Assembly (NCBI GenBank): GCA_029267445.1
Contig: JAJUIU010000036.1
Location: forward strand, 1 to 37,241
Reading direction: 5' to 3'
Origin: Rhodospirillaceae bacterium
GTDB lineage: Bacteria > Pseudomonadota > Alphaproteobacteria > Azospirillales > Azospirillaceae
Length of the DNA: 37,241 bases
Shown here piece after piece: positions 1 through 37,241 of the stretch; position 1 is the first letter of the stretch, and the number at the start of each line of letters is the position of its first letter. The notes under the pieces are model-generated. The model had not been told where the DNA came from and did no database searches. It saw nothing but the letters and a program-made list of their open reading frames with translations. A program made the translations under genes and the position numbers.

Positions 1-419
1 ACGGCGTAGTAGGCGAGGAACCGTCCGGTCACGAGGTCCCCCTCCGCCACGTTCCGGTCGACGAAGTCGGCGTCACGCCCGATGGTGTCCGGCTCCATGT
101 ATAGCCACATCCCGACACTGTCGGACGCCGTCAGCGCGAGGCGTCGGATGAGGTCGGCCAGCATGGCCCGATCGTCGCGCCGGTTCGCCACCATCGTCGC
201 GGCCATCTCGGCCAGGCTTTCGGCGGGGCGGGCCTGCTGCTCGAAATATGTCCGGATCTTGCTGAGCTCCCCCTCGGCGAGGTCGCGGCCGTACTCGGTG
301 GCGAACCGGTCGACCACGCCCTCAGCGCCACGCAGCGCCAGCAGCCCCGTCCCGAGCAACACCAGCGCCACCACGGGGAGGATGGTCGCCAGCAGCCGGG
401 CGGTGAGGGAGAGGCGCAT
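1..419 (-). CDS. dCache-type membrane sensor, N-terminal part (cut by window edge)
   Basis: The frame is open from an ATG at 419 to the left edge, giving 140 residues without a stop. It begins with a short basic stretch and a hydrophobic segment (about residues 8-28), followed by an extracytoplasmic region. The section around WLYMEPDTIGRDADFVD resembles the region [18 protein letters not shown] of the chemoreceptor at 1845-3935, so I read it as the start of a dCache sensory domain. The start lies 4 nt after the stop of the receiver gene, which suggests translational coupling, and the Shine-Dalgarno signal is weak. The output domain is outside the window. Two response-regulator genes in the same operon favour a sensor histidine kinase, but a chemoreceptor or diguanylate cyclase cannot be excluded. 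Confidence 0.75.
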   Translation of the reverse strand, partial: MRLSLTARLLATILPVVALVLLGTGLLALRGAEGVVDRFATEYGRDLAEGELSKIRTYFEQQARPAESLAEMAATMVANRRDDRAMLADLIRRLALTASDSVGMWLYMEPDTIGRDADFVDRNVAEGDLVTGRFLAYYA

Positions 420-423
420 GGGC

Positions 424-837
424 TCAGGCGGGCACGCTCTGGGCCGCGCCCGCCCGCGGCGCAGGTCCCGAGGCGGCGACCAGGTCCAGCAGGCCGCGGA
501 TGCTTTCCACCTCGCCCCCGCCCTTGCAGGCCGCCATGTCGGCGCCCAACGCGAGCGCCGCGTTCACATAGGGATTGCGGAGCCCTATGCATCCGCCGGT
601 CAGCAGAAGGATGGGCAGGTGCCCGTGCTGGCGGCGGATCGCGCGGATCAGTTCAAGGCCGTCCATCCCGGCCATGACCAGATCGACGATGATCCCGTCC
701 ACGGGCAGCTCACCCAGAGCCGACAGCGCCGACGGGCCGGAGTCCCGGCTGACGGTTCGGCAGCCATGGCGCTTCAGGACCGTTTCCAGGAACTCCCGGT
801 AATCGGCGCAATCGTCGACGACGAGAATGGTGTGCAT
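424..837 (-). CDS. Stand-alone response-regulator receiver domain protein (CheY-like)
   Basis: This is a 137-residue protein made of a single receiver domain with no output domain. All key residues are visible: the acidic pair D8-D9 (VVDD), phosphoacceptor D52 (IIVDLVMAGMDG), T80 (ILLLTGG) and K105. A Gly/Ala-rich tail follows. The ATG at 837 has a GGAAGGGGG-like ribosome site just upstream, whereas an upstream in-frame ATG at 969 would start in a stretch with no family resemblance and overlap the preceding gene. It is the middle gene of a leftward operon, between a NarL/FixJ-type regulator and a dCache sensor. It may be a phosphate shuttle, phosphate sink or protein-interaction output for that sensor. 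The 128-nt gap upstream carries copies of a GGTATGSGG-like motif. Confidence 0.85.
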   Translation of the reverse strand: MHTILVVDDCADYREFLETVLKRHGCRTVSRDSGPSALSALGELPVDGIIVDLVMAGMDGLELIRAIRRQHGHLPILLLTGGCIGLRNPYVNAALALGADMAACKGGGEVESIRGLLDLVAASGPAPRAGAAQSVPA

Positions 838-965
838 GTCCGGCCCCCTTCCAGCACCGAAAGGCCAGCCTATGCGTTGGGGCGGGTATGCGTGTCGGGT
901 CCGCTGGGATACACCCCGCGTCCAGAGGTATGCGGCACCCCATACCGGCGCGGCGGTGCCAGGCG
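838..965 (-). promoter_or_regulatory. Gap with GGTATG(C/G)G motif copies, possible operator
   Basis: This gap lies between the NarL/FixJ-type regulator gene and the receiver gene. It contains TATGCG at 871-876, GGTATGCG at 885-892, and an imperfect palindrome GGTATGCGG/CACCCCATACC at 927-946. The same sequence family recurs in the divergent promoter at 1702-1732. The arrangement suggests a second promoter, or an operator bound by the regulator encoded in this operon. That link is inference; only the repeats are directly visible. Confidence 0.45.
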
Positions 966-1616
966 TCATGGCCGCAGCAGCCCGAGCTCCTGCGCCTTGA
1001 CCACGGCGTCGGTCCGGTTCTTGGCGTCGAGCTTCTTGAGGATGCGGCGGATGTGGAGCTTCACCGTCACTTCCTGCATGCCGAGGATGCGTCCGATCTC
1101 CTTGTTGCTTCCGCCGCAGCGCAGTTCGCGCAGAACCTCGGACTCACGCTCCGTGAGAAGGCGCGGTCCCCCCTCAGCCGGCTCATCGGCTTCGGCGCCG
1201 CTCCGGTCCAGCAGGCCCATCGCAAGATGCACCGGGATCAGCGTGCCGCCCGCAAGCAGCAGGCGCACGGCCGCGACGAACTGCGCGCGGTTCAGCGTCT
1301 TCGGCAGGAAGCCCACGACACCGGCCGAAAGTGCTGCGAACACCACCTCGGCGTCCTCGGACCCGGTCATCACCGCGACCGGCCCCGTGACGCGCGCCCG
1401 CTGCAGCGCCTCGATACCGGCGCCGCCGCTTTCCGGGCTCGACAGGAACCAATCCATCAGGATCAGGCTGAAGGATTCGCCAGACAAAATAGCTATGGAA
1501 TCTAACGAATCGACGAACTGGACGTGTGTATCTGTTAAATCGCGGGTCAGATAGAGTTCCACCGCGTCCCGGAACGCGGGATGATCGTCGGCGACGAGGA
1601 TGCGCGTGACGTTCAT
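966..1616 (-). CDS. NarL/FixJ-family two-component response regulator
   Basis: The protein has 216 residues. The receiver domain (1-120) has the acidic pair D10-D11, phosphoacceptor D55 (LILMDW), T84 (AVMTGS) and K106 (LPKT). The C-terminal LuxR-type helix-turn-helix (about 150-212) contains TERESEVLRELRCGGSNKEI and the recognition helix region VTVKLHIRRILKKLDAKNRT. This is a full-length, intact transcription factor of the NarL/FixJ class. It is the first gene of the leftward operon with the receiver and the dCache sensor, and is divergent from the chemoreceptor at 1845. Perfect and near-perfect inverted repeats in its promoter could be its own binding sites, which would mean autoregulation and possibly control of the chemoreceptor. 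Confidence 0.92.
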   Translation of the reverse strand: MNVTRILVADDHPAFRDAVELYLTRDLTDTHVQFVDSLDSIAILSGESFSLILMDWFLSSPESGGAGIEALQRARVTGPVAVMTGSEDAEVVFAALSAGVVGFLPKTLNRAQFVAAVRLLLAGGTLIPVHLAMGLLDRSGAEADEPAEGGPRLLTERESEVLRELRCGGSNKEIGRILGMQEVTVKLHIRRILKKLDAKNRTDAVVKAQELGLLRP

Positions 1617-1701
1617 GCCTGTGTTCGTCTTCAGTCACCACGCCCAGGGTCCAGGTTTCATTTTGTCCGCAAAGTCCGCGCGCCGCCATGAAAAAGAGCG
1701 C

Positions 1702-1732
1702 GGTATGGGGCGACCCCATACCACCGCATACT
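1702..1732. promoter_or_regulatory. Palindromic operator candidate in divergent promoter
   Basis: A perfect 9-bp inverted repeat, GGTATGGGG and CCCCATACC separated by CGA, lies at 1702-1722. A further copy, CCGCATACT, follows at 1724-1732. It sits 86 nt upstream of the response-regulator start (1616) and 122 nt upstream of the chemoreceptor start (1845). Related half-sites occur at 871-946 in the same operon. A dimeric regulator site is likely. There is no T-run and the element is in a divergent gap, so it does not look like a terminator. Confidence 0.6.
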
Positions 1733-1844
1733 CCTGGACCAGCGGGCTGACCGGCTGGACCTGGGACATCCCACCCCCTTTTGGCGGAACGTCCGCCGCG
1801 CGACCGATCCGGGCGACCGGATCCGCGAAAAGGGGGAGGGAACC

Positions 1845-3935
1845 ATGCTTAAGCGACTGACGGTCGGCCTGAAACTGACGATCGCGGCCGGCGCGGCCAT
1901 CAGCGTCCTGCTGGGAGCCGGCGCCTGGCTGGTGACGCGGGAGGCCGGCGGAACCGCGCGCACGCTTGGCCATGCCTATGGCGACGCGCTGGCACAGGGC
2001 GCCATCGTTTCGGTCGATGGGCGGTTCACCCAGCTGGCGAAGATCACGGCCACGCTCGCCGAGACCATCAACGGGGCCCATGCCGCCGGTCTGCGCGACA
2101 GGGGGAGCGTGGTCGAGATGCTCCGCCGGTCCATGAACGCCTCCCCACAGATCCTGGCGGCCTGGATCATGGTGGAGCAGAACGCCTTCGATGGGCGGGA
2201 CGCGGCCTTCGTGGGCGACAGCGCCACCGGAGCCTCCGAGTCCGGCCGGTTCGCGCCCTACCTGTCGCGCGGGGCCGACGGCGGCATCGTGGTCGAGACC
2301 ATCGAGAGCGACGCGGAGTACCAGGAGCCGTTCTATCGCGACAGCTTCGCCTCGGGACGGCCGGCCCTGCTGGAGCCCTACACCTACGACGTCCAGGGCA
2401 CCGATGTGCTGATGACCACGATCTCCTTCCCGTTCCTCGCGGACGGGCGCGTGGCGGGCGTCGTCGGCATCGACATCGCGCTGGACAGTCTCGGTCGCGA
2501 ACTGGCCGCCATCCGGCCTTTCGGCGTCGGGCGCACCACGCTGCTGTCGGCGGATGGGAACTGGGTGGTCCATGCCGACACGGCCGCGATCGCGGCGCCC
2601 TATGCCGACGCGCGGGCGGCGGACGTGCTGACGGCGGTCCGGGCGGGCCGCGCGCTCGAGTTCCTGCATGAGGATCGCACGGGCGGCGCCGATCCGGTCA
2701 CCGTCGAGCGTACCGTCCATCCCATCGCGATCGAGGAGCTGGGGGCGACCTGGGCGCTCGTCATGGACGTGCCGGTATCGGCGATCGAGGCGCCGGCCGC
2801 CGACCTCGCGGCAAAGCTCGCCATCGGTGGGATCGCGGTGACCCTGCTGACCCTGGGCGCGCTGTTCGCCGCCTCCGTCTTCATCGTGCGCCGTCCGCTG
2901 ACCGCCGTCTGCGTGGAGGTGGCGCGGCTGCAGGCGGGCGATTACGTCACCGCCGTCGACGGCACCGGCGCCGGGGACGAGATCGGCCGGATCGCCCGCG
3001 CGCTCGACGAGTTCCGCCTGGGCCTCGCGGAGGCCGAGCGGCTGAAGGCCGAGCAGGTCGCGGCGGAGGCCCGGGCCGGAGAGGAGCGCCGGCGCATGCT
3101 GTTCGACCTCGCCGACAAGTTCGACGGCGAGGTGCGGGACGTGCTGGAGGCGGTCGCGAGCAGCGTCACCGAGCTGCGGGCCAGTGCCGCCGCCATGAAC
3201 GGCATCGCCGAGGAGACGCAGTCCCAAAGCGCGAACGTGGCCGCCGCGACCACGCAGGCGTCCGCCAACGTGGCGACCGTCGCCGCCGCAGCGGAGGAGC
3301 TGACGGCCACGATCAAGGAGATCGCCCGTCAGGCCGAAGGCGCCCGCGGTACCGCCGGAGATGCGGTGGCGGCCGCCGAGGAGACGGATCGGCTGATGCA
3401 GGACATGGACGCCGCCGCCCGCGAGATCGGGACCGTCGTGAACCTGATCCAGACGATCGCAGGCCAGACCAACCTGCTGGCGCTGAACGCCACCATCGAG
3501 GCCGCCCGTGCCGGGGAGGCGGGCAAGGGTTTCGCCGTCGTCGCCAGCGAGGTCAAGAACCTTGCGAGCCAGACCGGCAAGGCGACGGAGGAGATCGGCG
3601 GCCAGGTGCAGCGGCTGCAGGCCGCCGCCTCCACGGCCGTCGCCGCCGTCGCGCGCATCCGCGACGTCATCGGCGCGGTCAGTGGCGCCGCCGGTTCCAT
3701 CGCCGACGCGGTGGACAGCCAGCAGAAGGCGACAGAGGAGATCGTCCAGAACGTGCAGCAGGCCGCCCACGGCACGGGGCAGGTGGCCCAGGCGATCGAA
3801 CTGGTCAGCCAGGCGGCCGGGGAGACCTCCGGCAGCGCGGGCGAGGTGCTGAAGACGTCCGACCTGCTGGCCAGGGAAGCCGACAGCCTGAAGTCCTCGA
3901 TCGAGGCGTTCGTTGGGCGCTTGCGGGCGAGCTGA
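1845..3935 (+). CDS. Methyl-accepting chemotaxis protein with dCache sensor domain
   Basis: This is a 696-residue transmembrane chemoreceptor. TM1 is at about 8-30, a periplasmic dCache domain at 35-320, TM2 at about 325-348, HAMP at 349-401, and the methyl-accepting signalling coiled coil at 420-690. The hairpin tip is canonical ([20 protein letters not shown], about 541-560). The sensor part has typical dCache features such as [22 protein letters not shown] and [11 protein letters not shown] see no C-terminal NWETF-type pentapeptide for CheR/CheB tethering. The ATG at 1845 has a GGGGGAGGG ribosome site. The sensor half resembles the truncated sensor at 1-419, so the two divergent systems may sense related ligands. 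The ligand itself cannot be told from the sequence. Confidence 0.93.
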
Positions 3936-3975
3936 ACAGGCGTTGCCGGCCAAGCGGCCGATCCCGCCATCGTTC

Positions 3976-4014
3976 ACCGCCCGGTCTTCAGGCAGACTGT
4001 CGTCGCCGGGCGGT
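3976..4014 (+). terminator. Possible terminator after the chemoreceptor gene
   Basis: Inverted repeat ACCGCCCGG (3976-3984) and CCGGGCGGT (4006-4014) has a 21-nt spacer and a short TTT at the end. It lies 40 nt after the MCP stop and 60 nt before the protease start. The large loop and short T-run make it a weak candidate. Confidence 0.35.
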
Positions 4015-4074
4015 TTAGGATGGCCCGCCGCGGGACCGGGCACCGCCGGTGCACCCTGGAGAGGATCGACGACC

Positions 4075-4842
4075 ATGTGCCGCGCACCGCATCTGCACAG
4101 GCGAAGGATGCTGACCGGGGCTGCCGGTATCGCGGCCATGACGGCCCTCGGCGGCTGCGGGGAGGAACCGTGGCTGAACCTCGTGCCAGACGAGACCGTG
4201 CGGGAGATGGGGGTGAAGGCCTGGCAGGAGATCCGGGCCAAGGTGCCGGCATCCCGCGATGTGGGACTGCAGGCCGCCCTGGACCGGGTGGCGACACGCC
4301 TGCTGACGGCGGCGGGGGAGGACCCCCGGAGCTGGGAGGTGGCCGTGCTGGCCAGCCCGGATGTGAACGCCTTCGCCTTGCCGGGCAACAAGATCGGCGT
4401 GTTCGAAGGCATGTTCCAGGTGGCGGGCAACATGGCCCAGCTGGCCGCCGTGGTGGGCCACGAGATCGGGCACGTGCGGGCGGAGCACGGCCAGGAGCGG
4501 ATGAACGCGCAACTCGCCAAGGAATGGGGGCTGCGGCTCGTCTCCCTGCTGCTTCAGATCGGGGATGTGGAGTATGCCGCCGACATCGCGGCGGCCCTCG
4601 GGCTTGGGCTGGAGTACGGGCTGGTGCGCCCGTATTCGCGGCGGCAGGAGCTGGAGGCTGATCGGCTCGGCCTCGTCGCCATGGCCGCTGCCGGTTTCGA
4701 CCCGGCCGAGGCGGCGGCGCTGTGGCGGCGGATGGAGGCGGCGGGCGGCCCGCGCGTGCCGGATTTCCTGGCGACGCATCCCGCACCGGCGGCCCGGATC
4801 GAGGCGATCGAGGCCATGCTGCCGGAGCTGCGCCGGATGTGA
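4075..4842 (+). CDS. M48-family zinc metalloprotease, predicted lipoprotein
   Basis: The protein has 255 residues from the ATG at 4075, which is preceded by GGAGAGGA. The N-terminus carries basic residues, a hydrophobic stretch and a lipobox-like ALGGC (Cys28), predicting export and lipid anchoring. The protease domain has the zinc motif HEIGH (H129, E130, H133) and a downstream ligand candidate E194 in QELEADRLG, the pattern of M48 (HtpX/BepA/Oma1-like) peptidases. FALPGNKIGVFEGMF is also typical of the family. It probably works at the periplasmic face of the outer or inner membrane in envelope protein quality control. It has no TPR tail, so it is shorter than BepA and closer to LoiP/YcaL-type proteins. 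An upstream in-frame ATG (3913) lies inside the MCP gene and is unlikely to be used. Confidence 0.88.
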   Translation: MCRAPHLHRRRMLTGAAGIAAMTALGGCGEEPWLNLVPDETVREMGVKAWQEIRAKVPASRDVGLQAALDRVATRLLTAAGEDPRSWEVAVLASPDVNAFALPGNKIGVFEGMFQVAGNMAQLAAVVGHEIGHVRAEHGQERMNAQLAKEWGLRLVSLLLQIGDVEYAADIAAALGLGLEYGLVRPYSRRQELEADRLGLVAMAAAGFDPAEAAALWRRMEAAGGPRVPDFLATHPAPAARIEAIEAMLPELRRM

Positions 4843-4894
4843 TCCGGACGCCTTGCCGCGTGCTGACCCGCTGCGCATGCTGGGGTTCCGGCGC

Positions 4895-5737
4895 CTAGTG
4901 CGAGAACAGGATCGGCACGGGCGGTGCCGCCAGCAGGGTGCGCGTGGCGCCGCCCAGGATGAAATCCCGCAGGCGCGAATGCCCGTAAGCGCCCATGACG
5001 AGCAGGCCGGCTCCGTGACGCCTAGCATATTCGCCGAGCGCCGTCCCGGCGGAGCGGCCGCCGGCCTCCTCCGTGTCGAAGACGGGCTCGATGCCGTGGT
5101 GCGCGAGATGCGTGGCGAGCTCGGCGGTGCCGCCGCCATCGACCCCCGCCTTCTCCCCGACCACGCTGACGACCCGCACCTCCATGGCCGTCTTCAGCAG
5201 GGGGAGTGCGTCGGCCAGGGCCCTTGCGGCGTGACGGCCGCCGTCCCAGGCGACGACGACGCGGCCGGGATCGGCCGTCTCCCCCTCCCCGGATTCCGGG
5301 ACGACCAGGGTTGGCCGGCCCGTTCCGAACAGCACGTTCTCGGCGATGAAGTGCAGATAGCCCCGGCCTTGCGCCATCGGCAGGATGGTCAGGTCGTGGC
5401 AGCGGGCCTGCCGGATCGTCGCCTCCCCGGCGGACCCTTCGTGGCATTTGAAAGCCAGCAGTCGCAGGGGAAGGGCGGTCTCCCGGCAGGCGGCCTCCAG
5501 ATCGGCGGTCAGGGCGTCGGCCTGGGCCGCGCTCCGTTTCCGCGCCTCCGACACCAGGGCGTCCAGGTCCAGGAGCTTGACCGCGAGCGGGTTCGCCGGG
5601 CGGCCGAGTTCGATGTCGACCCGCAGCGCCGTCACCTGCCGCGCCATGCGTCCGGCCAAGGCGGCGGCACGCCGGAGCGCAGCCTGCGACGTCGCTTCGG
5701 GATAGCTGAACAGCGGAATCAGACAATCCATGTACAT
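4895..5737 (-). CDS. Universal stress protein, two tandem UspA domains
   Basis: This 280-residue cytoplasmic protein begins MYMDCLIPLFSYPEA. The N-terminal UspA-like half (about 1-145) is degenerate. The C-terminal half (about 150-280) carries the ATP-binding signature GAYGHSRLRDFILGGATRT, close to the consensus G-x2-G-x9-G-[ST]. A GGAGG lies 5 nt upstream of the ATG at 5737 and 11 nt upstream of the second ATG at 5731, so either start is possible. The family acts in stress survival, and the single-chain tandem form probably replaces a homodimer. Its stop is 53 nt from the convergent M48 protease gene. Confidence 0.88.
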   Translation of the reverse strand: MYMDCLIPLFSYPEATSQAALRRAAALAGRMARQVTALRVDIELGRPANPLAVKLLDLDALVSEARKRSAAQADALTADLEAACRETALPLRLLAFKCHEGSAGEATIRQARCHDLTILPMAQGRGYLHFIAENVLFGTGRPTLVVPESGEGETADPGRVVVAWDGGRHAARALADALPLLKTAMEVRVVSVVGEKAGVDGGGTAELATHLAHHGIEPVFDTEEAGGRSAGTALGEYARRHGAGLLVMGAYGHSRLRDFILGGATRTLLAAPPVPILFSH

Positions 5738-5854
5738 CGCGTCCTCCACACCCGGTCTTCCCGGCGATCCTTCACAACCGGGATGTGGGGATGGACCCGG
5801 CCTCCACAAGGGAAGCCAGGGCGCGCGTTCCTTGGGAAAACGGCGACCCGCCCG

Positions 5855-6892
5855 TCAGCGCGGTTCGAAGATCTCCGCGAGGTTGCCATCCGGGCTGCGC
5901 ACGGCGAAAGCCCGGACTTTTCCGTAGGGCGGTATCTCCAGGTCGCGCGGTTCGGACCAGAGCGGGATGCCGGCGGCCCGCACGGCCTTCAGCCGCGCCT
6001 CAAGGTCGGTGACCGGAAACCGCAGCATCAGAATGCCGATGTTCGGCGGAACGGCCCGTTCGGAGAAGTCGCTGCCGACGATGCCGGGGAAGGCCATCAC
6101 CTCAACCCGGCCCCGCTCGCTCTTCTGGAGCCAGAGGATGCCGTAGCGGCGGGGCACCTCGGTGGCGAGGTTGTGGGGGACGGCGAAGTTGGTCGCGCGC
6201 GGCTCCGGGTCGATGTAATCCCCATTGCCGAAGACCTCGAAGCCCAGGGCGGCCTCGTAGAAGGCGCGGGCGGCGTCCCGGTCCTTCACCATCTGCATGG
6301 AGTTGAAGGGTGCGGACAGCTTCGTGATGGTGTCCCAGCCGACCAGCGGCGGGTTCACGCGCTCATAGACGGCCAGGTTCACCCCGTCGGGCCCGCGCAG
6401 CACGATGTTGCGCACGATGACGGGCGGGAAGTCGAAGCGATAGGGCTCGCTCCAGGCGCCGTAACCCAGCGCCAGGGTGCGTGAGAGGGCGGAGTCGAGG
6501 TCGAAGGTGCGGACCATCAGGCTGAAGATGCCGCCGGTGTCCCAGGGCAGGGCCGTCGCCCGGATATGCCGTTGTGGCACGCCCGTGAAGCGGACCAGAC
6601 GGACCAGCCCCCAGTCGTCGCCAGGGTTGCCCATCAGCACCTGCTCCCCGCCCGCCTCGGGACCGAGCTTCCAGTGGTCGAGCTGCGCGCGAGAAAGCGG
6701 CCCGCGCTCCCGCACCCGCCAGCCCGCGACCTCTGTCAGGAAGGCGATCATGCGGTCCAGATCCGACACGCTGACCACCGCTTCCGACCAGCCGGCGTCG
6801 GCGGCGGGGCGCAGCCTGGACTCGGCCGTGGCTGCGGTCATGGGCATGAGGACAAGAGCCACGAGCGTGAGGACATGCGCCAGACGCCCCAT
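5855..6892 (-). CDS. Exported two-domain VOC (glyoxalase/dioxygenase fold) protein
   Basis: The protein has 345 residues from the ATG at 6892, which has a strong AGGGGAGG ribosome site. Residues 1-24 form a signal peptide (LAHVLTLVALVLMPMTAATA). Two VOC modules follow at about 30-170 and 195-345. They are recognisable by paired beta-alpha-beta segments such as VVSVSDLDRMIAFLTEVAGW and VKDRDAARAFYEAALGFEVFG, and by ending strands GPDGVNLAVYERV and SPDGNLAEIFEPR. The terminal Glu residues are positioned like VOC metal ligands. VOC enzymes are usually cytoplasmic (glyoxalases, extradiol dioxygenases, resistance proteins), so export is unusual. It is divergent from a TonB-dependent receptor, which suggests a role on an imported ligand. 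The reaction cannot be named. Confidence 0.85.
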   Translation of the reverse strand: MGRLAHVLTLVALVLMPMTAATAESRLRPAADAGWSEAVVSVSDLDRMIAFLTEVAGWRVRERGPLSRAQLDHWKLGPEAGGEQVLMGNPGDDWGLVRLVRFTGVPQRHIRATALPWDTGGIFSLMVRTFDLDSALSRTLALGYGAWSEPYRFDFPPVIVRNIVLRGPDGVNLAVYERVNPPLVGWDTITKLSAPFNSMQMVKDRDAARAFYEAALGFEVFGNGDYIDPEPRATNFAVPHNLATEVPRRYGILWLQKSERGRVEVMAFPGIVGSDFSERAVPPNIGILMLRFPVTDLEARLKAVRAAGIPLWSEPRDLEIPPYGKVRAFAVRSPDGNLAEIFEPR

Positions 6893-7134
6893 GAGAGACC
6901 TCCCCTTAGCCGGCGAACCGGCGATCCACATGTGTCACGGCCGCCACACCGGGCGGCGGATGGTGCCTGCCACCGTATGCCATGGAAACTCGGCCTGGAA
7001 AGAGTTGATTTAATATTATGTCATTATGCATTCCCGGATTCCGGCAGGTTTCCGGCACAAGGGGTTCCGGCGACGGACCGGCGATCCCACGAACAGGCAG
7101 GCCAGCAGCATCTCACGAAGGGAGAACCAGAAGA
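6893..7134. promoter_or_regulatory. Divergent promoter region, AT-rich core
   Basis: This 242-nt gap separates the VOC gene (minus) from the TonB receptor gene (plus). An unusually AT-rich island at 7001-7030 contains a direct repeat ATTATG-TC-ATTATG (7015-7028), plausibly a promoter core or regulator site. I do not find a good Fur, FNR or Irr match there. The receptor start at 7135 is preceded by GAAGGGAGAACCAGAAGA. Confidence 0.4.
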
Positions 7135-9417
7135 ATGACCCGCGTTCCCAGTCACCGCCGACTCCGCGCTACGGCGCTCGGTGGAGCAGCCCTGATCGCC
7201 TATCTGGCCCTGCCGTCCACGGCGCTGGCGCAGACCGAGGCCCCGCGCCCGGGCGCCCGTGTCACGGGCGTGGAGGAGATCGTGGTGACGGCCCGGCGCG
7301 TGGAGGAAACTAGCCAGTCGGTGCCGGTCGCCATCACGGCCCTCAGCGAGGGGATGCTTGAGCGGCGCGACATCACGCGCCTGGGCGACATCAAGAACGT
7401 GGTGCCGAACCTGATCTTCGACGCCAACACCGCGACGACCAACGCGGCGCGCATCTTCCTGCGCGGACTGGGCGAGGACGAGAGCTTCTTCACGGCCGAC
7501 ATGCCCGTCGGCATCTACATCGACGATGTCTACATCCCGCGCTCCAACGGCGCGCTGTTCGACCTCTACAACATCCAGCGGATGGAGGTTCTGCGCGGGC
7601 CCCAGGGCACCCTGTTCGGCCGCAACACCACCGCCGGCGCCATCCAGGTCATCTCCAAGAAGCCGAGCGACCAGTTCGAAGGCAGTGTCGAGCTGACCAT
7701 TGGGGAGTACGAGCGGTTCGACGTCCGCGCGGCGCTGGGCGGCCCGATCGTGCCCGGCAAGGTGGCCGGACAGGTCGCGGTGCTGCACCGCGAGCAGGAG
7801 GGCTGGCTGACCGACCTCGCCAGCGGCCAGAAGTTCAATGGACTGGACGTGAACGCCGGCCGCGCCAGCGTCCTGATCACCCCGAACGAGAAGCTGAGCG
7901 TTCTGCTGTCCGGCGACTACACGCAGGATCATTCGCCGGCCAGCACGGCCACGGCGATGGCGCTGAACCTCGCGGGCGGCACGGAGAACGCGCTGCGCCA
8001 GTTCCCGCGCCTGACGCTGCAGGGCAACGAGGATGTGCGCGTGACCCGGACCAGCAATCTGGTCGATCCGCGCAACGACACCGACGCCTGGGGCCTGTCG
8101 GGCCAGATCGCCTACGAGCTTGGCGACTTCGAGATCAAGTCGATCACGGCCCACCGGCAAATGACCTGGGACCTGTTCACCGACTTCGACGGGTCGAACC
8201 TCAACCCGTTCTCACTTTACCAGGATCAGGACCAGGAGAACACCAGCCAGGAGATTCGCTTCAGCGGCCCGCTGAACGACCGTGTGTCCATCATCGGCGG
8301 CTTCTTCTATTTCAATGAGCAGAACGAGCAGATCACCCGCTTCCTGGGCCAGACGGCCCCGGTGACCAGCACGCCGTTCAACTACAGCTACGCCACGCTG
8401 GACACGGACAGCTACGCCGTCTTCCTCAGCGGAACGGTGGACCTGACGGCCGACATCCGGCTGACGGCGGGTGCGCGCTACACCTGGGAAACCAAGGACT
8501 ACTATGCCGACGCGCGGGCGCCGAACGGCACGGTGCTGACGCTGACGGCCCCGTCGCCGCTGCTGCCCGGCGTGCCGGTCGGCACCCCGGCCCGCAACAG
8601 CCTGACCGGCGAGGTGGAGGAGTTCAACCCGTCGGCCAGCATCGACTGGCAGGTGACGGAGGACGCGCTGCTCTACGCCTCCATCCGCAACGGCTTCAAG
8701 GGCGCGTCGTTCAACGGGCGCCTCGCCAACGCGGTGGCGGTGCTGAGCGCCACGCCGCTGCGGCCGGAGAAGGTCTGGGCCTATGAGGCGGGTGCGAAGA
8801 CCGAGTGGCTGGACAACCGCCTGCGGGTGAACGCCGCCGCCTTCTACACCGAGGTGGAGGACTGGCAGCGCGCCGCCTTCGTCAACAACAACTTCCAGCG
8901 CGGAAACCAGGGCGACATCTACATCCAGGGCCTGGAGCTGGAGACCACGGCCGTTCTGGCCGAGGGCTTCGAGGTCAATGGCTTCCTCGGCGTGATGGAC
9001 GCCGGCTACGACACGATCAAGTTCGGCATCCCGCAATCCTGCAACGGGGTGAACTACGCGCCGGGCGACTTCAGCCTCGTCTCCACGCCGGATATCACGC
9101 TCGGCATCGGGGGCAACTACACCTTCGCCGTGCCGGGTCTGCCCGGCAACGTGACGATCACCGGCAACGGTTCCTACAAGTCGGAGAACCAGACGGCCAC
9201 CTGCCCGCACAACGCCCTGAAGCAGGAGGCGAACTGGCTGGTGGACGCGAACGTCGCCTACGAGACGGACGACGGCCGCTACCGCCTCTACGCCGGGGTG
9301 AAGAACCTGACGGACGCCAAGTTCAACACTGGCTCCTCGATCTTCCTGCCGACGCATGTGGCGATCTATTACAACCCGCCGCGCATGTGGAGCGCCGGCA
9401 TCCGGGCGAAGTTCTGA
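7135..9417 (+). CDS. TonB-dependent outer-membrane receptor, substrate unknown
   Basis: The 760-residue precursor has a signal peptide (about 1-32, ending ALA). The TonB box VEEIVVTARR is at about 46-55, followed by a plug domain with RGPQGTLFGRNTTAGAIQVISKKP and a 22-strand-type barrel ending in an aromatic residue (GIRAKF). It transports a ligand across the outer membrane using TonB/ExbBD energy; those genes are not in this window. The plug style (PVAITALSEGMLERRDI, ADMPVGIYIDDVYIPRSNGA) matches the large alphaproteobacterial/sphingomonad receptor group, which handles siderophores, vitamins, carbohydrates and aromatics. It lacks the FRAP/NPNL pair seen in the heme receptor at 16226-18265. 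The ATG at 7135 is preferred over 7018 because of the ribosome site and signal peptide. The divergent exported VOC protein is the only functional hint. Confidence 0.92.
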   Translation: MTRVPSHRRLRATALGGAALIAYLALPSTALAQTEAPRPGARVTGVEEIVVTARRVEETSQSVPVAITALSEGMLERRDITRLGDIKNVVPNLIFDANTATTNAARIFLRGLGEDESFFTADMPVGIYIDDVYIPRSNGALFDLYNIQRMEVLRGPQGTLFGRNTTAGAIQVISKKPSDQFEGSVELTIGEYERFDVRAALGGPIVPGKVAGQVAVLHREQEGWLTDLASGQKFNGLDVNAGRASVLITPNEKLSVLLSGDYTQDHSPASTATAMALNLAGGTENALRQFPRLTLQGNEDVRVTRTSNLVDPRNDTDAWGLSGQIAYELGDFEIKSITAHRQMTWDLFTDFDGSNLNPFSLYQDQDQENTSQEIRFSGPLNDRVSIIGGFFYFNEQNEQITRFLGQTAPVTSTPFNYSYATLDTDSYAVFLSGTVDLTADIRLTAGARYTWETKDYYADARAPNGTVLTLTAPSPLLPGVPVGTPARNSLTGEVEEFNPSASIDWQVTEDALLYASIRNGFKGASFNGRLANAVAVLSATPLRPEKVWAYEAGAKTEWLDNRLRVNAAAFYTEVEDWQRAAFVNNNFQRGNQGDIYIQGLELETTAVLAEGFEVNGFLGVMDAGYDTIKFGIPQSCNGVNYAPGDFSLVSTPDITLGIGGNYTFAVPGLPGNVTITGNGSYKSENQTATCPHNALKQEANWLVDANVAYETDDGRYRLYAGVKNLTDAKFNTGSSIFLPTHVAIYYNPPRMWSAGIRAKF

Positions 9418-11989
<2,572 letters not shown>

Positions 11990-12022
11990 CGGCTTGAGGG
12001 ACGGTGAACTGAGGTGACGGGA

Positions 12023-12054
12023 GGGCGGCCCCTGGCGACGGGGGCCGCCCTTTC
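12023..12054 (+). terminator. Rho-independent terminator of katG
   Basis: A perfect 10-bp stem GGGCGGCCCC (12023-12032) and GGGGCCGCCC (12041-12050) has an 8-nt loop and is followed by TTT. It lies 34 nt after the katG stop, between convergent katG and hmuV. Confidence 0.85.
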
Positions 12055-12071
12055 CGCATAGGGAGGCGGTC

Positions 12072-12893
12072 TCACTCCGCCGCCAGTTTCTCGCTGCCGA
12101 AGGGGCGGGGGGCGACGCAGCCGACCACCCGGACGCTGAGGGCGCCGGTGCGGGGGCATCGGTCGGCCACGGAGTCGATCCCGTAGACGCGGCGCAGCAG
12201 CGGCGGCGTCAGCACCGCCTCTGCCGGCCCTTCCGCCGCGACCGTGCCCCCGTCCATCAGCACCAGCCGTCCCGCATGGCGGGCGGCCAGGTCCAGGTCG
12301 TGCAGGACGGCCATCACGGCGGCCCCCTCAGCCGCGACCATCGCGACGAGGCGGAGCACGAGGTGCTGATGCCGCGGATCGAGTGCCGCCGTCGGTTCGT
12401 CCAGCAGCAGGATCGGTGGGGACCCGGCCGCCTGGATGGCCCGAACCTGGACCAGCGCGCGGGCCAGATGCACGCGCCGCCGCTCACCGCCTGAAAGCCG
12501 GGTGATCGGCCGCCCGGCCAGATGCCCGGCCTCCAGCGCGTCGAGGGCGCCGGCCACGAATGCCTCGGCCTGCCGTCGCGGCAATGTCCGCGCGCCCCAG
12601 CCCACCACCTCGCGCGCCGGGAAGGGGAAGGAGACCTCCACATCCTGCGGCAGCACCGCCCGCCGCAAGGCCAGCCTTTCCGGGGACAGGCCGGCGATGT
12701 CGCGGCCGTCCAGGCACACGCGGCCCCGTCCGGGACGGATGTCACCCGCCAGCGCCCTCAGCAGCGTCGACTTTCCGGCGCCATTCGGACCGAGGATGGC
12801 GGTCAGCCGCCCCGGCTCCAGCCGCACGGAAACATGGTCGAGCAGGGTCCTGCCGCCGCGCGCCACCGTGATACCGTCGGCCATCAAGGTCAT
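12072..12893 (-). CDS. hmuV: Heme ABC transporter ATP-binding protein HmuV
   Basis: The 273-residue ATPase energises heme import across the inner membrane with HmuU and HmuT. Walker A GPNGAGKST is at 35-43, signature LSGGE at 133-137, Walker B ILLLDE at 161-166, and the switch His is in AVLHDLDLAARH. The segment PQDVEVSFPFPAREVVGWG is typical of HmuV/BtuD-like ATPases for FecCD permeases. Its ATG overlaps the hmuU stop by 4 nt, so the two are translationally coupled. It is the last gene of the hmu operon. Confidence 0.95.
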   Translation of the reverse strand: MTLMADGITVARGGRTLLDHVSVRLEPGRLTAILGPNGAGKSTLLRALAGDIRPGRGRVCLDGRDIAGLSPERLALRRAVLPQDVEVSFPFPAREVVGWGARTLPRRQAEAFVAGALDALEAGHLAGRPITRLSGGERRRVHLARALVQVRAIQAAGSPPILLLDEPTAALDPRHQHLVLRLVAMVAAEGAAVMAVLHDLDLAARHAGRLVLMDGGTVAAEGPAEAVLTPPLLRRVYGIDSVADRCPRTGALSVRVVGCVAPRPFGSEKLAAE

Positions 12894-13990
12894 GCCATGT
12901 ACCTCCGCTTGCGGTGGAGCAGCAGGGCGAGGAAGAAGGGGCCGCCGATCCCGGCCGTGAGCAGACCGATGGGCAACTCCGCCGGGACGGCGGCCGTTCG
13001 CGCCACCGTGTCGGCCAGCAGCACCAGCAGCGCCCCGCCCAGGGCCGAGGCGGGCAGCAGCAGCCGGTGCCCGGGGCCCGCCGCCAGCCTGACGAGGTGG
13101 GGTACCACGAGCCCGATGAACCCGATGGGTCCGACCGCCGCCACGGCCGCGCCCACCGTCACCGCCACGCCCAGGATGGACAGAGTCTTCAGCCGGCCGA
13201 CATCCACGCCCAGATGGCGCGCGGCCTCCTCCCCCAGGCTGAGCTGGTCGAGGTCGCGTCCCAATGCGAGCAGCGGCAGCAGGGGCAGGAGCAGCAGCGG
13301 GGCCGCCACCGCGAGCGCCGTCCAGTCGGCGGCCGCGAGGCTTCCCATGGTCCAGAAGGTGAGGGAGCGGAGCTGCTGGTCGTCACTGAGATAGGTCATG
13401 ACGCCGATGCCGGCCCCGGCGATGGCGTTCACCGCGATGCCGGCCAGCAGCAGCGTGGCCACGTCCACCTGCCCATCCACCCGGGCGAGGCGATGGATCA
13501 GCAGCGTGGTGGCGACCCCGCCCAGGAAGGCGGCCAGCGGCAGCGCCCAGAGGCCAAGCAATGCCGCGACCGGGCCGCCCAGCACAATCATCGCCACGGC
13601 CGCGAGTGCCGCACCGCTGGAGACGCCGATCAGGCCGGGATCGGCCAACGGATTGCGGAACCACGCCTGCAGGACCGCGCCGGAGACGGCGAGGCCGGCG
13701 CCGACGGCCATCGCCATCAGGATGCGGGGCAGGCGGAGCTCCCGCACCACCGCCACCTCATGCGCCAGTTCCGCCGGCAAAGCCCCAAGCCCCACGGCGG
13801 AGGCCAGCGCCATGGCGACGCGATCCGGCGGCACGGCGAGCGCCCCGCTGCCCAGCGCCAGCAAGGCGGTCAGGACCAGGGCCGCGCCGAGGGCCGGGAG
13901 CAGCAGCGACCGGACGGAGAACCGCCATCCGCGCGCCGGCCGATCCGCCGGGCGCGCGTCGCCAGCCATCCCGGCGCCGAGCGCCGTCAC
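12890..13990 (-). CDS. hmuU: Heme ABC transporter permease HmuU (FecCD family)
   Basis: The 366-residue protein is very hydrophobic, with about ten transmembrane helices. FecCD hallmarks are present: LRLPRILMAMAVGAGLAVSG, LQAWFRNPLADPGLIGVSSG, and the C-terminal coupling region GPIGFIGLVVPHLVRLAAG. It forms the inner-membrane heme channel as a dimer with HmuV. The N-terminus has about 25 extra polar residues before TM1, so a start slightly downstream is possible. The 4-nt overlaps with hmuT upstream and hmuV downstream support one transcript. Confidence 0.95.
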   Translation of the reverse strand: MTALGAGMAGDARPADRPARGWRFSVRSLLLPALGAALVLTALLALGSGALAVPPDRVAMALASAVGLGALPAELAHEVAVVRELRLPRILMAMAVGAGLAVSGAVLQAWFRNPLADPGLIGVSSGAALAAVAMIVLGGPVAALLGLWALPLAAFLGGVATTLLIHRLARVDGQVDVATLLLAGIAVNAIAGAGIGVMTYLSDDQQLRSLTFWTMGSLAAADWTALAVAAPLLLLPLLPLLALGRDLDQLSLGEEAARHLGVDVGRLKTLSILGVAVTVGAAVAAVGPIGFIGLVVPHLVRLAAGPGHRLLLPASALGGALLVLLADTVARTAAVPAELPIGLLTAGIGGPFFLALLLHRKRRYMA

Positions 13991-14862
13991 CGTCCCGCCT
14001 CGGCCGTGCGCGCCGGCAGACCGGGATGGAACGCTTCGGCCAGGGTGCGGACCGCCTCGCCGATACGCGGGCCGAAACCAAGCACCAGCAGCGCGTCGAT
14101 GGTCACGAACCGGCCCGCCCGCGCGGCGGGTGTGAGCGCCAGTTCCGGCAGGGCGGTGACACGGTCCGGCCCACCCATACGCCGGATCGCCTGTTCCGTC
14201 ACCACCACCAGGTCCGGGCGGGCGGCAACTGCGGCCTCTGGCGTGAGCGGCTTCAGCCCCTCCGCCGCGTCGAAGGCGTTGGCGCCGCCGGCCAGCGCGA
14301 TCACCGCGTCCGCCGCCGTGCCGCGCCCCGCCGCCATCAGGCCACCCCGACCCGTGTCCATCAGGAACAGCACGCGTGGCGGCGGACCGGCGCCCTCCAG
14401 CCGTCGCCGCACCGTCGCCAGCTCCTCGCCGATACGGGCGGCCAGGGCCTCTCCGGCGGGTGCGGCGTCCAGGGCGGCTGCGACGCCGCGCACCTTCGCC
14501 AGCACCCCGTCGACCGACGCGTCGTCGGGCACCGTGACGACTGCCACGCCGAGGGTACGCAGCGGCTCAAGCGCCTGGGCCGGACCGGCCGCCTTGGTGG
14601 CCAGCACCATGGTCGGGCGCAGGCTGAGCAGCCCCTCGGCCGTCAGCGCCCGCTTGTATCCCACCTTGGGAAGTCCGGCGGTTTCCGCCGGCCACGCGCT
14701 GCTGGTGTCCACCGCCACAAGCCGGTGACCCTGGCCAAGCGCGTAGGCGATCTCCGTCACCGCACCGTCGACGCTGATCACCCGCTCCCCCGCCTGCGCG
14801 GTGCCGGCGCCCAGCGCCACCGCCAAGAGCAGGGCGCGGAACGGGCGGAGATGCCGGATCAT
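13987..14862 (-). CDS. hmuT: Periplasmic heme-binding protein HmuT
   Basis: The 291-residue protein has a signal peptide (1-24) and is a cluster A-III substrate-binding protein that delivers heme to HmuUV. The heme-ligating Tyr of the ShuT/PhuT/HmuT family is probably Y69 in KVGYKRALTAEGLLSLRP. VISVDGAVTEIAYALGQGHRLVAVD at the N-terminus and GLKPLTPEAAVAARPDLVVVTE later are typical. The ATG at 14862 overlaps the hmuS stop (ATGA), and longer upstream frames run inside hmuS. Gene order and motif identify it well. Confidence 0.95.
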   Translation of the reverse strand: MIRHLRPFRALLLAVALGAGTAQAGERVISVDGAVTEIAYALGQGHRLVAVDTSSAWPAETAGLPKVGYKRALTAEGLLSLRPTMVLATKAAGPAQALEPLRTLGVAVVTVPDDASVDGVLAKVRGVAAALDAAPAGEALAARIGEELATVRRRLEGAGPPPRVLFLMDTGRGGLMAAGRGTAADAVIALAGGANAFDAAEGLKPLTPEAAVAARPDLVVVTEQAIRRMGGPDRVTALPELALTPAARAGRFVTIDALLVLGFGPRIGEAVRTLAEAFHPGLPARTAEAGR

Positions 14863-15965
14863 GCCGCCACCTCGAGGGCCGACAGGTCGGCCAGCAGGGT
14901 GCGCCACTCCTCCAGCTCCGGCTTGCCCGGCTTGCGCGCGCCGAACAGCTGGATGAAGGGCCGGTTCTCCGTGTCGAACAGCTCCAGCGAGGTGACTACC
15001 CCGTCGCGGGTCGGCTTGCGGACGATCCAGGCGCTGCCGACCCGGTCCTGGCGGACGTGCAGGTTGAAGCGCGGGTCCAGCACGTTGATCCATGGCCCCA
15101 TCGGTTCCACCCGCTCCACCGGGCCGGTGTGGATCTGGATGCAGCCGGGATTGCCGACGAAGACCATGATCGGCACCCCGCGCTCGGCCGCCAGCCGCAG
15201 GCAGCGATGCAGCGAGTCCAGCCGGACGGGCAGGGCGAGGTCGGCGCCGATCAGGCGGAAGGCCTGATGCCGTCCGATGCCGAATTCCCGCAGCATGCCG
15301 AAGAAGTCGTGCGTGTCCTGCAGGCTTTCCCAGTGGCGGCGGAAGCCGGCGAGATCGATGGCGTCGTCCGGCCGGTCGGCGGGCGGAACCGGCAGCGGCA
15401 GAACCGGAATACCCGGATCCTGGCCGGGTGCCCGGAACCGGGCGACCAGCCCGTCGAAGGCCGCGCGGTCGGACGCGTCGGCCAGGAAGACCTTGTGCAC
15501 GGCCGTGCCGTCGATGTCGAAGAACTGCAGGCTGTCGCGCACCCCGCTCTTCACAGCCTCCCGTACGGCGAAGCCGAACCGCCAGTGGTTCAGGAACAGG
15601 CGAAGGTCGATCTCCGGGTCCAGCACGAGCCCATGGCCGGGGCCGACGCTGACCTTGTCGAACCGACCGTGCTTCTCATGCACGGCATGGTCGTTGCGGG
15701 TGATCGTCATCACCTCGCCCAGGGCCGGCAACGCCTCGATCACCGCACCCCAGCCCTTCGGCTCGCCACCGGGGTCGAGGCGGAGGACGCGGGCGCCGGG
15801 TTCCTCGGTGCCGCAGCGGAGCGCCACCAGTTCCCCCTCGCTGATACCGAGACGCGCCGCCGCGTCGCGGGCCCGCAGGCCCGGCTGCTCGGCCTTCAGT
15901 CGCGCCCAGGCATCCCTCAGTGCGGCAAGATCGACTTTCCGGTCGTCCGGCATGATCGCGTCCAT
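14859..15965 (-). CDS. hmuS: Hemin-degrading/heme-handling factor HmuS
   Basis: The 368-residue cytoplasmic protein has two HemS/ChuX-like halves (about 20-185 and 205-365). Family motifs include VMTITRNDHAVHEKHGRFDKV, LFLNHWRFGFAV, SLQFFDIDGTAVHKVF and the C-terminal NVLDPRFNLHVRQDRVGSAWIVRKPT. Members bind incoming heme and either traffic it or degrade it to release iron. His candidates for heme ligation include those in NDHAVHEKHG. The ATG at 15965 has AAGGAGA 7 nt upstream; a second in-frame ATG is at 15953. It lies between hmuP (42 nt gap) and hmuT (4-nt overlap). Confidence 0.95.
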   Translation of the reverse strand: MDAIMPDDRKVDLAALRDAWARLKAEQPGLRARDAAARLGISEGELVALRCGTEEPGARVLRLDPGGEPKGWGAVIEALPALGEVMTITRNDHAVHEKHGRFDKVSVGPGHGLVLDPEIDLRLFLNHWRFGFAVREAVKSGVRDSLQFFDIDGTAVHKVFLADASDRAAFDGLVARFRAPGQDPGIPVLPLPVPPADRPDDAIDLAGFRRHWESLQDTHDFFGMLREFGIGRHQAFRLIGADLALPVRLDSLHRCLRLAAERGVPIMVFVGNPGCIQIHTGPVERVEPMGPWINVLDPRFNLHVRQDRVGSAWIVRKPTRDGVVTSLELFDTENRPFIQLFGARKPGKPELEEWRTLLADLSALEVAA

Positions 15966-16007
15966 CCCCGTCTCCTTTCGTCGGCTGGCTGTCGTTGGCT
16001 GGCGATG

Positions 16008-16220
16008 TCACTTGGTCAGGATCAGCTTGCCCTGGCTGGTGCGGCGCAGGCGGTACTCCTCGCCCCCATGGACGATCACCACCTCGCGGCCGCCGCGCAG
16101 AAGCTCGCGGCTGTCGATGCGCGGCACGTGGGGGGCGGGCGTCGCTGGCCCGGTCGCGGGGGCCGCTCCGGTCGGATCGCCTGCCGTCTGCTGGAGCACG
16201 GGCGCCTCCATCTTCCGCAT
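16008..16220 (-). CDS. hmuP: Hemin uptake protein HmuP
   Basis: This 70-residue protein has a conserved C-terminal half RIDSRELLRGGREVVIVHGG followed by EEYRLRRTSQGKLILTK, the HemP/HmuP family signature. The N-terminal half is Ala/Pro-rich and variable. In rhizobia, HmuP is described as a co-activator of heme receptor gene expression together with Irr. Here it lies 5 nt downstream of the heme receptor gene and upstream of hmuS, the usual order. An alternative start is the second Met (position 4). Confidence 0.92.
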   Translation of the reverse strand: MRKMEAPVLQQTAGDPTGAAPATGPATPAPHVPRIDSRELLRGGREVVIVHGGEEYRLRRTSQGKLILTK

Positions 16221-16225
16221 GTCGG

Positions 16226-18265
16226 TCAGAAGCTGACCTGCGCCGCCACCTTCAGCGTCCGCCCACGCTCGGGGATGCTGGACAGGTGGCGGCGGTAGGC
16301 CTTGTCGAAGAGATTGTCGACGCCGAGGTCGAGGCGGATCGTCTCCACCGGGCGCCAGGTCACGAACAGGTCGTGCAGCACGTAGCCGGGGGTGGGTTCG
16401 GCCAGGTTCACGCGGTCCTGCTCTGCCGTCAGCGATGCGCGCCAGCCGGCGGTCAGCCCGGCCCCGTCCCAGGTGCGACCGACGGTCAACGCCAGCCGGT
16501 CGGCCGGGATGGCGTCGAGGGCGCGGCCGCTGTTTTCATCCTCGCCTCGCAGGATGGAGGCGGCTGCGCTGCCGAACCATGTCGCGCTGTCATAGACCAG
16601 TTCCAGCTCGACACCCTCGATCCGCGCCTCCTGGACATTGCGGCGCACGGTCTGTCCCTGCCGGATCAGCACCGCCTGCTCGATGAAGTCGTCGACGTCG
16701 TTGCGGAAGAGGGCGCCCTTCAACAGCAGGCGGTCGCGCTCCAGCGCCACATCCTCGAAGGCCAGATTGACCCCGATCTCGTAGGTTTCGCCCCGCTCCG
16801 GCCCCAGCGCCGGATTGGGGACGAAGAAGTTGTTGGGGATGACGCAGGGCCGGCCGGGGATCGGGCAGACTCCGGGGAAGTGCAGGCCGCTGTTGTAGAG
16901 CTCCGTCAGGGACGGCGCCCGGAAGGCGGTCCCGTAGCCGGCGAACAGCGTCAGCCGGTTGTTCGCCTCGAAGGCGGCGCGGACGCTGGGGGAGACCTGC
17001 GTGTCCGTGCGCGACGGCTGCCCCTCGGCCGACTGGTCGAACCGGTCCCAGCGGATGGCCGGCGTCAGGGTGAAGCGGTCGGCGAACTCCGTCTCCGCCT
17101 GGGCGAAAAGGCCGACCACCTCGCTCTCCGCGTCCGGGAACTGCGGACGGGGGGCGCCGTCGCGGGTACCCGTCTGCTCGTCCCGATAGGCCTCGACGCC
17201 GTAAGTCAACGCCACCTCCGCCGGCCCGGCTGTGAACCGGCTGGTGTTGGCGACGTCGATCCCGACCGTCTCCAGCCGTGTCTCGTCCAGGCGGGGCCTG
17301 TCGACCCGGTCCTCCTCCAGGTCCGTGCGGGTCCAGTAGATGGCGCCGCGCAGGTCGAACAGGGGTCCGGCGATTCCTTCGTAGGACAGGTTCGCCGTGT
17401 CCTGCCGGGTGACGCGGTCGACGATGATGTCCAGGTCCGTCGTGTCCGGGGCCGATGGCAGCGCCTGATCGTTGCCATAGCCTTGCCAGGACAGGCGAAC
17501 CCGATGGCCGGCGGCCGGCGCCCAGTCCGCCTTGATCAGCCCGCTCAGCAGGTCGTCGCCGCTGAACGGGATGGTGAGGCCGGACCCGGTCTCCACGTCG
17601 TCGCTGGTCCGCCAGGTCCCGCTGGCGAGCAGGCCCACGGTGTCGGACGGGGCCGCGAACCCGGTTAGGCTCGCCAGGAACTCCTCGCCATTATCCTGAT
17701 AGGACACGCGCGCCTGCCCGCCGACGCGACGGCCGTCACGCAGCAGGTCGGCGGCGTCCTTGGTGGCAAGCGCGATGACGCCGCCGAGCGCGCCGCTGCC
17801 GTAGAGGGCGGATGCGGGACCGCGCAACACGTCGACCTGCTTCAGCAGGGTCGGGTCGATGAAGGTTCGGCCCTTGTGGCCCGCCTGGAAATTCTGGCGC
17901 GCGCCGTCCAGGCGGATGACGATGCGTTCGTCGCCGAGGCCGCGGATGCTGGGCTGCTCCGCCGTGGTGCGGGGACCCCCGGAGAGTTCAACGCTGGGAA
18001 CGTCGCGCAGGATGTCGTCCAGGCTCTGGGCTTGGCGACGCAGGATCTCCTCGCGCCCGACCACGGAGATGGAGGCGGGAACCTCGATCGCCTGGCGGGG
18101 CGTGCGGGTGGCGGTGACGGTGATCTCGTCGAGTTGCGCCAGCTGTTCGCGGCCGGACCCGGGCCGGGCGTCGGGCTTGGTGCCGGACTGGGCGTTGGCC
18201 AGGCAGGGAACGACGGCTAGGAGAAGACCGAGCGATGTGCTGCCAAGAAGGTGACGGACCGGCAT
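16226..18265 (-). CDS. hmuR: TonB-dependent heme/hemoglobin outer-membrane receptor HmuR
   Basis: The 679-residue precursor has a signal peptide (1-25, ANA/QS) and the TonB box LDEITVTAT at about 45-53. The plug domain contains EQPSIRGLGDERIVIRLDG. The barrel carries the heme-receptor FRAP box (447-450, FRAPSLTELY) and an NPNL-like box (NPALGPE, 483-489). H461 between them is the candidate heme ligand, and C466 and C473 may form a disulfide in that loop. The ATG at 18265 has GGAG 7 nt upstream, and longer frames extend into the promoter. It is the first gene of hmuRPSTUV. A Fur-like box overlaps the predicted promoter at 18381-18409, so iron repression is expected. Confidence 0.96.
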   Translation of the reverse strand: MPVRHLLGSTSLGLLLAVVPCLANAQSGTKPDARPGSGREQLAQLDEITVTATRTPRQAIEVPASISVVGREEILRRQAQSLDDILRDVPSVELSGGPRTTAEQPSIRGLGDERIVIRLDGARQNFQAGHKGRTFIDPTLLKQVDVLRGPASALYGSGALGGVIALATKDAADLLRDGRRVGGQARVSYQDNGEEFLASLTGFAAPSDTVGLLASGTWRTSDDVETGSGLTIPFSGDDLLSGLIKADWAPAAGHRVRLSWQGYGNDQALPSAPDTTDLDIIVDRVTRQDTANLSYEGIAGPLFDLRGAIYWTRTDLEEDRVDRPRLDETRLETVGIDVANTSRFTAGPAEVALTYGVEAYRDEQTGTRDGAPRPQFPDAESEVVGLFAQAETEFADRFTLTPAIRWDRFDQSAEGQPSRTDTQVSPSVRAAFEANNRLTLFAGYGTAFRAPSLTELYNSGLHFPGVCPIPGRPCVIPNNFFVPNPALGPERGETYEIGVNLAFEDVALERDRLLLKGALFRNDVDDFIEQAVLIRQGQTVRRNVQEARIEGVELELVYDSATWFGSAAASILRGEDENSGRALDAIPADRLALTVGRTWDGAGLTAGWRASLTAEQDRVNLAEPTPGYVLHDLFVTWRPVETIRLDLGVDNLFDKAYRRHLSSIPERGRTLKVAAQVSF

Positions 18266-18380
18266 GCGAGACTCCAAACGGGCCGGGCGTCTTCTCGTGG
18301 ACGCGGGCGGCAAGGTTCGGCGTTCTGGCTGGCGTCCGACGGCGCTTCCGTCCTGGCTGGCTTGAACTGGTGATGACGGA

Positions 18381-18409
18381 TTAATAATGCGAGTCGTTCG
18401 CACTCGCAA
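18381..18409 (-). promoter_or_regulatory. hmuR promoter with Fur-box-like palindrome
   Basis: On the minus strand, a -35-like TTGCGA (18409-18404) and a -10-like TATTAA (18386-18381) are separated by 17 nt. The spacer contains TGCGAGTCGTTCGCA (18388-18402), a 7-1-7 element with perfect TGCGA/TCGCA outer arms like alphaproteobacterial Fur boxes. A longer outer repeat TGCGAGT/ACTCGCA spans 18388-18408. Fur bound here would block RNA polymerase. Confidence 0.65.
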
Positions 18410-18556
18410 GCGGAAAAGGCAACCCTTCCGACAGGTTTGCGGCACCTTATCGACCGGTGGCCCCCCGCTCAGCGTCGACGTGGCAAGATGAAGCGGGACG
18501 CGTTCCGGCAGGACGCGCCATCATGTCGGGCGTGGCAGCGGGCGACGGAGACGGGC

Positions 18557-18904
18557 ATGGATCAGCGAAGCGATGGCGCGATGCCGGACCGGCTTCCCTT
18601 CTTGGTGCGGTTCCTTCTCCTGCACGCGCTGGTGGGGTTCGGGATCGCCACCCTGGCGGTCGCGGCCCTGCTCTGGAGCGATTTCGGCGGCATCGGCTCC
18701 TTGCTGACGCGGGCGGAGGGGCATCCCGGACCCGTGCTGCTGCTCTGGTTCTTCCTGGGGCTGACCTTCGGCAGCGTGCAGATGGGCGCCGCCTTCATGC
18801 TGAAAACGGGCCGGTCGGACGACGACGACGAGCCGCGCGGCGGCAAGCGGCAGCGCGTGCCGCTGGCTCTTCCGGTCACTGTCCGGGCGCGCCCCCGGCC
18901 GTAA
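18557..18904 (+). CDS. Small two-helix membrane protein, unknown function
   Basis: The 115-residue protein starts at the ATG at 18557, 6 nt after a GGAG. Two hydrophobic helices lie at about 14-40 (LPFLVRFLLLHALVGFGIAT) and 58-81 (PVLLLWFFLGLTFGSVQMG). An acidic then basic cytoplasmic tail follows (SDDDDEPRGGKRQR). No family is recognised. It is divergent from hmuR, with 291 nt between them including the Fur-like promoter. Its end overlaps the convergent small membrane gene by 29 nt. Codon-position composition looks like its neighbours. Confidence 0.65.
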   Translation: MDQRSDGAMPDRLPFLVRFLLLHALVGFGIATLAVAALLWSDFGGIGSLLTRAEGHPGPVLLLWFFLGLTFGSVQMGAAFMLKTGRSDDDDEPRGGKRQRVPLALPVTVRARPRP

Positions 18905-19148
18905 CCAGACCCAGCGCCCAGCGCAGCCCGGCCAGAACCGCCGCCGCAGCCGTGGCCAGTGCCGCGCGCCGGTTCAGCAGGGCCGCCCTGTTGTAGGCGG
19001 TGACGATCCGGTTGAGGTCCGACGCGTCCAGCTCCTCATGCTTGGACAGCCGCCGCAGCGAGCGGCCGCTGGCCTGGAACCAGAGCCAGGCGGCGAGGAG
19101 CGTCGTGGCGATGACCAGGATGTCCAGGGAGAGGGCGAGGGTCTGCAT
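18876..19148 (-). CDS. Small membrane protein, unknown function
   Basis: The 90-residue protein begins MQTLALSLDILVIATTLLAA. A first membrane helix is at about 5-25, followed by a polar middle (SGRSLRRLSKHEELDASDLNRIVTAYNRAALLNRRAA) and a second helix at about 65-82. The ribosome site is weak. The protein pattern (hydrophobic, amphipathic, hydrophobic) is coherent, and no other frame here looks better. It overlaps the tail of the convergent small membrane gene by 29 nt. I do not recognise the family. Confidence 0.6.
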   Translation of the reverse strand: MQTLALSLDILVIATTLLAAWLWFQASGRSLRRLSKHEELDASDLNRIVTAYNRAALLNRRAALATAAAAVLAGLRWALGLVTAGGAPGQ

Positions 19149-19259
19149 GCGCGGGGCGGGGAGGGATGACCGGACCGCCAGCAGAACCCGACGCCCGCGC
19201 TGACGCAAGGGTGCCAGTGACCCATGGCTTGCCGGATGGGTTCCGCGCGCAATCTTAGA

Positions 19260-19285
19260 GGCGCATTTCGCGGGTGCAATGCGCC
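19260..19285. promoter_or_regulatory. Perfect inverted repeat upstream of RND efflux operon
   Basis: GGCGCATT (19260-19267) and AATGCGCC (19278-19285) form a perfect 8-10-8 repeat 100 nt before the adaptor start. There is no T-run. It is a plausible operator for a dimeric repressor, but no regulator gene is adjacent. Confidence 0.45.
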
Positions 19286-19385
19286 GGATGCGCGGCTGTG
19301 ACGAAGCCCACAGCGGGGCGGTCCCGCCCGGTCCATACACGCGCGACACAGTCTGGACACAATCGCGAGGGCCAGGGGGCCGACC

Positions 19386-20510
19386 ATGGCGTTGAAGGGT
19401 TGGGTGATCGTCGTCGGCGGCATCGTGGCCGCCACGGCCGGGCTGGCCTGGTTCAAGACCGACCAGATCATGACCGCCATCGCCATGGGCGAGGCCTTCC
19501 CCGAGCTTCACGAAACGGTGGAGCCGGCCATCGCCGCGCCGGTGACCTGGACGCCGACGACCGTCGCCGCTGGGACGGTCGTGTCCGTCCAGCGGGCCGA
19601 CCTGCGCACGGAGGCCGCCGGCACCATCCGCGAGGTCGGTTTCGCCCCTGGTGCTGCGGTCACGAAGGGGCAGGTGCTGATCCGTCTGGACACCGAGATC
19701 GAGGAGGCGGAGCTGCGCGCCGCCCGGGCCGAGGCCCAGCTCGCCCGCGCGAACCTGGACCGCGCCCGCTCCCTGGTGAAGTCCCGCGCCGGAACCGAGG
19801 CCAACCTGGATCGGGCCCGCGCCGACCTGGAGGCGGCCGAGGCGCAGATCGCGCTCATCCAGGCCCGGATCGACCGCCGTGTGGTCAAGGCACCGTTCGA
19901 CGGACGCACCGGCCTGCACAACTGGGCCGTTGGCCAGTATCTGGAGGAAGGGACGAACGTCACCCCGTTGGAGGGGACCTCCGAGACTCTGCATGTCGAC
20001 TTCGCCGTGCCGCAGGACGCGGCGTCCCTGCTGCGCGAAGGCTCGACGGTGGAGTTGCTGGCGCCCGACGGGCGCGTGCTGGCGCCGGCCACGATCGTCG
20101 CGGCGAACGCGGGTGTCACCCGCACGGGCCGCACCCTGTCGTTCCGCGCGGCGGCCCCGGCCGCCGGTGTGGGCCTGCGTCCGGGCGCCTATGTCGACGT
20201 CCGCGCCGCCATCGGCGCGCCGCTGACGGCCGTGTCCGTGCCGCTAACGGCGGTGCGGCGGGCGCCCTACGGCGACCACGTCTTCCGCATCGTTGAGAAG
20301 GACGGCCAGCTGCGCGCCGCCCAGGCGCTGGTGAAGACCGGGCCGATCGAGGGCGACCGCATCCTCATCCTCTCCGGCCTCGCCGTCGGCGACCGCATTG
20401 CCGGGGTCGGCGCCTTCAAGCTGCGCGACGGGCTGCTGGTCAAGACCAGCGCGCCGATGCCGCAGCCGGAACCGGGTGCAGCACCCGTTCCCCAGGTCAG
20501 CGCCCGCTGA
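19386..20510 (+). CDS. RND efflux periplasmic adaptor (membrane fusion protein)
   Basis: The 374-residue protein has an N-terminal membrane anchor (WVIVVGGIVAATAGLAWF) instead of a lipobox. The lipoyl half-motif TEAAGTIREVGFAPGAAVTKGQVL is at about 78-101. An alpha-helical hairpin (about 110-155, rich in Ala/Arg/Glu) and the second lipoyl half RRVVKAPFDGRTGLHNWAVGQ follow, then beta-barrel and membrane-proximal domains. It bridges the inner-membrane RND pump and an outer-membrane channel. The pump gene starts 34 nt downstream. No outer-membrane factor gene is in the window, so a channel encoded elsewhere must be shared. Confidence 0.93.
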   Translation: MALKGWVIVVGGIVAATAGLAWFKTDQIMTAIAMGEAFPELHETVEPAIAAPVTWTPTTVAAGTVVSVQRADLRTEAAGTIREVGFAPGAAVTKGQVLIRLDTEIEEAELRAARAEAQLARANLDRARSLVKSRAGTEANLDRARADLEAAEAQIALIQARIDRRVVKAPFDGRTGLHNWAVGQYLEEGTNVTPLEGTSETLHVDFAVPQDAASLLREGSTVELLAPDGRVLAPATIVAANAGVTRTGRTLSFRAAAPAAGVGLRPGAYVDVRAAIGAPLTAVSVPLTAVRRAPYGDHVFRIVEKDGQLRAAQALVKTGPIEGDRILILSGLAVGDRIAGVGAFKLRDGLLVKTSAPMPQPEPGAAPVPQVSAR

Positions 20511-20544
20511 CGCCCGCGACGGACCACGGCCGGAGGGCACGCCG

Positions 20545-23500
20545 ATGCGCCTGATCGACATTTTCGTACGCCGCCCCATCGTGGCGCTGGTGGTCAACGC
20601 GGTGATCCTGCTGGTGGGGATCCGCGCCCTGCAGGAGCTGCCGGTGCAGCAGTTCCCGCGCATCGAGAGCTCCTCCGTCATCATCACCACGAGCTACATC
20701 GGCGCCCCGGCCGAGGTGGTGCGCGGCTTCGTAACCACGCCGATCGAACGGGCGGTGGCCTCCATCCCCGGCATCGACTTCGTGGAGTCCGCCTCCATCG
20801 CCGGGCGCAGTACCGTCACCGTGCGCCTGAAGCTGAACGAGCGCAGCACGGACGCGCTGGCGGAGATCGGGGCGCGGCTGGATCAGATCCGCAGCGAGCT
20901 GCCGGCGGAGGCCGAAAGCCCGGCGATCGAGGTGCAGCGGGCCGACCGCCCCTACGCCACCTTCTATGTCAGCATCCGGTCCGCCATGCTGAGCAAGTCG
21001 CAGCTGACCGACTATCTGGCGCGCGAGGTTCAGCCGCGCCTGACCACGTTGCCCGGCGTGCAGCGCATCGGGTTGGAAGGGGCCCGGCCCCAGGCGATGC
21101 GCGTCTGGGTGGACACCCAGAAGCTGGAGGGCTTCGGCCTGTCGCCGCAGGACGTGCAGTCCGCCCTGGCCCGCAACAACTTCATCGCCGCCATCGGGGA
21201 GACCAAGGGCCGCGACGTGCAGGTGGACCTGCTGGCGGACACGGACCTGAAGACCACCGCCGAGTTCGAGGCCATGGTCGTCGCCCGCACCGACGACGGG
21301 CTGATCCGCCTGGGCGACGTCGCGCGCGTGGAGCTGTCGGGGGAGGAGGCGGACGCCTCCGTCCGGTTCGACACGGACGAGGCGATCTATCTGTCGGTCT
21401 GGCCACTGCCGGGATCGAACGAGATCGACATCGGCTACGCGCTGCGGGCGGAACTCGCCAAGATCGAGCGGATCGTGCCCGCCGACATCCGCATCGACAT
21501 GGCCTACGACGGCACCGTCTACATGGAGGACGCGCTGGTCGAGATCGCCAAGACGCTGGCGGAGACGGTGCTGATCGTCGGCGTGGTGGTGTTCCTGTTC
21601 CTGGGCTCGGTGCGCACCGCCATGGTGCCGCTGGTCGCGATCCCGATCTCCCTGGTCGGGGCGGCGGGCGCCATGATGGTCATGGGCTTCTCCCTCAACC
21701 TGCTCACCATCCTCGCCATCGTGCTGGCGGTGGGTCTGGTGGTGGACGACGCCATCGTAGTGGTGGAGAACGTCGCCCGCCTTATGCGCGAGGGGAAAAG
21801 CCGGTTCGAGGCTGCGCTGCTGAGCGCGCGGCAGCTGTTCGGCCCCATCGTCGCCATGACGATCACCCTGGCCGTCGTCTACGCCCCCATCGGCCTGCTG
21901 TCCGGGCTGACAGGCGTGCTGTTCAAGGAATTCGCCTTCACGCTCGCCACCGCCGTGATCGTGTCCGGCATCGTGGCGGTCACCCTGTCCCCGATCATGA
22001 GCGCGAAGGTGGCGCCGGAGGGCGGGAAGGAGGGGCGCTGGGCCAACCGGGTGAACGCCGGGCTGGACCGCCTCCAGGACCGATATGTCCGCTGGCTGGA
22101 CGTCACCCTGCGCAACCGGGCCAAGGTGCTGACCGTGGGCGTGTTCCTGGTGCTGCTGATCCCGCCCTTCTTCCTGTTGTCCGGCCAGGAGCTGGCGCCG
22201 GTAGAGGATCAGAGCGAGATCAACATCATCGTCACCTCCGCCCCCGACGCCACGCTGGCCTACACGGCCGGGCAGATGGACAAGGTGGTCGCCGCCATGA
22301 AGGAGTTCCCGGAGGTGGAGTTCCTCTGGCAGGTCGTGTTCCCCGACAATGGCTTCGGCGGCGTGGTCCTGAAGGACTGGACGGAGCGCGACCGCACGCC
22401 GAACGACCTGAACCAGGAGGTCTTCTTCCGCCTGCTGGACATCGACGGGCTGCAGGTCTTCCCCGTGCTGCCGCCCGCTCTGCCGGGTGCGGGCAACTTC
22501 GATGTGGAGATGGTCGTGCGCGGGGCGGGTGGCACGGCGGAGGAGATGGCGGGATACGCCCGCCGGCTCGTCCAGGCGGCGAAGGACAGCGGCCTGTTCC
22601 TGTTCGCCGACACGGACATCAAGATCGACCTGCCGCAGGTGCGCGTCGCCATCGACCGCAACCGGGTGGCCGACCTCGGCCTCGATCTCGCCGACGTGGG
22701 TCAGCAGCTCGCCGTGCTGCTGTCCGGCGACTACGTCAACCGCTTCAACATGGACGGCCGGGCCTACCGCGTGGTGCCGCAGGTGGACCTCGGCGCCCGG
22801 GAAAGCGCCCAGGCCGTGCTGGACCTCAAGATCCGGGCGCCGGACGGCGCGCTGGTCCCGCTGTCCGCCGTGGCGACGGTGGAGGTGACGGCAGCCCCCC
22901 GATCGCTCAATCGCTTCCAGCAGGCCGACAGCTTCCGCGTCTATGGCGGCATCATTCCCGGCATGACGAAGGAGGCGGCCCTGTCCGCGCTGGAGGAGGC
23001 CGCCACCCGCATCCTGCCGCCGGAGTATACGGTCGACTACGCCGGCGAATCCCGGCAGATGCGGCAGGAGGGGAACACCCTGATCGGCACCCTGGCCTTC
23101 GCGCTGGTGCTGATCTATCTGGCGCTGGCGGTGCAGTTCAACAGCCTGCGCGATCCGCTGGTGGTGCTGCTGGGGTCGGTGCCGCTGGCGCTTTCGGGCG
23201 CCCTGATGTTCACCTTCCTGAATTTGACGACGATCAACATCTACTCCCAGATCGGGCTGATCACGCTGGTGGGCCTGATCGCCAAGAACGGCATCCTGAT
23301 CGTCGAATTCGCCGCCCGCATGCAGGAGGAGGGGGCGGACAAGCTGGCCGCCATCCGCGAGGCCTGCCGCATGCGCCTGCGGCCCGTGCTGATGACCACG
23401 GCGGCCACGGTGTTCGGCCACATGCCGCTGGTGTTCGTGACGGGGCCGGGGGCGGAAAGCCGCAACAGCATCGGCATCGTCCTGGTGGCCGGCATGGCCA

Positions 23501-23622
23501 TCGGCACGATCTTCACTCTGTTCATCCTGCCGTCGATCTACATGGCCCTGGCGAAGGACCGCCGCGCGGTGGCGCGGCAGACCGAGGCACCGGCTCCGGC
23601 GGTCGTCCAGGCGGCGGAGTGA
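20545..23622 (+). CDS. RND multidrug efflux pump, inner-membrane transporter (AcrB/MexF type)
   Basis: The 1025-residue proton-driven HAE1-type pump starts at the ATG at 20545 (MRLIDIFVRRPIVALVVNA), and upstream in-frame ATGs lie inside the adaptor gene. It has twelve predicted helices and two large periplasmic loops. The proton-relay Asp pair is visible in the fourth helix (AVGLVVDDAIVVVENVARL). The family signature near the C-terminal half is IGLITLVGLIAKNGILIVEFA, and GAPAEVVRGFVTTPIERAVASIPG occurs near the N-terminus. The substrate is unknown. The operon ends at the hairpin at 23644-23678. Confidence 0.95.
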   Translation: MRLIDIFVRRPIVALVVNAVILLVGIRALQELPVQQFPRIESSSVIITTSYIGAPAEVVRGFVTTPIERAVASIPGIDFVESASIAGRSTVTVRLKLNERSTDALAEIGARLDQIRSELPAEAESPAIEVQRADRPYATFYVSIRSAMLSKSQLTDYLAREVQPRLTTLPGVQRIGLEGARPQAMRVWVDTQKLEGFGLSPQDVQSALARNNFIAAIGETKGRDVQVDLLADTDLKTTAEFEAMVVARTDDGLIRLGDVARVELSGEEADASVRFDTDEAIYLSVWPLPGSNEIDIGYALRAELAKIERIVPADIRIDMAYDGTVYMEDALVEIAKTLAETVLIVGVVVFLFLGSVRTAMVPLVAIPISLVGAAGAMMVMGFSLNLLTILAIVLAVGLVVDDAIVVVENVARLMREGKSRFEAALLSARQLFGPIVAMTITLAVVYAPIGLLSGLTGVLFKEFAFTLATAVIVSGIVAVTLSPIMSAKVAPEGGKEGRWANRVNAGLDRLQDRYVRWLDVTLRNRAKVLTVGVFLVLLIPPFFLLSGQELAPVEDQSEINIIVTSAPDATLAYTAGQMDKVVAAMKEFPEVEFLWQVVFPDNGFGGVVLKDWTERDRTPNDLNQEVFFRLLDIDGLQVFPVLPPALPGAGNFDVEMVVRGAGGTAEEMAGYARRLVQAAKDSGLFLFADTDIKIDLPQVRVAIDRNRVADLGLDLADVGQQLAVLLSGDYVNRFNMDGRAYRVVPQVDLGARESAQAVLDLKIRAPDGALVPLSAVATVEVTAAPRSLNRFQQADSFRVYGGIIPGMTKEAALSALEEAATRILPPEYTVDYAGESRQMRQEGNTLIGTLAFALVLIYLALAVQFNSLRDPLVVLLGSVPLALSGALMFTFLNLTTINIYSQIGLITLVGLIAKNGILIVEFAARMQEEGADKLAAIREACRMRLRPVLMTTAATVFGHMPLVFVTGPGAESRNSIGIVLVAGMAIGTIFTLFILPSIYMALAKDRRAVARQTEAPAPAVVQAAE

Positions 23623-23643
23623 AGGCGGTCGTCAGGAAATGAG

Positions 23644-23680
23644 AAGGCGCGGCCCCGGCATCGCCGGAACCGCGCCTTTC
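23644..23680. terminator. Bidirectional terminator between RND operon and convergent gene
   Basis: AAGGCGCGG (23644-23652) pairs with CCGCGCCTT (23670-23678), followed by TT in the plus direction and preceded by a run that reads CTT on the minus strand. An inner CCGG/CCGG may extend the stem. It lies 21 nt after the pump stop and 20 nt before the convergent gene end. Confidence 0.75.
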
Positions 23681-23698
23681 CCTTGGTGCAGGCAGAGT

Positions 23699-24331
23699 TT
23701 ACTGGCCGCTGCCGCCTGGACGCTGGCTGCCGGACTGGCTGCCGCTCGGGCTCTGGCTGCCGCTGGAGCGGCCGGACAGGGCGGCCTCGGCCTCGCCGGA
23801 CTCGATCATCATGGTGACCTGCTCGCCCTTCTTGGTGGTGCCGCGGGCGAGGTAGGTGGCCTGCATGATCTGAACGTCGGTGAAGCCGGCGGTGGTGAGA
23901 GACTGCTTGATCTCCTGCTGGCTCGCCATGGAGGCCTGCTGGCCGCCGGAGGCACCGCTGGAGCTGCCGCTCGACGCGCCGCCGGAGCCGGCGGCGGCCA
24001 TGGCGCCAGGCGGGTCGATGACGAAGGTCACTGGCTCCCCGTCCTGCGACGTGGCGCTGACGAGGTAGGAGGCGTCAAGCGCCTGCAGGTTCTGGATTCC
24101 GGCCTTCTCCAGCGACGACTTGATCTGCTCGAACGAGCGGGACGCCTGCTGGGAGGAGCCGGACCGCATGGAACCCGACTGCATGGACTGGCTCTGGCTC
24201 GCCGAGGACGAGGAGCTCGGGGTCGTGGACGAGGAGCCCGGGCTGGTCGAGCCGGAGCCCGAACCTTGTGCCAGGGCGACTGAGGACAAGGTCATGACCA
24301 GCACGGCTGCCGGCAGCATGGGGGATCGCAT
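23699..24331 (-). CDS. Exported Ser/Gly/Gln-rich protein with duplicated domain
   Basis: The 210-residue precursor has a signal peptide (1-21, SVALA/QG). Two homologous modules occur at about 66-107 (RSFEQIKSSLEKAGIQNLQALDASYLV...) and 137-178 (ASQQEIKQSLTTAGFTDVQIMQATYLA...). Each has a helix followed by strands, ending in a GEPVTFVIDPP or GEQVTMMIESG strand. Long Ser/Gly/Gln linkers separate them and form the tail. Small exported alphaproteobacterial proteins with one such module are familiar, and the fold looks PepSY-like, but I cannot name a function. The ATG at 24331 has AGGAGA upstream. It is transcribed toward the RND terminator. Confidence 0.8.
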   Translation of the reverse strand: MRSPMLPAAVLVMTLSSVALAQGSGSGSTSPGSSSTTPSSSSSASQSQSMQSGSMRSGSSQQASRSFEQIKSSLEKAGIQNLQALDASYLVSATSQDGEPVTFVIDPPGAMAAAGSGGASSGSSSGASGGQQASMASQQEIKQSLTTAGFTDVQIMQATYLARGTTKKGEQVTMMIESGEAEAALSGRSSGSQSPSGSQSGSQRPGGSGQ

Positions 24332-24488
24332 CGGGGCATCTCCTCTTGTCGCGTTTGCTTGCTTTCTCCGCGGACGCGTTCGCGCCCGCTTCGCAGCAAA
24401 CCGGCGTCGGCGGCGTTCGTTACCCGACTTCAATCAGGATTCGCTTCTGGATGAGGCGGGCCACCGCCGGTGGCGGCCCCGTCCGGCC

Positions 24489-25121
24489 TTATTCCCCGTC
24501 TGGGACGAGCGAGCGGATCAGCTCGGGCGAGACTGTGCGGAGCCGTCCCTGCACGTCCAGCAGGTGCAGGTCGCCGGCCGTGATGTCGAACAGGCAGGCG
24601 AACAGGCGGAGGTCCCCGGCGTCCAGCCGTTCCCGCACCCAGGGAAATGTCGCGAGGTTCCGCAGCGACTGCCGCGCAGCCTCCCGCTCCGCCGCGGCGG
24701 CCGGGTCCGGCTCCTGGGCGACACGTTCGCGTACGTCCTCGGCGATGCGCATCCAGTTGCCCAGGAAGTCGCTGTCCGTGTCCCCGTCCAGCAGGGCGCG
24801 GATGCCGCCGCAGCCGGTGTGCCCCATGACGATCAGGTTTGGCACGCGCAGCCGCCGCACGGCGAATTCCAGCGCGGCCGAGGTTCCGTGGTAGTCCGCG
24901 TTCGGATGGTAAGGCGGGACGAGGTTGGCCACATTGCGGATTACGAACAGGTCGCCAGGCCCGGCGGAGAAGATCGCCTGCGGATCGACCCGGCTGTCGC
25001 AACAGGCGATGACGGCCGCGCGCGGGTTCTGCCCGGTGAAGGCCAGCTTGCGGTAGCGCGCGGCCTGACCCTGGAAGGCGGTCGCGCGGAAGCGCAGGAA
25101 ACCGTTCAGCAGCACATGCAT
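24489..25121 (-). CDS. Beta-class carbonic anhydrase
   Basis: The 210-residue zinc enzyme interconverts CO2 and bicarbonate. Zinc ligands C40 (CCDSR motif with D42 and R44), H101 and C104 (GHTGCGG) are all present. Other family features are VIRNVANLVPPY, HGTSAALEFAV and the C-terminal LFACLFDITAGDLHLLD. It lacks a signal peptide and so is cytoplasmic, where it could supply bicarbonate for carboxylases. The ATG at 25121 has AGGGG about 11 nt upstream. It is a single gene between the exported repeat protein and bchJ, all leftward. Confidence 0.95.
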   Translation of the reverse strand: MHVLLNGFLRFRATAFQGQAARYRKLAFTGQNPRAAVIACCDSRVDPQAIFSAGPGDLFVIRNVANLVPPYHPNADYHGTSAALEFAVRRLRVPNLIVMGHTGCGGIRALLDGDTDSDFLGNWMRIAEDVRERVAQEPDPAAAAEREAARQSLRNLATFPWVRERLDAGDLRLFACLFDITAGDLHLLDVQGRLRTVSPELIRSLVPDGE

Positions 25122-25242
25122 CGCCGGGGCATCCCCTGTCTCGCGGACCGATAACCCGCCATGGCGTGTGGATATCGGGCGCCGACTGGCGGCGCAAGGC
25201 CGCCATGTCCCGCAACGCCCGTCCCGGAGAAACGGCCGCGCG

Positions 25243-25908
25243 CTACCAGCGGATCTCGAAGGTGCAGCGCGCGGCGCCCATGGCGGCGCATTCCGTTTCG
25301 GTGACGACGGCGCCCGGATGAACCAGCACCTGCCACAGCCGCTCGAAGGTGCCGGTGTAGAAGTCGCAGATCGCCTCCGACGCCTCGCTCCCCCGGCAGA
25401 GCGGGCAGCCCGTGATGGACACCACGGCCGGGCTCGCTCGATGCACCGTGAACGTGCCGGACCCGGCGAAGGTCCAGGAGTGCTTGCCGATCGCCTTCAG
25501 CAGCATCCGGCTCGCCAGTCCTTCCGGCAGCAGCTTCAGGATCGCCTGCGCCGGCTTCGGGATGCGGTTGGCCAAGAGGTAGTCCGCCGTGCGCCGGCCC
25601 GCGTCCCGCGCGATCCGCCCGGCAAGGACATGGCCCAGCTCCTCCGCCAGGACGTGATGGAGGACGGTCACCTCCTCCTCCGGGACCATGCGGTCCGGCG
25701 GGGCGGTCAGATAACGCTCCAGCCCGGCGGCGCGGAACAGCCGTTCCGCCACGGCGGGCCCCGGACCGATCTGCAGGACCTCCAGCAGGCGGATGATGGC
25801 GTTCGGCCCGATCCGGCCGGTGTGGTCGTGCCCCTGGAAGTGTTCATGCGCCGACACGCCCGCGTGGTCGGCCGTGATGGAGAGGGGCATTGCGCCGGCA
25901 TCGGGCAT
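25243..25908 (-). CDS. bchJ: Bacteriochlorophyll biosynthesis protein BchJ (V4R domain)
   Basis: The 221-residue protein contains a V4R (4-vinyl reductase) domain in its C-terminal half, ending ETECAAMGAARCTFEIRW. Mid-protein features include VPEEEVTVLHHVLAEELGHVL, ARDAGRRTADYLLANRIPKPAQ and the Cys pair GCPLCRG. BchJ was first assigned as the 8-vinyl reductase of bacteriochlorophyll synthesis; later work gives that step mainly to BciA/BciB/BchX-type enzymes, and BchJ may act as a porphyrin carrier or helper. It is 13 nt downstream of bchE and surely cotranscribed. The ATG at 25908 or the Met at position 7 could be the start. Confidence 0.9.
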   Translation of the reverse strand: MPDAGAMPLSITADHAGVSAHEHFQGHDHTGRIGPNAIIRLLEVLQIGPGPAVAERLFRAAGLERYLTAPPDRMVPEEEVTVLHHVLAEELGHVLAGRIARDAGRRTADYLLANRIPKPAQAILKLLPEGLASRMLLKAIGKHSWTFAGSGTFTVHRASPAVVSITGCPLCRGSEASEAICDFYTGTFERLWQVLVHPGAVVTETECAAMGAARCTFEIRW

Positions 25909-25921
25909 GGGACGCCTCCGC

Positions 25922-27565
25922 TCAGTCGTCGCCGACGGCGTCCATGGACTCCGGCAGCTGCTCCTTGCCGCCGCCGCAGGCCATGGCCGTCTCCTTCAGC
26001 TTCGCCTCCGCCGCCTGGGCCTTCTTGCGCGCCTTCCGCACCTTGTCGGCGGCGGCCTCCCAGTCGTCGGCCTGGGGCAGGGCGGCGTTCACGCGGCTGC
26101 GGTCGAACTTGAAGTCGACCTTGTCCTTCGACTGCGGACCCCAGTAGTCGACGCGGCCCAGATCGTAGAACTTCCGCTCGAACCCGCTCTTGGCGAAGGC
26201 CTTGAGGCAGCCCAGCATGTACTTGCGCTTTGTCTTGTCCCGGAGCCACGGGTAGTGGAGGAACGCCTTGCGCATGTAGAAGCGGCGGTAGTTGTTCATC
26301 ACCCGGTCCAGCAGCTCGGACCGATCCATCGCCTCCGGTTTGATGATGGGCGTGACGAAGTTGTACTTCTCGAAGTCGTAGATCTCGACCTTGTCGCCCA
26401 GCTCCTTGAACAGGTCGGAGAAGGGCCAGGGCGTGTACATGGCCCAGTTCGCCATGTCCGGATTCCAGTCCAGCGCCATCCGATAGGTCTCTTCCAGCGT
26501 CTCCGCCGTCTCGTTCTCGAGACCCACGATGAACTGGGCCTCGGCGACGATGCCGTTCTTGCGCAGGAGTTCGATGGCCTTCTTGTTCTGGGCGATCGTC
26601 GTCTCCTTGTTGAAGCGGTCGAGCTTGAGCTGGGCCGCTGCCTCCGTGCCCAGCGACACGTGGATCAGGCCGGCCCGGCGGTAGAGGGGCAGCAGCTCCT
26701 CATCGCGCAGGATGTCGGTGACGCGGGTGTTGATGCCCCACAGCACTGGAAGTTTCCGCTTCTCCAGCTCCTCGCAGAACTGGATGAACTTCTTGCGGTG
26801 GATGGTCGGTTCCTCGTCGGCCAGGATGAAGAAGCCGACCTGATGATCGCGGACCAGCGTCTCGATCTCGTCGACCACCTTCTTGGGATCGCGGACCCGG
26901 TAGTTCCGCCAGAACTTCCACTGCGAACAGAAGCTGCAGGTGAAGGGGCAGCCGCGCGCCATGTTCGGGATCGCGACCCGCACGCCCATGGGGATGTATT
27001 GGTACTTCGGCCATTCCAGGATGGCCCAGTCGGGATTGATCTGGTCCACGTCGGCGATCGGATCCTCCGACGGGTTGGCGACGATCCTGCCGCCCTCCAG
27101 GTCGGTGTAGGCGATGCCTTTGATGGAGGACCGCGCCTCGGGCCAGCGGCCCTCCTCGATGGCGCGGCAGAGATTGACCAGGATCGTCTCCCCCTCGCCA
27201 CGTGCGATCACGTCGATCCATGGCGCCTCGGTCAGGACCTGCTGGTACATGAAGGTGGCGTGGATGCCGCCGAGCACGGTCACCGCGTCGGGGTGGACCT
27301 CCTTGGCGATCTGGAGCAGCCGCTCCGCCTTGTAGATCGACGGGGTGATGGAGGTGGCGCCGATCAGGTCCGGCTTCTCCTCCGCGATGGCCGCCCGCAC
27401 CTGATCGTCCGTCAGGTTGTTCGTCATCGCATCGATGAACTTCACCTCGGTGAAGCCCGCCTGCTTCAGCGCCCCCGCCAGATAGGCGGCCCAGGCCGGC
27501 GGCCAGTTGCCGGCGATCTCCGCCCCGCCCGAATGGTAGTTGGGATGGATCAGCAGGACACGCAT
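25922..27565 (-). CDS. bchE: Mg-protoporphyrin IX monomethyl ester anaerobic oxidative cyclase BchE
   Basis: The 547-residue radical-SAM enzyme forms the isocyclic (E) ring of bacteriochlorophyll without oxygen, taking oxygen from water. A B12-binding-like domain covers about 1-160 ([20 protein letters not shown] at the start, [11 protein letters not shown]). The radical-SAM cluster motif CPFTCSFC uses C206, C210 and C213. A DUF4070-like C-terminal region follows, ending in a charged Ala/Lys-rich tail. The ATG at 27565 has GGAAGG upstream. Cotranscription with bchJ is expected. A perfect FNR/FixK-type box lies 60 nt upstream (27626-27639), consistent with expression at low oxygen. This is the best evidence that the organism makes bacteriochlorophyll. 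Confidence 0.96.
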
Positions 27566-27589
27566 GGCGACCTTCCAAGGCTTATCGTT

Positions 27590-27605
27590 GTCAGGCCAGC
27601 CTGAC
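27590..27605. promoter_or_regulatory. Perfect 7-2-7 inverted repeat near bchE start
   Basis: GTCAGGC (27590-27596) and GCCTGAC (27599-27605) form a perfect inverted repeat 24 nt upstream of the bchE ATG. If the nearby FNR-like site sits at -41.5, this repeat would cover the -10/+1 region, a position suited to a repressor. It may also be an mRNA hairpin near the ribosome site. Confidence 0.45.
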
Positions 27606-27625
27606 GCGTTTGGCATCATCCGTAT

Positions 27626-27639
27626 TTGACACAGGTCAA
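27626..27639. promoter_or_regulatory. FNR/FixK-family binding site, TTGAC-N4-GTCAA
   Basis: TTGAC-ACAG-GTCAA is a perfect 5-4-5 palindrome matching the CRP/FNR superfamily consensus TTGAY-N4-RTCAA. It is centred 67 nt upstream of the bchE start and 150 nt upstream of iorA. In Rhodobacter, FnrL is known to affect bchE, so oxygen control of bchE is the likely role. Confidence 0.75.
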
Positions 27640-27694
27640 CTGTGAATTCTTCGCCGCCCGAACCTTTCGGTCGGGCACTTTAGAGTCTCCAGGC

Positions 27695-27708
27695 GTGACG
27701 ACGGTCAC
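27695..27708. promoter_or_regulatory. CRP-like box upstream of iorA
   Basis: GTGA-N6-TCAC lies at 27695-27708 inside a perfect CGTGAC-GACG-GTCACG palindrome (27694-27709). That in turn is nested in an outer repeat CCAGGCGT (27689-27696) and ACGCCTGG (27715-27722). It is centred about 81 nt upstream of the iorA start. It resembles CRP-type sites, but a hairpin role in the leader is possible. Confidence 0.45.
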
Positions 27709-27782
27709 GACGGGACGCCTGGAACTTTGCTATGGAGAGCGATCCGCCCGCGGCGGCCATACCGATACATCAGGGAGGCGAG

Positions 27783-28241
27783 ATGATCCGGCTCACCATC
27801 AATGGTCAGACGCGGGAGGTCGACGTCCCCGCCGACATGCCGCTGCTCTGGGTCCTGCGCGACGTCGTGGGGCTGACGGGCACCAAGTATGGCTGCGGCG
27901 TGGCGGCCTGCGGCGCCTGCACGGTCCATATGGACGGGCAGCCGGTCCGGTCCTGCCAGACCCTGGCGGGTGATGTGGGCGATGCCAAGATCACCACCAT
28001 CGAGGGGCTGGATGGCAAGGCCGCCGACGCGGTGCAGACGGCTTGGCGGAACCTGGACGTGGTCCAGTGCGGCTACTGCCAGTCCGGCCAGATCATGAGC
28101 GCCATCGCCCTGATCGCGGAGAACCGGAACCCGACCGACGCGGACATCGAGGCGGCGATGGACGGCAACGTCTGCCGCTGCGCCACCTACGTGCGGATCA
28201 AGGCGGCGGTCAAGGAAGCCGCCAAGCTGGCGAGGGCCTGA
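27783..28241 (+). CDS. iorA: Isoquinoline 1-oxidoreductase-type (2Fe-2S) small subunit
   Basis: The 152-residue electron-transfer subunit belongs to a xanthine-dehydrogenase-family molybdenum hydroxylase. The plant-ferredoxin-type cluster uses C38, C43, C46 and C58 ([17 protein letters not shown]). The second cluster uses C96, C99, C131 and C133 ([21 protein letters not shown]). The ATG at 27783 follows GGGAGGCGAG. It has no signal peptide and is probably carried to the periplasm with its Tat-tagged partner. The gene for that partner starts 3 nt after this stop. The two-subunit layout without an FAD subunit matches IorA/IorB. The substrate (aldehyde or N-heterocycle) cannot be told. Confidence 0.9.
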
Positions 28242-28244
28242 GCC

Positions 28245-30500
28245 ATGTTCGCGAAACGTCTGCTTGAAGCCGCCGGCCTCTCCCCCCGTGAGGCGCTGAC
28301 CGGCACCGTCCCCACCCGCCGCGCCTTTCTGAAGGGGGCCGCCGGTGCCGGCGGCGCCCTGGTCGTGGCCGCCGCCCTGCCCATGCCGGCCATGGCGGCC
28401 GGTCCCGCAGCCCCTCAGGTCGTCGGCCCGCCGGAGCCCCGGCCGCTGGCCTTCATCCGCATCGGCACCGACAACACGGTGACCGTGCTCGCAAAGCATT
28501 TGGACAAGGGCCAGGGCATCGTCTCCGGCCTCGCCACCATCGCGGCGGAGGAGCTGGACGCCGACTGGGCCCAGGTCCGGGGCGAGCACGCGCCGGCCGA
28601 CGTTAAGCTTTACGCCAACCATTTCTTCGGCATCCAGGGCACGGGCGGCTCCACCGCCATCGCCAATTCCTGGGACGAGCTGCGGATGGCGGGTGCCGCC
28701 GCGCGCGCGATGCTGGTCGAGGCGGCCGCGCAGCGCTGGAAGGTGCCGGTGGCGGAGATCACGGTCGCCAAGGGCGTGGTCAGCCATGCCAAGTCCAAGC
28801 GCACGGCCACCTTCGGCGAACTGGCGGAGGCGGCGGCGAAGCTGCCCGTGCCGCAGACCGTGACGCTCAAGGACCCGTCTAAGTACACCCTGATCGGCAA
28901 TCCGAAGCTGCACCGGCTGGACCATGTGTCGAAGACGGACGGCACCGCGGTCTTCGCCATGGACGTCAAGCGGCCGGGCATGCTGACGGCCGTGGTCGCC
29001 CGCCCGCCCCGCTTCGGCGGTTCAGTGAAAAGCTTTGACGCCACGGCGGCGAAGGCGGTGCCCGGCGTGCGCGACGTGGTCCAGGTGGCGACCGGTGTCG
29101 CCGTGCTGGCCGACCATACCTGGGCGGCGATCAAGGGGCGCGAGGCCCTGACTGTCGAGTGGGACGACGCCAAGGCGGAAACCCGCTCCACCGCCCAGAT
29201 CGTGGAGGAGTACCGCAAGCTGGCCGCGAGCCCCGGCCTGAAGGCTGCGGCCAAGGGGGACGCCGCGAAGGCGATCGCGGGCGCCGCCACGGTGCTCGAG
29301 GCGGAGTACGTCTTCCCCTACCTCGCCCACGCGCCCATGGAGCCGCTGAACTGCGTCATCGAGATGACCAAGGACGGCGGCTGCGAAATCTGGGCCGGCG
29401 CCCAGTTCCAGACTGTGGAGCAGCAGGTCGCCGCAGCCGTGCTTGGGATCACGCCGGACAAGGTGAAGATCAACACGCTGTGGGCCGGCGGCAGCTTCGG
29501 CCGCCGCGCCACGCCCAACGCCGACTACATCGCCGAGGCGGCGATGGTCGTGAAGGCGATCGACGGCCGCGCGCCGGTGCATCTGGTGTGGACCCGCGAG
29601 GACGACATCCAGGGCGGGCGCTACCGCCCGCTCGTGGTCCACAAGATCGCCGCCGGCCTTGATCAGGCGGGCAACATCGTCGGCTGGCGCCAGGGGATCG
29701 TCAGCCAGTCCTTCATGGTCGGCACGCCGTTCGAGCCGATGCTGATGAAGGACGGCATCGACGCGACGGCGGTGGAAGGTGCGGCCGACATGGCGTATGC
29801 GGGGAAGATCCCCAACTTCCAGGTCGAGTACCATCAGGGCAAGTCGCCGGTGACGACCCTGTGGTGGCGGTCGGTCGGGCATACGCACACGGCCTACGCC
29901 AAGGAGGCCTTCATCGATGAGTTGGCCGCCGCCGCCGGGAAGGACCAGGTCGCCTTCCGCATGGCGCTGCTGGAGGGGCATCCCCGCCTGCAGGCCGTGC
30001 TGAAGCTGGCCGCCGAGAAGGCCGGCTGGGACAAGCCGCTGGCGAAGGGCCCGAACGGGGAGGCGCGCGGGCGTGGTGTGGCCGTCCACGAGAGCTTCCA
30101 GAGCTACGTCGCCCATGTGGCGGAGGTGACGCTGGACGGCCGGGGCGGCTACCGCGTCGACCGGGTGGTCTGCGCCATCGACTGCGGCATCGCGGTCAAT
30201 CCGGACGTGGTCAAGGCGCAGATCGAGGGGGGGACCGGCTATGGCCTGGGCCACGCGCTCCGCAACGAGATCACGCTGACGGACGGTCGCGTCGACCAGG
30301 CGAATTTCGACACCTACGAGCCGATGCGCCTGTCCGACATGCCACCGGTGGAGGTGCACATCGTCCCGTCCGATGCCCGCCCGACGGGGGTCGGCGAGCC
30401 CGGCGTGCCGACGGCGGCCCCGGCCGTCGCCAACGCCATCGCGGCGGCGGGCGGGCGGCGCTTGCGCAACCTTCCGTTCACCCGCGAAGGCGTCGCGTGA
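28245..30500 (+). CDS. iorB: Isoquinoline 1-oxidoreductase-type molybdopterin large subunit
   Basis: The 751-residue Moco-binding catalytic subunit has a Tat signal (TRRAFLKGAAGAGGALVVAA, about 24-43, cleavage near AMA at 51). The aldehyde oxidase/xanthine dehydrogenase fold follows. Motifs include AGGSFGRRATPNADY, YVFPYLAHAPMEPLNCV, the repeated Moco-binding segments, and the catalytic Glu in GVGEPGVPTAAPAVANAI near the C-terminus. It hydroxylates carbon atoms using water, with electrons leaving through IorA. No cytochrome c subunit is present in the window, so the terminal acceptor is unknown. A hairpin follows at 30511-30543. Confidence 0.9.
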   Translation: MFAKRLLEAAGLSPREALTGTVPTRRAFLKGAAGAGGALVVAAALPMPAMAAGPAAPQVVGPPEPRPLAFIRIGTDNTVTVLAKHLDKGQGIVSGLATIAAEELDADWAQVRGEHAPADVKLYANHFFGIQGTGGSTAIANSWDELRMAGAAARAMLVEAAAQRWKVPVAEITVAKGVVSHAKSKRTATFGELAEAAAKLPVPQTVTLKDPSKYTLIGNPKLHRLDHVSKTDGTAVFAMDVKRPGMLTAVVARPPRFGGSVKSFDATAAKAVPGVRDVVQVATGVAVLADHTWAAIKGREALTVEWDDAKAETRSTAQIVEEYRKLAASPGLKAAAKGDAAKAIAGAATVLEAEYVFPYLAHAPMEPLNCVIEMTKDGGCEIWAGAQFQTVEQQVAAAVLGITPDKVKINTLWAGGSFGRRATPNADYIAEAAMVVKAIDGRAPVHLVWTREDDIQGGRYRPLVVHKIAAGLDQAGNIVGWRQGIVSQSFMVGTPFEPMLMKDGIDATAVEGAADMAYAGKIPNFQVEYHQGKSPVTTLWWRSVGHTHTAYAKEAFIDELAAAAGKDQVAFRMALLEGHPRLQAVLKLAAEKAGWDKPLAKGPNGEARGRGVAVHESFQSYVAHVAEVTLDGRGGYRVDRVVCAIDCGIAVNPDVVKAQIEGGTGYGLGHALRNEITLTDGRVDQANFDTYEPMRLSDMPPVEVHIVPSDARPTGVGEPGVPTAAPAVANAIAAAGGRRLRNLPFTREGVA

Positions 30501-30510
30501 TGCGGACCCG

Positions 30511-30543
30511 CGTGCCCCGGCCGGCGTAATCCGCCGGGGCACG
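30511..30543 (+). terminator. Strong hairpin after iorB
   Basis: A perfect 11-bp stem CGTGCCCCGGC (30511-30521) and GCCGGGGCACG (30533-30543) has an 11-nt loop, 10 nt after the iorB stop. There is no T-run, so termination efficiency is uncertain. Confidence 0.6.
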
Positions 30544-30715
30544 CCACCCGCAATGCGTGTTTGCATTCAGGGCCGCCAATCCCCATATGCCGTGTGTCGA
30601 TTTTGCTCTGGGCTTCTTTTCCGGGCCGCCCTTCGGGCCCCCGGATCGTTTCCCGCAGTGATGTCGGTGCCCGCTGCGATGGCCGCTCCGGGCAACGCCA
30701 GACGGGGGAACAGAC
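30544..30715 (+). promoter_or_regulatory. Long leader/promoter region of the cold-shock gene
   Basis: No gene is seen in this gap. It contains an AATGC-N6-GCATT repeat (30551-30566), a pyrimidine-rich stretch around 30600-30620 and GC-rich self-complementary sequence (GGGCC-N7-GGGCCC region, about 30623-30642). Cold-shock genes often have long structured leaders that act as thermosensors, and the length here fits that pattern. No promoter could be assigned with confidence. Confidence 0.4.
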
Positions 30716-30925
30716 ATGTCCACTGGCACAGTGAAGTGGTTCAATTCGACGAAGGGCTTCGGCTTCATCCAGCCCGATGACGGCACGAACGACGTGTTCG
30801 TCCATATCAGCTCCGTTGAACGGGCCGGCCTGGACAACCTGCGCGAAGGACAGAAGCTCTCCTTCGATGTCGAGCGCGATCCGCGCAAGGGCAAGACGGC
30901 GGCGGTCAATCTCCGCGCCCTCTGA
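30716..30925 (+). CDS. Cold-shock domain protein (CspA family)
   Basis: The 69-residue protein is a single cold-shock domain. RNP1-type KGFGFI (14-19) and RNP2-type VFVHIS (27-32) motifs are intact, and the start [14 protein letters not shown] is classic. It binds single-stranded RNA/DNA and acts as an RNA chaperone. The ATG at 30716 follows GGGGGAACAGAC. A small conserved-looking gene begins 42 nt downstream and both end at the hairpin at 31162-31193, so they likely share a transcript. Confidence 0.96.
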
Positions 30926-30967
30926 AACGCCATCCGGTTCGCCGGACGGAACGGGAGGGACAGATCC

Positions 30968-31159
30968 ATGAACGCCAAGTCCAGTCATGATCCGGTGCGC
31001 CGGCAGGCCGACGCGCTGTCGCGACTTTGGGGCGTCGCCGCCCCGTCCGTCGCCGAGCGCTATCTGGCCGAGGCCCGGAAGGGCCGCAAGGCGGATCGGA
31101 TCACCTACTGGGAGCAGGTCCTGACGGCGCTCGGCGCCGAAGCGACCGCCCGGACGTGA
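30968..31159 (+). CDS. Small hypothetical protein downstream of csp
   Basis: The 63-residue charged protein (MNAKSSHDPVRRQADALSRL at its start) is predicted to be mostly helical. It has no signal peptide or membrane segment. The ribosome site is good (GGGAGGGACAGATCC before the ATG), and a perfect terminator begins 3 nt after its stop. That supports a real gene in the csp transcript. The family is not recognised. Confidence 0.7.
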   Translation: MNAKSSHDPVRRQADALSRLWGVAAPSVAERYLAEARKGRKADRITYWEQVLTALGAEATART

Positions 31160-31161
31160 AA

Positions 31162-31193
31162 GAAAGGCCCCGCCGGAAACGGCGGGGCCTTTC
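31162..31193. terminator. Bidirectional rho-independent terminator
   Basis: A 13-bp perfect stem GAAAGGCCCCGCC (31162-31174) and GGCGGGGCCTTTC (31181-31193) has a GGAAAC loop. The A/T ends give a short U-run in both directions. It serves the csp operon and could also serve the convergent ompA-family gene. Confidence 0.9.
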
Positions 31194-31239
31194 GCATTCA
31201 GGCGTTGGCCTGGTCAGGGGGCCTCGTCAGGAGGCCCGG

Positions 31240-32310
31240 TCAGGGAAAGATCACGACCGAGCGGCGGTTCGACGGCTCGCGCACGCCGTCGGCGGTCGGA
31301 ACCAGCGGTTCCTCCTCACCCCGCCCGCTGACCTGTATCTGGTCGGCCCCGATCCCCACCGACTGCAGATACTCCCGCACCGCCTCGGCGCGGCGCAGCG
31401 ACAGACGCTGATTGTAGTCGGGCGGACCCGCGCGGTCGGCATGGCCGACCACCTGCACCGCGCTGATGTTGCCGGTGCGGGCGTCGCGGGCGACGTTGTC
31501 CAGCACTTGGCGCGCATCCTCGGTCAGCTCGGACCGGTCGAAGTCGAAGAACACCGTGAAGTTCCGCGAAATCGCCGGCGGCGGCGGCGGAGGAGGAGGC
31601 GGAGCCGGCTCGGGCGCCGCCGCCGGGGTGGGCTCCGCCCGGGCCGGGGCGGGCGGGGCGCCGAAAATCCAGCGCAGACCGACCAGCACCGTGTGGCTCT
31701 GATAGTCGAAGCGCGGCTTGTCGACGTCCTCCGCATCCCCGATCTTGACGATGCCGGTGTCCAGGAACCGGTAACCGACCGTCAGGTCGAGGTTCGGCGA
31801 CAGGGCGTAGGAGGCGCCAGCCCCGACCTGCCAGGCGATGGTGTTGTCAGTCCCGTCGAAGAACTGCTGCGGACCGAACAGCTCGCCCACATCGTTGAAC
31901 CGGATGCGGGCAAGGCCGACACCGGCGCCGATATAGGGGCGGAAGGCGCCCATCGGCGCGAACTCGTACTTGCCGACGCCCATCAGCGTGAACGCGTCGA
32001 CATCACCCTGGGTACCGGTGCGGCCCGGCAGGCCGCCCACGATCTCGTCGACCGGATTGCGCGTCCAGCCGAGCTCCAGCCCGAAGGCGAAGCCGTTCCC
32101 CAGCCGGTAGCCGCCCTCGATCAGGCCGGTCCAGCCGTCCTTCATGTCCGCCTCGTTCCGGACATCCTGGAACTCCATTTCCAGGTCCTGGGTCCAGGTG
32201 TAACCGCCGGCGATCCCGGCGTAGGGCCCCGACGCGACCTCCTGGGCGGCGGCCAGTCCAGGGATCAAGACCAGCACGGCCCCAGCCGCAAATGCGGACT
32301 GCCGCTTCAT
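31240..32310 (-). CDS. OmpA-family outer-membrane protein
   Basis: The 356-residue precursor has a signal peptide (1-22, GLAAA/QE). An eight-strand OmpA-type barrel covers about 27-220 (GPYAGIAGGYTWTQDLEMEF, YIGAGVGLARIRFNDVG, LDLTVGYRFLDTG). A Pro/Ala linker with nine consecutive prolines (about 230-260) and a C-terminal OmpA/MotB peptidoglycan-binding domain (NFTVFFDFDRSELTEDARQV, NQRLSLRRAEAVREYL) follow. It links the outer membrane to the cell wall. The start is decided by the ribosome site: GGGAGG abuts the ATG at 32316 but is 6 nt from the ATG at 32310. Confidence 0.93.
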   Translation of the reverse strand: MKRQSAFAAGAVLVLIPGLAAAQEVASGPYAGIAGGYTWTQDLEMEFQDVRNEADMKDGWTGLIEGGYRLGNGFAFGLELGWTRNPVDEIVGGLPGRTGTQGDVDAFTLMGVGKYEFAPMGAFRPYIGAGVGLARIRFNDVGELFGPQQFFDGTDNTIAWQVGAGASYALSPNLDLTVGYRFLDTGIVKIGDAEDVDKPRFDYQSHTVLVGLRWIFGAPPAPARAEPTPAAAPEPAPPPPPPPPPAISRNFTVFFDFDRSELTEDARQVLDNVARDARTGNISAVQVVGHADRAGPPDYNQRLSLRRAEAVREYLQSVGIGADQIQVSGRGEEEPLVPTADGVREPSNRRSVVIFP

Positions 32311-32657
32311 TCTCATCCTCCCGATGTAACGCAACGTCGCGGTCGGCGGCAGCCGTCCGCGAGCCCGGAATGCACCCGTGCCGTCCGATAAACGCGGCGG
32401 TGCCGAAACGGTCCGTGCACCGCCGCCGGTTGCCGCCGAGCGTTGCGGGCCTGCCACACCACGTTCGCCCGCCGCGCCCATGTTCAATGGTTAACGCGCT
32501 ATCCGGCGCTAAGAGCTAAATCCCGGAAAACAGTGGGAATTTCAGGCTTGATGCAGCTCAATGCATTAACCAAACCGTTCTGTGGAAGCTGCATCATCCG
32601 CGCCCGGATTACCCATTCTCAGAACAAGGGGAACGCGCGGCTGGATGGAGGGGACAG
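32311..32657. promoter_or_regulatory. Divergent gap upstream of ompA-like gene and split Aer operon
   Basis: This 347-nt gap has no clear gene. The segment 32480-32600 is less GC-rich than its surroundings and holds a perfect 9-bp inverted repeat GATGCAGCT (32550-32558) and AGCTGCATC (32587-32595) with a 28-nt spacer. A promoter or operator is likely here. No sigma-28 or sigma-54 consensus was obvious. Confidence 0.4.
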
Positions 32658-33179
32658 TTGGATCGAGCGAGCCTGACCGGTGTCGAACGGCACTTCGCCG
32701 ATGACGAGGTGATCGTCACCAAGACCGATCCGCAGGGCCGGATCACCTACGCAAACCGCGTGTTCTGCCGCCTCGCCGACCTGCCGGAGCGCGACGTGAT
32801 CGGCAAGCCGCACAACGTCATCCGGCATCCTGACATGCCGAAATGCGTGTTCAGGCTGCTGTGGGACACCATCCGGTCGGGGCGGGAGATCTTCGCCTAC
32901 GTGCTGAACCGGGCCGTCAACGGCGATCATTACTGGGTGTTCGCCCATGTCACGCCGACCTTCGCGGCCGACGGCACGATCAGCGGGTACCACTCCAACC
33001 GCCGGACCGCCGACCCGCGCATCGTCGGCGGCGTGATCGTGCCGCTGTACCGGATGCTCCTGGACGAGGAGCGCAAGCACGCCAACAGCCGCGATGGGAT
33101 GGAGGCGGCGACCGCCCTGCTGGGCAAGGTTCTGCGGGAGAAGGGACTGGATTATGACCGCTTCATCTTCTCTCTCTGA
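32658..33179 (+). CDS. Aer-like PAS sensor protein (probable FAD-binding), stand-alone
   Basis: The 173-residue protein starts at TTG (32658), with GGAGGGGACAG just upstream. A single PAS domain (about 15-130) matches the PAS of the aerotaxis receptor Aer: [16 protein letters not shown] and [16 protein letters not shown]56, H57 and D59 correspond to Aer residues needed for FAD binding. A helical C-terminal tail follows with no transmembrane segment. It probably senses cytoplasmic redox state. The next gene, overlapping by 26 nt, encodes a membrane MCP without a sensor domain, so the two should form one receptor, as in Campylobacter CetB/CetA. Confidence 0.87.
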
Positions 33180-34455
33180 AGGCCGTATCGCCGGTGCCGC
33201 TGCGGCCGCGCTGTCGCTGCTGTCGGCCGGGCTCTGCGTCGCCGGGCTGGCGGCCGCACCCGCCGCCGCCCTGGCCGCCGGGGCCGCCGGACTGTTCGCC
33301 GCATGGCGCCTCAACCGCCTGTCGCGGGAGATCGCCGAGGCGCGAACCGTAATGGCCCGGCTGGAGAAGGGCGACCTGGAGGCGCGCCTCGTCCATATCC
33401 GGGAGGGCGGCGACCTTGGCGAGATGCTGCACCTGATCAACGACTTCGCCGACAGGACCGACGCATTCGTGCGGGAGGCCAAGGCCTCTCTCGATGCCGT
33501 CAGCCGACAGACCTACCATCGCCGCGTGATCGAGAAGGGCATGGTGGGTGGGTTCGGTCAGGCGAGCGCCACCATCAACGCCGCCACAATCGCCATGGGC
33601 ACCAAGGTGGAGCAGTTCCGCGGGATCGCGGGCACCTTCGAGGAGACGGCCCGCGCCGTGGTCGGCACGGTCGCGTCGGCCGCGGAGGAACTGGAAGCCA
33701 CGGCGAAGGCCATGGCCGCCACGGCGGAAACGGCCAGCGGCCAGACCATCGCGGTGGCGGCGGCGGCGGACCAGGCCAGCGCCAACGTGCAGACGGTGGC
33801 CGCCGCGGCCGAGGAGCTGACCGCCTCCATCCGGGAGATCACCGCCCAGGTGAGCCGGTCGACCGGGGTCGCCGGGGAGGCGGTGGCCCGCGCCGAGGCG
33901 ACGAACCTGCGCGTCCAGGCGCTGGCGGAGGCGGCTGGCCGGATCGGGGAGGTGGTCGGCCTGATCCAGTCCATCGCCGCCCAGACCAACCTGCTGGCGC
34001 TGAACGCCACGATCGAGGCCGCGCGCGCCGGGGAGGCCGGCAAGGGCTTCGCCGTGGTCGCGGGCGAGGTGAAGAGCCTCGCCAACCAGACCGCGCGGGC
34101 GACGGAGGACATCCAGGCCCAGGTCGCCGGCATCCAGGGGGCGACACGGGACGCGGTGACCGCCATCGCCGAGATCGGACAGGTGATCCGGGGCGTCAAC
34201 GACATCACTGTCGCCATCGCCGCCGCCGTGGAGGAGCAGAGCGCCGCGACGGCGGAGATCGCCCGCAACGTCGAGGAGGCCTCACGCGGGACAGCCGAGG
34301 TGTCGCGGCGCATCGGCGGCGTCACCCAGGCGGCGGAGGAGACGGGTGCGGCTTCCAGCCAGGTGCTGGGTGCCGCCGGCGAACTCAGCCGCCAGTCCGG
34401 CCGCCTTGGGACGGAAATGGACGGTTTCCTGGGCGCGTTGCGCAAGGTGGTGTGA
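33154..34455 (+). CDS. Methyl-accepting chemotaxis protein lacking a periplasmic sensor domain
   Basis: The 433-residue protein starts at the ATG at 33154 inside the end of the PAS gene. A hydrophobic hairpin (about 12-51) is followed directly by HAMP-like sequence (52-104) and a further linker module with [24 protein letters not shown] (121-144). The MCP signalling domain (about 160-430) has the canonical tip [20 protein letters not shown]. There is essentially no periplasmic part, so input must come from inside the cell, most likely from the PAS protein encoded just upstream. The pair resembles E. coli Aer cut in two. No CheR-docking pentapeptide is seen at the C-terminus. Confidence 0.92.
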
Positions 34456-34553
34456 GCGGCGGCGCGCCGACGGACCGCGGATCGTCAGAAAACCGCAACA
34501 GGCGGGCGCGGGGGCTGTTAGCCCCTGGCCTTGCCACTTGCGGGAGCTTCCCG

Positions 34554-34973
34554 ATGCTGAACCACCTGTCCGTCGACCGCGTCCGCGTCATCGCGGATCT
34601 CGCGGGCCGCGCGGCCGACGCCCACAGGAGCGTGATCGGCGGTCTCTACGATATCGATCTCGGCGACCAGCCGGACGAGCGCGGCAGTCGCAATCCGACG
34701 GACCTCGATACCTTGAACGTCCTGGACCAGACGGGCAGCCGGAAGGAACTGGACGGCCTGCGCGCCGCGATCGCCGACCTCGACGAGCCGGCACGGCAGG
34801 AACTGAAGGCCGTCATGCTGGTGGGCCGGGGCGACTTCGCCGCCGGGGACTGGGACCGGGCGATGGATCAGGCGGCCCAGATCCCGGCCAGCACCGACGT
34901 CGAGTACCTCGCGGAGAAGCTGGACCTGCATGACTATCTGACCAAGGCGCTGTTCGCCCTGAAGTGCCTGTGA
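34554..34973 (+). CDS. DUF3775-like protein
   Basis: The 139-residue cytoplasmic protein starts MLNHLSVDRVRVIADLAGRA. The central NPTDLDTLNVL, the segment LRAAIADLDEPARQELKAVML, VGRGDFAAGDWDRAMDQA, and the C-terminal VEYLAEKLDLHDYLTKAL fit the DUF3775 pattern as I remember it. The function is unknown. The ATG at 34554 has GGGAG about 8 nt upstream. It lies 98 nt after the MCP gene, with a GGGGCT-GTT-AGCCCC hairpin at 34511-34525 between them, so it may or may not be cotranscribed with the receptor pair. Confidence 0.8.
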   Translation: MLNHLSVDRVRVIADLAGRAADAHRSVIGGLYDIDLGDQPDERGSRNPTDLDTLNVLDQTGSRKELDGLRAAIADLDEPARQELKAVMLVGRGDFAAGDWDRAMDQAAQIPASTDVEYLAEKLDLHDYLTKALFALKCL

Positions 34974-35020
34974 ACGGGGCGGGCGGCATTCAAAAAACAT
35001 GCCCCTAGGCGGCATGGGGT

Positions 35021-35049
35021 CTTGCGGGGAGGGGTCGCGCTCCCTATCT
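35021..35049 (+). promoter_or_regulatory. Heat-shock (sigma-32) type promoter of rpoH
   Basis: CTTG (35021-35024), 18 nt, then CCTATCT (35043-35049) matches the alphaproteobacterial RpoH promoter pattern CTTG-N17/18-CYTATNT. Transcription would start near 35056, leaving a leader of about 95 nt before the rpoH ATG at 35151. This suggests autoregulation or control by another RpoH. Confidence 0.6.
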
Positions 35050-35064
35050 TAGAATGGTTCTAGA
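35048..35064. promoter_or_regulatory. Irr-box (ICE)-like palindrome at the rpoH promoter
   Basis: CTTAGAA-TGG-TTCTAGA at 35048-35064 matches 12 of 14 arm positions of the iron-control element TTTAGAA-N3-TTCTAAA bound by Irr. It overlaps the expected transcription start of rpoH. The A/T-rich palindrome stands out in GC-rich DNA. Irr binding is inference. Confidence 0.4.
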
Positions 35065-35150
35065 AAACAAGGCCGATACCACGCGACACGCCCGGGCCCA
35101 TGGGGGACGGGGGCGCCGCGTCCGTCCGCGTCCGGAGGAGAGTGCTAGAG

Positions 35151-36104
35151 ATGGCGAGTTTTTCGGAATCGATCGATCTGCTCCGCGCCTTCACCGCCCA
35201 GGCCAACCAGTACCCGATGCTGGAGCCGGAGCAGGAGCAGCGCCTCGCCCGCGCCTGGGTGGAGCGGCAGGACCGCAAGGCCTTCGATCTGCTGGTGAAG
35301 AGCCATATGCGGCTGGCGGTCAAGATCGCGTCGAAGTACGCGCGCTCGGGCCTGCCGGTCGGCGACCTGATCTCGGAGGCGAACATCGGGCTGGTGAAGG
35401 CGGTGCAGCGGTTCGACCCGGACCGTGGGTTCCGTCTGGCGACGTACGCGCTGTGGTGGATCCGGGCCGAGGTGCAGACCTATGTGCTGCACAACTGGTC
35501 CATGCTGAAGGGCGGAAACACGGCCGCGCTGAAGCGCCTGTTCTTCAACCTGCGCCAGACGCAGCGCCGCCTCGGCATCACCGACCGCATCATGACCGAT
35601 GAGGAGGCGAACCGGATTGCGGACGAGCTGGGCGCCAGCGTCGACGAGGTTCGGGAGATGGAACACCGCTTCGCCACCCCCGTCTCGTCGCTGAACGTGC
35701 CGGTCGGCGAGGACGGCGACAACGAGGCGATGGACCTGCTGGCCGACGAGACCGAGTCCGTCGAGACAAGGCTGGCCGACCGCAGCGAGCTGGACGCCCG
35801 CAAGGCGCTGATGATGGACGCCCTGAAGGCGCTGGGCGACCGCGAGCGGCACATCTTCGTCAGCCGCAACCTGACCGACCAGCCGGTGACGCTGGAGACG
35901 CTGGCCCAGCAGTACGGCGTCAGCAAGGAGCGCATCCGGCAGATCGAGAGCGGGGCCTACAAGAAGGTGGCGCGCAAGGTGCGGGGGGCGGCGGAGGTTT
36001 CGGCCAACCCCATCCTGCCGATGGCTTCCAAACGGGCCCGCTCGCCGGAGCCACGGCCGATGCCGGCGCCGAAGCTGGAGGCCATGGCCTACGGCCACGC
36101 CTGA
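35151..36104 (+). CDS. rpoH: RNA polymerase heat-shock sigma factor RpoH (sigma-32), paralogue
   Basis: The 317-residue group 3 sigma factor has region 1.2/2 (SHMRLAVKIASKYARSGLPV, GDLISEANIGLVKAVQRFDP, YALWWIRAEVQTYVLHNW), region 3 and region 4 (LETLAQQYGVSKERIRQIES). The RpoH box reads LKRLFFNLR, where Q at the first position is usual. This marks it as RpoH but slightly divergent, and alphaproteobacteria commonly have several RpoH copies. A Pro/Arg tail follows region 4. The ATG at 35151 has GGAGGAG about 11 nt upstream, better than the ATG at 35100. A heat-shock-type promoter and an Irr-box-like site lie upstream, and a perfect terminator follows at 36130. Confidence 0.93.
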   Translation: MASFSESIDLLRAFTAQANQYPMLEPEQEQRLARAWVERQDRKAFDLLVKSHMRLAVKIASKYARSGLPVGDLISEANIGLVKAVQRFDPDRGFRLATYALWWIRAEVQTYVLHNWSMLKGGNTAALKRLFFNLRQTQRRLGITDRIMTDEEANRIADELGASVDEVREMEHRFATPVSSLNVPVGEDGDNEAMDLLADETESVETRLADRSELDARKALMMDALKALGDRERHIFVSRNLTDQPVTLETLAQQYGVSKERIRQIESGAYKKVARKVRGAAEVSANPILPMASKRARSPEPRPMPAPKLEAMAYGHA

Positions 36105-36129
36105 TGGGCGCGGGTGCCAAGGCCGATGA

Positions 36130-36158
36130 GGGGCGGACGGGAACGTCCGCCCCTTTTT
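36130..36158 (+). terminator. Rho-independent terminator of rpoH
   Basis: A perfect 9-bp stem GGGGCGGAC (36130-36138) and GTCCGCCCC (36145-36153) has a GGGAAC loop, followed by TTTTT (36154-36158). It lies 25 nt after the rpoH stop. Confidence 0.95.
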
Positions 36159-36194
36159 CATGTTGGCCCGGTCCCGATGCGACGGAGAGGGCGG

Positions 36195-36389
36195 ATGACC
36201 CGCAGCGACCGCGACACCCAGGAGCAGAAACACCGCGCCGGCGGCCCCGGCAAGGCGGCGAGGGCCGGCCACGAGAAGGGCGGCAAGGTCGGCAACACGC
36301 CCGGCCAGAACCAGCCGACGATGGACCCGCCGCCCGACCAGGATTATCGGCAGCGGCCCGGCGGCGACAACAACCAGGAGCAGACCTGA
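36195..36389 (+). CDS. Small hydrophilic, probably disordered protein
   Basis: The 64-residue protein starts at the ATG at 36195, preceded by GGAGAGGGCGG. It is rich in Gly, Gln, Asp, Lys and Pro, with no hydrophobic core; segments include GGPGKAARAGHEKGGKVGN and TMDPPPDQDYRQRPGGDNN. It recalls small Gly-rich stress-type proteins, but no family is certain. It lies between the rpoH terminator and the DUF4383 gene on the same strand. Third-position GC-richness fits a coding gene. Confidence 0.6.
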   Translation: MTRSDRDTQEQKHRAGGPGKAARAGHEKGGKVGNTPGQNQPTMDPPPDQDYRQRPGGDNNQEQT

Positions 36390-36476
36390 CCAGCGCCGTC
36401 TCCCCGGACGATGCCGGGAACCGTCGGCGTCGCGGCCGGTTGGGGCGCTGACTGACGCCATCACGGGAGCCAAGGA

Positions 36477-36917
36477 ATGCGCACATTCGCGCTGATTTAC
36501 GGTCTGGTCTTCACCCTGGTCGGGCTACTGGGCTTCGTGCCCGGTTTCGTCTCGCCCCCGGTGGATCACCCGGACCTCGTCATCGACGGGATGCATGGCC
36601 GCCTGCTCGGCCTGTTCCCGGTGAACTGGGTCCACAACCTGGTCCACCTGGCGTTCGGCGTCTGGGGTCTGGCCGCCTCGCGCGGCTGGGGCGCCTCGCG
36701 CGGCTATGCCCGGTCGGTCGCCATCATCTATGCCGTGCTGGCGGTGATGGGGCTGATCCCGTTGCTGAACACCACCTTCGGGCTGGTGCCGATCCACGGC
36801 AACGATGTCTGGCTGCACGTCCTGCTGGCCGCCGGTGCCGCCTATTTCGGCTGGGCCGTGAAGGCGCCGGCGACGGCGGCGCACGGTACCGCGCGGACTT
36901 ACGACACGACCCGCTGA
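36477..36917 (+). CDS. DUF4383-type four-helix membrane protein
   Basis: The 146-residue protein has four membrane helices: about 3-25 (FALIYGLVFTLVGLLGFVPG), 47-67, 79-98 and 112-128. The conserved-looking pattern GLFPVNWVHNLVHLAFGVWG plus LNTTFGLVPIHGNDVWLHVLLA is typical of DUF4383. The function is unknown. The ATG at 36477 follows GGGAGCCAAGGA. A perfect terminator ends the gene at 36977-37004. Confidence 0.88.
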   Translation: MRTFALIYGLVFTLVGLLGFVPGFVSPPVDHPDLVIDGMHGRLLGLFPVNWVHNLVHLAFGVWGLAASRGWGASRGYARSVAIIYAVLAVMGLIPLLNTTFGLVPIHGNDVWLHVLLAAGAAYFGWAVKAPATAAHGTARTYDTTR

Positions 36918-36976
36918 CCACAATAACCCGCCGACCATGAGGCCCGCTGACCGCGTGGCATCGTGGCGGAACGACG

Positions 36977-37006
36977 AAGGGCGGACCCGACCGGGTCCGC
37001 CCTTTT
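36977..37006. terminator. Bidirectional terminator after the DUF4383 gene
   Basis: A perfect 12-bp stem AAGGGCGGACCC (36977-36988) and GGGTCCGCCCTT (36993-37004) has a GACC loop, then TT. It lies between the DUF4383 gene and the convergent small gene at the right edge. Confidence 0.92.
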
Positions 37007-37026
37007 CCATGCCCGCCGGGTCGGGT

Positions 37027-37197
37027 TCAGAACGCGGCGATGATGAAGACCAGGAGCGCCAGCAGCAGAGCCACGCTGGCCGCCGCCGCCATCCATATCC
37101 AGCGGCCGGAGCTCGTTTCGTACTCCCCGCGCGCATGCCCATGGGGCACGCCGCCATGGGGTTCCGCGGCGACGCCGCCGGCCGGCGGTGGTTCCAT
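37027..37197 (-). CDS. Small tail-anchored membrane protein near right edge (start uncertain)
   Basis: The frame gives 56 residues from the ATG at 37197 (MEPPPAGGVAAEPHGGVPHG...), but it stays open to the window edge, so the real start may be upstream and the gene partial. The N-terminal part is Gly/Pro/His-rich, and the C-terminus is one membrane helix (RWIWMAAAAASVALLLALLV, then FIIAAF). GGAAGG lies close upstream of the ATG. Its family is not recognised. The terminator at 36977-37004 lies just past its end, as expected for a convergent gene. Confidence 0.55.
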   Translation of the reverse strand: MEPPPAGGVAAEPHGGVPHGHARGEYETSSGRWIWMAAAASVALLLALLVFIIAAF

Positions 37198-37241
37198 GGA
37201 GCCTTCCGGCTGGCGCAGGCCCGCCGCCTCGGAATCCGTGC

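Follow-up and report, generated by a model that had tools for sequence, protein, structure and literature searches.

The motif GGTATG(C/G)GG, which is repeated around a NarL/FixJ-type response regulator gene (positions 966-1616 of the window, the whole 37,241-nucleotide stretch of DNA analysed), is very likely the half-site through which this regulator adjusts its own phosphorelay and the chemoreceptors encoded with it. The palindrome built from this motif is restricted to the operon genome-wide and conserved in orthologous operons, which supports the proposal of a first-pass annotation that the motif is the binding site of the operon's regulator; we infer binding from these comparisons. The same comparisons extend the reach of the putative operator to four gaps and to the whole family. 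Such an operator is a known kind of gene control, and the unusual aspect is that inverted and helically phased direct sites are mixed.

Organization of the gene cluster

Leftward from the chemoreceptor gene, the window contains gap 1 (1617-1844), the regulator gene, gap 2 (838-965), a receiver (REC) gene, and a kinase gene fragment, as follows.

1845-3935, plus strand: divergent dCache chemoreceptor (MCP) gene, with MCPsignal and MCP-like_PDC_1 domains
966-1616, minus strand: NarL/FixJ-type response regulator (P0001), the proposed binder, with PF00072 and PF00196 domains
424-837, minus strand: stand-alone REC protein gene (Response_reg, PF00072, E 3.3e-17)
3-419, minus strand: the first 139 aa of a membrane hybrid histidine kinase, cut by the contig end, with 63% identity to residues 1-139 of P0005

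P0005, the kinase of the nearest relative, G027 (locus L042), has the domain order dCache-HAMP-PAS-HisKA-HATPase-REC; a Pfam search with the 139-aa fragment from the window produced no match. The remainder of the kinase (60% identity to P0005) is encoded at G000:C141:2-2377, on a second contig of the same genome. Because the ends of the window contig and of C141 overlap by 21 bases and the kinase resumes on C141, this contig very probably is the continuation of the window operon. Downstream of the kinase, C141 carries gap 3, a chemoreceptor gene with an sCache_2 domain (77% identity to the G027 counterpart), gap 4, and a gene for a second histidine kinase with a GAF domain. The order regulator-REC-kinase-chemoreceptor-kinase is identical in G027, where the counterpart of the last kinase gene appears as two ORFs (194 and 441 aa) that abut the chemoreceptor gene with hardly any gap. 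A DNA-binding domain was found in the regulator and in none of the other operon products examined.

Residues 4-418 of the dCache chemoreceptor show 30% identity over 430 aa to the N-terminal part of the G027 kinase, so that the chemoreceptor and the kinase may sense the same kind of ligand. Just before the start of this chemoreceptor gene, at 1769-1841 on the plus strand, there is a strongly structured leader, an imperfect 20-base stem around two hairpins, in which the stem pairs the ribosome-binding region. The predicted fold of 1733-1862 has a z-score of -4.95, with 0 of 200 shuffles as stable. No Rfam family was detected in the window at the gathering score, or in 780-1900 at E 1, and no match to the leader longer than about 36 bases was found in the other family genomes searched. 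The leader could be a translational switch.

Half-sites and palindromes in the window

The exact word GGTATGSGG occurs four times in the window, at 927-935 (+), 938-946 (-), 1702-1710 (+) and 1714-1722 (-), always within gaps 1 and 2. Together with the weaker copies, the sites are as follows.

871-876, plus strand: weak partial half-site TATGCG, too short for significance alone
885-893, plus strand: half-site GGTATGCGT, one mismatch, 21 bp from the half-site at 906
906-911, plus strand: half-site GGGATA, the form found in genus g2 and Azospirillum, 21 bp away from both 885 and 927
927-946, unstranded: main operator of the regulator-REC gap, GGTATGCGG-CA-CCCCATACC, a 9-2-9 inverted repeat in which one pair is mismatched
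1702-1722, unstranded: operator in the divergent regulator/chemoreceptor gap, a perfect 9-3-9 palindrome
1724-1732, minus strand: extra half-site AGTATGCGG, one mismatch, found by motif search

Of the copies listed in the first-pass annotation, the imperfect palindrome at 927-946 and the perfect one at 1702-1722 stand as described, but those at 885 and 1724 each carry a mismatch and the one at 871 is weak. The GGGATA half-site at 906 was absent from that list, and with it the half-sites at 885, 906 and 927 are evenly spaced by 21 bp. In gap 2, the half-sites at 885, 906, 927 and 941 thus follow each other at intervals of 21, 21 and 14 bp.

Allowing one mismatch, the whole window contains 14 matches to GGTATGSGG, compared to a mean of 17.4 expected by chance from shuffles. 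Word frequency by itself was therefore dropped as a signal, and the signal lies in clustering and pairing. From the palindrome at 1702-1722, the distance is 85 bp to the start of the regulator gene and 122 bp to that of the chemoreceptor gene. A pattern scan of 830-1860 detected no sigma-70 consensus, so the position of this palindrome relative to a promoter is not usable.

Restriction to the gene cluster

Across the whole 4.23 Mb genome, GGTATGSGG-N2-4-CCSCATACC matches the two window places only, with 0 matches in the reversed control. The same strict form was found in 1 of 385 genomes drawn across the class, the source genome itself, with G027 lying outside the draw. A looser palindrome, GTATGSGG-N0-12-CCSCATAC, was searched in 82 family genomes and matched in four of these: twice in the source genome, once in G027, again in the regulator-REC gap, and with a single match in G077 and another in G032. 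The spacers of the latter two matches are 10 and 12, and we attribute both to chance; the reversed control yielded one place, in G084. A search of the source genome for 9-3-9 near-palindromes with up to 3 mismatches gave six other places, compared to four in the reversed control, and these were judged to be chance matches.

The gaps on C141 are filled with direct repeats. Gap 3 (L098:2396-2598), before the sCache chemoreceptor, contains six direct CATACC words with steps of 11, 11, 12, 12 and 12 bp, and one more 43 bp further on; gap 4 (L098:4297-4480), before the second kinase, contains three direct GGTATG words with steps of 11 and 11 bp. The window and C141 combined thus carry four GGTATG clusters, one per operon gap, where a cluster is defined as words starting within 25 bp of each other. 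As a control, we used the first up to 20 kb of contigs C1 to C80 of the same genome (1,168,071 bases, 27.6% of the genome). This sample contains 114 single GGTATG/CATACC words and no cluster of them. For the word GGGATA, the sample holds 168 singles and two clusters; among 10 control loci of relatives, a GGGATA cluster was present in three (among them L191, which was chosen on account of such a site) and a GGTATG cluster in one; and at L047 a further GGGATA cluster, the second there, lies outside the operon. The GGGATA word thus also clusters elsewhere.

These results qualify the original description of the motif as clustering in the two gaps that flank the regulator gene: this is correct for the exact copies within the window, but the next two gaps, on C141, are also filled. 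The concern that the motif might be equally common at random intergenic sites is answered by the palindrome, which occurs nowhere else in the genome, and by the lack of clusters in the 27.6% of the genome sampled.

Conservation of the operator in related bacteria

Relatives of the regulator were collected from the 82 family genomes with the A. ramasamyi ortholog as the query and a limit of E 1e-42, which yielded 36 genes in 32 genomes; the regulator of the window is barely within this limit (3.9e-43). A contig scan with a single protein query returned five distant loci that were of no use. Among the 36 genes, 31 have a REC neighbor, four paralogs in Azospirillum (g11) have no visible REC gene, and one, in G070, is cut by a contig end. 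For these genes, chosen by protein only, we searched for an inverted GGKATR pair with a spacer of 1-15 in the 300 bp on the REC side.

The pair was found at all 31 regulator genes with a visible REC gene, in 22 cases exactly and in nine with one mismatch. At the REC-less g11 paralogs, it was found in 0 of 4 cases, on either side, even with one mismatch. In first-order shuffles, the chance per gap was 0-3% for exact pairs and 0-25% with one mismatch, so that the nine weaker sites carry little weight singly. In G070, the contig ends 213 bp upstream of the regulator gene and this stretch holds only a dissimilar one-mismatch pair; another G070 contig has the site plus a REC gene at its extreme end.

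The site stays on the REC side irrespective of gene order, given that the REC gene is downstream of the regulator in g1, g2 and g12 and divergent in Azospirillum. The outer pair is GGTATG in the source genome and G027, and GGGATA in g2 and Azospirillum. Its span over both arms is mostly about 20-23 bp (a few Azospirillum genes score only an inner 13-bp pair), and most loci of g2 and Azospirillum have a third or fourth half-site in addition. In Azospirillum lipoferum 4B, an annotated IS630-like element, ISAli3 (L153:10801-11867), separates the REC and regulator genes, and the GGGATA cluster is retained on the REC side of the element, which makes this locus a natural case for telling the gene served by the site.

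The flank on the other side of the regulator gene is less uniform. An exact pair on the non-REC side was found at one gene, that of the window, the G099 flank being unreadable. In G027, whose regulator is 66% identical, the palindrome is likewise located in gap 2, between the regulator and REC genes, and gap 3 holds a mixed cluster; there is no site in front of the regulator gene and no cluster after the sCache chemoreceptor gene. In genus g2, the upstream flank of the regulator holds an exact pair in 0 of 6 readable genomes, with a one-mismatch pair in G001; in the seventh, G099, a contig end truncates this flank. Given the absence of the regulator-side site in G027 and of an exact pair in g2, the role of the site at 1702-1722 is probably to control the divergent chemoreceptor no less than the regulator gene. 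The conserved target, as judged from these genome comparisons, is the REC-kinase promoter.

The expectation that the motif would recur in orthologous operons was thus confirmed by the same gap in G027 and by the GGKATR pair at all genes with a REC neighbor. As in an autoregulated two-component operon, the operon's own gaps hold specific sites that are kept in orthologs; the site upstream of the regulator is not kept in G027 or g2.

Other occurrences of the operator word

The long form of the Azospirillum operator, searched with up to 3 mismatches, was detected at 21 places in 19 of the 82 genomes (reversed control, 0): 17 between the REC and regulator genes, one beside a REC gene at a contig end, and three elsewhere. 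A shorter form matched 19 places, distributed over 19 of the 82 genomes, and none in the reversed control; 16 of these places are in the regulator-REC gap and three are not (G069, G097 and G029). A third search, tuned to the exceptions, returned 18 places in 15 genomes, comprising 10 known regulator-REC sites and eight located before a FixJ-like gene.

The FixJ-like sites are found in Azospirillum (L132, L150, L151 and L193-L197), with the operator word upstream of the regulator gene in 8 of 8 such sites; the receiver of this regulator seems to lack the phospho-acceptor Asp, as judged by eye from two sequences. Given these eight sites, the Azospirillum word has at least one more conserved target and hence a wider regulon, and a second binder is thinkable. 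At G069:C23:24264-24286 (L112, about 1501), the word precedes an operon that by eye resembles STAS-REC-CheA; a regulator-kinase pair that belongs to the same clade and has no REC gene lies approximately 10 kb away. At G097:C1:700613-700636 (L123, about 1501), several TATCCC/GGGATA words neighbor a gene that by eye is phosphatase-like, and no relative of the regulator was found within 1.5 kb. At G029:C277:14188-14216 (L124, about 1501), the repeats, both inverted and direct, are rich in TTATCCCC; because this place may be a replication origin, it was left out of account. Its flanking genes resemble maf and ferrochelatase/hemH (by eye). All seven g2 genomes searched (L090-L096) carry a second kinase of the same family with 41-43% identity to P0005, and no regulator relative was found within about 1.5 kb of these kinases.

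Regulator family, phylogeny and recognition helix

P0001 consists of a receiver domain (PF00072, residues 6-118) and a LuxR/GerE helix-turn-helix domain (PF00196, residues 153-208). By eye, the receiver has the acidic pair, the phospho-acceptor Asp, the Thr/Ser and the Lys (VADDHP, LILMDW, VMTGSE and LPKT).

In a tree of 41 rows, for which the program warned of long branches such that the order of the deeper forks is unsure, 32 regulators form one clade (100/100), and the two regulators associated with GGTATG form a pair (100/100). Three REC-less paralogs are sister to 20 Azospirillum orthologs, with the joint branch at 97/93; these paralogs have no site, and in the simplest reading they lost the site and the REC gene together.

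In the two GGTATG genomes, the sequence of the recognition helix is QEVTVKLH-I/V-RRILKKL; the 27 compared sequences of the GGGATA groups all have QEVT-V/I-KLH-T-RRILRKL. The three REC-less paralogs have the helix AEVTVKFHTRRIF, with Thr at the variable position. Among nine more distant regulators, seven are readable at this position, six with Ile and one with Val, and the exact pair was found in 0 of 9. The letters of the half-site and the residue in the recognition helix appear to covary, which is suggestive; because the change follows the gene tree and the GGTATG side comprises two genomes only, it counts as one event at most.

Alternative explanations

Chance repeats, or a small functionless repetitive element, would fit the observation that single one-mismatch half-sites are no commoner in the window than in shuffles. 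This explanation is excluded in practice by the combination of the paired site kept in the same gap at all 31 regulator genes with a REC neighbor and the absence of GGTATG clusters from 1.17 Mb of the same genome. A regulatory site could still be read by another protein of the cell, an orphan FixJ-like regulator or a global factor, with the operon being but one target. The eight Azospirillum sites upstream of a FixJ-like regulator gene and the further g11 site before the operon resembling STAS-REC-CheA (by eye) point in this direction. We consider it improbable, however. Within the sequence searched, neither the palindrome nor the clusters occur outside this gene cluster in the source genome; regulator genes with a REC partner have the sites, whereas the four REC-less paralogs lack them; and the half-site letters and the recognition helix change together.

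The palindrome at 1702-1722 might alternatively be an intrinsic terminator or attenuator of leftward transcription rather than an operator. The minus strand of 1700-1724 is the sole terminator-like site in 830-1860 (11 pairs and a loop of 3, followed by GCTCTTTTTC; shuffle mean 0.5), and the predicted RNA fold includes the 1702-1722 hairpin. Yet the palindrome precedes the leftward regulator gene, and on its other side comes a divergent gene; no T run accompanies the same word at 927-946 or in L042; the copies on C141 are direct repeats that could form no mutual hairpin; and those in Azospirillum lie between divergent genes. In addition, the whole leader folds little better than shuffles (z -1.28; 22 of 200 shuffles reach its stability). 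Termination, although it fits the pattern at 1700-1724, is thus improbable as the function of this palindrome, and the reading we retain for all these sites is that of an operator bound by the operon's own NarL/FixJ-type regulator.

Proposed mechanism

Under this operator model, the dCache hybrid kinase would sense a signal outside the membrane and, with the stand-alone receiver, would set the phosphorylation state of the regulator. The regulator, in turn, would bind clusters of half-sites on one face of the DNA: the spacings of 11-12, 14-16 and 21 bp correspond to near-integer helical turns between many half-sites, which suggests cooperative binding. Its predicted targets are the four gaps, namely those between regulator and REC, between regulator and dCache chemoreceptor, before the sCache chemoreceptor, and before the second kinase, and the bound regulator would set the expression of the REC-kinase unit and of the chemoreceptors. 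This suggests that a sensor module encoded beside receptors sets the receptor dosage.

By analogy with DegU of Bacillus subtilis, the inverted pairs of gaps 1 and 2 and the one-turn direct arrays (3-6 half-sites) of gaps 3 and 4 might be read differently by the unphosphorylated and phosphorylated regulator, and the switch from GGGATA to GGTATG might have come about through replacement of Thr by Ile/Val in the recognition helix (Ile189 of P0001). This combined reading is possible but, on our estimate, rather unlikely; if true, it would mean that one sensory circuit is operated with different DNA words in related bacteria. The analysis yields a putative operator, a candidate regulator and a small target set for a chemotaxis-linked two-component operon of Azospirillaceae, along with natural variants for tests of NarL/FixJ specificity: two words, two kinds of helix residue, a six-fold phased array and site-less paralogs that lack a REC gene.

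Comparison with known systems

The combination of REC and GerE-type HTH domains is common to the window regulator and to NarL and NarP of Escherichia coli. The nearest solved structure is that of NarL (1a04, E 1.9e-15), and the nearest NCBIfam models are NarP and NarL. With 87.8 bits against a cut-off of 343 for NarP and 86.4 against 250 for NarL, the regulator is far below the thresholds and, by its sequence, is evidently not a member of these equivalogs. Unlike NarL and NarP, it is encoded with a dCache hybrid kinase, a lone REC protein and chemoreceptors. The NarL heptamer consensus is TACYYMT, and by eye no such heptamer is contained in GGTATGSGG or its complement. NarL sites can be direct, inverted, divergent or single (PMC2245950).

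The operator was not found named among the open-access papers searched on the half-site words with operators or response regulators, on NarL-family autoregulation, on TATCCC in Azospirillum, on FlcA/NarL, or on kinase/chemoreceptor settings, and passages from papers on Azospirillum two-component systems and on CgrA of Rhodospirillum centenum (PMC4618731, PMC4681086) name no such site. The OmpR-type regulator AgrR combines an inverted site with an in-phase direct half-site in autoregulation, as described in PMC7380067. The GGGATA/TATCCC operator of Azospirillum and g2 resembles that of the window in its location in the REC-side gap, in the similar outer inverted pair, which spans 21 to 23 bp, and in the extra phased half-sites; it differs in having GGGATA in place of GGTATG and, in Azospirillum, in the divergent orientation of the REC gene, which in two annotated records is followed by an HD-domain gene.

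In DegU of Bacillus subtilis, also of the NarL family, one half-site is used in both inverted and direct arrangement within one regulon, as appears to be the case here, and the arrangement of the sites may decide whether the unphosphorylated or the phosphorylated form binds (PMC2245950). The DegU half-site, of the GTCATTTA type, is quite unlike the GGTATG(C/G)GG of the window operon. DegU-P regulates more than 100 genes, according to PMC2245950; in contrast to this broad regulon, the targets of the window regulator seemingly lie in a single gene cluster of its genome, within the sequence searched.
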